From assembly GCA_013619125.1 (NCBI GenBank), contig JABXKS010000001.1, positions 1 to 64,000 of the forward strand: a stretch of DNA of 64,000 bases, read 5' to 3'. The notes below the pieces were generated by a model. It was not told the origin of the DNA and ran no database searches. It worked only from the letters and a program-made list of their open reading frames with translations. Positions 1 to 64,000 of this stretch are shown piece after piece. The stretch is from Clostridiales bacterium. GTDB taxonomy: Bacteria; Bacillota; Clostridia; Tissierellales; GPF-1. Both the position numbers and the translations under genes were made by a program. The first letter of the stretch is position 1; each line of letters starts with the position of its first letter.

Positions 1-7
1 CATATAT

Positions 8-83
8 GGGCGCTTAGCTCAGTTGGGAGAGCACCTGCCTTACAAGCAGGGGGTCATTGGTTCGAGCCCAATAGTGCCCACCA
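8..83 (+). tRNA. tRNA-Val (UAC)
   Basis: The acceptor stem pairs GGGCGCT with AGTGCCC, the anticodon loop is CTTACAA (anticodon TAC), the T arm reads GGTTCGAGCC and the 3' CCA is encoded. It is the first of nine closely spaced tRNA genes; the block may continue upstream of the window. Confidence 0.96.
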
Positions 84-120
84 TTTTTATTTTAAAAGTG
101 GTAAGGAAAAATAGCATTAT

Positions 121-196
<76 letters not shown>

Positions 197-231
197 AAGA
201 AGCAGTCGGTGATTTTACATCACCTAAACAG

Positions 232-317
232 GGAGGGGTTCCCGAGTTGGCCAAAGGGGACGGACTGTAAATCCGTTAGCTGCGCTTTCACTGGTTCGAA
301 TCCAGTCCCCTCCACCA
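232..317 (+). tRNA. tRNA-Tyr (GUA)
   Basis: Acceptor GGAGGGG pairs with CCCCTCC; loop CTGTAAA gives anticodon GTA. The long variable arm of a bacterial class II tRNA-Tyr is present and CCA is encoded. Confidence 0.96.
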
Positions 318-368
318 ATTTTCTTTCGATTTTTGGTAATTTGGGTAGAGTATTTAAGTAGATAATAT

Positions 369-454
369 GCGGGTGTGGCGGAATTTGGCAGACGCACTAG
401 ATTTAGGATCTAGCGCCTAACAGCGTGGGGGTTCGAGTCCCTTCACCCGCACCA
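369..454 (+). tRNA. tRNA-Leu (UAG)
   Basis: Acceptor GCGGGTG pairs with CACCCGC; loop TTTAGGA gives anticodon TAG. It has a long variable arm and an encoded CCA. Confidence 0.96.
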
Positions 455-462
455 TTATATAT

Positions 463-538
463 GACCCATTAGCTCAGTTGGTAGAGCATCTGACTTTTAA
501 TCAGGGTGTCCGGCGTTCGAATCGCCGATGGGTCACCA
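463..538 (+). tRNA. tRNA-Lys (UUU)
   Basis: Acceptor GACCCAT pairs with ATGGGTC; loop CTTTTAA gives anticodon TTT. CCA is encoded. Confidence 0.96.
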
Positions 539-547
539 TTTTTTTTT

Positions 548-636
548 GGAGAGGTACCGAAGTGGTCATAACGGGGCGGTCTTGAAAACCGTTAGGGTGC
601 AAGCCCACGTGGGTTCGAATCCCACCCTCTCCGCCA
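548..636 (+). tRNA. tRNA-Ser (UGA)
   Basis: Acceptor GGAGAGG pairs with CCTCTCC with discriminator G; loop CTTGAAA gives anticodon TGA. It has the long variable arm of tRNA-Ser and an encoded CCA. It is not a selenocysteine tRNA: the anticodon reads UCA codons. Confidence 0.95.
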
Positions 637-696
637 TTCGCCAAATCATGATCAGGTTTGACAGCATGAAAGACATCAGTTCTTGTTTTGGCATTT

Positions 697-773
697 CGGG
701 GTGTAGCGCAGTTTGGTAGCGCATCTGGTTTGGGACCAGAGGGCCGCGGGTTCAAATCCTGCCACCCCGACCA
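697..773 (+). tRNA. tRNA-Pro (UGG)
   Basis: Acceptor CGGGGTG pairs with CACCCCG; loop TTTGGGA gives anticodon TGG. CCA is encoded. Confidence 0.96.
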
Positions 774-778
774 AAAAT

Positions 779-855
<77 letters not shown>

Positions 856-911
856 TTTTTATCATATCGCGAAGACCAAAGGATCAGTTTGGTTGATGAG
901 GCGGTATATTT

Positions 912-987
912 GCCCAGATAGCTCAGTCGGTAGAGCAGGGGACTGAAAATCCCCGTGTCGGTGGTTCGATTCCGCCTCTGGGCACCA
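912..987 (+). tRNA. tRNA-Phe (GAA)
   Basis: Acceptor GCCCAGA pairs with TCTGGGC; loop CTGAAAA gives anticodon GAA. CCA is encoded. It is the last gene of the block and is followed at once by a terminator. Confidence 0.96.
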
Positions 988-993
988 ACAAAG

Positions 994-1016
994 ACAACCC
1001 ATTGGGTTGTTTTTTT
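994..1016 (+). terminator. Terminator of the tRNA block
   Basis: ACAACCC pairs with GGGTTGT around a three-base loop, followed by a run of T. It lies 7 bases after tRNA-Phe. Confidence 0.85.
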
Positions 1017-1046
1017 GTTTGTAAAGAGGTCGCGAGAAAAAGATAT

Positions 1047-1092
1047 AAATCCAGTTGCATGAGTATTCCTCTCATGCGATTGGATTTTTTTA
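1047..1092 (+). terminator. Second, very long terminator hairpin
   Basis: A stem of about 17 base pairs (left arm from 1047, right arm 1071-1087, two G:U pairs) closes a seven-base loop and ends in seven T. No gene lies between it and the first tRNA terminator, so it probably backs up that terminator. The rest of 1093-1280 shows no gene. Confidence 0.7.
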
Positions 1093-1283
1093 TTGGACGT
1101 CTCAATTCTGATCAGAGGTGGAGAGATTGAATGGAGCGAATTTCTGATCCTGCTTGTCCGTGATAATTGGGTTAGCTTGAAGGAATAGGGAATAGCGCTT
1201 CTTCGTGTGAAATACTGTCAAAGAGTAGGAAAGATGAGCGCAGATCAGTTATTGGAGGGTTGCACCTGTTAGCGGATAGATAG

Positions 1284-1315
1284 TTGAGAAGAAGACCATG
1301 AAATTTTGATATAAT
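1284..1315 (+). promoter_or_regulatory. Promoter of the asparaginase-family gene
   Basis: The -10 box is TATAAT (1310-1315) with an upstream TG at 1307-1308, an extended -10. The nearest -35-like TTGAGA (1284-1289) is 20 bases away, longer than ideal. The start codon lies about 60 bases past the expected start site. Confidence 0.55.
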
Positions 1316-1381
1316 AAATGTAGAACATTGATTTTCATTTTTTGATTTGAAGCAGTAAATATTGGAGTTGGGGGGCACCGA

Positions 1382-2320
1382 ATGAAATATGGGATGATCG
1401 CAACATGGAAAATGGCTTATGAAGGAGTCGTTGAAGGGTCCGAAAAATTGCGAAATGGAAAAGAAGTCTCGGAGGCGGTAATTTGCGCAATCGAATCAGT
1501 GGAGAATAATCCGGCTTATCGATCCGTTGGATTTGGCGGATTGCCGAATCGAGTTGGCGAGGTGGAATTGGATGCCGCGTATATGGATGGAGAGCGCTTG
1601 TGTTTTGGCGCTGTTATGGCGGTAAAGAATATTAAAAATCCCATTCGGGTTGCTCGCCACTTGAGCGGGTATCAGCGCAACAATATACTGGCGGGAGGGG
1701 GAGCGGAAAGTTTTGCGGCGACGCATGGATATGAGTCTGCCAATATGTTGACACATGAATCGCAACAGCGATGGGAAAAGAAAATCGGAGAAGGCTACAT
1801 ACCGGAAGAGATCGAAGCCTATGGCGGGCACGATACGGTTTGCATCATTGGATTGGATGATCAAGGCAGGATGGGCAATGGCGTTTCGACCTCTGGTTTG
1901 TTTATGAAACACCCAGGGCGTGTCGGAGACAGTCCGGTGATCGGATCGGGTTTTTATTGCGACAGTCGAGTAGGTGCTGCAAGTGCAACAGGCGTGGGTG
2001 AAGATATTATGAAGGGATGCTTGTCGTTTCGGATTGTTTCTTTGATCAAAGCGGGAGGAGATTGTCAGGGGGCCTGTGAGAAAGCGCTATTTGATCATGA
2101 GGCTGATTTAAAGGCGCGGGGAAGTAAGCCGGGCAGCATGTCGGTGATCGCCATGGATAAAAACGGAAACTTTGGCGGCGCAACGACCCAAAAGGAATTT
2201 CCCTTTGTGGTAAGCAGGGAAGAGATGGAACCAACCATTTTTGTTGCGCAAAATGATGGCAAGGTGCATCGGGTGATCAAGGCGACACAGGACTGGAAAG
2301 ACAACTATTTAGGTGACTGA
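1382..2320 (+). CDS. N4-(beta-N-acetylglucosaminyl)-L-asparaginase family protein
   Basis: This is an Ntn-hydrolase of the glycosylasparaginase/isoaspartyl peptidase family. The precursor is cut before a Thr that becomes the nucleophile; here the GGHDTV motif puts that residue at Thr152. The downstream GDSPVIGSG and GATTQK segments match substrate-binding parts of the family. At 312 residues the length is typical. No signal peptide is visible, so a cytosolic role in recycling glycosylated or isomerised asparagine is likely, though the substrate is not shown by sequence. The ATG follows a G-rich ribosome site. It is a single-gene unit with its own promoter and a strong terminator. Confidence 0.9.
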   Translation: MKYGMIATWKMAYEGVVEGSEKLRNGKEVSEAVICAIESVENNPAYRSVGFGGLPNRVGEVELDAAYMDGERLCFGAVMAVKNIKNPIRVARHLSGYQRNNILAGGGAESFAATHGYESANMLTHESQQRWEKKIGEGYIPEEIEAYGGHDTVCIIGLDDQGRMGNGVSTSGLFMKHPGRVGDSPVIGSGFYCDSRVGAASATGVGEDIMKGCLSFRIVSLIKAGGDCQGACEKALFDHEADLKARGSKPGSMSVIAMDKNGNFGGATTQKEFPFVVSREEMEPTIFVAQNDGKVHRVIKATQDWKDNYLGD

Positions 2321-2325
2321 TAAGG

Positions 2326-2356
2326 AAAGGGAAGATCAAATTGATCTTCCCTTTTG
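2326..2356 (+). terminator. Terminator after the asparaginase-family gene
   Basis: AAAGGGAAGATCAA pairs with TTGATCTTCCCTTT, followed by T-rich sequence. It lies between convergent genes and may also act on the minus strand. Confidence 0.85.
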
Positions 2357-2394
2357 TCTTACATCTTTATAGTTTATTGTGTTATGGCTCTGCC

Positions 2395-3120
2395 CTACAG
2401 TGGAAGCAGCGTAATCAGATAACCACCAGCCACCAGGCTGAGCAGATTGGCAAGAATCACATAGGCTGCCGTTTTCAGTCGTTTTTGCTCCGGAACCAGA
2501 GCGGTAAATCCGATCAATTCGGCAAGGAAGACAAAGAACTCGCCGATAACCAAAGCAAAGATAATATATCCGTTGCTTGGGAACATGGAATTCAGCCAAA
2601 TATTCAAAGCGCCCTGGGTGAAAAGATTGAGTACGAGGAAGATGATCCATGATCGCTTCTCTCTAAACCCAAAGGCAAAGAAAATCAGGCCTTCAATGAT
2701 CAGGGTGAAAATCACGCGAAGCGCGATATAGAGAACATTTTTGTAGGGTGCTCTCCCCTGTGTGAGGGTATGCGTTTTGAGATCTAGGGTGTAGAGATTA
2801 TTGTACCCAGTTAAAGGCGTATCGATGGGAACAACAATGGTTTCACCGTTTGAGACAATAAGGAACTGATAGATTTCATTTTTTTCGAAATGATAGGAGT
2901 GGAAGCTAAAGGTCGTTTCCAGCATCTTCTCATTCTTTCTGCTTTCAATGATCTGACCGTCCCGGTCCAGATGAATCTCCATATCCTTAGGTGGATTAGA
3001 TACAAGAACGATGATCGAGGGCGGTTGCGCCGAATTGGCGAAGCCGATAGACGGGATCGTCAGGAACGTCAGAATTAGAAGTAAAATGAAAATCCCATGA
3101 TGGTTCAATCTCATTCTCAT
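2395..3120 (-). CDS. Exported membrane protein of unknown function
   Basis: The family was not recognised. The 241-residue product starts with a signal peptide (hydrophobic stretch at about residues 9-28, ending near GFANS). An extracytoplasmic domain of about 100 residues, rich in beta-type segments, follows. Four membrane segments fill the C-terminal half from about residue 127, ending in LITLLPL. The arrangement suggests an outward-facing sensor or binding domain anchored by a helix bundle, but that is inference. It ends 78 bases downstream of the nucleoside hydrolase gene on the same strand, so the two may be co-transcribed. Confidence 0.75.
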   Translation of the reverse strand: MRMRLNHHGIFILLLILTFLTIPSIGFANSAQPPSIIVLVSNPPKDMEIHLDRDGQIIESRKNEKMLETTFSFHSYHFEKNEIYQFLIVSNGETIVVPIDTPLTGYNNLYTLDLKTHTLTQGRAPYKNVLYIALRVIFTLIIEGLIFFAFGFREKRSWIIFLVLNLFTQGALNIWLNSMFPSNGYIIFALVIGEFFVFLAELIGFTALVPEQKRLKTAAYVILANLLSLVAGGYLITLLPL

Positions 3121-3198
3121 ATTCTTGTCTCCTCAGTTCATTTAGATACGGAACAGGATTTGAAGTCCATTTAAAGCGATGGTTTTCAAGCTGACGGC

Positions 3199-4191
3199 TT
3201 ACAGCTCTTTGGATAATGCAATGGTATCCATCAGCATTTTTACGAATTTTTCGCGGTGACAGTTGAATGCAAAGCGAATATTGGGAGGATTGTCAGTTGG
3301 CACACGGTTATCGACAATGGTTCTGCCATCAGCCAAACCACCACCAAAATCGACATCCACTCGTTTTAATTGAATATCATACAGAATGGACTCGTCCACC
3401 GCTGCCAATACAGCCAGAGCATCGTGAGGCGGGGTGGAACCGGCGATTGCCATCGGTTGCAGGGCATCGTATGCCTTGATGCGTTGATCCATAAAATCGG
3501 AAACGGCGATGGCTACAGGGGTGTTGATTTCTCGAATGGCTTCACTCTCTGCGTATGTGACAACACCAACATGGGTGGCATCAAGAGGAACCAGTAAAAT
3601 CTCACATCCAGAAGTAAAGACGATTTGTGCCGCTTCGGGATCTTTCCAGATATTAAATTCTGCCGATGGGGTTCGGTTGCCAACTTCATGGCCGCCACCC
3701 ATAATGACAATGCGCTTGATTTTTTCAATAATGCGCGGGTCTGCCCGAAAGGCAACACCGAGGTTGGTGAGTGGTCCTACCGCGATTAAGGTGATATCAC
3801 CGTCTGATTCTAATAAGGTATCAATCAAATAGGATACGGCGCTTTTTCTTTGTATTTTGCTGGTTGCAGGTGGAATTTCCAAATAGTCGCCGTGATATTC
3901 AATCACTTCGCCATCTTGGACGGCACTTGCAGCAGTTTGTCTCGTTTCAGCATGTCGTTCTGGAATCAATTCTGCCACCATCGGCTCCGCACAACCTCGG
4001 TAAACGGGAATGTTCATCCCCAGTAGATCGACCACACGAAGGGTGTTTTCCGTTGTATTCGGCACCGGCTTGTTCCCGCAAACCGTTGTCAATGCCAATA
4101 AATCCAATTGAGGATGAAGCGCTGCACAAATAATGGCAATGGCGTCATCGGATCCTGTATCTACATCTAAAATTATCTTTTCTTTTTTCAT
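3199..4191 (-). CDS. Inosine/uridine-preferring nucleoside hydrolase (IunH family)
   Basis: Enzymes of this family hydrolyse the N-glycosidic bond of ribonucleosides for base salvage. The N-terminal signature DVDTGSDDA (residues 9-17) supplies the Asp cluster that binds Ca2+ and ribose, and PPHDAL near residue 250 carries the usual catalytic His-Asp pair. At 330 residues the length is normal. There is no signal peptide, so it is cytosolic. Whether it prefers purine, pyrimidine or nicotinamide nucleosides cannot be read from sequence. It has its own promoter on the minus strand with two inverted repeats in the leader. Confidence 0.93.
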   Translation of the reverse strand: MKKEKIILDVDTGSDDAIAIICAALHPQLDLLALTTVCGNKPVPNTTENTLRVVDLLGMNIPVYRGCAEPMVAELIPERHAETRQTAASAVQDGEVIEYHGDYLEIPPATSKIQRKSAVSYLIDTLLESDGDITLIAVGPLTNLGVAFRADPRIIEKIKRIVIMGGGHEVGNRTPSAEFNIWKDPEAAQIVFTSGCEILLVPLDATHVGVVTYAESEAIREINTPVAIAVSDFMDQRIKAYDALQPMAIAGSTPPHDALAVLAAVDESILYDIQLKRVDVDFGGGLADGRTIVDNRVPTDNPPNIRFAFNCHREKFVKMLMDTIALSKEL

Positions 4192-4216
4192 AATGATTCC
4201 CCTCTCTTCTTATAGT

Positions 4217-4269
4217 GTTCTCCAATAGACTACGTGATTAATTTTGGAGAACAAGGATAGCTGTCCTTG
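4217..4269 (-). promoter_or_regulatory. Two inverted repeats in the nucleoside hydrolase leader
   Basis: GTTCTCCAA (4217-4225) is repeated inverted as TTGGAGAAC (4244-4252) with an 18-base spacer. Immediately next to it CAAGGA and TCCTTG (4252-4269) form an almost perfect 18-base palindrome. Both lie just downstream of the promoter, where a repressor could block transcription or the RNA could fold. No matching copy was seen elsewhere. Confidence 0.4.
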
Positions 4270-4291
4270 ATTACGTTTTTCTTACTATCTT

Positions 4292-4320
4292 ACTCTATCG
4301 ATTTCGCCTAGCGATGTCAA
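4292..4320 (-). promoter_or_regulatory. Promoter of the nucleoside hydrolase gene
   Basis: On the minus strand TTGACA (4315-4320) and TAGAGT (4292-4297) are separated by 17 bases. Transcription would start near 4285, giving a leader of about 95 bases. The rest of 4192-4561 holds only the divergent promoter at 4478-4506 and no gene. Confidence 0.7.
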
Positions 4321-4477
4321 TTATGTGAGAAGGGAGTTTTTTATAGATATAAAAAGAAAAACCGAAAACTGCTCCTTTCATAAGAAGTTCTTTAAAATGA
4401 AAACAAGAATATTGCTATGAGAAACCTGAAATGTGGAAGATGTAAGGGAATATCATAAAAAGCAGAGTGGATTGTAC

Positions 4478-4506
4478 TTGGTGGTTTTTTCCGTCTGCCC
4501 TATACA
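4478..4506 (+). promoter_or_regulatory. Promoter of the ATP-grasp pair
   Basis: TTGGTG (4478-4483) and TATACA (4501-4506) are 17 bases apart. The start codon at 4562 lies about 50 bases past the expected start site. Confidence 0.5.
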
Positions 4507-4561
4507 TTTTCTTTGGAGTGGTTTATCATAAGACCAGATGGAATAGAAAGGCTGGATAGAG

Positions 4562-5449
4562 ATGAAGGGAATTTTGGTTGAAAACGGAAATTGGGAATCG
4601 CCGAAGGTGGATGAATTGATGGAATGGATCCTTCGGGCCGCTTTCAAGGAAGAGATCAATTTAACAAGGGTGAAGAATGACGAACTTTTGGTGATGATCG
4701 AAGGGGGCTTGGGTAAAGTAGAACCTTCGGCTTTGGTGGAAGTGGATTTTGCCTTGTTCTGGGACAAGGATCTGTTGCTAGCGAAACAATTGGAAAACAT
4801 GGGGGTACGGGTTTACAATTCCTCTGAAGCGATTGAGGCCTGCGACAACAAGATGAAAACGCATCAAGCGCTGGCTGAGGCGGGCATTCCCATGCCGACT
4901 ACTATTTTTGCACCCTTTATTTACAATAATATGGTTCGTAAGAACTTCGAGTATTTGGATCGAGTCATTGCAAAATTAGGATTTCCACTGGTAGTGAAAG
5001 AGGCATACGGCTCTTTTGGTCAGCAGGTTGCGTTGATGGAAAATCGAGAGGACTTGGAAACCTGGATTTTGAGGGTTGGTGGGCGACCGCATTTGTATCA
5101 GAAGTATATTCGAGAAAGCCATGGAGAAGATCTACGGATTAATATAGTAGGCGGTAAAGTTGTAGCGGCCATGAAGCGATCCTCACAAGTTGATTTTCGG
5201 GCGAATATTACCTTGGGCGGCAGTATGGAATCCTATTTGCCTTCCGAAGAGGAAGCGGAGTTGGCAATACGAGCGTCGGCAACATTGGGGCTTGATTTTG
5301 CGGGAGTGGATTTACTTCAAACCCAAGCGGGACCCGTGATTTGCGAGGTGAATTCGAATGTTCATTTTATCACTCTTGCGGCATGTACAGGCATTGACAC
5401 GGCTGTGCATCTTATGCGCTGGATAAAAAGCGGAGAACGGATATCATGA
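4562..5449 (+). CDS. RimK-like ATP-grasp ligase, first of a pair
   Basis: ATP-grasp ligases of the RimK type couple ATP hydrolysis to amide bond formation, often adding Glu or another amino acid to a carboxylate. The 295 residues show a preATP-grasp region, then the ATP-grasp fold from about residue 95: LVVKEAYGSFGQQV carries the ATP-binding Lys and glycine loop, DLRINIVGGKVVAAM is the usual central strand pair, and CEVNSN near the C-terminus supplies the metal-binding residues. Its stop overlaps the start of the next ATP-grasp gene by four bases (ATGA), so translation is probably coupled. The substrate is unknown. No substrate peptide, carrier protein or transporter is adjacent. Confidence 0.85.
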   Translation: MKGILVENGNWESPKVDELMEWILRAAFKEEINLTRVKNDELLVMIEGGLGKVEPSALVEVDFALFWDKDLLLAKQLENMGVRVYNSSEAIEACDNKMKTHQALAEAGIPMPTTIFAPFIYNNMVRKNFEYLDRVIAKLGFPLVVKEAYGSFGQQVALMENREDLETWILRVGGRPHLYQKYIRESHGEDLRINIVGGKVVAAMKRSSQVDFRANITLGGSMESYLPSEEEAELAIRASATLGLDFAGVDLLQTQAGPVICEVNSNVHFITLAACTGIDTAVHLMRWIKSGERIS

Positions 5450-6267
5450 CAGGATGGATGCTATATTGTCGAGAAGATGCAGAAAAGAATCGCGCTTATA
5501 TTCAGTGGTTTCAAGCAGAGGGGAAGCTGCTGGGGATGATGATCGAGCTCAAGATGTTAGAAGACTTGGATGGCTTAAAGGAGCTAGCACTCCCGGATTT
5601 CGTTTTGAATCGATCCAGAAATACGGAAATTGCCGAAAAATTAGAAGCGTTGGGAGTTCGATGTATCAATTCCTCCTTTGTTACGAAAATTGCCAACGAT
5701 AAGGCAGAGACATACCGTTTTTTTCCACAACATGGGATTCCTATGCTGTGGACTTGTGCAACGTTTGTGGATAGTAACCTACCAAACCAAACAAGCTGTG
5801 GATATCCTTTGGTTGCAAAATCTGTTGATGGCCATGGGGGATCCGAAGTCTTTTTTGTGGAGGATTCAAAAAGCTGGAAACAGGTGCTGAATGCCTTGTT
5901 CGGGAGAAAAATTGTCATGCAGAAGCTTTGCGCCCAACCAGGCAGGGATTTACGAATCTTTGTTTTGGGAGGAGAGATAATTGCCGCGGTGCTTAGAGAA
6001 TCGAATTGCGATTTTCGTGCCAACTATTCTTTGGGCGGCAAAATTCGATTGGCGGAACTTACGGAATCGCAGAAGCAAATTGTTAACGAAATCTGCAGAG
6101 TATTCCCAATGGAATGGGGCGGAATCGATTTTCTGTTTGACTCAGAAGAGGTTTTCTACCTGAATGAGGTGGAAGATGCAGTGGGAAGTCGCTCCCTTTC
6201 ACAGTTGACGGATCTGAATATTGCACGTATGGTGCTGACCTACATCCAGCGCAGTCAGGAAGTATAA
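5446..6267 (+). CDS. RimK-like ATP-grasp ligase, second of a pair
   Basis: This 273-residue protein is homologous to its neighbour over the full length. It has the KIANDKAETYRFF lid start, the PLVAKSVDGHGGSEV ATP-binding loop, DLRIFVLGGEIIAAV and the metal-binding region YLNEVEDAVGSRSL. The last motif has E and D where the upstream copy has ExNxN, so the pair may have diverged into different acceptors or one member may be catalytically altered. The two proteins most simply act on the same pathway, possibly as a heterodimer or in successive additions. That is inferred from overlap and similarity, not known. Confidence 0.82.
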   Translation: MTGWMLYCREDAEKNRAYIQWFQAEGKLLGMMIELKMLEDLDGLKELALPDFVLNRSRNTEIAEKLEALGVRCINSSFVTKIANDKAETYRFFPQHGIPMLWTCATFVDSNLPNQTSCGYPLVAKSVDGHGGSEVFFVEDSKSWKQVLNALFGRKIVMQKLCAQPGRDLRIFVLGGEIIAAVLRESNCDFRANYSLGGKIRLAELTESQKQIVNEICRVFPMEWGGIDFLFDSEEVFYLNEVEDAVGSRSLSQLTDLNIARMVLTYIQRSQEV

Positions 6268-6449
6268 AACAGTGATCATTTCGAAGCTTGGAAAGAAGAA
6301 TTTTTTTTGAGGCGGATAAAAAAACGTGAATGTAATTGCAGGGAAGAATGAAAAGCAATGACGAGCACGCTACAATGAGGATCTGCAACAATGAGGATCT
6401 TCAACAATAGATTTCCTACATGAGACGAGATAATTTTATCATATAGGCG

Positions 6450-6490
6450 CAAGCAACAACCGAAGGGTTGAGGGCTTGGGTCTATTTTTT
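6450..6490 (+). terminator. Hairpin with 3' T tract after the ATP-grasp pair
   Basis: CAAGC pairs with GCTTG and the inner CAACC with GGTTG around GAAG; six T follow. The same element with a changed loop recurs at 23886-23925. The other parts of 6268-6588 show no gene or clear signal. Confidence 0.55.
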
Positions 6491-6588
6491 GCGATATTTA
6501 TATCGTCAAAAGACGAAGTGAAAGAACACCGGCAATGATTGAGAAAAGCATCGTTTAATGCTAGGTAAAATTATTTTTAAAAAAACCC

Positions 6589-6617
6589 TTGACAGCCCTA
6601 CAACGCTAGTGTACTAT
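6589..6617 (+). promoter_or_regulatory. Promoter of the GntR-ABC operon
   Basis: TTGACA (6589-6594) and TACTAT (6612-6617) are 17 bases apart. The -10 region runs into GTGTACTATCTAGGTAG and a downstream GATACAC, so GTGTA...TACAC arms flank the start site. The motif CTAGGTA also occurs at 6560-6567. These are candidate binding sites for the GntR protein encoded next, which would then be autoregulated. Confidence 0.7.
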
Positions 6618-6659
6618 CTAGGTAGAACAGTGATACACAATTTAAGAAAGGAGAAGCCT

Positions 6660-6965
6660 ATGAAGTTTGATAACAACCGCCCCATCTATTTACAAATCAT
6701 ATCGGAAATACACAAAGATCTTGCCTCGGGAAGATTGGTTTCAGGACAGAAATTACCATCGGTTCGTCAATTGGCCATCGACTACAAAGTGAATCCAAAT
6801 ACCATTCAGCGAACATTCCGCGAGCTGGAGGGAATGGGTATGACATTTACGAAGAGAGGAATGGGTACTTTTATTACGGAGGATGCAGAAATGATTGAAG
6901 AAATTAAAATCAGTGTTCCAATGAAGAGATTGTTGAAATTGTACAGAAACGACTGGGAGGTGTAG
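6660..6965 (+). CDS. GntR-family transcriptional regulator (YtrA type)
   Basis: The 101-residue protein is a short YtrA-like GntR regulator: a winged helix-turn-helix of about 70 residues (QIISEIHKDLASGRL, then LPSVRQLAIDYKVNPNTIQRTFREL) and a short C-terminal dimerisation helix, with no ligand domain. The ATG at 6660 has an AAAGGAG site; an upstream in-frame ATG at 6558 lies before the promoter and is rejected. This class usually represses ABC transporter operons for envelope stress or cationic antimicrobials and its own promoter. The ABC gene starts 1 base after its stop. Confidence 0.9.
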   Translation: MKFDNNRPIYLQIISEIHKDLASGRLVSGQKLPSVRQLAIDYKVNPNTIQRTFRELEGMGMTFTKRGMGTFITEDAEMIEEIKISVPMKRLLKLYRNDWEV

Positions 6966-6966
6966 C

Positions 6967-7668
6967 ATGAATACAAGAATAGAAATCGCGAACCTTCAGA
7001 AACGTTATGGCCGAAAGGTCGTCATTCAAGATATGGATCTGATACTGGAAAGCGGCAAAGTCTATGGCTTGTTGGGACCCAACGGGCAAGGGAAAACAAC
7101 CTTGATTAAATGTATTGCTGGTCTTTTAACGCCAGAAAAGGGACAAATCTTAATCAATGGGGAAATGAGAGAAACTCGCCATAAAGGGATGATCTCCATG
7201 TTGGCGGACAAGGATCTATTTTATAAGTGGATGACTGTGCAGGATACGATTAATTTCTACGATACTTTTTTCGAAGATTTTGATCGTGCAGACAGCGAGG
7301 AACTGATTCGATTTATGGAGCTGGTTCCACAAGAGAAAGTGGAAAAGCTGTCCAAGGGAATGAAGGCAAGATTGAAACTGGTTTTGGTGCTTTCGAGAAA
7401 AGCTAAGATCTATTTGCTGGATGAACCCCTAAGCGGAATTGACCCGGTATCGCGGGAAAAAATTGTGGAGACGATTTTAGATCGGATCCGAGAGGATGCG
7501 ATTATGGTCATTTCAAGTCATATGGTGCATGCGATTGAATCGTTGTTGGATGAGGTCATCTTGCTTTCGAATGGAAAGATCATTGCCAAGGAAGAGGCGG
7601 AAGTCATTCGAAGCGAGAAGGGCATTTCGATTGATGACTATTATTTGGAGGTGTTTAGACATGCTTAA
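6967..7668 (+). CDS. ABC transporter ATP-binding protein
   Basis: This 233-residue ATPase has Walker A GPNGQGKT (residues 37-44), an LSKGM signature in place of the usual LSGGQ, Walker B IYLLDEPLSG and a switch His in SSHMVH. The short form and the operon order GntR-ATPase-permease fit the YtrB/BcrA-like exporters. It energises the membrane protein whose gene overlaps its last 8 bases. The exported or sensed compound is not evident. Confidence 0.9.
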   Translation: MNTRIEIANLQKRYGRKVVIQDMDLILESGKVYGLLGPNGQGKTTLIKCIAGLLTPEKGQILINGEMRETRHKGMISMLADKDLFYKWMTVQDTINFYDTFFEDFDRADSEELIRFMELVPQEKVEKLSKGMKARLKLVLVLSRKAKIYLLDEPLSGIDPVSREKIVETILDRIREDAIMVISSHMVHAIESLLDEVILLSNGKIIAKEEAEVIRSEKGISIDDYYLEVFRHA

Positions 7669-8449
7669 TCTGATGAATTTTGAATGGAAAAAATCATGGA
7701 AAGTATTTATGCTGGGGATCGCCAGCGTATTGATTGTGTATCTTTATTTGGTCCTTCAGGGAACGGATAATCTGTACCGGGGAGAATTGGGCGCTGGAAT
7801 TGCCATGACAATCCTGGTTATGTTGATTACAGTCGGATCTGCCGCCTTGCTTTTTCAATCCATCAGCTTCCTGTCGGTGGATGTAAGGGAAAAAGGATAT
7901 CTGCTCTTTAGCACACCCAACTCAGCTTGGAAAATTTTAGGTGCAAAGCTCACCGTTGTATTTTTGCGGTTCTTTATTTGGGGCTTTATGGTTGCGGCGA
8001 TCTTCTTTCATATGATGAGTTCGTTGAAGGTAGAGGAACTGCAGGGCGTATTGTTGCATAATGTTCCACAAATTATCTTCTTGATCGTGATATCAGCTCT
8101 GGCATCTTTGTTCTTTACGATGACCATCTATTTCTTGATCAGCATAACGGCGACGGTTCTGGCGAGCTGGAGACATCCTGTTTTGTTTGTAATCTTAGCA
8201 TACTTTGGCTTGACTTATGTGGTTGACTGGGTTGCTGTCAAGCTCGGCGAGTTGGCCACATGGCCAGTAACTTTTCAGTGGAATCTGCCGATGATCAATG
8301 AAATGAACGGATTTTCAATAACGGGCGCTATTAATTATAGCGCACAAGGTGTTTCATTTAACATTGTGCCGGCTTTATTCTATCTTGTTATTGGAGTCGG
8401 GTATTTTATGGCAGCCGGATACTTGCTTGATCGCAAGTTGAATATATAA
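7661..8449 (+). CDS. ABC transporter permease-like membrane protein
   Basis: The start at 7661 overlaps the ATPase gene by 8 bases and has a GGAGGT site at 7648. The 262-residue product has about six membrane segments, beginning near residue 16, in the ABC-2-like pattern of BcrB/YtrC-type permeases. Segments around residues 55-70 and 95-120 are strongly hydrophobic. Sequence motifs for a substrate are lacking. With the ATPase it most simply forms an efflux or lipid-handling transporter under GntR control. Confidence 0.82.
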   Translation: MLNLMNFEWKKSWKVFMLGIASVLIVYLYLVLQGTDNLYRGELGAGIAMTILVMLITVGSAALLFQSISFLSVDVREKGYLLFSTPNSAWKILGAKLTVVFLRFFIWGFMVAAIFFHMMSSLKVEELQGVLLHNVPQIIFLIVISALASLFFTMTIYFLISITATVLASWRHPVLFVILAYFGLTYVVDWVAVKLGELATWPVTFQWNLPMINEMNGFSITGAINYSAQGVSFNIVPALFYLVIGVGYFMAAGYLLDRKLNI

Positions 8450-8461
8450 AGGAGAAAAAGA

Positions 8462-9325
8462 ATGAAACGTTTTTTACTCGCCTTCCTTGCAGCTCTGGTT
8501 GTAGTGGGTGGTATAGTAGCAATTGGTGTGTCTCTTCGTCCAGGCGATCAATCCAGTGATGTTTTCGGCTGGTTTGAGGATCTAAGTGAAAGAGATTTTC
8601 ATATCGGAGATGGAGAGAACGGATTAAGCAATCTTGAGAAGGTTGAATTGGAAGATTCCATCGCGTGGAATCAGGAACAGGAAATCATCATTGATAGTGA
8701 AGTGAGCAACATTGAAATCGTCAAAGGTGATTCGGATCAAATCGAAGTGAAAACGACGGGTAAGGTTTCTGACACCATTAAAGTGCATCTGAAAGTGGAA
8801 AAAAAGAATGATTCCGTTCGGATTCTTATTTGGCAAGATCGACCGGAAACATTGATGATGAACACAACGAATCTGGATACCGTGATTACATTGCCAAAAG
8901 ACTTTGCTGGTGATTTGGATATTCGAACCAATGTGGGCGATTTGGCATTTGGTGAGTTTAAAGGCGACAGCTTGATCATTGATTCTGATGTTGGTGATGT
9001 TCAGGGAATCGTTGAAGCCGAAGCGATTGAGATTGAATCCGATGTGGGCACGATTGACGTTACTGTAAACGGTGGAGATATCATTTTGAAGGCGGATGTT
9101 GGAGAGATTGAATTCATCTGCGAGAAAGCGGATTCTTTGATTGCAACCTCCGATGTTGGCGCGATTCATGCGACCCTCTCGCAAGCCGTGATTGATGCAG
9201 GAATTGCAGCGGAAGCAGGGATTGGCGATGTGGATGCGAATGTATCTTTCAAAGAAGGGAAAGATCGAGACGCAGCCATTCAGATGTATACGGATGTTGG
9301 AGAAGTGAAAATTCGCAAGCAATAA
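8462..9325 (+). CDS. Membrane-anchored DUF4097 beta-repeat protein
   Basis: The 287-residue product starts with a membrane anchor (residues 4-25) and then an acidic linker. From about residue 75 it has repeated short strands ending in DVG or NVG (for example IDSDVGDVQG, IESDVGTIDV, LKADVGEIEF), the single-stranded beta-helix pattern of DUF4097/LiaG-like proteins. Such proteins sit on the outer face of the membrane in cell-envelope stress operons. It is the last gene of the GntR operon, 12 bases after the permease, with a terminator behind it. Confidence 0.85.
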   Translation: MKRFLLAFLAALVVVGGIVAIGVSLRPGDQSSDVFGWFEDLSERDFHIGDGENGLSNLEKVELEDSIAWNQEQEIIIDSEVSNIEIVKGDSDQIEVKTTGKVSDTIKVHLKVEKKNDSVRILIWQDRPETLMMNTTNLDTVITLPKDFAGDLDIRTNVGDLAFGEFKGDSLIIDSDVGDVQGIVEAEAIEIESDVGTIDVTVNGGDIILKADVGEIEFICEKADSLIATSDVGAIHATLSQAVIDAGIAAEAGIGDVDANVSFKEGKDRDAAIQMYTDVGEVKIRKQ

Positions 9326-9346
9326 GAAAAGACCGGAAAAGGTACC

Positions 9347-9391
9347 GACCCCCAAAAGTTAGAGTGAAATCTAATCTTTGGGGGTCTTTTT
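9347..9391 (+). terminator. Terminator of the GntR-ABC-DUF4097 operon
   Basis: A 17-base arm starting GACCCCCAAA pairs with the arm ending TTTGGGGGTC (9370-9386); a T run follows. Confidence 0.9.
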
Positions 9392-9441
9392 AAATTTTCT
9401 GTGAAGAGATTCTTAAATCCACCTTAATTCAGCGATAAAGT

Positions 9442-9470
9442 TTGTTTTTTGATGATAAAATCAGTAAGAT
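9442..9470 (+). promoter_or_regulatory. Likely promoter of the second ABC operon
   Basis: TTGTTT (9442-9447) and TAAGAT (9465-9470) are separated by 17 bases; both boxes are two mismatches from consensus or better. Confidence 0.4.
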
Positions 9471-9536
9471 TAATAATTGGAAGGTAATGAAACTATTTGA
9501 AAAATGTAGACGTCTAATATGGGAAAGGGGGTTGCC

Positions 9537-10244
9537 ATGAGTCTGATAGAAGTGAAAGATATCAAAAAAGTATATCGCTTGGGAAGTGAGAAAGTACATG
9601 CACTTCGCGGCGTTTCTTTTAATATTGAAGCAGGCGAAGTTTGCGTGATCTTGGGAAAATCCGGATCAGGTAAATCGACGCTATTGAATATGATGGCGGG
9701 CTTGGAAAAGCCAACCAAAGGAAGTGTCAAGATTAAGGGAGAAGCAGTCACCAAGATGAGCGAGAAAAGATTGGCGATATTTCGGCAAAAAAATGTTGGA
9801 TTTATTTTTCAATCATATAATCTGATGGGTGCCTTAACGGCCCTTGAAAATGTAGCAATGCCGCTAACCTTTCGTGGAATTGGAAGTAAAAGGCGAAATG
9901 CCGCAGCAAAGAAGATGCTAGAGAACGTTGGATTGGGAGATCGTGTGAAACACAAGCCCAATCAGATGTCCGGAGGGCAGCAACAGCGTGTGGGCATTGC
10001 CCGCGCTTTGGTTGGAAAAGCCGAGGTGGTATTTGCCGATGAGCCGACGGGAAACCTCGATTCGAAAACCAGTGCAGAGGTCATGAAGTTAATGGTGGAT
10101 ATTTGCAAGCACAACAATCAAGCGCTAGTGATTGTTACCCATGATGGAAGTGTTGGACAATATGCCGATAAGATCGTCTCAATTTTGGACGGCGAGGTGC
10201 AGAATATCGTAGTGAAAGGGGAAAAAAAACATGAGCAAGCGTAA
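9537..10244 (+). CDS. ABC transporter ATP-binding protein (MacB/LolD type)
   Basis: The 235-residue ATPase has Walker A GKSGSGKST, signature MSGGQQQR, Walker B VVFADEPTGNLDS and the switch motif VTHDGS, the set typical of the MacB/LolD/FtsE group that partners FtsX-fold permeases. The ATG at 9537 is chosen over 9519 because a GGAAAGGGGG site lies at suitable distance. The permease partner is encoded two genes downstream. An exported protein gene lies between them and overlaps this gene by 14 bases, so all three are one unit. Confidence 0.92.
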   Translation: MSLIEVKDIKKVYRLGSEKVHALRGVSFNIEAGEVCVILGKSGSGKSTLLNMMAGLEKPTKGSVKIKGEAVTKMSEKRLAIFRQKNVGFIFQSYNLMGALTALENVAMPLTFRGIGSKRRNAAAKKMLENVGLGDRVKHKPNQMSGGQQQRVGIARALVGKAEVVFADEPTGNLDSKTSAEVMKLMVDICKHNNQALVIVTHDGSVGQYADKIVSILDGEVQNIVVKGEKKHEQA

Positions 10245-12267
10245 GGCGGTGGCATTCATCAGTATCTTGATGATTTTAGTCACCATGATACCAGCAGGAT
10301 TTGCAGTGGATAACGGAGTGGATATCCGTGTGAGTTCACTATCTTCAAATAAAATTGAGGTGGGTGATTCATTCTCAATGTATATAGATATTCATAATCA
10401 AACTGGGGATGCGATTGAGGTTAATTCAGTTCGAGTAGTCGATTCTTCGTTTGAATTGACACATATGAATCCAGGAGTGGGTTATACCATTGATAAGAAT
10501 CAAATTGAATCAGGCGTACAATTAACAGCAAAGTATTTTGGCGGCAAAAAAGAGATTACATTGGCTGTTGATTATACAAAAGTAGAGGATAATCTTAAAG
10601 GAAGCGCTACATACACAACAACACTTCCAGCAGTTCCTATTTGGGAGACGGATGATGATGCGGATGCTTCGGCAGATTATGAGCCGAACGTGATGGTGGA
10701 TCCAACACAGACGATTCCAACACTCACAGCGGGACGTGCCAATACGATTCAAATTGGATTTGTGAATGATGCTTCCTATGATGCGAAGAATATTAAAATC
10801 GAGCCGCAAATTTTGGGGATTGAGAATAGTCCCTTTGAAGTGAAACAGGTATCGATTGTAAAAACGATCGCTGAAATAAAAGCGGATAAATATGAAAGCG
10901 TCAGTTTTTCAGTCGACGTGAAGGGGAATGCTCCTTCCGGTCAGGTGATTATTCCAATCAAGGTGACCTATGAAAACACCTTTGGCGATGAATTTTCATC
11001 AACGATCAACTACTATGTGAAAGTGCAAAACTCCAATGCAATGCCGGTGATTGCCGTTCAGTCCATGAAATTGGACAATGGGACTTTAAACGCGGGAACA
11101 AACGACATCTTGCGAATAACGTTGAAAAACACCGGATCCTTGCAGGTGAAGAATCTTTCTGCAAAGATCAGCGGGTTTACAGCCAATGGCATTCAATTGA
11201 ACAATGCGGTGGATACGCAATTTATCACGCAGATCAATGGCGGACAAGTGGCTGTTTTGAGTTTTCCCGTAGCAGCTTATGAGAAAATCATGACAGGAAA
11301 TCAATCGTTGAACTTGTCATTTACCTATGAAGACGCCTATGGAAAAGCCGGGGAGAATGCGGCGACAATCTTTGTGCCAGTGGAAGGGGAAACAGAGGCT
11401 TCTAGCGATGGCAACGCATATTTAATGTTGGAAACCTATGACTTCGGTGGAGATGCGGTAACAGCGGGAGAATCATTTGATTTGACGGTCCGCTTCCGTA
11501 ACTCGAATCCGGAAAATTCCATTGAAAATACCGTGGTGACCATTAGTTCAGAAGAAGGAATCTTTGTACCGGTACAGAGCTCAAACTCCTTCTACATTGA
11601 AAAATTGGGTCCAAAGGAGGTCTATGAACATACCTTTACCTTGAGCCCAAGCCGGGACGCGAAATATCAAAGTTATAAGGTAACCTTCAATATCACGCCG
11701 AGCCACGGCATTGAATCACCGGAAATTAGCATCCCTGTGATCCAAGAGATGCGCTTGAAGATTCAAGAGCCTTCTTATCTGCCACACGCAGAGATTGGAA
11801 TGCGTATGGATTATGACGTTGATTTCTACAATACAGGAAGAACAACCCTTTATAATCTTGCTATCCGAGCGGAAGGAAACTTTGAAATGCCGGAGGGAGG
11901 AGAATCCTATATCGGCAACTTGAATTCGGGATCCAGCAACTACTACAGCCTGACTTTGGTGCCTTCTGAAGAAGCTCTGGAAGGGGTTATCTATTTCGAT
12001 TATGAGGACGCCGTGGGCGGTGCACATACCAAAGAGATGAAGTTCAGTATGATTGCGAGCGAGGGTATGTCGGAAGGCGAATTCCCAGGCGGAGATGAAT
12101 TTCCACCTGATTTCGAAGGGGGAATGGAACCTCCAATCGACGAAAAGAGCGGATTGCCACTTTGGGGATATGGAATTATTGCTGTGGTTGCCTTGGGTGT
12201 TATTGTGACCGTTGTGAAGAAACGAAAAGCGAAAAAGGCGGAAGAGGAGTTGGATCTCGATGAATAG
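10231..12267 (+). CDS. Exported COG1361-like protein with C-terminal membrane anchor
   Basis: The 678-residue protein has an N-terminal signal peptide (residues 5-25), several beta-sandwich repeats of about 120 residues of the COG1361/CARDB type (motifs such as DIHNQTGDAIEV, LRITLKNTGSLQVKNL, VRFRNSNPENSIEN, VDFYNTGRTTLYNL), an acidic Gly/Pro linker and one C-terminal membrane segment (LWGYGIIAVVALGVIVTV) with a basic tail. It probably sits outside the cell. Encoded between the ATPase and permease genes with overlaps on both sides, it is likely a periplasm-like adaptor or substrate-handling part of that ABC system. The exact role is not known. Confidence 0.82.
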   Translation: MSKRKAVAFISILMILVTMIPAGFAVDNGVDIRVSSLSSNKIEVGDSFSMYIDIHNQTGDAIEVNSVRVVDSSFELTHMNPGVGYTIDKNQIESGVQLTAKYFGGKKEITLAVDYTKVEDNLKGSATYTTTLPAVPIWETDDDADASADYEPNVMVDPTQTIPTLTAGRANTIQIGFVNDASYDAKNIKIEPQILGIENSPFEVKQVSIVKTIAEIKADKYESVSFSVDVKGNAPSGQVIIPIKVTYENTFGDEFSSTINYYVKVQNSNAMPVIAVQSMKLDNGTLNAGTNDILRITLKNTGSLQVKNLSAKISGFTANGIQLNNAVDTQFITQINGGQVAVLSFPVAAYEKIMTGNQSLNLSFTYEDAYGKAGENAATIFVPVEGETEASSDGNAYLMLETYDFGGDAVTAGESFDLTVRFRNSNPENSIENTVVTISSEEGIFVPVQSSNSFYIEKLGPKEVYEHTFTLSPSRDAKYQSYKVTFNITPSHGIESPEISIPVIQEMRLKIQEPSYLPHAEIGMRMDYDVDFYNTGRTTLYNLAIRAEGNFEMPEGGESYIGNLNSGSSNYYSLTLVPSEEALEGVIYFDYEDAVGGAHTKEMKFSMIASEGMSEGEFPGGDEFPPDFEGGMEPPIDEKSGLPLWGYGIIAVVALGVIVTVVKKRKAKKAEEELDLDE

Positions 12268-13546
12268 TATCGATCTTTTCCTGATGGGGATTAGAAATCT
12301 CTGGCGGAGAAAAGCGAGAACCTTCCTAACGGTCCTGGGCGTGATTATCGGGACAACAGCCATCATTGTCATGGTTTCCTTGGGCCTTGGGATGGAACGC
12401 GCGTTTATGGAACAAATGGAGCAAATGGGAAGTCTGACCAATGTAACAGTCTATAAGAATTGGGAAGGCGGATCGGATACAGAGTTGAATCAAAAGGCGA
12501 TTGAGAGTTTCAAAAATATTGAGAACGTCGAGGCTGTCTTGGCGCAAAAAAATAGTTATATGAAGATCAGTACCGGAAAGTATATTGCGAGTTTGGGCAT
12601 CAATGGCGTTGATTTGGATGCACTGGAAGCCTTTGGATTCCAAACGACAGAAGGCCGATTGCTCGAAGAAACCGATAAAAACGGATTACTGTTTGGGGCG
12701 CAAGCCATGAATGAATTTTACAACCCAAGAAAGAAACAGAATCGTTGGGAACAAGAGGTCGAAATCGATTTGCTGGAGCAGAAGCGAATGGTGATCACCA
12801 CGGATCAAATGTATGGAGAGCCCGTGCAAGATATGAGTGGGGACATGAAACGGCCGAAGCCTCATGATACCAAGGTGGTTGGCATCCTTGCGGAGTCTCA
12901 GGATATACGAGGCTGGGGCATTTATATGGATATCAACGATATGCAAAAGATCCTGGAAACGGATGCGAAAGTAACGGGACAAAAATTCGATAAAAATCTT
13001 GTTTATGACGATGTAACGATCAAGGTGAACAATGTCGACAATGTGGCGGCGGTTTCGGAAACCTTGAAGGTTCAGGGTTATCAAACATGGAGCATGACGG
13101 ATATGTTGGAGGAGATGCGCAATACGGCACGAACCATTCAATTGGTTTTGGCGGGGATTGGTGCTGTTTCCTTATTCGTAGCAGCCATTGGCATCACCAA
13201 TACCATGGTTATGTCGATCTATGAACGAACCCGTGAGATTGGTGTTATGAAAGTGCTTGGTTCTCGATTGGTTGATATCAAGCGACTCTTCTTGTTTGAA
13301 GCCGCATTAATTGGCGGGATCGGAGGTTTGATTGGTCTTGGCCTGAGTTTCGGGGTCTCGAAACTCATTAATCAGCTGGGCGCTGGCGCCCTGGGAATGG
13401 AGGGCGGTTCAGGCCTCTCCTATATTCCAGTTTGGCTGGCAGCGGCCGGCATTGGATTTTCCATGCTGATTGGTTTGATTTCAGGATATTATCCGGCAAA
13501 GAGGGCGATGAACTTGTCAGCCTTGGATGCGATACGCACAGAGTAA
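12260..13546 (+). CDS. ABC transporter permease, MacB/FtsX family
   Basis: The 428-residue protein has the MacB layout: one membrane segment near residues 20-45 (VLGVIIGTTAIIVMVSLGLG), an extracytoplasmic MacB_PCD domain of about 240 residues, and three C-terminal segments of the FtsX fold beginning LVLAGIGAVSLFVAAIGITN. SIYERTREIGVMKVLGSR is the hallmark coupling helix. It overlaps the exported-protein gene by 8 bases. Family members export peptides, siderophores or macrolides, or carry out mechanotransmission; the substrate here is unknown. Confidence 0.92.
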   Translation: MNSIDLFLMGIRNLWRRKARTFLTVLGVIIGTTAIIVMVSLGLGMERAFMEQMEQMGSLTNVTVYKNWEGGSDTELNQKAIESFKNIENVEAVLAQKNSYMKISTGKYIASLGINGVDLDALEAFGFQTTEGRLLEETDKNGLLFGAQAMNEFYNPRKKQNRWEQEVEIDLLEQKRMVITTDQMYGEPVQDMSGDMKRPKPHDTKVVGILAESQDIRGWGIYMDINDMQKILETDAKVTGQKFDKNLVYDDVTIKVNNVDNVAAVSETLKVQGYQTWSMTDMLEEMRNTARTIQLVLAGIGAVSLFVAAIGITNTMVMSIYERTREIGVMKVLGSRLVDIKRLFLFEAALIGGIGGLIGLGLSFGVSKLINQLGAGALGMEGGSGLSYIPVWLAAAGIGFSMLIGLISGYYPAKRAMNLSALDAIRTE

Positions 13547-13550
13547 GAAG

Positions 13551-13580
13551 AAGGAGAGCAGATTTGCTCTCCTTTGTTTT
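13551..13580 (+). terminator. Terminator of the second ABC operon
   Basis: AAGGAGAGCA pairs with TGCTCTCCTT around GATT, followed by TTGTTTT. Confidence 0.85.
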
Positions 13581-13672
13581 ATGAAGAATGTCATTGTGGT
13601 AGAATAGATAGGAATTAGAAGTGTAAGTGGGGTAGGATATAGATAAGAAAAGTAGAGGGGAGGCAAGATAAA

Positions 13673-14656
13673 ATGAGAGGCATGGATGAAGAATCGCGCA
13701 AGTATCATCAGAAAATGGCGAATCGAGAGAAAGAGCTTCAGGAAATGATTGAACGCAAAGAGAAGACAATCGAGCAGCGGATCGCAGGACAAGATCCCGG
13801 TTATAAGAAGAGAAGTATACCAACTCCTATTCGGAGGGCAAAACATACGCCGAGCGCCAAGAAAACCAGGGAAGAAACTTGGTTGGGGGAACAATCGTCT
13901 CCGAGACAATCGTCTCCAAGACAGGCGCCTCAACAACAGGAACCGAGACGATCGTCTACCAGACAACCGTCTATCAGACAATTCGAATCAAGAGCCGAGG
14001 AGGTCAAATCGACCTTTCAGAATTGGGGCGGTTCTCGTTCGGAAACTTCAACGGATAGTTCCAAGACTTTGGGCCGTGTGATTCGTACGGTTGTCATTCT
14101 CTATATCGTATTTGGCGTGTTCGCAGGAGTGATGCCAAGGATCGTTGGAAATCTGGGTGAATTTGTAACCGATATGAGAGAGGAATTCAATACGCCGCAA
14201 CCGGAGCCGGGCTATGAGGTTGTTACCGAAGAAGCAGTTCGGGAAGAACCAATTTTCATGCGAACGGACTCGGTTGACTTCATACTGAAGACCGAGGAAT
14301 GGATGGAAACTTTGGATCAAGCGCAAAGTTTTCTGGCTTTCGAGTATTCTGCTGAAGGCGGAGAGCCTGGTCCGGAAACTTGGTTGGCTGAGTTGCAGAG
14401 TTTGCCAGTGTATGAGAACACGCCACCGGATTCGGTATCAACGTATTGGGATTTTTTCTTGCAGGAATACGATTGGACCATGATGATGATGAATAAAGCG
14501 GTTAACAATGAATCCTATGAAGGGGATTTCGAATCGCTGAATCTTTTGCAATACGATAAGTTTGCCGAACTTGTGCGGGTATGGAATGAAGAAGGCGTTG
14601 ATTACGAAGTTTCATTCCGAACGTATGACTACAAATTGCTACCAAAGACAGAATAG
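13673..14656 (+). CDS. Single-pass membrane protein with disordered repeat region
   Basis: The family was not recognised. The 327 residues fall into an N-terminal charged coiled coil (residues 5-40, rich in Glu/Lys), a basic Ser/Gln/Pro/Arg stretch with repeated SSPRQ- and RQPS-like units (residues 70-105), one membrane segment (about 137-158, VIRTVVILYIVFGVFAGVMP) and an acidic C-terminal domain of about 150 residues. With no signal peptide, the N-terminus is probably cytosolic. The repeats are also visible as DNA (15-base units). The next gene begins 9 bases downstream. Confidence 0.75.
   Translation: MRGMDEESRKYHQKMANREKELQEMIERKEKTIEQRIAGQDPGYKKRSIPTPIRRAKHTPSAKKTREETWLGEQSSPRQSSPRQAPQQQEPRRSSTRQPSIRQFESRAEEVKSTFQNWGGSRSETSTDSSKTLGRVIRTVVILYIVFGVFAGVMPRIVGNLGEFVTDMREEFNTPQPEPGYEVVTEEAVREEPIFMRTDSVDFILKTEEWMETLDQAQSFLAFEYSAEGGEPGPETWLAELQSLPVYENTPPDSVSTYWDFFLQEYDWTMMMMNKAVNNESYEGDFESLNLLQYDKFAELVRVWNEEGVDYEVSFRTYDYKLLPKTE
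13892..13983 (+). repeat. Degenerate 15-base tandem repeats inside a gene
   Basis: Two adjacent units of the form CGTCTCCNAGACAAT are followed after about 30 bases by two units CGTCTANCAGACAAN. Each unit is an inverted repeat GTCT...AGAC. They encode the Ser/Pro/Arg/Gln repeats of the membrane protein. Confidence 0.7.
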
Positions 14657-14665
14657 GAGGACATC

Positions 14666-15541
14666 ATGAATCGATTGGAAAATGAAAAGATCCGCATTGT
14701 CGTCAAAGAGCGCGGCGCGGAGCTGACAAGTATCTTTCATAAGGGATTGCAAAAAGAATATTTGTGGCAAGCCGACCCCACCTACTGGGGCAAGCACGCG
14801 CCCGTGCTTTTTCCTGTGATCGGTGCACTTCGAGACGAGGAATTCATCCATGAGGGCAAGGTTTTCAATCTTTCCAACCATGGTTTCGCGCGAGATTTGG
14901 ATTTCCTTTTGATAGAAATGGGTGCAGACTATTTGGAGTATGAACTCGAGGCTACCGAAGCAACCAAGAAACGTTATCCCTTTGATTTTTCTCTTCGCAT
15001 TCGCTATACACTGGATGAAGAATCGGTGCATACCGATTATTTTGTGAAGAACAAAGGCGGAGAAGAAATGTTCTATTCTCTAGGGGCGCATCCGGCATTT
15101 AATTGGCCATTGGAACCTGAGGAAGATTTTTCGGATTATCATTTGCGATTTTCAAGACAAGAAAATTTGGATCGACTTTTGATTAATCAAGAGACTGGTC
15201 TTCGGAATCTCAAGAGAAGAAATGTAATGGAAGGGTCGCAAATATTGGACTTGGATCATGCTTTATTCCAAGATGACGCTTTGATCTTCGAAGGTGTGGA
15301 GTCGGAATGGATCCGGTTTGAAAGCCAGAAGAGTGACCGTTTTATTCAAGTATCTTTGACTGGGTTTACCCATTTGGGGATTTGGACGAAGCCGAACCAT
15401 GCGCCTTTTCTTTGCATTGAACCCTGGCTTGGACTCTGTGATCGGCAAGATACAACGAAAAATATCGATCAAAAAGAAGGAATTCGCATGGTGGGTGCTG
15501 GCGAAGCGAATCAAGTTCGGCTGACCATTGCTATCGGGTAA
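14666..15541 (+). CDS. Aldose 1-epimerase-like protein (LacX type)
   Basis: The 291-residue protein belongs to the galactose mutarotase-like superfamily, whose members interconvert alpha and beta anomers of hexoses or hexose phosphates. Supporting motifs are ERGAELTSIFHK, PVLFPVIGALRDEEF, the NHGFARD segment carrying the first catalytic His, LGAHPAFNWP with the second His, and GIWTKPNHAPFLCIEPWLGLCD with the catalytic Glu region. It is cytosolic. The sugar cannot be assigned. It lies 9 bases after the membrane protein gene and is closed by a terminator. Confidence 0.9.
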   Translation: MNRLENEKIRIVVKERGAELTSIFHKGLQKEYLWQADPTYWGKHAPVLFPVIGALRDEEFIHEGKVFNLSNHGFARDLDFLLIEMGADYLEYELEATEATKKRYPFDFSLRIRYTLDEESVHTDYFVKNKGGEEMFYSLGAHPAFNWPLEPEEDFSDYHLRFSRQENLDRLLINQETGLRNLKRRNVMEGSQILDLDHALFQDDALIFEGVESEWIRFESQKSDRFIQVSLTGFTHLGIWTKPNHAPFLCIEPWLGLCDRQDTTKNIDQKEGIRMVGAGEANQVRLTIAIG

Positions 15542-15575
15542 AGAGCGGAATAAAGAAAATTTGAGAGGCATATTT

Positions 15576-15610
15576 AAAGGCGATGCTCTTCTGGAGGGCT
15601 CGCCTTTTTT
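15576..15610 (+). terminator. Terminator after the aldose epimerase-like gene
   Basis: AAAGGCGA and GCTCTT arms pair with GGAGGGC and CGCCTTT, followed by a T run. Confidence 0.75.
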
Positions 15611-15645
15611 CGCGGATAATTTCTTGTAGAAAGCGGCGTTCGTGG

Positions 15646-15674
15646 TTGACAAGGTGTTTGGAGAAAGGTAAAAT
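15646..15674 (+). promoter_or_regulatory. Promoter of HAD phosphatase-nagA
   Basis: TTGACA (15646-15651) and TAAAAT (15669-15674) are separated by 17 bases. The start codon at 15707 follows closely, so the leader is about 25 bases. Confidence 0.8.
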
Positions 15675-15706
15675 TGGTATATACATATATACAACTGGAG
15701 GGGCAC

Positions 15707-16369
15707 ATGGAGAAAGCTATAATTTTTGATATGGATGGGGTAATTATCGATAGTGAACAAGCGCACAAGGAAGCCGCATATGTGTTGATTGATCGATTGG
15801 GTTTCTCTGTGAGCGAGTCTTTGTTTGAGACATTTACGGGTCGACGCAGTGTGGATTGCTGGAAGATGATGATGGATGCACAGGAAAAGTTGTTTGATTT
15901 TGATCCGATTAAGCTGGCGGAAGAGGAAGAGGAAATTTTCTTTTCGTTGTACTACGGAGAAAAACAGGCAGTTTTGGTTTCTGGCGTACAGGAATTGATG
16001 ATGAAGTTTCGTTCAATGGGTATTCCAATGATTGTGGCATCTTCTTCACCGGTGATGGCCATCGAAAAGATGCTGACGTATTTCCGACTGGAATCTGTTT
16101 TTACTGGGTTTGTGTCTGGCAGCAATGTCAAACATGGCAAGCCGGCACCCGATATTTTTCTGGCTGCGGCGGAAAAATTGAAAGTTAAACCCGAAGATTG
16201 CCTGGTGATTGAGGATTCGGATGCCGGGGTGGAAGCGGCGAAGCGTGCGGGGATGAAGGTAGTTGGATTTGCCAATCCGAATTCCCACAACCAAAAATTG
16301 AACGAAGCGGATCTGGTTGTAGACGATTTTATGGCTGAATGGGATCAAATTCAAAAACTGATGAGGTGA
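15707..16369 (+). CDS. HAD-family phosphatase (beta-phosphoglucomutase-like)
   Basis: The 220-residue protein has the HAD motifs: FDMDGVIIDSE near the N-terminus with nucleophile and acid Asp, VASSSP with the motif II Ser, the motif III Lys in SNVKHGKPAPDIF, and EDSDAGVEAAKRAG with the metal-binding acidic pair. The inserted helical cap is of the PGM-B class. It acts on a phosphorylated small molecule, probably a sugar phosphate. Adjacency to nagA, with 6 bases between them, suggests amino-sugar metabolism. The ATG at 15707 has a GGAGGGG site; the in-frame TTG at 15674 overlaps the promoter. Confidence 0.9.
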   Translation: MEKAIIFDMDGVIIDSEQAHKEAAYVLIDRLGFSVSESLFETFTGRRSVDCWKMMMDAQEKLFDFDPIKLAEEEEEIFFSLYYGEKQAVLVSGVQELMMKFRSMGIPMIVASSSPVMAIEKMLTYFRLESVFTGFVSGSNVKHGKPAPDIFLAAAEKLKVKPEDCLVIEDSDAGVEAAKRAGMKVVGFANPNSHNQKLNEADLVVDDFMAEWDQIQKLMR

Positions 16370-16375
16370 CGAAAG

Positions 16376-17506
16376 GTGAAAGCAATTATTAATGGGAAGA
16401 TGATTCTTCCAAATGAAGTAGTGGAAAACAAGGTATTGATTTTTGATCAACAGATTCAAAAAATTGCAGATGCGGTTCCGGAAGGTATTGAAGTGATTGA
16501 CGCTAAGGGCGCGTATGTGGCGCCGGGGTTTGTGGATGTGCATATCCATGGGGCAGGCGGTCATGACACCATGGAGGGAACGCGAGAAGCCTTGGAGGCG
16601 ATCAGCAACAAGATCGTCGCAGATGGTGTAACTAGCTTCTTACCAACAACGATGACCATGGACAAAGCGGCGGTTCGCCAGGCTTTTGCAGAAGCCAAAT
16701 TGGCTATCGACACCGATTTGCCGGGTGCTCGTCCTGTTGGAATCAACATGGAAGGCCCCTTTATTTCCATAGCCAAAAAGGGCGCACAAAATTCGGATTA
16801 TGTGGTGAAACCGGATTGGTCTTATATCGAAGGATATGAAGATGTGATTCGTTTGATGACCATCGCGCCAGAGGAAGATGAGAATCAAAACTTTATAAAA
16901 AAGGTGAAAAAAGAGACGGATATTCGACTCTCTATTGGACATTCCAACGCTACGTTTGAGGAAGCCTTGGCTGGGATCGATGCGGGATGTTCCCATATGA
17001 CACATTTCTTCAATGGGATGACTGGGTTGAACCATCGTGATCCAGGCTGTGTAGGCGCAGGATTTTCGTCCGATATTTTTGTGGAATTAATTACAGACAC
17101 CATTCATATTCACCCCGGCTTGTTCGAGTATATTGTGAAATCCAAGGGATTGGATCGAGTGGTTTTGATTACGGACTGCATCATGGCTGGCGGATTGGAA
17201 GACGGAGAGTATTCTTTGGGCGGACAAGCCGTAACCGTGGCGGGAGGTGCCGCACGATTGCTGGATGGAACTCTTGCAGGAAGTACACATAGTTTGATTA
17301 AAGCTGTGGAGAATGTGAGGAAGCATACAGCCTTGAGCCTGCCTGAAGTGGTGAGAATGGCAACCTTAACGCCAGCCGCTTCCATTGGGATTGATGCGGT
17401 AAAAGGAAGCTTGGAGACTGGCAAGGATGCCGACTTCGTGCTCTTCGACGAGGAATTTCGGGTTCTTGAAACGATCATTGCCGGAGAAAGTCGATATCAC
17501 GCATAA
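16376..17506 (+). CDS. nagA: N-acetylglucosamine-6-phosphate deacetylase
   Basis: NagA removes the acetyl group from GlcNAc-6-P, feeding cell-wall amino sugars into glycolysis via NagB. The 376-residue protein is an amidohydrolase barrel with the metal-binding HIHGAGGHD motif after VAPGFVDV, the Glu region NMEGPFIS, GHSNATFEEA and MTHFFNGMTGLNHR with metal His residues, and the catalytic Asp in LITDCIMAGG. Initiation is at GTG with AGGTGA upstream. No nagB lies here, so the pathway is completed elsewhere. It forms an operon with the HAD phosphatase. Confidence 0.95.
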   Translation: MKAIINGKMILPNEVVENKVLIFDQQIQKIADAVPEGIEVIDAKGAYVAPGFVDVHIHGAGGHDTMEGTREALEAISNKIVADGVTSFLPTTMTMDKAAVRQAFAEAKLAIDTDLPGARPVGINMEGPFISIAKKGAQNSDYVVKPDWSYIEGYEDVIRLMTIAPEEDENQNFIKKVKKETDIRLSIGHSNATFEEALAGIDAGCSHMTHFFNGMTGLNHRDPGCVGAGFSSDIFVELITDTIHIHPGLFEYIVKSKGLDRVVLITDCIMAGGLEDGEYSLGGQAVTVAGGAARLLDGTLAGSTHSLIKAVENVRKHTALSLPEVVRMATLTPAASIGIDAVKGSLETGKDADFVLFDEEFRVLETIIAGESRYHA

Positions 17507-17507
17507 C

Positions 17508-17545
17508 AAAAGAGCCTTGGGCACCTGCCTATGGCTCTTTTTTCT
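17508..17545 (+). terminator. Terminator after nagA
   Basis: AAAGAGCC pairs with GGCTCTTT and an inner GGCA with TGCC; a T run follows. Confidence 0.8.
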
Positions 17546-17623
17546 TGTCCTTTTTTTGGAATTCAGTAGAAGAAATTGGAGGAGAAGTGCTACAATGTAA
17601 GAAAGCGCAAAGGGGGGGAAGAG

Positions 17624-18715
17624 ATGAAACGGTGGAAAGAAATAAGTATCGGATTGATCATCTTGACCTCTGTGATCGGATTGATTGCAGGCGCGCGATG
17701 GATGAATCAACCAACGAAGCAAATTATCCCGAAATCCCTAGACGATTCGGGATCCTGGGTGCGGGAATGGAAGTTAAAGAAGAATGTATCGGAGGGCATG
17801 GTTTTTGGGACGGGATGGCTGTTCCAAGAGGATTTGTGGTTGCGATCGTATGACTTGGAGGGGACGCTTCTGTTTGAGAGACGGATCTCCATGCAAGATG
17901 ATTGGAGCGTGTCGGAGAGGCGCCTTTATATTTATAATCGATCGACGGGAAAGATTGAGTGCCTGTCACCGACCTATGAAGCACTTTGGGCCATTGGGTT
18001 TATGCGACCGATCGAATCGGTGTTTCCTTATGAAGGATTGCTGGCGGTTGGCGCAAAGAGCGGTCAAACCAGTGAGCAATTGATGATCCTTGATCCAGAA
18101 GCTGGACAGCTCCTTGCCAATCTGTCCTCTCCCAATACGAGCTTGTTGCTTCCCAATCGCAGCGAGTCAGGATATTTTGTATCGGGGATTCAGATGAAAG
18201 ACGGGTATTGGCGAAATTATATTTTGCATTTTGACGAAGCAGGAAACCGCGTGGATGATTTAAAGGTAAATGAACCGGTGATTTTGGCAACGAGAATGCT
18301 GGACGGGGAAACCATGTTAGTGGTTTCTGAACGTGCTTTGGCGCTATATCGAGAGGAAGCCATAGCAAAGCGAGTTGAATTGGATATGAATCCAAGAGCT
18401 GTGCAGATTGAGGAACAGGGAATCGATTGTTTATTGTCGGGAGCCTTGTCGGGTGAAGTGGTTCGTTTGGATCAAGAGCTAAATGTGGTCAATCAGATGA
18501 CCAATTTACCGGCCTTTACGAATTGGGTTCAGTATCAAGGGTATTATTATTTATGGAATGAGAGTGAGTGGGGAATGGTCGATATGGAATCCATGGCCTA
18601 TATCCCGGGCACCAAGTCGGAAGAGAAAATAGTGAGTCTTGTACCGGTAGAGGGCGAATTATGGCTGGTGCATGAATATGGCATTGATCTGCTTTATTGG
18701 CAGAAGGAGGTGTAA
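17624..18715 (+). CDS. Membrane-anchored protein of unknown function, possibly beta-propeller
   Basis: The family was not recognised. The ATG at 17624 follows a GGGGGGGAAGAG site; a possible extended -10 (TGCTACAAT) lies just upstream. The 363 residues start with a membrane anchor (residues 7-25), and the rest is exported. The outside part has repeated short strands with WVREWK, LWLRSYDLEGTLLFE and LYIYNRSTGKIECLS-like units, resembling a WD40/PQQ-type propeller, though no clear blade repeat is provable by eye. It starts a compact run of genes with the two CvpA-like proteins. Confidence 0.7.
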   Translation: MKRWKEISIGLIILTSVIGLIAGARWMNQPTKQIIPKSLDDSGSWVREWKLKKNVSEGMVFGTGWLFQEDLWLRSYDLEGTLLFERRISMQDDWSVSERRLYIYNRSTGKIECLSPTYEALWAIGFMRPIESVFPYEGLLAVGAKSGQTSEQLMILDPEAGQLLANLSSPNTSLLLPNRSESGYFVSGIQMKDGYWRNYILHFDEAGNRVDDLKVNEPVILATRMLDGETMLVVSERALALYREEAIAKRVELDMNPRAVQIEEQGIDCLLSGALSGEVVRLDQELNVVNQMTNLPAFTNWVQYQGYYYLWNESEWGMVDMESMAYIPGTKSEEKIVSLVPVEGELWLVHEYGIDLLYWQKEV

Positions 18716-18718
18716 TCC

Positions 18719-19474
18719 ATGGATGGAATAATGACATTATTATCGGGAACGAACTTATTGGATATCATCGTATTGGGTTTATGTTTGTGGTTTTCTATTG
18801 CGGGAGCTGTAAAGGGCTTTGTCTATACCTTCTTTAAATTAGCGGGCCTGATTTTGGCGGCATATTTGGCGAAAGTGTACAGCTCGGTAGCCGCTTATTA
18901 TTTGGTGGATCATTTTCAATGGGCAAAAGACAGTGTGTTACAAATTCAATTATTTTTAACAGATCTGTTGGACAAAATCGGAATCAATTCAGGCTTGATC
19001 GATCAATTGAGGCTTGAACAGGTGCAAGGCTTATTGACACCCGAAGTGAAAGCAGGATTAAGTACCCAAGGGATTCCACCTGAGGTGGTGGAGAAGGTGT
19101 TGGCATCCAAACAATTGGCGACCTTGAGCATGGATCAAGGAACTGTTGCAGGAATTACCGATCATTTAAGTCAAATGATTTTCTCCGGTTTGGTTATGAT
19201 CGTCTTGTTTTTGTTTTTTTATGCCATCGTGTCCCTTTTGGTTATGTTACTGGATCGGATAGCTGATCTGCCGGTATTGAGAACAATGAATGCTTTTTTG
19301 GGTTTTGTGTTTGGCTTGTTAAAAGCGATCGTATTACTTTGGATTTTGCTGGCGATGGTGCAGCCTTATGTCCTGATTAATCCTGATGCGGCGATTTCGC
19401 AATGGGTGCAGACCGCACGAATTGGCCATTGGTTTTTTGTCTATAACCCCATTGCATGGTTTGTTTTTCAATAA
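18719..19474 (+). CDS. CvpA-family membrane protein
   Basis: The 251-residue protein resembles CvpA (colicin V production family): four hydrophobic segments, the first two in LDIIVLGLCLWFSIAGAVKGFVYTFFKLAGLILAAYLA, then a long soluble loop (about residues 65-155) and two more segments, with SLLVMLLDRIADLPVLRTMNAFLGFVFG as the family-typical C-terminal region. Family members are linked to membrane homeostasis and stress tolerance, without a defined reaction. An AAGGAGG site precedes the ATG. It sits 3 bases after the anchored protein gene. Confidence 0.75.
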   Translation: MDGIMTLLSGTNLLDIIVLGLCLWFSIAGAVKGFVYTFFKLAGLILAAYLAKVYSSVAAYYLVDHFQWAKDSVLQIQLFLTDLLDKIGINSGLIDQLRLEQVQGLLTPEVKAGLSTQGIPPEVVEKVLASKQLATLSMDQGTVAGITDHLSQMIFSGLVMIVLFLFFYAIVSLLVMLLDRIADLPVLRTMNAFLGFVFGLLKAIVLLWILLAMVQPYVLINPDAAISQWVQTARIGHWFFVYNPIAWFVFQ

Positions 19475-19487
19475 GTAAGGAGTGCGT

Positions 19488-20135
19488 ATGAATCTTGACT
19501 TGATTTATCTTGGCGTGTTATTGGTTGGAATCGAAATTGGTCATCGCAAGGGGCTACTCTTTTCTACGGCCATTTTATTGATTCTTTTTCCGATCAGAAT
19601 GTTGAGTTATCGCATTGCATTTTGGATCCATGATTTCTTTCTGATTGAGTTCAAAGGGATTTTGGATTTTAAATTACGCTGGACGGAATCGGTGATCCGG
19701 ACCGTAGAAACAGGAGAGGTCAGCCGTTTTTCGCAAGGAAGCAGGCTTTTACTTCAGCACCCTATGATGCAAGACGATCGAATGTCGAGTTGGATGAGTG
19801 AGATGACTCAAGAAATGATTGTCACCCCTGGAGGCATTGATCGATTATCCGATTTGAATTTGATTCAGGTGAATGCCTTTGTGAGCTTGCTTCTTTTATT
19901 AGCCATTGCTATGGTAATGGTGGGTATGATAACACGAAAACTGAAATTTGGAAAACAGGATCGAATTGGCGGAGCGGTGATATTTTCCATCGTTGGATTG
20001 TTTCTTGTGTATCAAGCGCTTTTAATGGTGGCGCCGAGTGTTTGGCTGGTTCCAACGAGCCCAATTTCACAAGGGGTCGCAGATAGCTGGATCATCAAGG
20101 AGTTTTTCTCGCACAATCCGTTTATGTATATGTAG
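19488..20135 (+). CDS. CvpA-like membrane protein, divergent
   Basis: The 215-residue product has four predicted membrane segments in the same order as its upstream neighbour, with a shorter soluble loop between residues 45 and 120. The similarity to CvpA is structural and weak. It starts at ATG 19488 with TAAGGAG upstream, 13 bases after the first CvpA-like gene. Two adjacent CvpA-like proteins suggest a hetero-oligomer, which is inference. yedF follows 12 bases later. Confidence 0.6.
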   Translation: MNLDLIYLGVLLVGIEIGHRKGLLFSTAILLILFPIRMLSYRIAFWIHDFFLIEFKGILDFKLRWTESVIRTVETGEVSRFSQGSRLLLQHPMMQDDRMSSWMSEMTQEMIVTPGGIDRLSDLNLIQVNAFVSLLLLLAIAMVMVGMITRKLKFGKQDRIGGAVIFSIVGLFLVYQALLMVAPSVWLVPTSPISQGVADSWIIKEFFSHNPFMYM

Positions 20136-20147
20136 GAGGAGATAAAA

Positions 20148-20732
20148 ATGAAGGTAAATGCAATCGGACTTCCATGTCCGCAACCCGTTATAGAAACAAA
20201 AAAGGCGTTGGAATCAATTGAGTCCGGTGTTGTTGAGGTTATCGTCGACAATGTGGTGGCCCGGGAGAACGTAAAAAAAATGGCGACGAAGCTAGGATTC
20301 CCCTATGAAGTGAAAGAAGAGGGCGACCATATTGCGGTATTGATTACAAAGGGAGAGAATGTGAAGAAAAAAGAAGTCGTGGAATCAAAATTGGCGCCTC
20401 GCACCATTGCCATTGCGGCGGATACTATGGGCCGCGGCGATGAGGCGCTTGGGAAGATCTTGATGAAGGGATTTATTTATACGCTGACGGAAGTACACCC
20501 ATACCCACAGACGATTATTTTTTACAATAGCGGAGTCAAGCTTGCCTGTGAAGGTGCGGAAAGTATTGAGGATCTTGAAAAACTGGAGGCTGCCGGGGTT
20601 GAAATCTTGGTATGCGGAACCTGCTTGAATTTCTTTGATCTCGGTGATAAGATTGCCGTTGGGTCGGTGAGCAATATGTATTCTATTGTAGAGGCGTTGC
20701 AAGAAACAGAAAATACGTTGATTTTATCATAG
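20148..20732 (+). CDS. yedF: Selenium metabolism protein YedF (sulfurtransferase-like)
   Basis: The 194-residue protein joins an N-terminal TusA/SirA-like domain with the CPxP motif (Cys10) to a C-terminal DsrE/F-like domain containing EILVCGTCLNFF. This two-domain form is the YedF type that co-occurs with selenium use and is thought to handle sulfur or selenium; its precise reaction is unproven. It is translationally close to a DUF3343 gene (8 bases), a pairing known from selenium-using bacteria. The selenophosphate synthase gene often found beside it is absent here. Confidence 0.88.
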   Translation: MKVNAIGLPCPQPVIETKKALESIESGVVEVIVDNVVARENVKKMATKLGFPYEVKEEGDHIAVLITKGENVKKKEVVESKLAPRTIAIAADTMGRGDEALGKILMKGFIYTLTEVHPYPQTIIFYNSGVKLACEGAESIEDLEKLEAAGVEILVCGTCLNFFDLGDKIAVGSVSNMYSIVEALQETENTLILS

Positions 20733-20740
20733 GAGATAAG

Positions 20741-21007
20741 ATGGATATTTTTTATATTTTCACCTTCGATTCTACGCAGCAAGCGATGCGATGCGAGAAG
20801 GAATTGAAAGAAGAGGGATTTCGTGTTCGGATTATTCCGACACCAAGGGAAATTACAGCAAGTTGTGGATTATCCTTGCGATTTGAAAAAAAAGATCAGG
20901 GGAGCATTCAAGACAAGGTGCGAGCACAAAACCTTGAAATTATGGGGATCTATCGTGTAGAGAAGGAAGGCTTGAAGAAGCACGTCTTTCCGGTGAGCGA
21001 AGAATAA
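20741..21007 (+). CDS. DUF3343 putative Se/S-carrier-like protein
   Basis: The 88-residue product has the DUF3343 pattern: an N-terminal FTFDSTQQAMRCEKELKEEG segment, then IPTPREITASCGLSLRF, where the Cys after S is the conserved reactive residue. The family is linked by neighbourhood to YedF and selenium metabolism; the name Se/S carrier-like reflects that association rather than a measured activity. Confidence 0.85.
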   Translation: MDIFYIFTFDSTQQAMRCEKELKEEGFRVRIIPTPREITASCGLSLRFEKKDQGSIQDKVRAQNLEIMGIYRVEKEGLKKHVFPVSEE

Positions 21008-21017
21008 GGAGGTTCCA

Positions 21018-21233
21018 ATGGCGGTTATTCGAAAGTATTATATCGGTGATATTTTGTGGTTAAAGAAACAGCATCCTTGCGGATCTCATGAATGGAAAGT
21101 GGTACGAACGGGTGCGGATATGAAATTGAGATGCATGGGGTGCGATCGGGAAGTTTGGATTGAACGCCGAGAGCTCCATAAGCGTGTGAAAAAAGTGGTG
21201 CTTTCCATGGCGCCCAAGGAAGAAGAGGAGTAA
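21018..21233 (+). CDS. DUF951 family protein
   Basis: The 71-residue protein matches the small DUF951 family of Bacillota: YYIGDILWLKKQHPCGSHEWKVVRTGADMK, then LRCMGCDREVWIERRELHKRVKKV. Three Cys (PCG, RCMGC) could bind zinc. Its function is unknown; it often neighbours rpsF-ssb-rpsR, as it nearly does here. It is the last gene before a terminator. Confidence 0.85.
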   Translation: MAVIRKYYIGDILWLKKQHPCGSHEWKVVRTGADMKLRCMGCDREVWIERRELHKRVKKVVLSMAPKEEEE

Positions 21234-21258
21234 CCAGCGCAGGTGCGCTGGTTTTTTT
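21233..21258 (+). terminator. Terminator after the yedF-DUF3343-DUF951 run
   Basis: ACCAGCGC pairs with GCGCTGGT around AGGT, followed by seven T. Confidence 0.9.
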
Positions 21259-21309
21259 CATTACCGAAGAAAGACAAACGAACGTGTGGAACAACGAAAT
21301 ATGACGAAC

Positions 21310-21338
21310 TTGAAACAAAATATGAAAAGCGTTATAAT
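21310..21338 (+). promoter_or_regulatory. Promoter of the aminotransferase gene
   Basis: TTGAAA (21310-21315) and TATAAT (21333-21338) lie 17 bases apart. The leader to the ATG at 21485 is about 140 bases, with no riboswitch recognised in it. Confidence 0.75.
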
Positions 21339-21484
21339 GGGACTACTTGATTAGAAGAAGGCATGAGTGTTGTAATATTAAGAAAATATTACGGGTCATG
21401 TTTAAATTGTAATAGATCACAACGGAATTGGAGCAAGATCTCAGGTACAATAAGAGTAGGAAAACGTTATGATGGAGGGGTAGA

Positions 21485-22663
21485 ATGAAGTACGCAAATC
21501 GAATGGATCGAATTAAGGCATCAGAGATCAGAGAATTATTGAAGTTAACCCAGCGACCTGAAATTATTTCGTTTGCTGGTGGTTTGCCGGCGCCGGAATT
21601 ATTTCCGCTGGAGGCAGTTGAAAAAGCCATGGTGAAGACGATGCAAACCCAAGGCGCGCAGGCCTTGCAATATGGGCCGACGGAAGGGTACGATCCCTTG
21701 AGGAAACATATCGCGGGTTTAATGGGTGCCATGGGTATTGGAACAGAATTCAATAATATTTTGGTGACCAACGGATCGCAACAGGGACTTGATTTTGCGG
21801 GCCGCATTTTCTTCAATGAAGGAGATTATGTGATCGTGGAAAGTCCAAGTTATATGGGTGCGATTAATGCGTTTAAAGCGTATGAGTGCAATTTCCTTGA
21901 AGTCGATACAGATGCGGACGGGATGCTCATGGATCAATTGGAAGCGACGATCCGCAAATATGGCGATAAAGTGAAGATGATCTATGTGATTCCTGATTTT
22001 CAAAATCCGTCAGGTCGAACATGGTCTTTGGAACGCAGACAGCAACTATTGGCCCTTGCGAAGCAATACGATTTGCCGATTCTAGAAGATAATCCATATG
22101 GCTTGTTACGATTTGAAGGGGAACCTATGCCGGCGATTCGCAGTATGGATGACGATGGCCGTGTCATCTTTTTGGGAACCTTCTCAAAGACCTTGACTCC
22201 AGGGTTGCGCTTGGGCTGGGTTGAGGCGGATCAGGAACTCTTGCAGAAATTCATTTTATGCAAGCAGGGTGCGGATTTACAGGCAAGCACGGTCAACCAG
22301 ATTACCGTGGCCAATTTGCTGGATGAATTCAGCATTTACGATCATATTGAAAAAATCAAGTATGTTTATCGGAATCGACGTGACGTGATGATGGAAGCGA
22401 TGGAAATGTATTTCCCTGAAGGAGTTACATACACACGACCGACAGGTGGCTTGTTTACCTGGGTTGAATTGCCTGAGCATATCAATACCAAGGAATTGGG
22501 TGCGAAAGCCATTGAGCACAAGGTTGCGTTCGTCCCTGGGGCTTCGTTTTTCCCGAATTCAGAGAATAATCATTGCATGCGCATCAACTATTCCAGCATG
22601 AATGAAGAGAAGATTAAAGAAGGCATTAAGCGACTTGGGGCATTAATTCAAGCGGAAATGTAA
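21485..22663 (+). CDS. PLP-dependent aminotransferase (2-aminoadipate/LysN-like, class I/II)
   Basis: The 392-residue enzyme is a fold-type I aminotransferase close to the MocR-like/2-aminoadipate group without a DNA-binding domain. Visible motifs are EIISFAGGLPAPELFP, LQYGPTEGY, PDFQNPSG, LEDNPYG and the PLP-lysine segment GTFSKTLTPGLRLGW. The group accepts aromatic, branched-chain or aminoadipate substrates, so specificity is open. It forms its own unit with a promoter and terminator and is not in the lysine operon. Confidence 0.9.
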   Translation: MKYANRMDRIKASEIRELLKLTQRPEIISFAGGLPAPELFPLEAVEKAMVKTMQTQGAQALQYGPTEGYDPLRKHIAGLMGAMGIGTEFNNILVTNGSQQGLDFAGRIFFNEGDYVIVESPSYMGAINAFKAYECNFLEVDTDADGMLMDQLEATIRKYGDKVKMIYVIPDFQNPSGRTWSLERRQQLLALAKQYDLPILEDNPYGLLRFEGEPMPAIRSMDDDGRVIFLGTFSKTLTPGLRLGWVEADQELLQKFILCKQGADLQASTVNQITVANLLDEFSIYDHIEKIKYVYRNRRDVMMEAMEMYFPEGVTYTRPTGGLFTWVELPEHINTKELGAKAIEHKVAFVPGASFFPNSENNHCMRINYSSMNEEKIKEGIKRLGALIQAEM

Positions 22664-22678
22664 CGAGTAAACATTCTG

Positions 22679-22705
22679 AAGGCCGCTGATAAGCGGCCTT
22701 TTCTT
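22679..22705 (+). terminator. Terminator after the aminotransferase gene
   Basis: AAGGCCGCT pairs with AGCGGCCTT around GATA; TTC and T-rich sequence follow. Confidence 0.85.
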
Positions 22706-22712
22706 ACCTCAC

Positions 22713-22741
22713 TTGCGTATCGGAGAAAGGTATGATATACT
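22713..22741 (+). promoter_or_regulatory. Promoter of rpsF-ssb-rpsR
   Basis: TTGCGT (22713-22718) and TATACT (22736-22741) are 17 bases apart. Confidence 0.7.
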
Positions 22742-22747
22742 ACTTCG

Positions 22748-22801
22748 GTGCAACAGTATTCCTTGCCCGCGAGGGCCAGAGTCCATGAGGAGGTGAAAGA
22801 A
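22748..22801 (+). promoter_or_regulatory. Possible S6:S18-binding leader of rpsF
   Basis: The leader of about 54 bases contains a hairpin CCTTG-CCCG-CGAGG. A CCG exposed in a stem-loop is the feature recognised by the S6:S18 complex in known rpsF leaders, which feed back on translation. The match is short, so this is tentative. Confidence 0.35.
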
Positions 22802-23089
22802 ATGAGAAAATATGAATTAGGTTTGGTTGTTAAACCAGACTTGACAGACGAAGCACGTGTTGCCTTGATCGCTAAATTCCAAGGTATTATCGAAGCTCAA
22901 AAAGGATCCATCGTTAAATTTGACGATTGGGGAAAAAGAAAGCTTGCTTACGAGATTATGAAGTATCGTGAAGGTTTTTACTCATTTACTACGTTTGAAG
23001 GTAACGAAGACGCAGTAAACGAATTGAACCGTATCGCGCGTATTTCAGAGGAGTTGCTTCGACACTTAATTATTCGTGTGGAAGACTAG
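22802..23089 (+). CDS. rpsF: 30S ribosomal protein S6
   Basis: The 95-residue protein is S6 (bS6), which pairs with S18 in the platform of the small subunit. MRKYELGLVVKPDL at the start, and YEIMKYREGFYSFTTFEG and LNRIARISEELLRHLIIRVED later, are typical. The ATG at 22802 has a GGAGGTG site; the further upstream in-frame start lies at the promoter and is rejected. The order rpsF-ssb-rpsR is the classic arrangement. Confidence 0.98.
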   Translation: MRKYELGLVVKPDLTDEARVALIAKFQGIIEAQKGSIVKFDDWGKRKLAYEIMKYREGFYSFTTFEGNEDAVNELNRIARISEELLRHLIIRVED

Positions 23090-23109
23090 TCCGAAAGGGT
23101 GGAATTTGA

Positions 23110-23592
23110 ATGAATAAAGTAATATTAATTGGTCGATTGACAGCAGATCCAGAATTACGATTCTCACAAGGCAGCAATATGGCTGTCGCCCGATTTACTG
23201 TTGCGGTAGATAAGGGGTACTCTCGTGATAAGCGAGATGATTTGGCAAAACAAGGAAAACCAACAGCGGATTTCCCACGAGTGGTTGTCTTCGGACGTCA
23301 AGCGGAAAATTGCGCAAATTACTTATCAAAAGGGCGCATGGTTGCTATTGAGGGAAGTGTACAAACCGGATCTTATACGAATCAAGAGGGACGCAAGATT
23401 TATACAACAGAAGTGTTGGCAAATCGGGTTGAATTTATTGAGCGAGCCAATGCATCGCAAGGTGCAACTCAGCCGAGTCAACCACGCCCATCATTCGAGA
23501 ATCGTCCAGCGCCACAGGCAAAACCTCAAACGAATTCCAACGATGATTTCGATAGTTTCAGTCAGATTAATGACGACGAGATACCATTTTAA
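23110..23592 (+). CDS. ssb: Single-stranded DNA-binding protein
   Basis: The 160-residue protein has an N-terminal OB-fold ([54 protein letters not shown]) and a Gln/Pro/Asn-rich linker. It ends in the acidic peptide DDEIPF, which recruits replication and repair proteins. It binds and protects single-stranded DNA as a tetramer. It lies between rpsF and rpsR. Confidence 0.98.
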
Positions 23593-23606
23593 AGGAGGAA
23601 ACGAAC

Positions 23607-23837
23607 ATGGCAGGAAAACCTCGTTTTCGCAAACGCAAAAAAATGAACCCTTTTGCGGGCGATAACATGAAAAAAATCAACTATAAAAATGTTGAGGTTC
23701 TTCGCAAATGTGTAACGGACCGTGGCAAGATTTTACCACGTCGTGTCTTGGGCACAACAGCCGTAGCACAGCGAAAAGTGACAATTGAGATTAAGAGAGC
23801 ACGCCAATTGGCATTGCTTCCTTACACAGCAGAATAA
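23607..23837 (+). CDS. rpsR: 30S ribosomal protein S18
   Basis: The 76-residue protein is bS18: a basic N-terminus ([16 protein letters not shown]), [23 protein letters not shown] and [24 protein letters not shown]. It binds with S6 to 16S rRNA. The site AAAGGAGGA lies just upstream. A terminator follows its stop. Confidence 0.98.
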
Positions 23838-23843
23838 GAAGTT

Positions 23844-23872
23844 CACCCACAGAAATGTGGGTGTTTTTTTTT
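23844..23872 (+). terminator. Terminator of rpsF-ssb-rpsR
   Basis: CACCCACA pairs with TGTGGGTG around GAAA, followed by about nine T. Confidence 0.92.
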
Positions 23873-23885
23873 GCGATTTGCGTGT

Positions 23886-23925
23886 AAGCAGCAACCAGCA
23901 GGTTGAGGGCTGGCACGGTTTTTTT
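23886..23925 (+). repeat. Second copy of the AAGCARCAACC hairpin
   Basis: AAGCAGCAACC-AGCA-GGTTGAGGGCTGG followed by a T tract matches the element at 6451-6490 except mainly in the loop and the distal part. It follows the rpsR terminator and overlaps the presumed -35 area of the mutY-fusion promoter (an extended -10 TGGTACAAT ends at 23935). Confidence 0.5.
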
Positions 23926-23955
23926 ATGGTACAATAAAAGGAGTGAGGTGAGAGA

Positions 23956-25389
23956 ATGATTGAGGTAGCGGTGGGAATCGCCATGAGGGAAGACGGGACT
24001 GTTCTTGTGGGACAGCGGAAACCGGAAGCGATTCATGGCGGAAAGTGGGAATTCCCTGGAGGCAAGATTGAGCCGGGTGAAACCCCAAAAGAAGCCTTAA
24101 TTCGGGAATGGCGGGAAGAATTATCGGCAAACTTGCGCGGCGTTCAGCCCTGGAAGCGGGTGGACGTTGCTTATGGCGAGCGGAAGGTCGCGCTATTTTT
24201 ATTGTTTTGCCAATCCCTTGGGGAAGTTACCCCCAATGTTTATCAACAAGTGGCTTGGAAGCAACCAAAAGAACTGCTGGAAATGGATCTCTTGGAAGGT
24301 GATCTCCTTTTTCTTGCGGACTTGATTGCATGGGAAGTGGGTCCGGAGCGACCGGGCATGCTTCATTTTTTTGATTGGTATCAAATTCATGCGCGAGAAT
24401 TGCCTTGGCGAGAAACGACGGATCCTTATCGGATCTGGCTTTCTGAGATCATGTTGCAACAAACGCGGGTCGAGACGGTGAAGGACTACTATCGGCGATT
24501 TTTGATTCAATTTCCAACCGTGGAGGATCTGGCGAATGCTTCCGAAGAGGCTGTAATGAAGGCCTGGGAAGGGCTAGGCTATTACTCTCGGGCTAGAAAT
24601 CTGCATGCCTGCGCCAAACTTGTGGCGGAGAACGATGGTGAATTTCCACAAACCCGAAAGGGGTTGTTAACCCTTCCGGGAATTGGAGACTATACGGCCG
24701 GTGCAGTGGCCAGTTTTGCCTTTGGGGAACGAGTACCTGCTGTTGATGGGAATGTGCTACGGGTTGCGGCCCGTTGGTTTGGCATCTGGGAAGACATTAT
24801 GAAACCTAGGACCAGAACCTTGATCACAGAAAGAATATCTGCGATTCTTCCCGAGGATACGGCGACTTTTAATCAGGGGATGATGGAACTCGGCGCAACC
24901 ATTTGTATCCCGAAGAATCCTGCATGCGGTCGGTGTCCATTGGAAGGGGACTGCTATGCCCGGTGGCATCATGAGCAGGACGAGTTGCCTATTAAAAGTA
25001 AAAAGAAGAAGCCAAAGCGGGTGGAAGTCGCTGTGGGTTGGATTCATGTTGAGGATCGAGTCATGCTGGAAAAGCGGCCGGCCGAGGGTTTATTGGCCGG
25101 GCTATGGGGCCTTCCCAGCGGAGAGGGAGAAACCCAGGAAGAAGCGCTTCAAGCTTTGCTTGATTATTTGGACGAAATGTTTGATCTGCAGGTTGGACCG
25201 GGTCGGAAAGGACATTCGGCGGAACATATCTTTACCCATCGTGTTTGGACGATGACGGGATATCACTTTGAGGTCTCTGAAAGCCCGGTGGTGGAGTATC
25301 CGATGAATCGAATGTTGAAACTGGAAGAATTTGATCAGTTGGCGATCCCGACGGCTTTTCAAAAGATCATAAAAAAAGGAAGCCGCTAG
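23956..25389 (+). CDS. mutY: MutT-MutY fusion: Nudix hydrolase plus A/G-specific adenine glycosylase
   Basis: The 477-residue protein starts with a MutT-like Nudix domain (residues 1-130; Nudix box GGKIEPGETPKEALIREWREEL, with Ser where the usual Gly follows). The MutY core comes next: catalytic Glu164 in LSEIMLQQTRVETV, helix-hairpin-helix LPGIGDYTAGA, catalytic Asp264 in AVDGNVLRV, and a 4Fe-4S cluster at Cys317, 324, 327 and 333. The C-terminal Nudix-fold domain (from about residue 350) is the normal 8-oxoG-reading part. Ordinary MutY is about 350 residues and lacks the N-terminal domain. One polypeptide would thus clean 8-oxo-dGTP from the pool and excise A opposite 8-oxoG. Confidence 0.92.
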   Translation: MIEVAVGIAMREDGTVLVGQRKPEAIHGGKWEFPGGKIEPGETPKEALIREWREELSANLRGVQPWKRVDVAYGERKVALFLLFCQSLGEVTPNVYQQVAWKQPKELLEMDLLEGDLLFLADLIAWEVGPERPGMLHFFDWYQIHARELPWRETTDPYRIWLSEIMLQQTRVETVKDYYRRFLIQFPTVEDLANASEEAVMKAWEGLGYYSRARNLHACAKLVAENDGEFPQTRKGLLTLPGIGDYTAGAVASFAFGERVPAVDGNVLRVAARWFGIWEDIMKPRTRTLITERISAILPEDTATFNQGMMELGATICIPKNPACGRCPLEGDCYARWHHEQDELPIKSKKKKPKRVEVAVGWIHVEDRVMLEKRPAEGLLAGLWGLPSGEGETQEEALQALLDYLDEMFDLQVGPGRKGHSAEHIFTHRVWTMTGYHFEVSESPVVEYPMNRMLKLEEFDQLAIPTAFQKIIKKGSR

Positions 25390-25404
25390 GCTTCCCTTTG
25401 TTTT
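25371..25404. terminator. Bidirectional terminator between the mutY fusion and the VOC gene
   Basis: GGAAGCC pairs with GGCTTCC around GCTA. There is a run of A before it and a T-rich tract after it, so it can serve both convergent genes. Confidence 0.85.
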
Positions 25405-25777
25405 ATGCTTCTACTGGTTCCATAAATTCAATTCGCTCACCGTTGGGGCCTTCCGTAAAGAGAAGCAGGCTGCCGTCGATTGGCGTGTCGATTTCTTTGG
25501 TGATGGAGTATCCGGCTGCGAGTAAAGCGGCTTTCACCTCTTGGTTGGATTCGGAATAAAAGGCGAAATGATTGATGACACCTGTCGATCCGATTTGATC
25601 GTTATTAGCCTTGTAAACAAACTCAAGGGTTAGTGTGCCAAGGGTAAGAAATAGCAATTGATTTTCTCCCCCTGCAAATTCGTGGGTAGCAGTAAATCCC
25701 AATAGATCGATATAGAACTGGCGTGACGCTTCCAGATCATTGGTACGAATCGCCACATGTGCCGGTTTGATTTTCAT
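25403..25777 (-). CDS. VOC (glyoxalase/bleomycin resistance fold) protein
   Basis: The 124-residue protein is a single two-module VOC domain: HVAIRTNDLEASRQFYIDLLGF at the N-terminus, INHFAFYSESNQEVKAALLAAGY in the middle and LFTEGPNGERIEFME at the end with the metal-ligand Glu. The His after KPA and this Glu fit a metal site, as in glyoxalase I-like lyases. Substrate is not assignable. An AAAGGAGGA site lies upstream of the minus-strand ATG. Confidence 0.88.
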   Translation of the reverse strand: MKIKPAHVAIRTNDLEASRQFYIDLLGFTATHEFAGGENQLLFLTLGTLTLEFVYKANNDQIGSTGVINHFAFYSESNQEVKAALLAAGYSITKEIDTPIDGSLLLFTEGPNGERIEFMEPVEA

Positions 25778-25887
25778 AGCTTCCTCCTTTAATTGATATC
25801 TTCTTTAGTATAAAAGAAATTGAAAGAAAGAGGAAGCAAACGAAAGAAAGAATGGACGAAATGTTTGAAAATTAGGAGGAATTGGAT

Positions 25888-26844
25888 ATGACAATAGTAG
25901 CGTTCCATCAGCAGATGCAGGAGAATATGCAAAGGGTCATGGTTGGAAAAGAGGCTCAGATTACACAAGTTTTAACCGCGTTCCTTTGCGGGGGACATGT
26001 TTTGTTGGAAGATGTGCCTGGTCTTGGAAAGACCAAATTGGCGCGTTCTTTATCCCGTTCTTTGAACCTTCCCTTTGCACGGATTCAATTTACACCGGAT
26101 TTACTGCCGTCGGACATTACAGGCGTGAATGTCTTTATGCCGAATGAGGGTCGGTTTGAATTGAGAAAGGGTCCCTTGATGACTTCCTTTGTGCTGGCGG
26201 ACGAGATTAATCGTGCCACGCCACGGACGCAGTCGAGTCTGTTGGAAGCCATGGAAGAGCAGCAGGTTACCATCGATGGAGAGACCCATGTTTTGGAACG
26301 GCCATTTTTCGTAATTGCAACACAAAATCCCATTGAAACCGGTGGAACCTTTCCCTTGCCAGAGGCGCAATTGGATCGTTTCTTTATGAAAATATCCTTG
26401 GGATATCCAAGTATGGAAGAGGAGGCGTTGATTCTTTCCCGTTTTGAAGGGAAAGATCCCCTCGTGGATCTGGAAGCCGTCGTCGGGTCCGAAGAAATTT
26501 TTGCAGCTGTCAAGGAAACAGAAAAGGTGATTGTGAATGAAGCCATTCGCACGTATATTTTGCGCTTGGTGCAAAAGACACGAAATCATTCCGATTTGCG
26601 TATGGGGGTTTCACCACGGGGTTCTTTAGCGCTCTTTAAAGGCGCGCGCGCGTACGCAGCACTGTCGGGGCGGGATTATGTGCTGCCGGATGATGTGCAG
26701 GCTCTTTTTGTGCCCGTTGTCGCGCATCGGATGATTTTGTCCGGTGAGGCACGGATGCGGGGGAAAACGACAGAAGCGGTTGCAAAAGAGATTTTAATGA
26801 ATGAAACGGTACCAATGGAGGAGGCGAATCACCATGTTGATTAG
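25888..26844 (+). CDS. MoxR-family AAA+ ATPase
   Basis: The 318-residue ATPase has Walker A EDVPGLGKTKLARSL, Walker B FVLADEINRATPR, the sensor-like IATQNPIETGGTFPLPEAQLDRF typical of MoxR, and the C-terminal lid from about residue 230. MoxR proteins act as chaperones that activate or assemble partner proteins, generally encoded next to DUF58 and transglutaminase-like or DUF4129 proteins, as here. The ATG at 25888 has TAGGAGGA upstream; the in-frame TTG at 25882 overlaps that site. Confidence 0.93.
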   Translation: MTIVAFHQQMQENMQRVMVGKEAQITQVLTAFLCGGHVLLEDVPGLGKTKLARSLSRSLNLPFARIQFTPDLLPSDITGVNVFMPNEGRFELRKGPLMTSFVLADEINRATPRTQSSLLEAMEEQQVTIDGETHVLERPFFVIATQNPIETGGTFPLPEAQLDRFFMKISLGYPSMEEEALILSRFEGKDPLVDLEAVVGSEEIFAAVKETEKVIVNEAIRTYILRLVQKTRNHSDLRMGVSPRGSLALFKGARAYAALSGRDYVLPDDVQALFVPVVAHRMILSGEARMRGKTTEAVAKEILMNETVPMEEANHHVD

Positions 26845-27928
26845 AGGGGGATTAATCCTAGGATTGATTCTGCTTCTTGTGGTGAAATGGAAAGATTGGT
26901 CCGTACTTGGGTTGAAAACAAAAAGGACGTGTCGAGACCGTTCTATCTTTTTGGGCGATCAGACGGCCCTTTCCTTTGTGATTGAGAATCGAAAAGTTTT
27001 GCCTCTACCGTGGATTCAATGGGAGATGGCTTTGCCGGACGGCATTCGCGAAACGGGCATGCCCGAGAGAGAACGGTTGTTGGTAACCAGTTCCTTGCTT
27101 CCCTATCAGAGGTTGAAGCGGCGGGTATCTGTGGAGGCGACGAAACGGGGATATTATGTGTTCAAAGAAACCAAGATTGTGATTGGTGACCTGTTTGGGG
27201 TGGTGAAAGCGGAGTATTTCGATGAGAAGTTTGACACTCTTTCCGTCTATCCCAGGGTGGAGGCATTAACTTCGATTCTGCCCGTGGCGGCTTTTCCCCA
27301 GGGGGATGTCTCGGTAAGGCGGTGGATTCTACCGGATTTGTATCAACCCGTTGGGGCGAGAGCGTATCATCCGGGTGATCCCATGCGTACCATGGATTGG
27401 AAAGCAACTGCGCGACACGGGGTTTTGATGGTACGAGAATTTGGATATACGGCTGAACCTCGGCTTTCCATTCTTATCAATATGGGAGAAAACTTTCGGT
27501 ATTTGGTACGCCCCGATAAACGAGAGCGATTAATTGTCTTTGCGGCAAGCCTGGGGGTTCATGCCATTGAGGAAAAGATTCCAGTGGCTTATGAAACCAA
27601 TGCCTTTTTACGTGCGGAGGATCCTTGTGCGGAACGTATTCCGGTTTGGCATGCCGAGCGAGGCCGTCAAATTTTAGAAAAGTCCGCGCGAATTGCCGAT
27701 CAGGTAAGTGCTGATTTTCAAGGCGTTCTATGGGAGCGGCTGGTGCAGTTGCCAGTAGATACAACCCTAGTTGTTGTAGCAGCATCCCTTACAGAGGATG
27801 CAAGGGAAATGATCAATCAAGCGCGATTTGAAGGAAAAGCTGTGCAGCTGGCACTTCTGGAATCAAACGGCGTTCATGATCATAATATCCAAATTCCATG
27901 GAGGGAGGGACTTGTCGATGGCATCTAA
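26834..27928 (+). CDS. DUF58 domain protein
   Basis: The 364-residue protein begins with two membrane segments compressed into residues 3-22, then a beta-rich region and the DUF58 core with RAYHPGDPMRTMDWKATARHG, a vWA-like fold. It overlaps moxR by 11 bases and has a GGAGGAGG site at the ATG 26834; an in-frame ATG at 26801 lies further inside moxR and is less likely. DUF58-MoxR pairs are thought to act on secreted or membrane complexes; no reaction is established. Confidence 0.9.
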   Translation: MLIRGGLILGLILLLVVKWKDWSVLGLKTKRTCRDRSIFLGDQTALSFVIENRKVLPLPWIQWEMALPDGIRETGMPERERLLVTSSLLPYQRLKRRVSVEATKRGYYVFKETKIVIGDLFGVVKAEYFDEKFDTLSVYPRVEALTSILPVAAFPQGDVSVRRWILPDLYQPVGARAYHPGDPMRTMDWKATARHGVLMVREFGYTAEPRLSILINMGENFRYLVRPDKRERLIVFAASLGVHAIEEKIPVAYETNAFLRAEDPCAERIPVWHAERGRQILEKSARIADQVSADFQGVLWERLVQLPVDTTLVVVAASLTEDAREMINQARFEGKAVQLALLESNGVHDHNIQIPWREGLVDGI

Positions 27929-29189
27929 ATGGAATCGAATGATGGGAACGGGGAATTGGATTTTCTATGCCTTGATGCGATCCTTGATTCCTGGTGGAGT
28001 GATTCTCCACTTCTTTGGGATTCCCTATAGTGGTGCGATTTTTGGATTTAGTTTGGTGCTGGTTATTTTTGCATATCGAAGGCAGAAGACCTTGCAACCG
28101 GCCGAAACCGCTTTTTGGCTGATCGTCGCGATTGCCTTTTCTTTTTGGCAATTTGATTTGGTGCTGACTCGGCAGTGGGTGATGGTGATTCTATATGGGC
28201 TTTGGATTTTGAATCAGCCGCAACTGAATGCCTATTTAATCCCCGGCGCCTTTGGAAGATCACTACTTATTTCCTTAGGGATGATTTTCGTGATTCTGAC
28301 GGCAACACCCATGGTGGGTTGGGAGGAGACGTACGCATTTATTCGGTGGAGCATTCCGGTTTATCTTCTTTCAGCTGCCTTGATGATGGTGCGGGTCAAT
28401 CTTTTGATGGTGTATCGGCAAAAGAACGGCCATCAGATCAACCGAGAGAAAAATCTTTTGTTGTTTAACGGGGTTTCCATAGTCATTTTTGTTATCGGCG
28501 GATTATTCTTCTTTTCCGCATGGATGCCGCCGATCTGGACCACGGGGATCACGGCGGTTCTGGGTCAGTTGATGACCTGGATTTTATATCCATTGGCCGT
28601 TGTGCTGGCGAAGGGCTCTCAGCTTTTAAAGAAGTTGATTCTTTTGTTCAAGCCTGACCAAGTCAACTTGGCACCGACAGAGGGCGGCTTGCCGGATGGT
28701 GACATGAGTCTGGGATCGGAAATGATAACCCCCTTTATGCAATGGGCCGGATGGCTCATTCTGATCGTGTTCTTAGTTGCTGCTATGTTGGTGACCATGC
28801 GGCGAAGAAAACAGGGATTGGCTGTGCTGGAAGAGAATCCGCAAGTGGAGGAAAAAAGTTTTCTTGGTTTGCAGGAGATCTTTGGGCGCCGAAAGAAACC
28901 GATGGATCAGGAAAATAAGAAACAGGGCGAGGTTTTGTCTCGGTATAGAGAATTGTTTGCAAAGTGGCTGCGGCTGTTGAATCGACAACACTCCTTTTTG
29001 CAACCGGCGACAACGCCGAATCAAGTTGCGGAGTATGTGGAGGATTTGGGGATAAGCCAAGAAGAATCGGATTCTATTGTGGATATCTACAACCGTGTAC
29101 GATATCGAGGGGATCAAGCAACCCCATTAGAAGAAGAAAAAATGGAAAAAGAAGTCAAATTCCTTGAAGAAAGACAGAAAATTCAATAG
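27918..29189 (+). CDS. Multi-spanning membrane protein with C-terminal DUF4129-like domain
   Basis: The 423-residue product has about eight membrane segments (from residue 13 to about 300), with a loop near residue 250. Its cytosolic C-terminal part (YRELFAKWLRLLNRQHSFLQPATTPNQVAEYV...VDIYNRVRYRG) matches the DUF4129 pattern usually found after a transglutaminase domain. No transglutaminase Cys-His-Asp core is visible, so it is a shortened form of the protein usual at this position. It overlaps the DUF58 gene by 11 bases, which fixes the start at 27918. Confidence 0.8.
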   Translation: MASKWNRMMGTGNWIFYALMRSLIPGGVILHFFGIPYSGAIFGFSLVLVIFAYRRQKTLQPAETAFWLIVAIAFSFWQFDLVLTRQWVMVILYGLWILNQPQLNAYLIPGAFGRSLLISLGMIFVILTATPMVGWEETYAFIRWSIPVYLLSAALMMVRVNLLMVYRQKNGHQINREKNLLLFNGVSIVIFVIGGLFFFSAWMPPIWTTGITAVLGQLMTWILYPLAVVLAKGSQLLKKLILLFKPDQVNLAPTEGGLPDGDMSLGSEMITPFMQWAGWLILIVFLVAAMLVTMRRRKQGLAVLEENPQVEEKSFLGLQEIFGRRKKPMDQENKKQGEVLSRYRELFAKWLRLLNRQHSFLQPATTPNQVAEYVEDLGISQEESDSIVDIYNRVRYRGDQATPLEEEKMEKEVKFLEERQKIQ

Positions 29190-29212
29190 AATAGGTTAAA
29201 GGAGTTGATTGG

Positions 29213-30037
29213 ATGAAGATTCCATTTATGAAATATCAGGGTCTAGGGAATGATTTTATCATTTTTCAGGCGGCAGAAATTGAAGAAATCAAACGATCGG
29301 ATTTAGCGATTACCGTATGTGACCGACATTTTGGAATCGGGGCGGACGGCATGGTGGTCTTGTCCGAAGGCGAAGACTTGAAGATGGATTTTTATAATAA
29401 TGATGGAACGATTGCACCGATGTGTGGAAATGCCAGCAGATGCATTGCCAAATATGCGGTTGAGCAGAACCTGGTAGCGGGTGATGTTTTTACATTAGAA
29501 ACGCTGGGCGGACCGGTAGGTCTTTCTATTTTGGAAGATGGCAGGGTGCAGGTGGACTTGGGTGAGCCGGATTATTCGGTGGAGCAGGTGCCTGTGAAAT
29601 GTGACAAGCCGGAAATGATTCAAGAACCGATTGAAGCTGGTGGAGAAACCCTCTTGTGGACGGGTGTATTTATGCTGACCACCCATGCGGTGACCTTTGT
29701 GGAAGAGCAGCGTGATGAGCTTATCGCGACGGTCGGATCGGCATTAGAAAATATGACGGATCGATTTCCCATCAAGACCAATGCAAACTTTGTTAAAAGA
29801 CTAGATGATCATACCTTGAGGCTTATGACTTGGGAACGGGGCGCGGGAAGAACCTTGGCCTGCGGAACCGGCGCCTGCGCAGTCGTTGCGGTTTCGGATC
29901 GCTTGGGACTCACGGATGGACGTGTTCGTGTGATTATGGATGGTGGTGAGCTGGAAGTCTATGTGGAAAATAATCGCGTATTTATGATCGGTACGGGAGA
30001 TAAGATTGCGGAAGGATTCTACGAGTACATGGAATAA
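29213..30037 (+). CDS. dapF: Diaminopimelate epimerase
   Basis: DapF converts LL- to meso-diaminopimelate for lysine and peptidoglycan. The 274-residue protein shows KYQGLGNDF at the start, the first catalytic Cys in MCGNASRC and the second in ACGTGACA. The two-domain symmetric fold and length are normal. It lies 23 bases after the DUF4129-type gene with AAAGGAG upstream, so it is probably transcribed with the MoxR genes and not with the lysine operon 4 kb away, which lacks its own dapF. Confidence 0.97.
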   Translation: MKIPFMKYQGLGNDFIIFQAAEIEEIKRSDLAITVCDRHFGIGADGMVVLSEGEDLKMDFYNNDGTIAPMCGNASRCIAKYAVEQNLVAGDVFTLETLGGPVGLSILEDGRVQVDLGEPDYSVEQVPVKCDKPEMIQEPIEAGGETLLWTGVFMLTTHAVTFVEEQRDELIATVGSALENMTDRFPIKTNANFVKRLDDHTLRLMTWERGAGRTLACGTGACAVVAVSDRLGLTDGRVRVIMDGGELEVYVENNRVFMIGTGDKIAEGFYEYME

Positions 30038-30045
30038 GTTTATGA

Positions 30046-30075
30046 TTAAAGATTCCAATTTATGGGAATCTTTAT
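30046..30075 (+). terminator. Weak terminator-like hairpin after dapF
   Basis: AAAGATTCC pairs with GGAATCTTT around seven or eight bases. The following T stretch is short, so it may only partly stop transcription. Confidence 0.45.
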
Positions 30076-30104
30076 CGTATAGACAAAAATGAGAGGCAGA
30101 GTGC

Positions 30105-30737
30105 ATGGAAGGAATAGTTTTAGGACTTGTAGTCGGTTTACAACTGCGATTTGATTGGTCAGGCAACCAAAAGCGAAGAATTACCAAGACCTTGTTTTTG
30201 CCGACTCTCCTTGTTTTTTATCTGCTACGGGCAGAGATGTTGGTTCCAACACTATTGGGTGCATTGTTCTTTGGCTGGATTGGTGATCTGTTTATGATGT
30301 TTCCTAGTGGGAATCGATGGAAGATGGTTGGTCCTGTCGCATTTGGAATTGGACATTTGTTTTATGTGATTTCCTTTATCCAATATGGTGGCGTTTGGGC
30401 GATTCCAATTACCGGCTGGTGGGTGATGGTGCTATATCCGATTTGGATTTGGACAGGGTACCGCTTGATGGGTAAAAGTTTGAAGCAGACAGGCCATGTG
30501 TTCGAACTGGCTTGCTTGTATGCCGGAATCATTGGGGTGATGAGTCTCTTTGCATATTCCATGGTTTATACACAAGGAACGCTACTCCCGTTTATTGGAG
30601 CTTTGATTTTTATTTTTTCCGATACGATGGTTATGTATCGGAAATATGGTCATCCTTTTGAACATAATAAGTTCTGGGTGATCGCAACTTATATGATTGC
30701 TCAAATCTTGATTGTTTTGGGATTCATTTCACTGTGA
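30105..30737 (+). CDS. Lysoplasmalogenase-like YhhN membrane protein
   Basis: The 210-residue protein has about eight membrane helices and the YhhN family signatures: LGALFFGWIGDLFMMFP near residue 60 with the conserved Asp, FGIGHLFYVISF, and GALIFIFSDTMVMYRKYG near residue 165 with the second Asp. Eukaryotic members hydrolyse the vinyl-ether bond of lysoplasmalogens, and many anaerobic clostridia make plasmalogens, so such a role is plausible but unproven. Confidence 0.85.
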   Translation: MEGIVLGLVVGLQLRFDWSGNQKRRITKTLFLPTLLVFYLLRAEMLVPTLLGALFFGWIGDLFMMFPSGNRWKMVGPVAFGIGHLFYVISFIQYGGVWAIPITGWWVMVLYPIWIWTGYRLMGKSLKQTGHVFELACLYAGIIGVMSLFAYSMVYTQGTLLPFIGALIFIFSDTMVMYRKYGHPFEHNKFWVIATYMIAQILIVLGFISL

Positions 30738-30750
30738 AAGGATGAGTCAT

Positions 30751-32325
30751 ATGAAACGCGTATACAAAGAAAAGATGCAAGAAATCCAACGATTGATCAG
30801 TAGTTCGCGGGTCTCGGATATTGAGAAGCTACGCACACTTGCTCAAGAGCTGTTTGTGGAATGCCGTATGAACCAGGTCGAGGAAGGAGTTGCTTATGCT
30901 CTTTACGCCCAGGGGATGGCGTATTTGAATCAGCTCGAGATCAAACAAGCCTTGGAAAAGTTGGAAGAAGCGCGAAAGCACGCGGTTTTAGCACGTGCCT
31001 ACGAAACCGAAGTGCGAGCAACCTCGGGTATTGGACTTTGCTTGATGTTTGAACAAAACTACGAGGAAGCTTTGGAGCAATTTTTAGAGTATATGCGACT
31101 TTATTATGAATATGATGTTGGGACAAAATTATATTCTGCACTGAACAATGTCGGTGAAATATTTCGCTTGCTTCAGAAATATGACACGGCGTTGCAGTAT
31201 TATTTGGAAGCGCAAGAGGTTTGCGATGCCGAAGACGATGAATTCTGGTGGGTTTTGAAGACTAATATTGCGAATACCTATATTCGATTGGAAGATCCGG
31301 ATCAAGCGAGGCGGTATTTGAAGGAAGCGTCCGCGATTGGAACAATCGAGGAAGATTCACATTATGCGACCATTATGCAACAAACCTACGGGCATTTGGC
31401 ACATTTGGAGGGCGATTTTAGTTTGGCGGAAACTCTTTTGAAGCAAGCTTTGGCATTCTATCGAGAGGCACCGTATTTTGCTTTTGTCATGGATCAAAAT
31501 GCAGCCTATGAAGACCTGTATCGCGTGTATCAGTCTCAGGGAAAATTAGAAAAAGGGGAAGCACTATTGCTGGAAGCGATCGCCTATTCGAAGAAGAATG
31601 CGTTTTTGCCTTTGCATATTCAATATTTGGGCCTTCTATCCAAGCATTATGAGCAGACCCATGAAACCACAAAATCATATGATACTTTGCGGAAGTTCTA
31701 TAAATACCAAATGAAATTTGAAGAAATACGACGAGCGAGGAAAATCCGCAACATTGATTTGCGCATTGAGCTGGATCAATTGCGCAAGGAAAAATCCGAT
31801 TTGCATACCATTTCGTATATCGATCGGCTGACAGGCATCAATAATCGGCGTGCCATGCAGGATCACTTCGAGCAGTTTACGCGAGGGGAGCTGTATCCTG
31901 AGGTAAAACGACTAGGGGCGTTGCTATTTGATGTGGATTATTTTAAAGAATACAATGACTTTTACGGCCACTTGGAAGGGGATCATTGCCTTCGAAAGAT
32001 TGCCGAGCTCTTGGCCATGATAGCTGAAGAGCTGGAGGGACAAGTATACCGGTATGGTGGGGACGAGTTTTTGCTCGTGTATCGCAAACTGGATGCAGAC
32101 GGGCAGCGTGCCTTGGCAGAAGAGTTGCCCAAGCGGATTGCCGATTTGCGGATTGCTCATGAGAAATCGTATGTATCGGATTGGGTAAGTTGCAGCATGG
32201 GCATGATGGAAGCGGACCGTGAAATCTTTGAGAGTTTTGATCAAACGTTTTTAAGATTGGATGAGGCGCTTTATGTCGCCAAGCGCAAGGGTAGAAATTG
32301 TGTGGAGATCAGGTTGATTGAATAA
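30751..32325 (+). CDS. TPR-repeat diguanylate cyclase (GGDEF)
   Basis: The 524-residue protein joins about seven tetratricopeptide repeats (residues 15-330) to a short coiled coil (ARKIRNIDLRIELDQLRKEK) and a C-terminal GGDEF domain beginning DRLTGINNRRAM. The motif GGDEF at 436-440 is intact, so c-di-GMP synthesis is expected. The RxxD inhibitory site is absent (ELEG at that position). With no membrane segment the enzyme is cytosolic, probably controlled through protein partners of the TPR part. ATG 30751 is preferred over 30742 because AAAGGA is too close to the latter. Confidence 0.92.
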   Translation: MKRVYKEKMQEIQRLISSSRVSDIEKLRTLAQELFVECRMNQVEEGVAYALYAQGMAYLNQLEIKQALEKLEEARKHAVLARAYETEVRATSGIGLCLMFEQNYEEALEQFLEYMRLYYEYDVGTKLYSALNNVGEIFRLLQKYDTALQYYLEAQEVCDAEDDEFWWVLKTNIANTYIRLEDPDQARRYLKEASAIGTIEEDSHYATIMQQTYGHLAHLEGDFSLAETLLKQALAFYREAPYFAFVMDQNAAYEDLYRVYQSQGKLEKGEALLLEAIAYSKKNAFLPLHIQYLGLLSKHYEQTHETTKSYDTLRKFYKYQMKFEEIRRARKIRNIDLRIELDQLRKEKSDLHTISYIDRLTGINNRRAMQDHFEQFTRGELYPEVKRLGALLFDVDYFKEYNDFYGHLEGDHCLRKIAELLAMIAEELEGQVYRYGGDEFLLVYRKLDADGQRALAEELPKRIADLRIAHEKSYVSDWVSCSMGMMEADREIFESFDQTFLRLDEALYVAKRKGRNCVEIRLIE

Positions 32326-32463
32326 TGATGGAACTTGGAGTTTGTGTTCATTGGCCCGTATCAATCGTATCATGAGCTGAGGGTTAATATGGGATTGATC
32401 ATCAGTAGAGGATTTGAAAGTTTCAGCGTGGTCGAACCGGCCATGTAAGTCGCACATAGTAAA

Positions 32464-32491
32464 GGGGCTGTCGAAAGACAGCCCCTAATTT
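32464..32491. terminator. Terminator between the GGDEF and M20 genes
   Basis: GGGGCTGTC pairs with GACAGCCCC around a GAAA tetraloop. TAATTTTT follows on the plus strand and a shorter T run on the minus strand, so it can serve both convergent genes. Confidence 0.85.
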
Positions 32492-33634
32492 TTATTCAAA
32501 TGCGTGAAAACTTTCGGCGATTGCCAGAAATGCATCAACGCCCACACCAAGTACCTCTTCATTGAAATCAAATTTGCTATTGTGAAGAGGAGCGATGAGT
32601 CCTTGTTCTTCATTCCTTGTTCCCAAAAAGAAAAAGAATCCGGGGACTTCCTGTTGATAGAAGGAAAAGTCCTCCGCCCCTGCCGATGGTTCTGCGGGCT
32701 GGGTTTTAAAATCTGCGAAGGCATGATGAATTTTTTCTGTCAGTATCTCGTCATTCAAGACCGGCGGATAGCAGAAGTTGAATTCCGTTTGAATCTTCAC
32801 TTGGTGGGCTTGAGAGAAGCCTGTGTTAATGGATTGAATGCGAGCCATCAAGAGATCCAACGTTTCCATTGAGAAGGCGCGCAGGGTTCCTTCGAGTCTT
32901 GCGGAACCGGCTACGACGTTTCGTATGGTGCCGCCTTCCATTTTCCCAAAACTGACGACCGCGGTTTCAAAGGGATTGACGCTACGGGAGATAATGGTTT
33001 GATAGGCTAACAAGAGTTCTGCCGCAACCACCAAGCTGTCTTTTGCCGTGTGTGGCATGGCGCCGTGGCCGCTTTGCCCAATCACATCCACATTCACCTC
33101 GGCATTGGTTGCCATCATGGCGCCCGCCTTATAGGCGATGACGCCTTCCGGTACGGTGGGGAATAGGTGTAGGCCAAAGATGGCATCCACTTGATGTTCC
33201 TTGAGCAGACCCGCGTCGCAGATCAGTTTCGCGCCCCCGATATTTTCTTCGGCGGGTTGAAAGATCAAAAGAATATTCTCTTTTAAGGTTTTATTTTTCA
33301 AGGCGCGAGCGAGCCCTAAGAGGATGGCCATATGACCATCATGGCCGCAGGCGTGCATATAACCTGGGTGCTTGCTGGCATATGCGGTGTTGTTTTCTTC
33401 CTGAAGAGGAAGTGCATCCATATCCGCTCGAAAAGCATAGGTTTTATTTCCTTCAGTTCCGGGAATATATACATAGACCCCTGTTTCTACAATGCGCTCG
33501 GGCGCATAGCCCATCGCTACTAATTGTTGTTCGAGGTATGTGGCAGTTTTACTTTCTTCCAAGCTCGCTTCGGGGATTTTATGCAAGGCGCGTCGATCCG
33601 CGATAATCGCTTGGAGGGTTTCAGAATTTGTCAT
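32492..33634 (-). CDS. M20-family amidohydrolase, possible N-acetyl-diaminopimelate deacetylase
   Basis: The 380-residue metallopeptidase-fold enzyme has HKIPEASLEE, RADMDALPLQEENN, HACGHDGHMAILLGLA (metal His and Asp), QPAEENIGGAK with the catalytic Glu, and AGAEDFSFYQQEVPG. The group includes hippurate/indole-acetyl-amino acid hydrolases and the B. subtilis YkuR (DapL) deacetylase. The neighbouring operon makes N-acetyl intermediates and needs such a deacetylase. Its promoter lies back to back with the lysine operon promoter, so N-acetyl-L,L-DAP is the best guess at substrate; that is inference. The ATG has GGAGGT upstream. Confidence 0.85.
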   Translation of the reverse strand: MTNSETLQAIIADRRALHKIPEASLEESKTATYLEQQLVAMGYAPERIVETGVYVYIPGTEGNKTYAFRADMDALPLQEENNTAYASKHPGYMHACGHDGHMAILLGLARALKNKTLKENILLIFQPAEENIGGAKLICDAGLLKEHQVDAIFGLHLFPTVPEGVIAYKAGAMMATNAEVNVDVIGQSGHGAMPHTAKDSLVVAAELLLAYQTIISRSVNPFETAVVSFGKMEGGTIRNVVAGSARLEGTLRAFSMETLDLLMARIQSINTGFSQAHQVKIQTEFNFCYPPVLNDEILTEKIHHAFADFKTQPAEPSAGAEDFSFYQQEVPGFFFFLGTRNEEQGLIAPLHNSKFDFNEEVLGVGVDAFLAIAESFHAFE

Positions 33635-33657
33635 ATTTGACCTCCAAAATTTCCTTT

Positions 33658-33686
33658 ATTATACGTTTGTATGAATAAAAAGTCAA
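33658..33686 (-). promoter_or_regulatory. Promoter of the M20 amidohydrolase gene
   Basis: On the minus strand TTGACT (33681-33686) and TATAAT (33658-33663) are 17 bases apart. Its -35 box is only 17 bases from the -35 box of the divergent lysine operon promoter. Confidence 0.8.
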
Positions 33687-33703
33687 AAAAATGTAAAAAA
33701 CCT

Positions 33704-33732
33704 TTGACAAGGCTTCGTGCTGTGTTTATAAT
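33704..33732 (+). promoter_or_regulatory. Promoter of the lysine operon
   Basis: TTGACA (33704-33709) and TATAAT (33727-33732) are separated by 17 bases, a full consensus promoter. It lies just ahead of the lysine riboswitch. Confidence 0.88.
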
Positions 33733-33764
33733 AGGGACAATTAACAAATGAATATTGATGGGTG

Positions 33765-33930
33765 TATAAATTGAGGATGCAATGATCAGGAGTACGGAGG
33801 GGTCCGGAAAGGGTGAATTGCCGAAAGGAAGAAATTCCTTGGGCTTATGTTTTAAGAGGCATAAGACTGTCTGTACGAGTCTGCCCAGATTCGTACAAGA
33901 AGAGCGTTTATACATGGGGTGAAAGAATGA
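33765..33930 (+). promoter_or_regulatory. Lysine riboswitch (L box)
   Basis: Conserved L-box blocks appear in order: GAGGATGCAA, AGGAGTA, AAAGGGTGAATTGCCGAAAGG (compare AAGGGGAGCGUCGCCGAAG in B. subtilis lysC), a GGCTTATG...CATAAG stem and AGACTGTC. Binding of lysine stabilises the aptamer and favours the downstream terminator, shutting off lysA-lysC-asd-dapA-dapB-dapH. Exact ends are approximate. Confidence 0.93.
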
Positions 33931-33944
33931 ATCAGCATTTTATG

Positions 33945-33978
33945 CGGTCATGAGTCTTTTGCTCATGATCGTTTTTTT
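33945..33978 (+). terminator. Riboswitch-controlled terminator of the lysine operon
   Basis: CGGTCATGAG pairs with CTCATGATCG around seven bases, followed by seven T. It is the expression platform of the L box. Between it and lysA (33979-34136) there is one further hairpin, TTAGCAAA/TTTGCTAA near 34010-34033, with no T tract. Confidence 0.9.
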
Positions 33979-34136
33979 ATACCCAAGATGAATAGTCTTC
34001 GTTCTGCGATTAGCAAAGAATTTCATTTGCTAACGAAGAGCAAAAAGAACTAATTTGCTACTATGCGGTTAAGACGAAGGCGGTCTGACAGGAACTAGGT
34101 TCAAGGCGGAATTCATTAAAATCGGAAAGGATGGAT

Positions 34137-35447
34137 ATGATGAGATTATTTGGAACAATGGCAGCAAATGAGGAAAATCACTTAAATATAGGCGGGGTCG
34201 ATACGATTACACTTGCGGAAAAGCACGGCACGCCGCTTTATGTGATGGATCAGGAATTGATCGAAGAAAATATCGAAACTTTTTTAAGTCGTTTTCAATC
34301 GGAGCAATTCGAAACCAATATTGTGTATGCATCAAAAGCATTTTTGAATCTGGCATTTTGTCGATTGATTGCTGAGAAGGGACTGTCCATGGACACTCTG
34401 TCGGATGGAGATTTATATATCGCAAAGCGTGCAGGCTTCCCCATGGAGCGTATTGTCATGCATGGCAATTCAAAAAGCATTTCTGAGCTGACCATGGCCT
34501 TGGATCTTGGAGTTGGCGTAATCGTGGTAGACAATCATGATGAATTTGTAAAACTCGACAGACTCACTCGTGAGCGTGAGCAGATGACGAGGATTCTCAT
34601 TCGTGTGAATCCGGGAATTGAAGCCCATACTCATGAATATATTCAAACCTCCACTTATTCATCGAAGTTTGGGGAGAGCATCTTTGATCCTAATATCTTC
34701 AACTGGTTCACTGAAATGAACGCCGCGCCTTATCTTCAGGTGGAAGGAATTCACTGCCATATCGGATCGCAGATCTTTGAATCTTCATCCTTCTTACAAG
34801 CGGTTCGTGTGATGACGGAATTTGTGGCGAAAGTGGAGACGGAAACGAAAATTCGATTGACTACCCTGAATCTTGGTGGCGGTTTCGGCGTTTATTACAC
34901 AGAGGGAGATGCACCCATTGCTCTTGGGAATATGCTCGATGCCATGATCGCTACATTAGAAGAAGAAATTGCCGAAAGAAATCTTGGAATCAACCGTGTG
35001 ATGATTGAACCGGGCCGAAGCATTGTCTGCAATGCAGGTACCACTCTTTACACGGTAGAATCGAGAAAGACGACCTACAGTGGTAAGCGATATGTTTTGG
35101 TAGATGGCGGTATGACGGACAACCCAAGACCAGCGCTGTATCAGGCGGTGTATGAAGGCGTGATTGCCAATCGCATGAACGATGAGACCACTGAAGAGGT
35201 TTGCGTGGCAGGGAAGTGTTGTGAATCTGGGGATGTCTTGATTCAATCCACAAAGTTGCAAGTGGCACAAGTCGGCGACATATTGGCCATTGCCTCAACG
35301 GGAGCCTATACCTATTCCATGTCTTCTAATTATAACTCGGTTCGCCGAGCAGCGGTGGTTATGGTAAAAGACGGGCAAGATCGATTGGTGACAAAACGAG
35401 AATCCTTTGAGGATTTGATTCGAAACGATCTGGATCTGGAGGCGTAA
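34137..35447 (+). CDS. lysA: Diaminopimelate decarboxylase
   Basis: LysA decarboxylates meso-DAP to lysine, the last step. The 436-residue PLP enzyme has the fold-type III pattern: NIVYASKAFLN with the PLP Lys, EGIHCHIGSQI, NLGGGFGVYY, EPGRSIVCNAG, and CCESGDV with the substrate-contact Cys, then GAYTYSMSSNYN. GAAAGG at 34125-34130 suits ATG 34137 (34140 is also possible; 34131 is too close). Its position as first gene of the operon means lysine directly limits its own terminal step through the riboswitch. Confidence 0.96.
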   Translation: MMRLFGTMAANEENHLNIGGVDTITLAEKHGTPLYVMDQELIEENIETFLSRFQSEQFETNIVYASKAFLNLAFCRLIAEKGLSMDTLSDGDLYIAKRAGFPMERIVMHGNSKSISELTMALDLGVGVIVVDNHDEFVKLDRLTREREQMTRILIRVNPGIEAHTHEYIQTSTYSSKFGESIFDPNIFNWFTEMNAAPYLQVEGIHCHIGSQIFESSSFLQAVRVMTEFVAKVETETKIRLTTLNLGGGFGVYYTEGDAPIALGNMLDAMIATLEEEIAERNLGINRVMIEPGRSIVCNAGTTLYTVESRKTTYSGKRYVLVDGGMTDNPRPALYQAVYEGVIANRMNDETTEEVCVAGKCCESGDVLIQSTKLQVAQVGDILAIASTGAYTYSMSSNYNSVRRAAVVMVKDGQDRLVTKRESFEDLIRNDLDLEA

Positions 35448-36647
35448 ATGGGAACGGTTATGAAATTTGGAGGCACCTCGGTTGCCACGGTAGAAAAAAT
35501 GCAAGCAATTGCAAGTTTTGTGCGAACGCGTCGGGAAACCGGTGAAAATATTGTGGTGGTTGTTTCCGCCATGGGCAAGACGACGGATCGATTGGTAGAA
35601 ATGGCCATGAATCTGTCAGATACTCCGGATCCCAGGGAACTGGACATGCTCCTTTCCACAGGGGAACAGCAAAGCGTGGCATTGATGGCTATGGGGCTGG
35701 ATGCCGAAGGCGTTGCAGCCATATCCATGACGGGCGCGCAGGCGGGCATCCGCACGGAAGGCAAGTATACAAGAAACCGGATTGCGAATATTGATCCAAC
35801 GGCGATTAAAGCCCAGCACGCCTTGGGAAAGGTCGTGGTGGTAGCCGGTTTTCAGGGTATGAATGAAGCTGGTGATATTACAACCCTTGGCCGAGGCGGA
35901 TCGGATACAACAGCTGTCGCTCTTGCTGCGAAGCTTGGATTTGACTGTGCAATCTACACGGATGTGGAAGGCGTGTACAGTGTGGATCCGAGAATGGTTC
36001 CATCGGCAAAAAAGTTGGATCAAATCTCTTATGAAGAGATGATGGAAATGGCCGCCTTGGGAGCTGGAGTCATGGAGCCGAGGGCCGTAGAAATCGGAAA
36101 GAAATATGGCGTTCCGATTTATGTGGCAAAAAGCCTGTCGGAAAAGGCGGGTACCTGGATTGATGAGGGAGAAGCTATGGAAAAGAAATTGATTACTGGT
36201 TTAAGTGTAAGTGGTGAAATCCTGATGGTCACGGTGGAGAAGATCCCCAATGATCCCGGCGCTGTTGCCAGCATCTTTCAGGCACTGCAGGAACAGGAAA
36301 TCAACGTGGACATGATTTCACAGACAGCACCCATGGAAGGAACGGTTGCCATCAGTTTCACCTGTGAAGTGGGCGATCGGGAAGGGGTTAGAAAAGCGAT
36401 CCATACGATTAAGCATGACGGGATCAATGTTCAGGCTCGCCTTCAGGGCGATATTACGAAGATATCCGTTGTTGGCATTGGAATGAGAGATACCAGCGGC
36501 GTAGCATCTCGGATGTTTCAGTTATTTGCACGGGAGGGAATTCCCTTCTTCCAGGTAACGACATCAGAGATAAGCATATCCTATACGATCCCATCGGATC
36601 GAAAACAAGCAGCGATTCAAGCAATCGCAAAAGAATTTGAATTATAG
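35448..36647 (+). CDS. lysC: Aspartate kinase
   Basis: This enzyme phosphorylates aspartate, the entry step of the aspartate family. The 399-residue protein has KFGGTSVATVEKMQ, the LGRGGSDTTAVALAA substrate loop, YTDVEGVYSVDPR, and two C-terminal ACT domains (from about residue 255, GEILMVTVEKIPNDPGAVASIF) for allosteric control. It is monofunctional. Its ATG directly follows the lysA stop, so translation is coupled. An internal start producing a beta subunit, known in some Bacillota, cannot be judged here. Confidence 0.96.
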   Translation: MGTVMKFGGTSVATVEKMQAIASFVRTRRETGENIVVVVSAMGKTTDRLVEMAMNLSDTPDPRELDMLLSTGEQQSVALMAMGLDAEGVAAISMTGAQAGIRTEGKYTRNRIANIDPTAIKAQHALGKVVVVAGFQGMNEAGDITTLGRGGSDTTAVALAAKLGFDCAIYTDVEGVYSVDPRMVPSAKKLDQISYEEMMEMAALGAGVMEPRAVEIGKKYGVPIYVAKSLSEKAGTWIDEGEAMEKKLITGLSVSGEILMVTVEKIPNDPGAVASIFQALQEQEINVDMISQTAPMEGTVAISFTCEVGDREGVRKAIHTIKHDGINVQARLQGDITKISVVGIGMRDTSGVASRMFQLFAREGIPFFQVTTSEISISYTIPSDRKQAAIQAIAKEFEL

Positions 36648-36663
36648 TCGAGAAAGGATGAAG

Positions 36664-37662
36664 ATGATGAAAAGCAAGGTTAATGTAGGGATTGTAGGCG
36701 CAACAGGAATGGTAGGTAGAACGTTTTTAAAGGTATTGGCGGAGAAGGATTTTCCGATCGATCAACTCTATCTTTTCTCTTCCGCGAAATCAGCGGGATC
36801 AGAAGTAGAGTACAGAGGAAACACCTATATTGTGGAAGAATTGACTGAAAGCTCTTTCGATCGAGACATGGACATCGCGCTTTTCTCGGCAGGTGGTGGA
36901 ATCTCTGAAAAATTCGCGCCAATCGCAGCATCCAAGGGTGTTGTGGTCGTGGACAATTCCAGCCATTGGAGAATGGACCCAGATGTGCCTTTGGTTGTTC
37001 CTGAGGTGAACCCGGAAGATGTGAAAAAGCATAACGGCATCATCGCGAACCCAAACTGTTCAACGATTCAATCGGTGGTTCCCCTTCGTGTCTTGGATGA
37101 CACATTTGGGATCAAACGGATTATTTATAATACGTATCAAGCAGTGTCAGGATCCGGCGTCGGCGGCATCCGAGATTTGGAAGACGGCATGAAAGGCATA
37201 GCGCCTAAAAAATATAATTATCCAATCGCGTATAACATCTTGCCTCAAATTGATGTATTTGAGGAAAATGGATACACCAAAGAAGAGATGAAGATGATCG
37301 AAGAAACGCAAAAGATTTTGGGAAGACCAGAGTTGAAGGTAACGGCAACAACGGTTCGCGTTCCGGTTCGTTACGGACATTGCGTTTCCATCAACCTGGA
37401 ATTTGAGAAGCCATTTACCGTAGAAGCTGTTCAGGCTTTGATGGCGGAAACAGAAGGCATCATCCTGATAGATGATCCTTCGAAAGAACTTTACCCAATG
37501 CCGATCGATGTAGAGGGTACCGACGAGGTATATATGGGTCGAATCCGTCGAGATTTCTCTCAGGATAATGGTGTGAACATGTGGTGTGTAGCGGATAATA
37601 TCCGAAAAGGCGCTGCAACGAACACCGTACAGATTGCTGAATTGTTATTAGACATCCTATAA
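36664..37662 (+). CDS. asd: Aspartate-semialdehyde dehydrogenase
   Basis: Asd reduces aspartyl phosphate to the semialdehyde. The 332-residue protein starts VNVGIVGATGMVGRTFLKVL (NADP-binding), has DNSSHWRMDPDVPLVVPEVN, the nucleophilic Cys in IANPNCSTIQ, YQAVSGSGVGG and the RVPVRYGHC segment with the catalytic His. Two adjacent ATG codons, 36664 and 36667, suit the GAAAGGA at 36652; the first is taken. It lies 16 bases after lysC. Confidence 0.97.
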   Translation: MMKSKVNVGIVGATGMVGRTFLKVLAEKDFPIDQLYLFSSAKSAGSEVEYRGNTYIVEELTESSFDRDMDIALFSAGGGISEKFAPIAASKGVVVVDNSSHWRMDPDVPLVVPEVNPEDVKKHNGIIANPNCSTIQSVVPLRVLDDTFGIKRIIYNTYQAVSGSGVGGIRDLEDGMKGIAPKKYNYPIAYNILPQIDVFEENGYTKEEMKMIEETQKILGRPELKVTATTVRVPVRYGHCVSINLEFEKPFTVEAVQALMAETEGIILIDDPSKELYPMPIDVEGTDEVYMGRIRRDFSQDNGVNMWCVADNIRKGAATNTVQIAELLLDIL

Positions 37663-37672
37663 GGAGGAAGCT

Positions 37673-38557
37673 ATGTTATTTCAAGGATCAGGCGTTGCGG
37701 TTGTAACCCCGTTCGATGAGCAGGGACAGATTGATTTTGATACCTACGGAAAGTGGTTGGATTGGCATGTGGAGCAAGGCACTGATGCCATTATTACCTG
37801 TGGTACCACAGGCGAAGCGGCAACCATGAATGATAGCGAGCATAAAGCGGTGATGAAGTTTGCGGTGGATCATATTGCAGGCCGACTTCCGGTCATTGCA
37901 GGAACGGGTTCTAACGATACGGCCTATGCCATTCAACTTAGCCAATACGCTGAATCGATTGGCGCAGATGGACTTTTGGTCGTAACACCGTACTATAACA
38001 AGAGTTCACAAAAGGGATTGATTGCTCACTTTACTGCGATTGCCGATGTGGTGAACATCCCAATTATTTTGTACAATGTGCCGGGACGAACCGGTGTAAA
38101 TATGGAAGCGTCAACTGTGGCGGCTCTTTCAGAACATCCAATGGTTTGCGGTGTGAAAGAAGCATCTGGAAACATTACGCAATGCGCGGATATCGCACGA
38201 CTTTGCCCATCCGATTTTCAGATGTGGTCAGGCAACGACGATATGATTGTTCCGTTGATGAGCCTGGGCGGATCCGGCGTGATCTCTGTTGTAGCGAACA
38301 TCTTGCCGAAAGAAACCTCAGAATTGTGCCATGCGTTTTTGGCGGGAGATACCAAACGAGCCTTGGATATTCAACTGGGTATGAACGCGCTCGTGCACCA
38401 GCTATTCACGGAGACGAATCCGATTCCAGTGAAAAAAGCGATGAATTTAATGGGTATGAACGCGGGAACCATGCGTTTGCCTTTGATTGAGATCCAACCG
38501 AACAACGAAGAAACTCTGGTTCGGGAATTGAAAAACTTCGGCCTGTTGGAGGTGTAA
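37673..38557 (+). CDS. dapA: 4-hydroxy-tetrahydrodipicolinate synthase
   Basis: DapA condenses pyruvate with aspartate semialdehyde, committing flux to lysine and DAP. The 294-residue aldolase barrel has CGTTGEAATM, VTPYYNKSSQKGL, YNVPGRTGVNM and the Schiff-base Lys in CGVKEASGNI. It has an AAGGAGG site 10 bases after asd. Confidence 0.97.
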   Translation: MLFQGSGVAVVTPFDEQGQIDFDTYGKWLDWHVEQGTDAIITCGTTGEAATMNDSEHKAVMKFAVDHIAGRLPVIAGTGSNDTAYAIQLSQYAESIGADGLLVVTPYYNKSSQKGLIAHFTAIADVVNIPIILYNVPGRTGVNMEASTVAALSEHPMVCGVKEASGNITQCADIARLCPSDFQMWSGNDDMIVPLMSLGGSGVISVVANILPKETSELCHAFLAGDTKRALDIQLGMNALVHQLFTETNPIPVKKAMNLMGMNAGTMRLPLIEIQPNNEETLVRELKNFGLLEV

Positions 38558-38559
38558 TC

Positions 38560-39309
38560 ATGCGTGTAATTGTTTACGGCGCTGATGGAACCATGGGCCA
38601 ATGGGTAGTAAAAACCGTAACGGAAAGTGTGACGGACGAAGTTGTAGCCGGAGTCGCTCCAAGAAAAGAGTTGCTGGCGCCCGGTGAGATTAAAAGCTTG
38701 AAGAACTTTGATGGAGAAGCGGATCTGGTGATCGATTTTTCTCATCCGTCGAATCTCTCGGACGTATTGGCTTATGGCACCCGATTGGGTGTTCCATTGT
38801 TAATCTGTACAACGGGTTTCAATGACGAAGAGATTAGTCGAATTAAAGAGGCTAGCGCCTCCTGTCCAATCCTTTGGTCGACCAACACCTCTTATGGCGT
38901 GAATCTGTTGCGGTTCTTGCTCGAGGATGTGGCGGAGAAACTCTTGGATTATGATGTGGAAATTGTTGAAAAGCATCATAACAAGAAGAAGGATGCCCCA
39001 AGCGGAACAGCAAAGACTCTGGCGGGTGCCGTATCAAAAGGGCGTGGCGCGTATAAGTATGGCCGCGGACTGGAAGATGGAGCGAGGGTCCCTGGTGAAA
39101 TCGGCATTCATGCCATTCGCGGCGGAACCATTGTGGGCGAGCATGATGTAATCTTTGCAGGAGCCGGCGAGGTTCTTACCTTTTCCCATCAAGCGTTATC
39201 GAAGGAAGTTTTTTCTTCTGGCGCATTGAAAACAGGCCGATGGTTAGTCAATCAGCCTGCTGGGTTTTATGAAATGAAAGATGTATTTATGAAGGAGGAA
39301 AAGGCATGA
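38560..39309 (+). CDS. dapB: 4-hydroxy-tetrahydrodipicolinate reductase
   Basis: DapB reduces the DapA product with NAD(P)H. The 249-residue protein has the Rossmann start [34 protein letters not shown], and the catalytic [18 protein letters not shown] with His and Lys. It is followed by [20 protein letters not shown]. It overlaps dapH by ATGA and lies 2 bases after dapA. Confidence 0.97.
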
Positions 39310-40016
39310 ATCAGAACCTGACGGATCCTTATGAAATTGCACGGTATATTAAAGAGGTCGAGAAGTCGACGCCGGTAAAACTGACCATTAAAGGTGAGCT
39401 TGATTTGATCGATTTCGGTTCTTGCCGGGTTTATGGCGGCAACGAGGTTGCTACCGTATTCGGGGAAGCCAATGAATTGACAGGGATCTTGGAGCAAAAT
39501 GCAGATAAAATCGAATCCTACGAGTGGGAAGCTGATCGAAGAAACTCTGCCATTCCGCTTTTGGATACAACAAATATCAATGCCCGCATCGAGCCGGGTG
39601 CCTTTATTCGAAGCCATGTGAGCATTGGCGATTCCGTTGTCATCATGATGGGTGCTGTCATTAATATCGGCGCTTCCATCGGGGCGAGAACCATGATCGA
39701 CATGGGTGCGGTACTGGGCGCGAGAGCGACTGTTGGCAAAGATGCCCATATCGGTGCAGGAGCAGTTCTTGCGGGCGTATTGGAGCCCCCTTCAAAGACG
39801 CCGGTTATTATTGAGGACGGTGTTTTGATCGGTGCTAATGCGGTTGTTTTGGAAGGCGTTCGCGTCGGCAAAGGCAGTGTTGTAGCGGCAGGAGCGGTTG
39901 TTACTGAAGATGTACCACCAGGCGTGGTCGTTGCGGGAACACCAGCGAGAATCATCAAAGACAAGGACGCAAAGACCGAAGAGAAAACACAATTGCTCGA
40001 CGATCTTCGCGGATAG
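39306..40016 (+). CDS. dapH: Tetrahydrodipicolinate N-acetyltransferase
   Basis: DapH acetylates tetrahydrodipicolinate, opening the acetylated branch. The 236-residue protein has an alpha/beta N-terminal domain and a left-handed beta-helix of hexapeptide repeats (about residues 90-215) ending [10 protein letters not shown]. Length and the N-terminal domain fit DapH rather than the succinylating DapD. The four-base overlap with dapB indicates coupling. Confidence 0.94.
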
Positions 40017-40030
40017 AAAAGAGGCAGAAC

Positions 40031-41206
40031 ATGAATCGAATCGAACGAGACAAAAGAGTAATCCTGAATACCTATAAGCGCTTGCCGATCGTGATCGATC
40101 GGGCGGAAGGCCATGAGCTAATCGATGAGAATGGCATCCATTACCTGGATTTCTTCTCCGGCATTGCCGTGAATAATCTGGGCGCGGATCCGGCAGTGAA
40201 GAAAGCGATCCATGATCAAGTGGATCGGTATCTGCATCTATCCAATTACTTCGCATCGGAACCGGCGGTAGAATTGGCGGAACTCTTGGTGGATAATAGC
40301 TTTGCCGACAAGGTTTTCTTTACGAATTCCGGGGCGGAAGCGATAGAAGCCGCGATTAAGATGGTGCGCAAATGGGGGAATACCAATGGGAAGACGACCA
40401 TGCTTTCAGCCAATGGCGCATTTCATGGGCGAACCATGGGTGCCTTGGGATTGACGGCAAAGCCGGCTTACCAAGAACCTTTCGCGCCGCTGCTTTCAGG
40501 GATTGCGCATTTTGAGATGAACGAGATCGAATCGATTCGTGAAATGGTCAAGGAAGATACCGCAGCTGTATTTCTGGAGATGATTCAGGGAGAGGGCGGC
40601 GTGCGTCCTGTAGAACAGGCATTTGTTGACGAGATTATCAAGTTGAAAGAAACCTATGGTTTTCTTTTAGTGATTGATGAGATTCAGACAGGCTTGGGTC
40701 GAACGGGAACGCTTTTCGCCCATGAGCAGTATGGGATTATACCGGATCTGGTTTGTGTCGCCAAAGCTTTGGGTGGCGGACTTCCATTGGGTGGACTATT
40801 GGTTGCAGAGGCGCTTACGGGTGTATGGACGCCGGGCAACCATGGCACGACCTTTGGAGGCAACGCGGTTGCCGCTGCTGGGGGAACTGCACTGGTCACC
40901 AAGTTGTTGGAAGACGGATTCTTGGATGAGGTAAATCGAAAATCTCGCCGCATTGTGTCAGGGCTTGAGGAACTGAATGCGGAATTCCCTGGAGTGATCC
41001 GGGAGATTCGCGGGTTTGGCATGATGATTGGTGTAGATGTCGGAGAGGCGGCGCCGCTGTTGCAAGAGGCATTCTTGGAACGCCATTGCATGGTGAATAC
41101 CACTAGCGGCACCGTGCTTCGATTAATTCCAGCACTGAATATTGGCGATAAAAAGATTCAGCAGTTTCTGGATATTTTCAGGGAGATCCTGACGGAAAAA
41201 GCATAA
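40031..41206 (+). CDS. Class III aminotransferase, probable N-acetyl-LL-diaminopimelate aminotransferase
   Basis: The 391-residue PLP enzyme is of the ArgD/acetylornithine group: YLDFFSGIAVNNLG, FFTNSGAEAIEAAIKM, GAFHGRTMGALGLTA, LVIDEIQTGLGRTG and the PLP Lys in CVAKALGGGLPLGG. Position as last gene after dapH argues that its substrate is N-acetyl-2-amino-6-oxopimelate. In B. subtilis that step is done by PatA, a class I/II enzyme, so the use of a class III enzyme here is a deduction from context. It may also serve arginine synthesis. A terminator follows. Confidence 0.85.
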   Translation: MNRIERDKRVILNTYKRLPIVIDRAEGHELIDENGIHYLDFFSGIAVNNLGADPAVKKAIHDQVDRYLHLSNYFASEPAVELAELLVDNSFADKVFFTNSGAEAIEAAIKMVRKWGNTNGKTTMLSANGAFHGRTMGALGLTAKPAYQEPFAPLLSGIAHFEMNEIESIREMVKEDTAAVFLEMIQGEGGVRPVEQAFVDEIIKLKETYGFLLVIDEIQTGLGRTGTLFAHEQYGIIPDLVCVAKALGGGLPLGGLLVAEALTGVWTPGNHGTTFGGNAVAAAGGTALVTKLLEDGFLDEVNRKSRRIVSGLEELNAEFPGVIREIRGFGMMIGVDVGEAAPLLQEAFLERHCMVNTTSGTVLRLIPALNIGDKKIQQFLDIFREILTEKA

Positions 41207-41216
41207 GACTAACAGG

Positions 41217-41253
41217 AAACACAGGAGAGTTCTCTCCTGTGTTTATTTTTTTG
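41217..41253 (+). terminator. Terminator of the lysine operon
   Basis: AAACACAGGAGA pairs with TCTCCTGTGTTT around GTTC-type loop bases, followed by ATTTTTTT. The remaining 41254-41470 is AT-rich with a weak promoter-like TTGTTT-16-TAAAAT near 41283-41310 and no gene. Confidence 0.9.
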
Positions 41254-41470
41254 CGTAAAGTAGATATTTTATTTGAATAAAGTTGTTTTAATAAGCGAAA
41301 GTGATAAAATTATTATGGGTGAAGTCTTTTGATATTGAATCGCATGTAAAGCCTGCAGAAGATTACACATGATTTATTTTGAAAATGTGCTCGGGAATTT
41401 GCCATTGATGACGAGACTATGCAGAGAAGTATAGTGAATGGGTTATAGAGGGGTTGCTGGAGGGTAGGAA

Positions 41471-42601
41471 GTGAAAATGAAGAGATTTATTGTGTTTCTT
41501 ATTTGCATGATGTTTGGTTTATCGGGTTGTATGAATAGTGAAAGTGCTGAGATGGAAAATGAACCAAATGAGGAATCTGAAATTATTGAAGTTGACGAGC
41601 AGAAAAACAGTGTTGTCGAAGATCGAGAAGATGAGGCGAATTCATTTCAGTGGATCCAATATGTTGTAGACATAAATGAACCAAAGATGATTGATCAGAT
41701 TTCTTATATAAGCGGTTCAATCACGATTCCAAAAGGGGATGAAGTGACCATCCTTGATCATGCATTATATGTTGATGGAAAGCCTGAGAAATGGAGCAGC
41801 CCATTGGCATTACATGGAGATGTGAGGGAAATAATGGATAGTGGTGAGCCGGGGAAACATTATGTCATTGTGTTCAATGCCCCTTTGGAGCTGATTGACT
41901 TCTCCGATGAGCAGCTGTCCCTTACTCTTTATATGTTAATGGAGGTTGATGGGTATCGACTGTCATTCATGGAGGGGAACCAAAAGATTCTATCATTGCC
42001 AGCCAAACCAAGGGAGCTGGAAGGACTTGGTTGGATGGACGGATCGAAAATTATTGCGGAGTTTAACAACATGGCGGACAATCCCTATGAGGTCAAGCTG
42101 GTGCAGACGGTAGTTCTGCCCCCGTTAACACCTGATGATGAAGATTTCGATATGTATAATAGCGGTTTTTATGGTGCATTTGAGTTGTGGCTGGTAAAGG
42201 ATGGGGAGGTTGTTGATTTGTGGCTGGTAAAGGATGGGGAGGTTGTTGATTCGCTGAAGTTCAATGAATGCTTTGGCTATGAAAAGATTGGATTCGTTGG
42301 AACGTTTCCGATTAAGGGGGCTGATTACAACGATGACGAAAATCTTGATTTCAATATGGGCATCATTGACAAACGCGGTTCAGGGACCATTGTATTTACA
42401 GTCAAGGATGATTCCCTTTATGTATTCACCTTTGATGATAGCAAGACTATTATGAGAGCCAATCCGCATCATTCAGAAGATTTCCAGAGAGGAGCGGATG
42501 GTGAGTTAATTATTAATCTTCCTAAAAAAGAGGGGGGAGGATACTATTTGGAAAGATATTTCTGGGACGGAATCCAATTTGTATCTAAAGAGTATGATTG
42601 A
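41471..42601 (+). CDS. Lipoprotein of unknown function with a fresh internal duplication
   Basis: The family was not recognised. The 376-residue product has a lipoprotein signal peptide with lipobox LSGC (Cys20), then a very acidic linker and a beta-rich body with no known motif. GTG 41471 is spaced well from GGAGGG; ATG 41477 is an alternative. Residues 239-260 are two exact copies of an 11-residue unit, LWLVKDGEVVD, caused by a 33-base tandem repeat. It opens a run of four proteins without recognised family that look like a lineage-specific surface module. Confidence 0.75.
   Translation: MKMKRFIVFLICMMFGLSGCMNSESAEMENEPNEESEIIEVDEQKNSVVEDREDEANSFQWIQYVVDINEPKMIDQISYISGSITIPKGDEVTILDHALYVDGKPEKWSSPLALHGDVREIMDSGEPGKHYVIVFNAPLELIDFSDEQLSLTLYMLMEVDGYRLSFMEGNQKILSLPAKPRELEGLGWMDGSKIIAEFNNMADNPYEVKLVQTVVLPPLTPDDEDFDMYNSGFYGAFELWLVKDGEVVDLWLVKDGEVVDSLKFNECFGYEKIGFVGTFPIKGADYNDDENLDFNMGIIDKRGSGTIVFTVKDDSLYVFTFDDSKTIMRANPHHSEDFQRGADGELIINLPKKEGGGYYLERYFWDGIQFVSKEYD
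42185..42250 (+). repeat. Exact 33-base tandem duplication
   Basis: Positions 42185-42217 and 42218-42250 are identical. The unit is a multiple of three, so the reading frame of the lipoprotein gene is kept and 11 residues are duplicated. Absence of any mismatch indicates a recent event. Confidence 0.95.
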
Positions 42602-42701
42602 GATTTGTTGCGTTGCAGTCAGAAGAGGCCTATCTTTGAAGAGGGTTGTCCGTGTTATTTAAGAACTGTCACAAAGAGCCAAGAAGAGGAGTTACGGTAT
42701 T

Positions 42702-43220
42702 ATGGCAAGAATATTTGAACTACCATATTTTTATTATACGGCCATCGCTATATTTTTCCTTATGTATGTTGTATTGATCTGGCGCAAAGAATCATTTAAA
42801 AGGAATATGGGCATGATTGTATTTTTCTTAGTGCTTTTTTTGTCGCTTTTCTCGATGTCTTCCAGTATGGAAATGCGTTATGTCTTAAATTCGCTTGACG
42901 CAGACACGATTGTAATTGAATCGGCAGAAGACGCGGAAGAAGTAAATGCAAAGGAAATTTTGGAAGGTGTGAGTGGAATATTCTGTGATAAAGAAAACAT
43001 CGTAAGAACAATTGGAAGCTTGAACGAAGAAGAGGAATTGGTTCTGAAGTTTTACAAAGACAGCAAGCTGCTTATTCAAATGAAGGTAGTTGAAGTTGAT
43101 CAAGAGACCGGTTATTCCGGAAAGATAAATGGAAAATCTGTGGAATTGAAATGGCAAAGATACCGGTTGAAATACTCGAAAGTATTTTACCAAAATCTTG
43201 AAAGGGTGTTGGTGGAATGA
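42702..43220 (+). CDS. Small membrane protein of unknown function
   Basis: The family was not recognised. The 172 residues comprise two membrane segments (about 9-26 and 36-52) followed by an acidic soluble domain of about 115 residues (VIESAEDAEEVNAKEILEG...). Such a layout places the soluble domain on one side of the membrane; by the two-helix count the N- and C-termini are on the same side. It lies 100 bases after the lipoprotein gene. Confidence 0.7.
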   Translation: MARIFELPYFYYTAIAIFFLMYVVLIWRKESFKRNMGMIVFFLVLFLSLFSMSSSMEMRYVLNSLDADTIVIESAEDAEEVNAKEILEGVSGIFCDKENIVRTIGSLNEEEELVLKFYKDSKLLIQMKVVEVDQETGYSGKINGKSVELKWQRYRLKYSKVFYQNLERVLVE

Positions 43221-43273
43221 TGAAGAGAGTATCCGATTAAAGAAACGGACTCAAGAAAGTAGAGGGATGAACT

Positions 43274-43642
43274 TTGAAAAAAACTTTGGTTTGGATTTTA
43301 TTGTGTTCAATCTTTTTGAATATCTTTTTTGTTGTTCAAAAACTAAAAGAGGATAATGGGCTCACTTATGTTGATGAGACATATCATGCGGTGCAATTTG
43401 CTGCAAGGGCATATGACGTCGATATATTGAAAGCTGTAACAGTAGGGCAGTCCGATGAATATTGGAAAAAGAAACTAGGAGAGATTTGCCGAAAGAAAAG
43501 CACTTCTGGAAAATATACGAATCAAATTCTTGTTGAGTATGACAATGGTGAAACCCTGGTTTTGGAGATGGTTGAGAACTTGCAACACGAGTTTGTCATT
43601 GGAGAGTTATATTTTTTAAAGGGGGCGGATGATGATAAGTAA
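43274..43642 (+). CDS. Small anchored protein of unknown function
   Basis: The family was not recognised. The 122-residue product starts at TTG with AGAGGGATG upstream; an N-terminal membrane anchor (residues 4-22) precedes a soluble domain with mixed charge (VGQSDEYWKKKLGEICRKKS, LVEYDNGETLVLEMVENLQHEF). Its end overlaps the next gene by 14 bases, which supports both being real and co-translated. Confidence 0.65.
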   Translation: MKKTLVWILLCSIFLNIFFVVQKLKEDNGLTYVDETYHAVQFAARAYDVDILKAVTVGQSDEYWKKKLGEICRKKSTSGKYTNQILVEYDNGETLVLEMVENLQHEFVIGELYFLKGADDDK

Positions 43643-44006
43643 CTATAGTGCGGATCTACTTTATGGTTTAATTATGATCGCGATGTCTTTGATAATTGCA
43701 GGCATGTATATAAGAGACTACAGAAAGGGGATTTATAAGTCTAAATTCTCATATACTCCATCTGGGGGATACCTGTTGAATTTAATCATTGTTCTTCTTT
43801 TTGTTTTTTCTTTTCATGCAATATCCAATCTATTGTTGGAAAAGATTTTTGCGTTTTCTACGTTGGCAATTCTGGGTGCAACCATTAATGTTTTGAATTA
43901 CAAAACGTATTTGATTCAAAAAAGTCGAAAAATCATATCGAATACAATACGGATTGATTGTGGTGTTCTTTTCTTATCCTTATTCATTGGATTTTCGAAT
44001 TTTTAG
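43629..44006 (+). CDS. Small multi-spanning membrane protein of unknown function
   Basis: The family was not recognised. The 125 residues hold about four hydrophobic segments (near 10-25, 48-67, 70-88 and 107-124), with AAGGGGGCGG before the ATG. It ends the run of unrecognised membrane genes that follows the lysine operon. A gap of 154 bases without any feature precedes the ROK kinase. Confidence 0.65.
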   Translation: MMISNYSADLLYGLIMIAMSLIIAGMYIRDYRKGIYKSKFSYTPSGGYLLNLIIVLLFVFSFHAISNLLLEKIFAFSTLAILGATINVLNYKTYLIQKSRKIISNTIRIDCGVLFLSLFIGFSNF

Positions 44007-44160
44007 CAATGAAGGATGATCTGCTAAGGCATGAAAAAGCATAGCGGTAAATATTTGATTTCCATCAGGGAGGCGGGTGCCTTCCATTTTCGTGTGGAAA
44101 ATTGTGGTTTGGGGTACAATAATAGAGTGAAGAAACTGATAAAAATAGGGAGGGAATCCA

Positions 44161-45039
44161 ATGATTCTAGGCGGCATTGAAGCGGGCGGAACGAAATTTG
44201 TTTGCGTGGTGGGCACGGAAAAGGGTGAAATATTGGAACGGAAGGTGATTCCGACAACAGATCCGGAGGAAACCCTGAATGCTGTGATTGAATTTTTCGG
44301 TGGTCAATCCATCGAAGCCTTGGGGATCGCGAGTTTCGGTCCTGTCGCGGTGGATCCTGCTCACCCAAACTATGGCTCGATTCTCAAGACGCCAAAACTG
44401 GCGTGGGCGGATACGCCGATTCTACATATTCTACAGGAAGCATTGGGTTGTCCCGCAGTCATTGACACGGATGTGAATGCGGCGGCGTTGGCAGAGGCGA
44501 AGAAGGGAAACGCCTGGGATGCGAAGAGCTGTTTGTACCTCACCATCGGCACCGGTGTCGGTGGTGGATTCTATAATGGCGAACTGCTCCATGGACGGCT
44601 CCATCCCGAGATGGGTCATATCCTCTTGCCAACTGGACTAGATGGATTTAAAGGGATCTGTCCTTTCCACGGTAATTGCTTGGAGGGTTTGGTTTCAGGA
44701 CCGGCCATTGAAGCGCAGGCTGGTAAAAAAGCAGAATTGATTGAAGAAGAAGATCCTGTTTGGGACGTGGTGGCAGAAACGATCGCCATGGGGTTGGTGA
44801 ATTTCCAGATGATTTTGTCGCCGGAACGAATCATTCTGGGCGGTGGCGTCATGCATCAATGCCATCTCTTTCCGCGGATTCATCGGGCATTTTATCGGTT
44901 GATCAACGGGTATCTGCCCTTTACGGAAGATCAGGTGAAACACCACATCGTCTATCCTGGATTGGGAGACGACGCGGGTAGCGTAGGCGCCTTGATGTTG
45001 GCATTGAATAGTTTGGAAGATAAAAGAAGGGTTCGCTAG
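44161..45039 (+). CDS. ROK-family sugar kinase (fructokinase-like)
   Basis: The 292-residue kinase begins GGIEAGGTKFVCVVG (ATP phosphate loop). It has DTDVNAAALAEA with the catalytic Asp, IGTGVGGGFYNGE, and a zinc site HPEMGHI...CPFHGNCLEGLVSGPA. This short form matches bacterial ScrK-like fructokinases and related ROK hexokinases, which phosphorylate fructose or mannose. Mannose from the alpha-mannosidase locus at 57-63.5 kb would be a suitable substrate, but they are 13 kb apart. Confidence 0.92.
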   Translation: MILGGIEAGGTKFVCVVGTEKGEILERKVIPTTDPEETLNAVIEFFGGQSIEALGIASFGPVAVDPAHPNYGSILKTPKLAWADTPILHILQEALGCPAVIDTDVNAAALAEAKKGNAWDAKSCLYLTIGTGVGGGFYNGELLHGRLHPEMGHILLPTGLDGFKGICPFHGNCLEGLVSGPAIEAQAGKKAELIEEEDPVWDVVAETIAMGLVNFQMILSPERIILGGGVMHQCHLFPRIHRAFYRLINGYLPFTEDQVKHHIVYPGLGDDAGSVGALMLALNSLEDKRRVR

Positions 45040-45053
45040 GAACCCTTCTTTTT
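45024..45053. terminator. Bidirectional terminator between the ROK kinase and dehydrogenase genes
   Basis: GAAGGGTTC pairs with GAACCCTTC around GCTAG-type loop bases. T follows on the plus strand and TTTTATC on the minus strand; both genes end at its edges. Confidence 0.85.
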
Positions 45054-46000
45054 CAATAGCCAGTATTTAAATTGATTCGGTTCATCAGAGTTTCGGGGTT
45101 TTCTTGGAATCGTGTAAAATTCTCTTCTAGAATTTCGATCCCTTTTTCTAGATAGTGAATGCTCTCACCGCAGATATGCGGAGTAAGTACCACGTTCTCC
45201 ATCTGCCACAGTGGACTTTCAGCTGGGAGCGGTTCCGTTTCAAAGACATCGGCAGCAAGCCCGCTAATTTGTCCGGTCTGTAGCGCTTCAATCAAAGCCT
45301 GCTCATCGACGGTCTTGCCACGTCCAATGCTGATTAGAACGGCAGAATCCTTCATGGCTGCAAAGGACTCAGCATTCAATGCATGGTGGGTTGCCGGGGT
45401 GTTGGGCAAAAGATTAACCAAGTAGTCCGCCTGGCCTAAAAATTCATTTGTTTGATCAGGGGTGTACCATTGATCAACATTGGTTGTTTGAATCGGTGTG
45501 CGTTTCAATGCCAAGACTCGCATGCCCATGGCTTTTGCCCGGGTAGCCAAGGTGTCGCCGATGGCGCCGAACCCTAATATGCCGACAGTCTTGCCGAAGA
45601 TTTCATCTTGAGGAACATTGCGCCTCCAATTTGAATCTCGTTGCTGTCGTTGAAAAACATGCAGATTTCTTGCGAAGAGGATCATCATGGCAATGCTGTA
45701 TTCCGCCATATGATTTCTGTGGAGACCCTTCCCGTTGGTGAGGTAAAGTGCACGCTCCTTCATGGCGGCAAAGGGATAACCGTCAACGCCAGCGCGCAAA
45801 CACTGAACCCATTTTAGTTTTGGTGCCGCGACCAGCAATTCTTCTGTAAAAGGCAGGGTGATTAGTATTTCCGCTTCTGGGATTTCCTTCATTAATTCAT
45901 CTTCTGAACTGCAGATGGTGAAGGTAACGCCGGGTTGAGCGGTTAGGAATTCTCGAATCGGGGTGGGGTCGTAATAACCTGTATAGCTGACAACATGCAT
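45053..46000 (-). CDS. D-isomer-specific 2-hydroxyacid dehydrogenase family protein
   Basis: The 315-residue protein has a GILGFGAIGDTLA NAD-binding loop, LLPNTPATHHALN, SIGRGKTVDE with the catalytic Arg region, and LTPHICGES with the catalytic His. The N-terminal substrate domain is short, like that of GhrA/YvcT-like reductases. The start is set at 46000, where GGAGGTATTATT precedes ATG; a longer frame extends to 46231 but runs through the divergent gene. Substrate is unknown: glyoxylate, hydroxypyruvate or a branched-chain oxoacid are possible. Confidence 0.88.
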   Translation of the reverse strand: MHVVSYTGYYDPTPIREFLTAQPGVTFTICSSEDELMKEIPEAEILITLPFTEELLVAAPKLKWVQCLRAGVDGYPFAAMKERALYLTNGKGLHRNHMAEYSIAMMILFARNLHVFQRQQRDSNWRRNVPQDEIFGKTVGILGFGAIGDTLATRAKAMGMRVLALKRTPIQTTNVDQWYTPDQTNEFLGQADYLVNLLPNTPATHHALNAESFAAMKDSAVLISIGRGKTVDEQALIEALQTGQISGLAADVFETEPLPAESPLWQMENVVLTPHICGESIHYLEKGIEILEENFTRFQENPETLMNRINLNTGY

Positions 46001-46065
46001 AATAATACCTCCGTTTTCTTTTATTGTACAACAAGGAAGAAAAAGGTAAAAGGGTTGATAAGTTG

Positions 46066-46094
46066 TTGACAGACAAAAAAACGGGGTATAGACT
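46066..46094 (+). promoter_or_regulatory. Promoter of the lipoprotein hydrolase gene
   Basis: TTGACA (46066-46071) and TAGACT (46089-46094) are 17 bases apart. Confidence 0.75.
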
Positions 46095-46106
46095 AAATAT
46101 AGTTTA

Positions 46107-46129
46107 TTGTTATAGTATATATATAACAA
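46107..46129 (+). promoter_or_regulatory. AT-rich inverted repeat next to the ribosome site
   Basis: TTGTTATA (46107-46114) and TATAACAA (46122-46129) form a perfect inverted repeat with a 7-base spacer. It lies just after the expected transcription start and directly before AAGGAGG. It could be an operator or an RNA hairpin limiting ribosome access. Confidence 0.45.
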
Positions 46130-46139
46130 GGAGGACGAT

Positions 46140-47489
46140 ATGAAAAAAGCAATTGGCGTATTATTGATTGTGATGATCGCATTGACAGGCTGTAAAAGTG
46201 AAGTGGCGAAGCCGGAACCGGAAGCGCCCAAGGCTGCAACGTTGGAAGAGATGGAGGCGGTTGCCTTCGCCTATGTGGGTGATTTGATCGCAGGGGAGTA
46301 TGTGAATGCATATGAAAACTATGCCCATGATGAAGCGATGAAAAAGGCCGTTAATGCAGGGGTTTATCAGCAGGTACTGGAAGAGTTGTACAAACAGGTG
46401 GGTCAACCGGGCGAAATTTTGCGGTCGGCGGAATGGATGGCGCAAGGTTATCAAATTGTACAGGTAGCGGTTGCCTTTTCGGAGAAGGACTTTGGAATCA
46501 ACGTGGTCTTCAATGAATTTGGAGAGATCGCGGGTCTGAATTATAGCGAGGTAGCCAAGGTCGAGGAAGATTCAACAGCGACATCACAAGCTGTCAGCGA
46601 CGACATTTTAGTGGGTCCTTATGAATTGGAGGGTCGGCTGATGTTTCCAGTGGAGGCATCGGAAGAAACGAAAGTTCCCCTTGTGATCTTGGTTCATGGA
46701 TCTGGCGCAACGGACAAGGATGAAACCATTGGACCGAACAAGCCATTCTTGGATTTGGCGGAAGGATTGGCAGCACAGGGAATTGCGACTTTGCGTTACG
46801 ATAAGCGGACATTGAGTCATGCAGATAGCTTTATGGGAAATTATGCGTTTACCGTATGGGAAGAAACCATTGAGGATGTGTTGGCAGCCATTGAAATTGC
46901 CAAGGCAGATCCACATGTCGATGAGAATCAAATCTTTGTCTTGGGACACAGCTTGGGTGGCTATTTGATTCCGAAGATGATGGTTCATACCAACGAGGTG
47001 GCGGGATGGATCTTTATGGCGGCTTCCAATCAGCCTTTACAAGGCATGATTGTGGAGCAGTATACTTATTTGGCTGAACTGGATGGGGAAACCAGCCAGG
47101 ATGAAGCAGATCAAATTGCGCAGATTGAAGCGATTGCGAAGCAGGTGGATAGTCCGGGAGAATTGGATGATCAGGCTCCGATTCTTGGCGCGTATCCTGC
47201 GTACTGGATGGATCTGAATGCGTACCATCCTTTGCAAGAAGTGAAGATGTACACAACACCGAAATTGTTCTTGCAGGGAGAGCGGGATTATCAGGTTCCT
47301 GTCGCTCAATTTGAACTCTGGAAGGATTCCATCGGTGCGGCCCATGCGGAGTTCGTTCTCTTTGATGGGTTAAATCATTTAATGATGCCAGGTGAGGGTG
47401 CACCAAATCCCGGCGAATATCAATTGCCGAATCATATAGACGAGCGAGTGATTGATACGATTGCGGAGTTTGTTGACCGAGTCAAATAG
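46140..47489 (+). CDS. Lipoprotein alpha/beta hydrolase with N-terminal DUF3887-like domain
   Basis: The 449-residue product is a lipoprotein (lipobox ALTGC, Cys18). It has an alpha-helical DUF3887-like domain (residues 35-140) and an alpha/beta hydrolase domain with VILVHGSGATDKDE (oxyanion loop), nucleophile Ser in LGHSLGGY, the acid region LFLQGERDYQVP and the catalytic His in DGLNHLM. It should hydrolyse ester-type substrates at the outer face of the membrane. The combination is common in Bacillota and its natural substrate is unknown. It has an AAGGAGG site. Confidence 0.88.
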   Translation: MKKAIGVLLIVMIALTGCKSEVAKPEPEAPKAATLEEMEAVAFAYVGDLIAGEYVNAYENYAHDEAMKKAVNAGVYQQVLEELYKQVGQPGEILRSAEWMAQGYQIVQVAVAFSEKDFGINVVFNEFGEIAGLNYSEVAKVEEDSTATSQAVSDDILVGPYELEGRLMFPVEASEETKVPLVILVHGSGATDKDETIGPNKPFLDLAEGLAAQGIATLRYDKRTLSHADSFMGNYAFTVWEETIEDVLAAIEIAKADPHVDENQIFVLGHSLGGYLIPKMMVHTNEVAGWIFMAASNQPLQGMIVEQYTYLAELDGETSQDEADQIAQIEAIAKQVDSPGELDDQAPILGAYPAYWMDLNAYHPLQEVKMYTTPKLFLQGERDYQVPVAQFELWKDSIGAAHAEFVLFDGLNHLMMPGEGAPNPGEYQLPNHIDERVIDTIAEFVDRVK

Positions 47490-47518
47490 GGTGGGTAGAA
47501 GAAAAGAAAAGAACTAAA

Positions 47519-47555
47519 AAAAGCGGCGCTGTGTGGACAGTGCCGTTTCTTTGTG
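47519..47555 (+). terminator. Terminator after the lipoprotein hydrolase gene
   Basis: AGCGGCGCTGT pairs with ACAGTGCCGT around a four-base loop, followed by TTCTTT. Confidence 0.7.
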
Positions 47556-47599
47556 GAAAATAGTTGAATTTATTGAACCGATTGTGGATAAGTGCATTT

Positions 47600-48019
47600 T
47601 TATGACAGAGGAAGAACGGAGTCTTTTAAATTGGATTCCTCATAATCGGGATTGTCCGAATCGAAGTCGTCGTCCATGATGATGTATCCATCGCTGAACA
47701 AGTCTGGTCTGGTTGAAGGAATAACTTTTAAGAGACCCTGTTTGTACGCTTTAAAGGTGGCGTCAATATTTTCAACAAATTGGGCATATCTTTTACACGT
47801 CAATTTTTTGGGATTAGCAAGATCATGTATGATTTGATAGCGTTCAGTTTCAGAACCGTAAAATTTGCTGAAGCTGCTCATACAGACATAGAGGAAGACG
47901 GTGATTTTTTCTTCAAGCTCAGAGTTGGGGGGAATGTGTCCGATTGAGTCAACAAGGTTTTGAAAATCGTGGCCAATGTCATGTAGCGTAGTTAGCTCTT
48001 TTTCTAAATCATTTTCCAT
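47600..48019 (-). CDS. Small acidic protein of unknown function
   Basis: The family was not recognised. The 139-residue product is helical in its first two thirds (ELTTLHDIGHDFQNLVDSIG, EEKITVFLYVCMSSFSKFYG, KRYAQFVENIDATFKAYKQGL) and ends in a strongly acidic tail (MDDDFDSDNPDYEESN). There is no signal peptide or membrane segment. AGGAGAAAAAA precedes the minus-strand ATG. It is flanked by unrelated genes and appears to be a single-gene unit. Confidence 0.65.
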   Translation of the reverse strand: MENDLEKELTTLHDIGHDFQNLVDSIGHIPPNSELEEKITVFLYVCMSSFSKFYGSETERYQIIHDLANPKKLTCKRYAQFVENIDATFKAYKQGLLKVIPSTRPDLFSDGYIIMDDDFDSDNPDYEESNLKDSVLPLS

Positions 48020-48141
48020 TTTTTTCTCCTATACGATTGAATTTGGTGTTGAGTTGCCACTAGTATGCGCCTAAAATTTTGTAAAATAAAGGGGTTATTG
48101 CAAAACGTAGCATACATTGCAAAAAGCAATTAAATGGCTAA

Positions 48142-48170
48142 TTGCACAAGTAGAAAATATGGAATAAACT
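48142..48170 (+). promoter_or_regulatory. Promoter of the PEP-synthase-like/selenoprotein/AlaX operon
   Basis: TTGCAC (48142-48147) and TAAACT (48165-48170) are 17 bases apart. Upstream, 48095-48147 has several ATTGCA repeats, including ATTGC-AAAAA-GCAAT, which may bind a regulator. Confidence 0.5.
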
Positions 48171-48224
48171 AAGATTAATTGGCAGGAAAGCAGTGAAATT
48201 TGGAATAATTGTGGGAGTCGAAGG

Positions 48225-50819
48225 ATGATAAAGCATTTTCGAAAATTGACAAAAGAAGAATTCCATTTAGTTGGCGGCAAGGGACATAATTTGGGCATTC
48301 TTTTGCAAGCGGGATTTTCAGTTCCGGAAGGTTTCTGTGTCTTATCAACGGCTTTTGATGATATGATCCAAGGAATTGGAGCAAGGGAACAATTATCCGC
48401 TTTGGATAACTTGGATCCGGAAGACATCAAAACAATTGAAGAAAAGGGCAAAAAAATTCGCGAGTGGATTCTTCAAACAGAAATAAACGAAACCCTAAAA
48501 ACGAAAATGCAAACGGCTTTTGAGCAATTCGAGGATGGAACTTCCTTTGCGGTGCGCTCCAGCGCTACGGCGGAAGATCTGCCGGAAGCCTCCTTCGCCG
48601 GGCAACAGGACAGCTATCTCTTTGTTGAAGGGATTGATGCGGTTATGGTCTCTATTCGAAAATGCTGGGCTTCTCTATTTAATGACCGTGCCATTAGTTA
48701 TCGCTTGAAAAATCAGATCACTCATCGAAATTTATCAATCTCTGTTGTTATTCAACAAATGATTGCACCAAAATACTCAGGGGTAGTCTTTACCGTGGAT
48801 CCGTTATCGGAGAACCGAAAGAATTTGACGGTGGACTATGTAAGAGGTACGGGAGATGAGTTAGTAGCGGGAAAAAGGACGCCCAATACTATCGTCTATC
48901 ATCGTGAAACAAAAGAAATTTTAGTGCACCATCAAGAATCAGAAGAAAATGAAAGACTAGAAGAGTCCGTGATTCACCGGCTTGCGAGTCTTGCGGGTGA
49001 CGTTGAAAATCTTTACGGTATGCCAATGGATATCGAATGGGCGCTTGATCGAGACGGGAAGCTTTGGATCTTGCAGGCGAGAGCCATTACGACACTATTT
49101 CCATTGATCGATCCGGAGCGGGAAGGAAATGCCGTGTATCTCTCCTTCCATCATGTTCAAAATATGATGAAACCCATGCGGACTTTAGGAGCAGACTGTT
49201 TAAAATGGGTTTTCCCCTTTGACAGAGATGAAACAGGCAAGACGCAGATTATGCGGTATGTCGGTGGATATCTATTTGTGGACTTGACCGATTATTTTGC
49301 GGTTCCACTCTTTCGAAAAGTAATTGGAAAGCGGATGGACGTGATCGACGCGGTGATGGCAAGTAGCATGCGCCGGTTGCTTACGGACAAGGAATTTGTA
49401 AAAGGCTTGCAGCCACGCAGCGATAAGGGAAAGGCTCTTTGGAATACGGTGAAGTTTTTGATTCATGGGATGAGACAGGCCAGCCGTCCGAAGAAGTTGC
49501 AGATTGAGGCGTGCAACGTCTTTATCGATGCCTATCTTCATCAGTTGAAGGATGACTTGGAAAAAGAAGAGGATTCGATTAAGCGGTTGGAAGTTTGCAA
49601 GGCAGCCATACAGGGATATTTGTTGGAAGCCTTTACCCGGTTTGTTCCCTATATTGGACCGGGGATGGCCTCCTATCGATTTCTGGTGAAAAAAACCGAG
49701 CGGTTCTTGGGAATCGATGAATTGGCGCAGACCTTGGTGAAGGGTTTGATTGGCAATGTGACCACCGAGATGGGGCTCGTCATGGGAGACTTGGCGGAGA
49801 AAATTCGGGAAGACAATGTGTGGCATCGACGATTGGATCAATGGGACGCGCGTGTTTTTGTTTCTGAGCTGATGCACGAGGAGGGACCAACCGGCGATCA
49901 AATGAGAGTGGTTATGGAACGGTACGGATCACGGGGGATTGGGGAAATCGACATTACCAATGCCCGCTGGTTTGAAGATCCGTCAGCCATTGTCATCAGC
50001 ATTCAAAATCATCTGCGGGTATTTAAACCGGGACAGCATCGACACGAGTACGATGCGATGACACATGCTTCGATTCAGGCTGGCGATGCAATTGTAGAGC
50101 AAATGAGTGCGGGATTCCGGTTGATTTTTCGACGGTTTTACCGAAATATGGTGGATCGTGTCTTGTATCTGATGCCGGCGCGGGAACATGGCAAGTATGG
50201 GTTGATTCTGGTGTATGGCGAAGTAAAAAAGGAGATTAATCGCGTTGCGAAAGAAGCGGTTAATCAAGGATGGCTGGATACGGTGGAAGATGTCTATGAT
50301 TTGGAGTTTGGCGAGATCATGGAGATGGTTAAGAGCAAGAAAGCCATGCAAGAACGGATAAAAGCAAGACAACTTGTTTTCGAAAAGGCAAAGGACCGAC
50401 GCGTGCCGCGTGTTGTGACGAATCACGGTTGGATTGTGCCGCCGGAAGAAACAAATCGAAATATGAAGGATAATGAATTGGGGGGCACCGGTGTATCTAG
50501 CGGTGTTTATGAGGGGATTGCCCGGGTAGTCGAGCACCCGGAAGACGCGAGGATGGAACCGGGAGAAATATTGGTTGCGCCCTTTACGGACCCGGGCTGG
50601 ACGCCGTTGTTTATCCATGCCAAAGGCTTGGTGCTGGAGGTGGGAGGATTATTGACCCATGGTGCCATTGTCGCAAGGGAATATGGTATTCCGGCTGTTG
50701 TGGGGGTGGATCAAGCGACGAGCAAGATCCATACCGGAGATTGGATTCAGGTTGATGGAAGCACGGGGATTGTACGGTTGTTGAAAAGTGAAAAAGCGGT
50801 TGAGGGAGGATTAAAATGA
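48225..50819 (+). CDS. PEP-synthase/rifampicin phosphotransferase-like enzyme
   Basis: The 864-residue protein has an N-terminal ATP-grasp-like PEP synthase domain (LVGGKGHNLGILLQAGFSVPEGF, SFAVRSSATAEDLPEASFAGQQ, PMDIEWALDRDGKLWILQARAI), a long middle domain and a C-terminal swivelling His domain with GGLLTHGAIVAREYGIPAVVG, where His812 carries phosphate. Size and the order ATP domain, middle domain, His domain match rifampicin phosphotransferase (Rph) and its relatives better than 790-residue PpsA. Rph phosphorylates rifamycins; many relatives have no known substrate. The stop overlaps the selenoprotein start by ATGA. Confidence 0.85.
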   Translation: MIKHFRKLTKEEFHLVGGKGHNLGILLQAGFSVPEGFCVLSTAFDDMIQGIGAREQLSALDNLDPEDIKTIEEKGKKIREWILQTEINETLKTKMQTAFEQFEDGTSFAVRSSATAEDLPEASFAGQQDSYLFVEGIDAVMVSIRKCWASLFNDRAISYRLKNQITHRNLSISVVIQQMIAPKYSGVVFTVDPLSENRKNLTVDYVRGTGDELVAGKRTPNTIVYHRETKEILVHHQESEENERLEESVIHRLASLAGDVENLYGMPMDIEWALDRDGKLWILQARAITTLFPLIDPEREGNAVYLSFHHVQNMMKPMRTLGADCLKWVFPFDRDETGKTQIMRYVGGYLFVDLTDYFAVPLFRKVIGKRMDVIDAVMASSMRRLLTDKEFVKGLQPRSDKGKALWNTVKFLIHGMRQASRPKKLQIEACNVFIDAYLHQLKDDLEKEEDSIKRLEVCKAAIQGYLLEAFTRFVPYIGPGMASYRFLVKKTERFLGIDELAQTLVKGLIGNVTTEMGLVMGDLAEKIREDNVWHRRLDQWDARVFVSELMHEEGPTGDQMRVVMERYGSRGIGEIDITNARWFEDPSAIVISIQNHLRVFKPGQHRHEYDAMTHASIQAGDAIVEQMSAGFRLIFRRFYRNMVDRVLYLMPAREHGKYGLILVYGEVKKEINRVAKEAVNQGWLDTVEDVYDLEFGEIMEMVKSKKAMQERIKARQLVFEKAKDRRVPRVVTNHGWIVPPEETNRNMKDNELGGTGVSSGVYEGIARVVEHPEDARMEPGEILVAPFTDPGWTPLFIHAKGLVLEVGGLLTHGAIVAREYGIPAVVGVDQATSKIHTGDWIQVDGSTGIVRLLKSEKAVEGGLK

Positions 50820-51115
50820 AAATAATCATTGAGGATAGTGTCAAGGCATATATGCAAAAAAAAGGTAAGAGTGTGATCACCCTCAGCCTGAGAATGGCAG
50901 GCGGTGGTTGAGCGGGCTCTGTGATCGAGCCGGAGATCCAGCTCGCGGTGCCGGCGGCACCGGAAGAGGATTTTTATGTAAAGCACGAGGTAGATGGAAT
51001 GGATGTGTATTTGCATTTGCCTGTGATGAAAAAAACGGAAGAACTGACTTTTGCTATGGCAGGGGTTTGGATATTTAAGCGGATGATTGCAAAGGGATTG
51101 AATTTACGGTTTTAG
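50816..51115 (+). CDS. Selenoprotein, HesB-like CC/Se motif family (in-frame UGA at codon 32)
   Basis: Translation from ATG 50816 meets TGA at 50909-50911 (codon 32) and continues in frame for 67 residues to TAG. The sequence around it reads SLRMAGGG-U-AGSVIEPEIQLAV; the family normally has GGCC or a Cys at this place, so Sec at 32 fits. The product is 99 residues and ends FKRMIAKGLNLRF. It overlaps the upstream gene by ATGA and the AlaX gene starts 10 bases later. A hairpin follows the UGA (separate entry). Family members are HesB/IscA-related small proteins of unknown role, thought to be redox or metal-binding. Without Sec insertion only 31 residues would form. Confidence 0.85.
50926..50945 (+). 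promoter_or_regulatory. Candidate bacterial SECIS hairpin
   Basis: CGAGC (50926-50930) pairs with GCTCG (50941-50945), and after a mismatch GG pairs with CC around an AGAT loop. The loop G lies about 24 bases after the UGA, within the spacing of bacterial SECIS elements. A nearer hairpin GGCTC/GAGCC (50915-50931) competes with it and is too close to the UGA. Another, GGTGCC/GGCACC, lies at 50947-50961. Confidence 0.55.
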
Positions 51116-51125
51116 GGGAGATGAA

Positions 51126-52313
51126 ATGACAACAAGATTATTTGATCAAGATGTATATTTGAAAGAAGCCCAGGCAAGAGTCGAGGCCATTGAAGAGAAA
51201 GACGGGAAAGTTTGGGTAGTTCTAGATCGGACGATCTTTGCCCCAGAAGGTGGCGGGCAGGATGCGGACCATGGCTGGATCAATGGCATTCAAGTCAGCG
51301 ATGTGCGGGAAAATGGGGAAATGATTCGGCATCTTGTGGCGGAACCCATTTTGGTTGGAACCGAGGTAACCATGAAGATCGATTGGGAACGGAGACTTGA
51401 TCATATGCAGCAACATTGCGGCGAGCATCTGTTGTCTGGTGTGATCTATGAGCGCTTGAAGGGAAACAACAAGGGTTTTCATATGGGAGCCGAGGTGGTG
51501 ACGGTGGATATCGATTTGCCATCGATTCCTGAGGCGATGGTTCTTGAAATTGAAGCGGAAGTAAATCGAAAAATCCAAGAGAATCTGCCCGTGGAAATTC
51601 GCATTGCAGACAAATTGGAAGAACTGGTAGATGTTGCCCTCCGCAAGGAACCGACGGTGGAAACGGATATTCGTGTGGTAAATGTGCCGGGCGTCGATTG
51701 TGTTGCTTGTTGCGGAACGCATCCGTCGCGAACGGGAGAAATAGGAATTCTACGCATTTTGCGGGCGGACAAGTACAAGGGAATGACCAGGATTCAATTT
51801 GTCTGCGGCATGCGTGCAGTGAAAATTTCTACCTTTGAACATCGTATTTTGCGTGAATTGAATCAGCAATACTCGACAGAATCGGCTGGTCTGGTGGACC
51901 GTTTGACGAAAGAGCGAGAAAAAAATTCGAAACTGGAACAAGAATTGAAAGTGTATCAGATTCGGGATATGGAAGTCATGGCCGCTGAATTAATTGCGGA
52001 AAAGCAAATGATTCTCAGCCGAGAATTTGAAACGATGGAATCAGGTATGATGATGAATCTGGCGAAAACAGTATTGAAGGAACGAGAAGCGGCTTGTTTA
52101 TTTGGGAGTTTGTCGGAGAAAAAGGTCGTTTTAATGCACAATATCGAAGGGTTGCATGCAGGTAAGTCCTTTAAGGAAACCATCCAAGCGGCGAATGGCC
52201 GCGGCGGCGGTGGGGCTAATTCAGCGCAAGGAAGTTTCCAAGAGGGTGAGGATCTGAAACGATTCATGGAACAGGTTGAACGGATGCTGAATTCTGAAAA
52301 AATTGACAAATAG
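51126..52313 (+). CDS. AlaX-type alanyl-tRNA editing protein with DHHA1 domain
   Basis: The 395-residue protein matches the editing and C-terminal parts of AlaRS without its aminoacylation domain. It has RTIFAPEGGGQDADHG, the zinc motif HMQQHCGEHLLSG with CCGTHPSRTGEIG downstream (H-x3/4-H and C-x3-H ligands), a coiled coil (residues 240-285) and a DHHA1-like end with a glycine-rich segment RGGGGANSAQGS. It should deacylate Ser- or Gly-mischarged tRNA-Ala. It follows the selenoprotein gene by 10 bases. Confidence 0.9.
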   Translation: MTTRLFDQDVYLKEAQARVEAIEEKDGKVWVVLDRTIFAPEGGGQDADHGWINGIQVSDVRENGEMIRHLVAEPILVGTEVTMKIDWERRLDHMQQHCGEHLLSGVIYERLKGNNKGFHMGAEVVTVDIDLPSIPEAMVLEIEAEVNRKIQENLPVEIRIADKLEELVDVALRKEPTVETDIRVVNVPGVDCVACCGTHPSRTGEIGILRILRADKYKGMTRIQFVCGMRAVKISTFEHRILRELNQQYSTESAGLVDRLTKEREKNSKLEQELKVYQIRDMEVMAAELIAEKQMILSREFETMESGMMMNLAKTVLKEREAACLFGSLSEKKVVLMHNIEGLHAGKSFKETIQAANGRGGGGANSAQGSFQEGEDLKRFMEQVERMLNSEKIDK

Positions 52314-52332
52314 AATAGATCAAGGTACAATG
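52304..52332 (+). promoter_or_regulatory. Strong promoter at the end of the AlaX gene
   Basis: TTGACA (52304-52309) and TACAAT (52327-52332) are 17 bases apart; the -35 box lies inside the last codons of the AlaX gene. Transcription would begin near 52339. Confidence 0.8.
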
Positions 52333-52354
52333 ATTTCGAACAAGGAGGATTTTA

Positions 52355-52378
52355 TGGTTCGAGGTTTCATTCAGTAAA
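52355..52378 (+). CDS. Possible leader peptide of seven residues
   Basis: ATG at 52355, preceded by AAGGAGGA at 52343-52350, opens a seven-codon ORF encoding MVRGFIQ and ending in TAA. It is the only well-placed start in the small transcript. There is no run of a single amino acid as in classic attenuation peptides. Confidence 0.4.
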
Positions 52379-52496
52379 GAAAATTTGGAATGGTTTGAAA
52401 GGCTCATTTTGTGATGCTTAAAAACCGGCCAGTTACTGATGAAATCTAGCATCCGCGTCCCTTCTGGGGACACCACCTTGTATGAATTGCAATTGT

Positions 52497-52527
52497 GGAT
52501 CGCAGAATTTCTGCGATCCTTTTTTTA
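52497..52527 (+). terminator. Terminator upstream of mutS2
   Basis: GGATCGCAG pairs perfectly with CTGCGATCC around AATTT, followed by eight T. It ends the small transcript and would cut read-through into mutS2. Confidence 0.92.
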
Positions 52528-52574
52528 TACTCGAATTTGAAATTTCATCAGGATTGGCGATGAGAGGAGACAAC

Positions 52575-54521
52575 ATGAAAGAAATAGGAAATAATACCCT
52601 GGATTTTGAAATTATTCGCGAGCGTTTGATAGCTTGCGCCAATAGTTCTTTGGGGAAAAAGAAAATTGAAGAGTTGCAGCCATCCGATCGTTTAGATATT
52701 GTATTGCATCGGCAGCGACTGACGACGGAAGCCAAAGCAATCTTGAGCGTGCAGGGTTCGGTACCTTTGTATGGAATTTCTGGTGTTGATCAGGATTTGG
52801 ATCGTGCCGAAAAAGAGTATGTGCTTCAGCCAAAGGAATTGATAGCCATCGCAGATTTCATGCGCGGATGTCGATCAATGAAGAAATTTATGGAGGATCA
52901 ATCTCATCTGGCACCAGAACTGGCCAGCTATGCTATGAATTTGGAATCTATGGCGGAATTGGAAGAGGAGATTCATCAAACCGTGGGACCGCAAGGCGTG
53001 CATCCCCGTGCTACCAAAGAGTTATGGCGACTCAGCCGGTCCAAGGAACAGGTAGAGAAAAATATCAAGACACGAATCAATTCCTTTTTGAAGCGGCCCG
53101 AGATGGCGAAGCTTTTGCAGGAGCAGTTTATTAGCCGTAGAAATGGAAGGTTTGTGGTGCCTGTCAAGGCCATGAACAAGTCGAAATTTCCCGGCACCGT
53201 AGTGGATCAGAGCGCAACGGGAGCAACCCTCTTTATGGAGCCGACGGTGATGGGAAAACTCACGGAAGAACTCTATGGGATTGAGCGGGGCATTGAAGCG
53301 GAGACGTATCAGATCCTGTCTACATTAACGGGATTGGTGATGATGGAAGAGCGTACAATTCGTCAGAATATCGAAGTGATGACGGAGTACGATTTTGCTT
53401 TTGCCAAGGCGAAACTGAGTTTTGAAATGGATGGAAAACAGCCGAAACTTCACGGAGGCGAAAGGATGATCATTCGCGCTGGGCGCCATCCGATGATTGA
53501 AGATGCCGTGCCGCTTCACTTTGAATTGGGAGATAAGGCGAGGACCCTGGTGATTACGGGACCGAACACTGGCGGAAAGACCGTTGTTCTAAAGACTTTG
53601 GGCTTATTTGTTTTAATGGCTCAATCGGGCCTGCATTTGCCGGTTGGGGAAGGTACTGAGTTGCCAATCTTCAAGGAAATTCTGGTTGATATTGGAGATC
53701 AGCAGGATTTAGCGCAGTCATTAAGCACCTTTTCTGGTCATATGACGAATCTGGTGCGGATTGTCAACCGAGCCAAGCCTGAAGTCCTGGTGTTGATGGA
53801 TGAAATTGGCACGGGTACAGACCCTAGGGAGGGCGCGGCTTTGGGTATGGCGATTCTTGAGGATCTGTACAAACAGGGCGCACTGACGGTAGTCACCACC
53901 CACTACGGAGTGCTTAAAGATTTTGGCGAGCAGATGACAGGCTTTGAAAACGCGCGCATGATGTTTAATCCTGAAACCCTGGAGCCACTCTATCAACTGG
54001 AGATGGGGGCATCTGGCGAGAGCAACGCCTTTTGGATTTCCAATGAATTGGGCTTGAAATCGAAGGTTTTGGAGCGAGCCAGGGAACTAGCGGTCCACAA
54101 GAGTGGAGAGTCTCAAAATTTGCAGGTGCGGGAAGTGGCGTTCAAGAAAAAGAAAGAGCGTGCCGTCAAGGAAAAGAAAGTCTATGAGTCATTGGCTCAG
54201 GGAGATCTGGTGCGCTGTCTGGATTCGGGGGAAAAGTCCGTCGTTTACGCAGAAGATCAACAACTGGGAACGGTTACGGTAGTGAAGGATTACAAGGAGA
54301 GGGTTTTGCCTCGTCGCAGAGTGACTCGGCTGGGCAAGGCGGAGGATCTCTATCCGCCTGATTATGATATGAGTCAGCTCTTTGTTTCCTTTGCTAAGCG
54401 GAAATTGGAGAAGGATATATCTAAGGGGCGTTTTAAGAATCAGGATGAACTGAATGATCGATTCTCGGATTTGCCAGATCTGGCCCGGGCGTATCAACAG
54501 GCGAAAAAAAAGGCAAAATAA
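52575..54521 (+). CDS. MutS2-like ATPase lacking the Smr domain
   Basis: The 648-residue protein has the MutS core and ATPase: ITGPNTGGKTVVLKTLG (Walker A), LVLMDEIGTGTDPREGAALG (Walker B), VVTTHYGVLKDF and FEN-type signatures, and a C-terminal KOW-like segment (QGDLVRCLDSGEKSVVYAEDQQLGTVTVV). It lacks the N-terminal mismatch-recognition domain of MutS1, as MutS2 does, but also stops about 130 residues before the Smr nuclease domain of usual MutS2 (about 780 residues). A role in ribosome rescue or recombination control without cleavage is possible. The ATG at 52575 is chosen; the frame extends up to 52482 across the terminator. Confidence 0.88.
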   Translation: MKEIGNNTLDFEIIRERLIACANSSLGKKKIEELQPSDRLDIVLHRQRLTTEAKAILSVQGSVPLYGISGVDQDLDRAEKEYVLQPKELIAIADFMRGCRSMKKFMEDQSHLAPELASYAMNLESMAELEEEIHQTVGPQGVHPRATKELWRLSRSKEQVEKNIKTRINSFLKRPEMAKLLQEQFISRRNGRFVVPVKAMNKSKFPGTVVDQSATGATLFMEPTVMGKLTEELYGIERGIEAETYQILSTLTGLVMMEERTIRQNIEVMTEYDFAFAKAKLSFEMDGKQPKLHGGERMIIRAGRHPMIEDAVPLHFELGDKARTLVITGPNTGGKTVVLKTLGLFVLMAQSGLHLPVGEGTELPIFKEILVDIGDQQDLAQSLSTFSGHMTNLVRIVNRAKPEVLVLMDEIGTGTDPREGAALGMAILEDLYKQGALTVVTTHYGVLKDFGEQMTGFENARMMFNPETLEPLYQLEMGASGESNAFWISNELGLKSKVLERARELAVHKSGESQNLQVREVAFKKKKERAVKEKKVYESLAQGDLVRCLDSGEKSVVYAEDQQLGTVTVVKDYKERVLPRRRVTRLGKAEDLYPPDYDMSQLFVSFAKRKLEKDISKGRFKNQDELNDRFSDLPDLARAYQQAKKKAK

Positions 54522-54543
54522 AAAGGGAAGCATATTGCTTCCC
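54518..54543 (-). terminator. Terminator of the MFS transporter gene (also near mutS2 end)
   Basis: GGGAAGCA pairs with TGCTTCCC around TAT. On the minus strand a T-rich tail follows, ending the MFS gene; the hairpin also closes the mutS2-like gene, though the plus strand has no T run. Confidence 0.75.
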
Positions 54544-54549
54544 CTGCGG

Positions 54550-55785
54550 TTAATCACTCAAATTGGCGACTAGCCAGCGGTTGAAAATCAGAATAACAAT
54601 GCCCAACCCTAAGAAAAGCAGGGACAGGCTGAATTGTTCGGCGAAAAAACCGAAAACCGGAGCCAAAACAATTAGCATAAGTGCGCGCAGCTGACTTTCT
54701 ACGGAGAGAATGGTTGCGCGTTGTTTTTTTTGGATTAAATCGCCGGCTGCGGAAACGAAAAGCGGGCGTCTTGCATCCTTCATAATAAAAAGAAGGAAGA
54801 ATGCAATCATGAGCAGGATAGGTTGATTGATCAAAATGCCGAGGGCAATCAGTCCAGCCATCAGGCCGAACCCGTCGAATAAACGGTTCATCCAAACCAA
54901 TGGCGACGATTTTTCCGTCAGGCGGTACACATTGCGTGAAGCAAAGGCGCTGGCGAGGTTCATGACGCCGTATAATACGCCGAGCGTAACCTTGACCTGC
55001 ATGGTTGCTTCGTCTTGAATGGAACCTACAAAGAGCAGCAATAATAAGGGCTGCACATAGTCCTTGATGGTTCGAAAGAATGCGTCGAAGCTGGAAGAGC
55101 TAATCAAAAGTCCACGCAATTGAGGATCTTTTTTTAGAACAGAGAGAGAACGAAAGCCCTCTTTGAAAACAAATCCTATGGAAATCTTGGTTTCTCGCCG
55201 TTCATCTAGAGTCTCGGGATAAGACGCGATCAAAAGAAAGTCCAATAAATAGGGAACGACCCCAATGATGAAAAGACCCCGAAGGCTGGGCAGATTTAAG
55301 ACAAAGATGATAGACAAAAGGGCGGAGATGGAGGATCCGACTAAAGAGAAGGAACGTGTGCGTCCATAGACATAGGTCTTTTGATCAAACCAGTTTTTCT
55401 CTTCCAGATAGCTGTAAATCATGGCCTTGTGGGTGCCGGAGCGAAAGGCTTCGCCCAGGCCGAAAAAGAACATGGCAATGGCGAAGATCGAAAAGGTTCC
55501 TCCGATAAAGAAAAAGACAAAGGATGCCATATAGAAAAGAAAGCAAAGCATCAGTTCTTTTTTCTTGCCGTAATGATCCGCGATAATTCCGGAAGGGATT
55601 TCAAAGAGATACATAATGGCTTCCCGCAGGGAATAGAGCAATCCGATTTCAAAGAGGTTCAGATTGAAGCCCAAGAGATAGATGACCAGATAGGGCTCGA
55701 AAAACTTGAGGTTTTTGAGAAACCCATAGGCGCAGAACTTTTTAATTTGCTTGTCGTTTTTGATTGCTTGTTGTGTGGTTGTCAT
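54550..55785 (-). CDS. MFS transporter
   Basis: The 411-residue membrane protein has about twelve helices and the MFS pattern, with EIPSGIIADHYGKKKELM between helices 2 and 3 as the signature loop. The start at 55785 has AGGAGG upstream, and the in-frame ATG at 55812 does not. The type with a short N-terminus and FCAYGFLKNLKFFEPYLVIYLLG resembles the bacterial drug or sugar efflux subfamily seen in Bacillota. Substrate is unknown. It is a single-gene unit. Confidence 0.88.
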   Translation of the reverse strand: MTTTQQAIKNDKQIKKFCAYGFLKNLKFFEPYLVIYLLGFNLNLFEIGLLYSLREAIMYLFEIPSGIIADHYGKKKELMLCFLFYMASFVFFFIGGTFSIFAIAMFFFGLGEAFRSGTHKAMIYSYLEEKNWFDQKTYVYGRTRSFSLVGSSISALLSIIFVLNLPSLRGLFIIGVVPYLLDFLLIASYPETLDERRETKISIGFVFKEGFRSLSVLKKDPQLRGLLISSSSFDAFFRTIKDYVQPLLLLLFVGSIQDEATMQVKVTLGVLYGVMNLASAFASRNVYRLTEKSSPLVWMNRLFDGFGLMAGLIALGILINQPILLMIAFFLLFIMKDARRPLFVSAAGDLIQKKQRATILSVESQLRALMLIVLAPVFGFFAEQFSLSLLFLGLGIVILIFNRWLVANLSD

Positions 55786-55864
55786 GTTGTGCCTCCTGGT
55801 TTCAGTATACAACTTTTTGTGGAGAAAAGTTCAAGATAGAAATGGAAAATTTCTATAAATATGT

Positions 55865-55870
55865 TATAAT
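55865..55870 (+). promoter_or_regulatory. -10 box of the tRNA-Leu gene
   Basis: TATAAT sits 15 bases before the tRNA. A TGGAAA (55843-55848) about 16 bases further upstream is a weak -35 candidate. Confidence 0.5.
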
Positions 55871-55884
55871 AAGAATGTTCATTT

Positions 55885-55971
55885 GCAAGAGTGGCGGAAT
55901 TGGCAGACGCGCAAGATTCAGGTTCTTGTGAGCGAGAGCTTGTGAGGGTTCGAGTCCCTTCTCTTGCACCA
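55885..55971 (+). tRNA. tRNA-Leu (CAG)
   Basis: Acceptor GCAAGAG pairs with CTCTTGC; loop TTCAGGT gives anticodon CAG. It has a long variable arm and an encoded CCA. It stands alone. No integrase or repeated 3' end marks an inserted island. Confidence 0.95.
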
Positions 55972-55979
55972 AACGAATG

Positions 55980-56010
55980 ATAGGGTTGTCGTAGACAGCT
56001 CTATTTTTTT
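55980..56010 (+). terminator. Terminator of tRNA-Leu
   Basis: ATAGGGTTGTC pairs with GACAGCTCTAT (two G:U pairs) around GTA, followed by seven T. Confidence 0.85.
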
Positions 56011-56108
56011 GCAGAATTTTCAGGGATTTGTAGTGAAGACTTACTTTGAATTTTCCGAAAAATTAAAAAATGACTATACAAGCTGAAATGATTGTGGTAT
56101 TCTTACAT

Positions 56109-56127
56109 CAGAAAACCGGTTCAAGAA
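56109..56127 (+). promoter_or_regulatory. LacI-type operator upstream of the regulator gene
   Basis: The 19 bases CAGAAAACCGGTTCAAGAA contain the palindrome AACCGGTT with the central CG of LacI-family operators. An identical 19-base copy lies at 57192-57210. It sits 43 bases before the regulator start, so the regulator probably controls itself. Confidence 0.8.
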
Positions 56128-56169
56128 AATGATGAACAGACATTTTTATCGGTCAGTAGAGGTGAATCG

Positions 56170-57165
56170 ATGAGCACAATTCTAGATGTTTCAAAAAAAG
56201 CAGGCGTTTCCAAGTCAACCGTCTCCAACGTATTTAACAAAAAAAAATATGTTAGTGATGAAGTGCGGGAAAAGGTTTTACAAGCAGCGAAAGAGTTGAA
56301 TTATTATCCAAACAAATTAGCCTTGGGTTTGGCGAACAATAAAACGAACATGATTGGACTATTCCTGGAAAATTTTGGAGAGTTTAGAAATATGCACCAT
56401 AAAATTATTGAGGGGATTGCGATCAAGCTGAATGAATATAACTACAATGTGATTTTATATTTGGACTCCGTAGATGGAGACGTTTCCCCTGGAATGAAAT
56501 TACGAGCGGAACCTATAGATGGTGCGATTATTTTGGATCCGGCGATTGAAGATTCTCGTATTAAGGAATTGGTTTCATCGGAGACGCCAATTGTTCTTGT
56601 CGGCCGAGCTCCGCATGATTACAGTAATCTTTGTAGTTTAGATGTCAATAATGTCGAAATAGCCTATCAAGCTACAAAGCTATTGATTGAGCACGGTCAT
56701 AGAAAGATCGTTCTGATTAATAGCGCATCAAACTTGACAATCACAGCCGATCGGCTTAAAGGATATGTAAAAGCACATTTCGAAGCTGGGATTGAGTTTG
56801 AACCTTCGCTTGTTTATAACTGTAACAATACAAAGAGTAAAGGACGAGAACTGGCAAAACGTGTTCTGGAGTCTAATTTAGCGACGGCAATTATTACAGA
56901 ATCCGATGTAGTGGCTTCTGGCGTATATGAAGAAGCGAAGATGCAAGGAATTAAGATCCCAAGTGACTTATCTGTTTTTGCGTTGGGTGGTACGGATGAA
57001 ACGTTAACGCCTGAAGTTGGGAAAGTTATCGTTGATTATAAAAAAATGGGAGAAGATGCAGTTAAGAAAATCATCAAAATTATTAACAAAGAGCCATTTG
57101 AGTCGAATACCGAATTGGAAGCATACCGTATGGTAAAGGCAAAGTCGGTTGCACGGATTGAGTGA
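56170..57165 (+). CDS. LacI-family transcriptional regulator
   Basis: The 331-residue regulator has an N-terminal helix-turn-helix (STILDVSKKAGVSKSTVSNVFNKKKYVSDEVREKV) with the hinge helix YPNKLALGLANNKTN, and a periplasmic-binding-protein-like sugar domain. The start at 56170 has AGAGGTGA upstream; an in-frame GTG-like extension to 56092 would cross the operator and is rejected. It faces the same way as the transporter genes and likely represses them until a mannoside-type sugar binds. Confidence 0.92.
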   Translation: MSTILDVSKKAGVSKSTVSNVFNKKKYVSDEVREKVLQAAKELNYYPNKLALGLANNKTNMIGLFLENFGEFRNMHHKIIEGIAIKLNEYNYNVILYLDSVDGDVSPGMKLRAEPIDGAIILDPAIEDSRIKELVSSETPIVLVGRAPHDYSNLCSLDVNNVEIAYQATKLLIEHGHRKIVLINSASNLTITADRLKGYVKAHFEAGIEFEPSLVYNCNNTKSKGRELAKRVLESNLATAIITESDVVASGVYEEAKMQGIKIPSDLSVFALGGTDETLTPEVGKVIVDYKKMGEDAVKKIIKIINKEPFESNTELEAYRMVKAKSVARIE

Positions 57166-57191
57166 AAAAGAGTGGTGTTTTTTTACCCTTC

Positions 57192-57210
57192 CAGAAAACC
57201 GGTTCAAGAA
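57192..57210 (+). promoter_or_regulatory. LacI-type operator upstream of the transporter genes
   Basis: This is a perfect copy of the 19-base element at 56109-56127. It lies 57 bases before the binding-protein start, over the expected -35 region of a promoter whose -10 may be TATTAT (57220-57225). Binding there would block transcription. Confidence 0.8.
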
Positions 57211-57266
57211 CTTTGTGAGTATTATTTTTAGGTGTAGAAAGAGCAAATAAAAAGGAGGAGAAAAGA

Positions 57267-58580
57267 ATGGTAAGAGTAAGAAAAGTCGCAGTTTTGTTTT
57301 TAGTTATGTTTATGGTGGTTGGTCTGTTTTCAGGTTGTTCGTCCGCGAGCAACGAGACAACAGGAAGTGAAAGTGCTCAAGCAGAGGCAGGTACACCAGA
57401 AGCATCAAAAGAGGAGCCAATTACAATTTCAATTTGGTGGGCAAGTCAAGATGAGTTTAAAGAGCCATTATTGAAGGCAATTGCCGAGTATGAAAGTGCT
57501 CATCCGAATGTGACGATTGAGCCGGAGTGGCTTGCAAACTTCGACTACTATGAAAACTATAAGATTGCACTTGCAGGGGATACGGCACCGGACATTGTGA
57601 AGATTGATCATGTATTTGTACAATCATTGGGATACAACGGACAAATTCTTGAACTTGGACAATTCGGTGCGGGAGAAGTCAAAGACCAGTTTGTTGAGGC
57701 CGCATGGAAAGCAAATATGTATCAGGACGATGTATATGCACTTCCGTTTGATGCAAATACCTTGGCACTGATGTATAACCAAGATTTATTAGATCGAGCA
57801 GGTGTTGCAGTACCTACGACCTATGATGAATTGGTAGACGTATCAATGGCAATCAATAACTTGGGTGATGAAGGGGTTTTTGGATATACCGTACCAGTTA
57901 GTCCTCAAGGTAGCGGATTCCTTTCTTTCCAATTTAACTCATGGTCAGCAAGAAACGGCGGACAAATTCTAAATAACGATTGGTCTGAGTCTGAGTTGAA
58001 TAGTGCTGCTAATGTTCAAGCGTTGCAACAGGTTTCTGATCTTGTGACGGAAGGTGTTATTCCGGCAAATGTATATTTAGAAAATGAATTCTATGAAGGC
58101 ATGGTAGGTTTGCTGGAGATGGGTTGTTGGAATATCAATCGTTTGGTAGCAGAAGAGGCCGTGGCTGATTTTGGTGTAGCGCCGTTAGTTACTTTGAAAG
58201 ACGGTGTGACAAATTATGCACCGCTAGGATTATATAGTTTAGCGGTTACAAAAGGTTCTGAACATGAACAAGCAGCTTATGATTTTGCAAAATTCTTAGC
58301 AACAGATAAAGAGTTGCAATTGTCTTATGCGAAACAAACAAGTTTGATGCCGTCATTGAATGGCGCATTGGATGATGAATTCTTTAATACGCCTGAGTGG
58401 GAAGTATTTATTGAGCAATTTAGAAATACCGTGTCTCGCCCGGGAACGCCAGTATGGCCTTCGATTGACAAGCATCTTTCAGAAGCAATCCAAAAAGTAT
58501 TGTTGGGTGAATCAAATCCTACAAAGGCTTTGACGGAAGGAAAGATCAAATGCGATGAGGAGCTTGCAGCGCTGAAGTAG
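57267..58580 (+). CDS. Sugar ABC transporter substrate-binding lipoprotein
   Basis: The 437-residue protein is a lipoprotein (lipobox FSGC, Cys24) and then an ExbS cluster B (family 1 extracellular solute-binding) domain: ITISIWWASQDEFKEPLLKAIAEYE, IALAGDTAPDIVKIDH, and DVYALPFDANTLALMYNQDLLDRAG. It captures an oligosaccharide for the two permeases encoded next. A GGAGGAGA site precedes the ATG. Judging by the downstream enzymes the sugar is an alpha-mannoside or alpha-glucoside. Confidence 0.93.
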   Translation: MVRVRKVAVLFLVMFMVVGLFSGCSSASNETTGSESAQAEAGTPEASKEEPITISIWWASQDEFKEPLLKAIAEYESAHPNVTIEPEWLANFDYYENYKIALAGDTAPDIVKIDHVFVQSLGYNGQILELGQFGAGEVKDQFVEAAWKANMYQDDVYALPFDANTLALMYNQDLLDRAGVAVPTTYDELVDVSMAINNLGDEGVFGYTVPVSPQGSGFLSFQFNSWSARNGGQILNNDWSESELNSAANVQALQQVSDLVTEGVIPANVYLENEFYEGMVGLLEMGCWNINRLVAEEAVADFGVAPLVTLKDGVTNYAPLGLYSLAVTKGSEHEQAAYDFAKFLATDKELQLSYAKQTSLMPSLNGALDDEFFNTPEWEVFIEQFRNTVSRPGTPVWPSIDKHLSEAIQKVLLGESNPTKALTEGKIKCDEELAALK

Positions 58581-58589
58581 AAAATGAAA

Positions 58590-58617
58590 GAAGGGTGTAG
58601 CGAAAGCTGCACCCTTC
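58590..58617 (+). other. Stem-loop between the binding-protein and permease genes
   Basis: A 12-base-pair stem starting GAAGGGTGTAGC with a GAAA loop lies 10 bases after the stop, without a T run. Such stem-loops often protect the binding-protein mRNA and give it a higher copy number than the permease message. Confidence 0.65.
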
Positions 58618-58683
58618 CTATCAAAAACAAGCATCGCATGTATTGCAATGTGACGAAATGAACACTTTCAATAAGGGGCTAAT

Positions 58684-59628
58684 ATGAAGCAAGGGATAGA
58701 GAAATTCAAAAAAGAAAATAAGGTTATACAAAATATAATGAAACCGTTTTATACGAAGCATCGAAATGAAATTATCGCGTATCGCATGCTGGCGATACCG
58801 TTGATCTTATGGGGGATTTTTTTCCTCTTTGCATTTTGTCGAGTTGTTTATTTGAGTTTTACCGATTGGAATATTTTCAACGAGCCAAATTTTATTGGAT
58901 TTGACAATTATATTCGAATTTTCACGAAAGACGATGTGATTTTTAAGGCATTCTTTAATACATTAATTTGGACCGTTTTAACCGTGATTGGTCATAATTT
59001 GATTGGTTTAGCAACCGCATATATGATTACAAAAGTCAGAATTGGTCAAAAGTTCTTTCGAGCGGCATTGTTCTGGCCGATCATGGTGTCGCAAGTTGTC
59101 GGCGCCACAATGATCGAATGGATTTTCGACTCCAGCCCAAACGGTCTATTGAATACCTTGATAGGCAAACTCGGATTTGGATCAGTTGCTTGGCTGTCGG
59201 ATCCAGACATTGCGTTGTATGCTTTGATGGTGTATCCGTTATTTATGCAATTTGGAAAAGTCATGCTGATTTACATCGCGGGACTTACACAAATACCTGC
59301 CTCCTATAAAGAGGCTGCAGAACTGGATGGTGCGACAAATTGGGAAACATTTAAGTGGGTAACGATTCCTCTTCTAAAACCGATTATTATTTTAAATGTC
59401 GTCTATACGATGATTGAAAGTTTCAAAATCATGGGACCCATGCAGCTTGTTACCAATGGAGGACCGCTCAATAGCACAATGAGTGTTGTTTTGAAAATTT
59501 ATCAAGATGGATTTGTTGAATATAAAATGGGTTACGCATCTTCAGTTGCGATCGTTTTCTTTTTGATTATTCTTGCGATAACAATGATGCAGTTCAAATT
59601 CAAAGGGGAGGACGTGTCCTATGAATAA
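58684..59628 (+). CDS. Sugar ABC transporter permease, MalF type
   Basis: The 314-residue protein has six membrane helices and the EAA loop EAAELDGATNWETFKWVTIPLLKP that docks the ATPase. It pairs with the following permease, which overlaps its end by 8 bases. It is of the CUT1 class for oligosaccharides. No ATPase gene occurs in the window. Confidence 0.93.
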   Translation: MKQGIEKFKKENKVIQNIMKPFYTKHRNEIIAYRMLAIPLILWGIFFLFAFCRVVYLSFTDWNIFNEPNFIGFDNYIRIFTKDDVIFKAFFNTLIWTVLTVIGHNLIGLATAYMITKVRIGQKFFRAALFWPIMVSQVVGATMIEWIFDSSPNGLLNTLIGKLGFGSVAWLSDPDIALYALMVYPLFMQFGKVMLIYIAGLTQIPASYKEAAELDGATNWETFKWVTIPLLKPIIILNVVYTMIESFKIMGPMQLVTNGGPLNSTMSVVLKIYQDGFVEYKMGYASSVAIVFFLIILAITMMQFKFKGEDVSYE

Positions 59629-60460
59629 AAAGAGAAAAGATAAGATACTGAAGGCGTTGGTGTATCTATTTCTAAGTGTGTATGCTTTATTTCAATTGGT
59701 ACCATTTTATTTGCGGTTGGTATTTTCTCTCCAACCGAAAGATTTTGTGCCTGTTCTGGGGGAAGTATACTGGTGGCCTGAAGGACTGCATTTTGAGAAC
59801 TATGTGAATGCGTGGAAGATGTCAAACTTGGGTACCGGTTATCTGAATAGTTTCATATATGTGACCATCTTCACCGCAGTAAGCGCATTTATTGCAATTT
59901 TGGTTGGTTATGTAATTGCGAAGAAAAAATTCAAGGGTAGGAAATTAATTTTTATTGTTCTGTTGGCAACGTTTATGGTTCCATCGGAAGTCTTGTTAAT
60001 CCCTAATTATATTATCGTTCGTGATTTGGGGTGGTTAAATACCTTGACTGCATTAATCGTGCCAGGCTTGGTGAACGTGGTAGGAATTTTTCTAGCGAAA
60101 CAGTTTCTAGAAACCTTGCCTGACTCGCTCCTTGAAGCGGCTGTAATTGACGGAGCCAGTGAAATGGGAATTTTCTTTAAAATTGTTTTGCCGATGTCGA
60201 GTCCGGTGATTGCGACGTATGTAATTTTGGTCTATACACAAATGTGGAATGACTATTTGTGGCCGTTGATCGTTGCGAATCGGCAAGAAGTATTTACCGT
60301 GCAACTTTCATTAATGACGTTTCAAACTAATTTTCAAAACGGATATGATTTGATTTTAGAATCGGCAGCGCTGATTTTAACACTAGCACCTATGGTGCTT
60401 ATATTCTTGCTTTTCCAGAAAAAATTTGTAGAAGGAATCAGTATGACGGGACTGAAATGA
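59621..60460 (+). CDS. Sugar ABC transporter permease, MalG type
   Basis: The 279-residue protein has six membrane helices and the EAA loop EAAVIDGASEMGIFFKIVLPMSSP. Its eight-base overlap with the upstream permease gene supports a heterodimer. The alpha-mannosidase gene starts 21 bases later. Confidence 0.93.
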   Translation: MNKKRKDKILKALVYLFLSVYALFQLVPFYLRLVFSLQPKDFVPVLGEVYWWPEGLHFENYVNAWKMSNLGTGYLNSFIYVTIFTAVSAFIAILVGYVIAKKKFKGRKLIFIVLLATFMVPSEVLLIPNYIIVRDLGWLNTLTALIVPGLVNVVGIFLAKQFLETLPDSLLEAAVIDGASEMGIFFKIVLPMSSPVIATYVILVYTQMWNDYLWPLIVANRQEVFTVQLSLMTFQTNFQNGYDLILESAALILTLAPMVLIFLLFQKKFVEGISMTGLK

Positions 60461-60481
60461 TCGATGAAGGAGTAAGGGGAA

Positions 60482-63400
60482 ATGCCTTATACATACCTGC
60501 AGTTTGAAAAGAATATAAAAATAGCGATTGATCGAGTACAAAAGGCAATGTATTTGCCGGTTGCAGATTTAAAAATCAATGCTTGGGTGACACCAGAACC
60601 GGTAGTATTCGAGGACCGTTTTATCGGGGAAGAAAAGAATTTGAAGCTTGGAGAAACTTGGGGAGAATTATGGGACTGCGGTTGGTTTCATCTTATGGGA
60701 GAAGTACCAAAAGCAGGTTTTGGAGAGAAGATTGTCCTTTTGATTGATGTCAACGGAGAAGGCTGTATTGTTGACAAACAAGGAACGCCCCTCCGAGGAT
60801 TAACCAATATTAGCTCTTCATTTGATTTTACCCTTGGAAAGCCCGGGAAAAAAGTGGTGCAATTGATCGAGACGGCCAGAGGTGGAGAAGTCATCGATCT
60901 TTGGATGGAGACCGGCTGCAACGACTTATTTGGGAAATATAGTAAAAAAGGAACGATGAAAGAGGCCTCAATTGCGATCTGCAAAAAAGAAATGCGGGCA
61001 CTTCATTATGATATAGAAGTTTTGGTTGAACTGATGAAGGCGATTCCTGATACGGAAGCAAGACATATGCGCATTCTTCATGCCTTAAATCAGGCGACAT
61101 TATGTTTGAATGAATATACGGAACAAGAAGCCGTACAGGCACGTAAGATTCTTCAACCCGAACTCGAGAAGAAGGGGGGAGATCCGTCTTTGAGGATACA
61201 TGCAATCGGGCATGCACATATGGATTTGGCATGGCAGTGGCCGATTCGAGAGACAATTCGAAAGGGCGGAAGAACCTTTTCGACCGTGCTTGAATTGATG
61301 GAGCGTTACCCGGAGTATAAGTTTGGAGCCAGCCAACCGCAGCTTTATCAGTGGATGAAGGATCGGTATCCAAGTCTATATGAGAAAATCAAAAAGGCAA
61401 TTGCTGAGGGACGCTGGGAAACGCAAGGTGCCATGTGGGTTGAGCCAGATACCAATATTTCTGGTGGCGAGGCGTTGATCAGACAGATTCTCTATGGAAA
61501 GAAGTATTACCGGGAAGAGTTTCAACAAGAAGTAGATAGTCTTTGGTTGCCAGATGTATTTGGATATACGGCAGCGTTGCCGCAAATTCTGAAGAAAAGC
61601 GGAGTGGATTATTTTATGACAATCAAATTGTCATGGAATGAATACAATCAGTTTCCCCATCATACTTTCCGTTGGGAAGGGATTGACGGAAGCAAGGTAT
61701 TGTGTCACATGCCGCCGGAAGGCGAATACAATAGCGCGGCGGGTCCTCAAGCAATAAAAAAAACAGAAAGAAATTTCTTGGACAAAAGTGTTTCCGAGGA
61801 TTGTCTGATGCTATTTGGAATTGGAGATGGAGGAGGAGGTCCTGGTGCTGAGCATTTGGAACGACTTTCTCGTGTGAAGAATTTGCAGGGGTTGTGTCCC
61901 GTGGAGCAGAAGTTTTCCCGTGATTTCTTCCACCAGATTGATCAGCCAGAGATGAAGTATCAAACATGGAAAGGCGAATTGTACCTGGAGAAGCATCAAG
62001 GAACGTTAACGACACAAGCCAAAAACAAAAAATACAACCGAAAAATGGAATTGATGTTGAGAGAGCTGGAATTTACAGCAGCATTGGCAAAAAAATATCT
62101 GAACAAGCCTTATCCGGAACAAGCACTTGAGGCAATCTGGAAGGAAGTCTTGTTGTATCAATTCCATGATATTCTGCCGGGTTCATCGATTAAGCGGGTA
62201 TATGACGAAAGTCTTGAACGATATGAAAGCTTGCTTAATCAGACATTAGAATTATTGAAAGAAGCGCAACATGAAATTACTTGTGCGATGGAAGTTGGAG
62301 GAGAGGCAGAGAAAGAAATTGCTTTTAATTCACTATCATGGGAACGAAATGAATGGGTCAAGAGGAGTGGCGAATGGGTGTTTGTCGAAGTCCCTGCTCT
62401 GGGCGTTTCTGTTGTGAATCAGGGTAAAGCACCATGCATGGAGGGATTGTCGGCAACTGAAAATAGCATGGAAAATCAATTCCTTTCTATTCGATTTGAT
62501 AAGGATGGATCGATTGAATCGATCTTTGATAAAATGGAAAAAAGAGAAGTTATGATGCCTGGCGCTTATGGAAATCGACTGATCATCTATCAAGATGGCG
62601 ATGATGCGTGGGATTTCCCTATGGATTATCACGAAAGAAGTATTGGTGAGTTCGCATTGCAAGACCGTCAGATTGAATTGGACGGGCCGAGTGTTGTTTC
62701 AAACTCGATCTACTGGTACGGGGAATCTGTATTGGAGCAGAAGATTGTGTTGAAGGAAAACAGCCGGCGAATCGATTTTCAGACAAAGGTGTCATGGCGG
62801 GAGCGCAAGGTGATGTTGCGCACCGATTTTCCGTTGAATCTTTACGCGAAGGAAGCGGTTTGCGATATTCAGTTTGGTACAATTGATCGTGCATTGCATC
62901 GAAACACTTCTTGGGAAATGGCGAAGTACGAAATTTGTGCCCATAAGTGGGTTGATCTTTCGCAACGCGATTATGGCGTAGCCTTGATCAATGACTGCAA
63001 GTATGGGTACTATGCGGAAGGGAATCAGGTTGGCTTGAATCTTCTTCGTGGAACTTCTGTTCCAGGAATAGAGGCTGATTTGGGGGATCATGAGTTCACG
63101 TATTCTTTGTATCCGCATGCAGGAGATCATGTCGCAGGAGAGGTTGCCCGTCAGGCGTATGAATTAAATATTCCATTAAGCTTGATTAAAAGGAAGAGGG
63201 CGGTTGCTTCAAAGACAATATTGCCGAGTCGTTACAGTATGATTGCTATTGATCAGAAGAATGTGATCGTTGAAACGATAAAAAAAGCGGAAGCAGATGA
63301 TGGAATCATTATTCGTATGTATGAGAACAGTGGCGCAAGCTGCAAGGTGAAGCTTCGTTTGAATTTTGAGTGTGGAGTCGTGAGAATGGTGGGTTTGATG

Positions 63401-63508
63401 GAAGATAATTTGGCTGAGTTGCATGTGAAAAATAATGAACTGCTATTGGCCTTTGAACCCTTTGAGATTGTTACGATAAAAGTTGATCCGATCCAGGATA
63501 AGAAATAG
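60482..63508 (+). CDS. GH38 alpha-mannosidase
   Basis: The 1008-residue enzyme is a retaining glycoside hydrolase of family 38. It has the zinc motif HAHMDLAWQWP (His244, Asp248) and nucleophile Asp358 in WLPDVFGYTAALPQI. A further zinc-site segment is probably the H-containing LLYQFHDILPGSS. C-terminal beta domains fill residues 600-1000. There is no signal peptide, so it cleaves mannosides imported by the adjacent transporter. Length is in the usual range for bacterial members. Confidence 0.94.
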   Translation: MPYTYLQFEKNIKIAIDRVQKAMYLPVADLKINAWVTPEPVVFEDRFIGEEKNLKLGETWGELWDCGWFHLMGEVPKAGFGEKIVLLIDVNGEGCIVDKQGTPLRGLTNISSSFDFTLGKPGKKVVQLIETARGGEVIDLWMETGCNDLFGKYSKKGTMKEASIAICKKEMRALHYDIEVLVELMKAIPDTEARHMRILHALNQATLCLNEYTEQEAVQARKILQPELEKKGGDPSLRIHAIGHAHMDLAWQWPIRETIRKGGRTFSTVLELMERYPEYKFGASQPQLYQWMKDRYPSLYEKIKKAIAEGRWETQGAMWVEPDTNISGGEALIRQILYGKKYYREEFQQEVDSLWLPDVFGYTAALPQILKKSGVDYFMTIKLSWNEYNQFPHHTFRWEGIDGSKVLCHMPPEGEYNSAAGPQAIKKTERNFLDKSVSEDCLMLFGIGDGGGGPGAEHLERLSRVKNLQGLCPVEQKFSRDFFHQIDQPEMKYQTWKGELYLEKHQGTLTTQAKNKKYNRKMELMLRELEFTAALAKKYLNKPYPEQALEAIWKEVLLYQFHDILPGSSIKRVYDESLERYESLLNQTLELLKEAQHEITCAMEVGGEAEKEIAFNSLSWERNEWVKRSGEWVFVEVPALGVSVVNQGKAPCMEGLSATENSMENQFLSIRFDKDGSIESIFDKMEKREVMMPGAYGNRLIIYQDGDDAWDFPMDYHERSIGEFALQDRQIELDGPSVVSNSIYWYGESVLEQKIVLKENSRRIDFQTKVSWRERKVMLRTDFPLNLYAKEAVCDIQFGTIDRALHRNTSWEMAKYEICAHKWVDLSQRDYGVALINDCKYGYYAEGNQVGLNLLRGTSVPGIEADLGDHEFTYSLYPHAGDHVAGEVARQAYELNIPLSLIKRKRAVASKTILPSRYSMIAIDQKNVIVETIKKAEADDGIIIRMYENSGASCKVKLRLNFECGVVRMVGLMEDNLAELHVKNNELLLAFEPFEIVTIKVDPIQDKK

Positions 63509-63560
63509 GACATAACAAGTGCTGGAAAAAGCATGAAGTTACAAAGATGGTGGAGGAGAA

Positions 63561-64000
63561 ATGAGCGGGTTAATCCAGAGGTTTTATAGGGAAGAGAATC
63601 GATTATTGATTAAATTCGAAACGGGTGTTGGAATAGTTGAGGTGATTGCTCCCTCAATTATTCGAATCGCTGTTCCGAAACAGCAAAGTGACGGCATATC
63701 TGCCGCAATTGAAAATCTTGAAAGGGTATCGTGCCCGTGGCGAGTTGAGCAGATTGATGGAAAGCTCCATATGGAAACAGAGGCGCTGAAGATTCAAATT
63801 TCTGATGATTTTAAAGTTGATATTTTCAATGCAAACAATGAATTGATCTGTGCAGATTATCGAGGGGAAAGAGAATCATTTTCCCGAAGAGGAGAGGGCG
63901 ATATAGCTGGAGCGGAAGGTCATCAGATCAACAAGATGATTGGATCGTTGCAGATTGAAGTGATCAAGCAGATGGACGGCGATGAGTTTTTCTATGGTTT
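63561..64000 (+). CDS. GH31-family alpha-glycosidase, N-terminal part (cut by window end)
   Basis: ATG 63561 with GGAGGAG upstream opens a frame that stays open to the window end, 146 codons. The beta-rich start and the final DGDEFFYG motif match the N-terminal domain of family 31 alpha-glucosidases/xylosidases, where FYGxGE leads into the catalytic barrel. The catalytic residues lie outside the window. It would act with the mannosidase on imported alpha-linked oligosaccharides. Confidence 0.82.
   Translation, partial: MSGLIQRFYREENRLLIKFETGVGIVEVIAPSIIRIAVPKQQSDGISAAIENLERVSCPWRVEQIDGKLHMETEALKIQISDDFKVDIFNANNELICADYRGERESFSRRGEGDIAGAEGHQINKMIGSLQIEVIKQMDGDEFFYG

Follow-up and report, generated by a model that had tools for sequence, protein, structure and literature searches.

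An in-frame UGA almost certainly read as selenocysteine in a cysteine-free CC/Se-family gene of a Clostridiales bacterium

Bases 50816-51115 of the window, by which we mean the whole stretch of 64,000 nucleotides that was analysed, almost certainly encode one protein of 99 residues in which an internal UGA is selenocysteine (Sec) and not a stop. The gene adds a Cys-free member to a previously named selenoprotein family. On the sequence evidence given below, we put the probability at about 0.94 that it encodes a 99-aa CC/Se-family selenoprotein with a HesB/IscA-type domain, whose UGA at 50909-50911 is decoded as Sec through SelB and an RNA element within the coding sequence. Reading the frame in this way would correct a likely mis-annotation, with one 99-aa protein replacing a 31-aa fragment and a 64-aa ORF.

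50816-51115, + strand: predicted CC/Se-motif selenoprotein gene, 99 aa, Sec at residue 32, stop codon included
50909-50911, + strand: in-frame UGA, predicted to be read as selenocysteine
48225-50819, + strand: upstream gene for a PEP-synthase-like protein (below curated cut-offs), joined to the selenoprotein gene by an ATGA overlap

The frame contains a single TGA (codon 32), preceded by AGGG, and ends with TAG at 51113-51115. Its ATG at 50816 and the stop codon of the upstream gene overlap as ATGA. Both features had been described in an earlier sequence-only reading and both are present. The translation, MKIIIEDSVKAYMQKKGKSVITLSLRMAGGGUAGSVIEPEIQLAVPAAPEEDFYVKHEVDGMDVYLHLPVMKKTEELTFAMAGVWIFKRMIAKGLNLRF, has the Sec motif AGGGUAG and contains no Cys at all. 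The part behind the UGA on its own forms a 64-aa ORF with a GTG start (50921-51115), which is the short ORF that a standard gene caller had been expected to report.

When the UGA was translated as a residue, a profile search matched the protein to the NCBIfam family NF041239, 'CC/Se motif family (seleno)protein', over residues 1-94 with 50.6 bits, and the curated cut-off of this family is 40 bits. HesB models matched the 99-aa protein weakly in the same type of search, a Pfam search of it returned no match, and TIGR01911 gave none up to an E value of 1. NF041239 is among the known prokaryotic selenoprotein families, with the motif CxxU, and was first predicted in Moorella thermoacetica (2026 review, PMC13188914, Table 1). 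Like the family, the protein is small, matches the profile along its whole length above the cut-off, and has a single Sec at the family motif, where NF041239 has Sec or Cys; unlike the listed CxxU, its motif is AGGGUAG without any Cys. The companion Cys (CxxU or CC/CU, as in the review) is thus absent. Since it is also missing in L032, L039, and L044, which are members above the cut-off, it is not strictly defining for NF041239, and Cys is absent altogether from 11 of 56 sampled Sec members. In a 20-sequence alignment, the second Cys of AGCC, GGAC, or KGCC in the Cys homologues aligns with U32, as the sequence-only reading had predicted. A larger automatic alignment spread the Sec over neighbouring columns because the loop lengths differ.

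In both further species of the genus (L023 in genome G013, 81% identical, and L055 in genome G014) the UGA occupies the same codon. Across the three species protein-level constraint is found on both sides of the UGA, and the profile match spans it. The frame is thus more than a chance feature. In congeneric comparisons of the part behind the UGA, dN was 0.07-0.14 and dS 0.49-1.06. With dN well below dS, the downstream part is therefore a selected protein. The nucleotides that start at the UGA are constrained as well.

50909-50965, + strand: conserved GC-rich (70%) block of 57 nt, putative SECIS, identical in L023 and with 5 differences in L055

Between the window and L023 there are 0 differences in the 57 nt from the UGA on and 54 in the other 240 nt of the gene. 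Third positions changed in 0 of the 18 codons after the UGA but in 35 of 80 elsewhere (p = 1.3e-4), and GC content is 70% in the block vs 40% in the rest of the gene. Identity over 57 nt despite 54 differences in 240 nt elsewhere indicates constraint on the RNA as such, which a SECIS would need. These data bear on the alternative that the UGA is a true stop and that ribosomes re-initiate at GTG 50921 to produce the 64-aa ORF as a separate product. An ORF with this start exists, but the Cys homologues are one continuous protein, the profile match runs without a break across the UGA, and the nucleotide constraint begins at the UGA itself, which makes re-initiation very improbable.

The genome contains the four genes of the Sec machinery that a bacterial selenoprotein needs (selA, selB, selC, and selD), as had been predicted. 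The tRNA-Sec scored 75 bits and SelA 552 bits. selB lies directly behind selA and is interrupted by an N-gap, and its pieces score below the cut-off. The run of N is at positions 1747-1792 of L014 (contig C91), and automatic annotation may report two broken pieces of selB. The selD gene (L020, contig C58) is cut by a contig end and has its own in-frame UGA at the active site (SSGUGAK). A search for GrdA and GrdB gave no hits, but its controls gave none either, and it therefore does not show that these genes are absent. Thus neither of the outcomes that the sequence-only reading had named as speaking against it, a genome without selenium machinery or homologues that end at the UGA, was found.

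At the level of the order, NF041239 is present in 123 of 249 genomes. Among the listed matches that pass the curated cut-off, most are interrupted by a single in-frame TGA and by no further stop; members with an in-frame TGA occur in at least 66 genomes. A tRNA-Sec was found in 62 of these 66 genomes vs 19 of the 51 that have only TGA-free forms (p = 2e-11, uncorrected for phylogeny). The four TGA-form genomes without a tRNA-Sec are multi-contig drafts of 62 to 98% completeness. Some UGA readthrough occurs in bacteria, and the codon could in principle be read by near-cognate decoding or as Trp. However, the genome has the full Sec machinery, the aligned position in homologues holds Cys and not Trp, and TGA forms are strongly associated with tRNA-Sec; we therefore give this reading an even smaller chance than re-initiation. 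A further alternative is a pseudogene, in which a Cys-type gene was interrupted by a nonsense mutation or by an error in the assembly. Cys forms of the family exist and TGC or TGT becomes TGA by one base change, but this alternative is refuted because both the UGA and the frame behind it are conserved: the same UGA is found in three independently assembled species, dN after it is well below dS, and in genomes with tRNA-Sec the TGA forms predominate.

Under the selenocysteine reading, the ribosome would decode the UGA at 50909-50911 from Sec-tRNA-Sec delivered by SelB, and what recruits SelB would be an RNA element that follows directly on the UGA, within the coding sequence. Two hairpins can be placed in the conserved block.

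50912-50946, + strand: candidate SECIS hairpin (hairpin B), outer helix 50912-50918/50940-50946, inner helix 50923-50926/50935-50938
50948-50962, + strand: second invariant hairpin, GGUGCC-GGC-GGCACC, directly downstream of the candidate hairpin

The published bSECIS rule asks for a loop of 3-9 nt in which G is one of the first two bases, a spacing of 16-37, and an energy of -7.5 kcal/mol or lower (PMC13188914). Hairpin B has the apical loop GAGCCGGA at 50927-50934, whose first base is the 16th after the UGA, and an energy of -15.5 kcal/mol; it falls within the rule at its limits, and competing folds and shuffled sequences do equally well. In L055, helices 1 and 2 of this hairpin show one compensatory change from G-C to A-U, one lost pair, and one pair made wobble. 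Hairpin C, obtained in a 48-nt fold, has the loop AGAU at about +23. It is probably the hairpin noticed in the sequence-only reading, which had placed a G-containing loop about 24 bases after the UGA: such a hairpin does exist, about 20-24 nt downstream, but other foldings compete with it. In a third folding, the one chosen by RNAalifold, the loop is UGUGAUC at +9. The candidate hairpins are mutually exclusive, and their folding energies are no better than those of shuffled sequence for this GC-rich stretch. The scoring of the post-UGA segment as a bacterial SECIS, which had been suggested as a check, consequently did not discriminate; what stands in its favour is the constraint on the 57 nt that begins at the UGA.

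Across the 56 Sec members, a scan with the bSECIS rule gave a mean best hairpin of -8.0 kcal/mol vs -4.5 kcal/mol for shuffled sequences. Other family members have a common loop, N-GU-N, 21-25 nt after the UGA. A loop of this type at this distance was not found in the present gene, and thus the genus differs in detail. A covariance model search of the three genomes of the genus found no second copy of the 57-nt block. It is conceivable, though we regard it as rather doubtful, that the genus uses a non-standard, extended two-hairpin SECIS of 57 nt with conserved sequence that starts at the UGA, is read by its own SelB, and lacks the N-GU-N loop at 21-25 nt, and that the protein functions through its single Sec without any Cys in cis.

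The sequence-only reading had assigned the gene to HesB-like CC/Se proteins. The CC/Se part of this name is correct (NF041239), but HesB-like selenoproteins are only distant relatives and are represented by a separate gene in the same genome. When hhalign was run with 20 family members against 8 HesB-like proteins, the probability was 93% (E value 2.5e-7) and the Sec fell on the Cys/Sec column of HesB. PF01521 gave weak Pfam matches in 3 of the 20 members. By the profile-profile match and these weak matches, the CC/Se family is a distant relative of HesB/IscA. Compared with the HesB-like selenoprotein TIGR01911 (UxGP), the protein shares distant homology and a Sec at the equivalent position but has the motif UAGS, with no GP after the Sec. 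IscA, an A-type Fe-S carrier (PF01521), has C-terminal CxC ligands. The CC/Se protein resembles IscA through the weak matches in the three members, but it has no Cys and hence lacks these ligands.

The protein would thus be a diverged small domain of the HesB/IscA type, with Sec at the Sec/Cys position of HesB-like proteins. Because it has no Cys, a Cys-ligated cluster or a selenenylsulfide in cis is excluded. The Sec, as the protein's sole chalcogen residue, would most likely form a redox centre or a (seleno)persulfide/metal-ligand centre that cooperates with a partner thiol in trans, and the protein may act on a partner thiol, persulfide, or metal. The AlphaFold model (pLDDT 37.6) was too poor to use, and a profile search of solved structures gave nothing significant. 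The gene shows that a widespread selenoprotein family has members whose sole chalcogen residue is Sec, and these lone-Sec members limit the possible mechanisms to those with neither an internal selenenylsulfide nor a Cys-based cluster in cis.

Three further genes of the window belong to the genomic context.

51126-52313, + strand: downstream gene for an alanyl-tRNA editing (AlaX/AlaRS C-terminal-like) protein
20148-20732, + strand: yedF selenium-metabolism gene (TIGR03527, 231 bits)
20741-21007, + strand: DUF3343 gene, now Pfam PF11823 Se_S_carrier

In each of the three species of the genus the selenoprotein gene lies between the PEP-synthase-like gene and the AlaX-like gene, an arrangement that was not seen in the more distant loci sampled. 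The product of 51126-52313 has a DHHA1 domain and does not reach the cut-offs of the named families AlaX and AlaRS. yedF and DUF3343, which the sequence-only reading had placed in the window, are both there, about 30 kb upstream of the selenoprotein gene. Together with a DUF951 gene they form a row at 20148-21233. Elsewhere in the genome, the HesB-like selenoprotein gene L105 (contig C125, 44563-44811, minus strand) encodes GFGUSGP and adjoins a Cys paralogue (GFGCSGP), and both congeneric species have this pair as well. Among distant relatives, CC/Se genes are duplicated in tandem at L072, L079, and L080, and every copy has an in-frame UGA.
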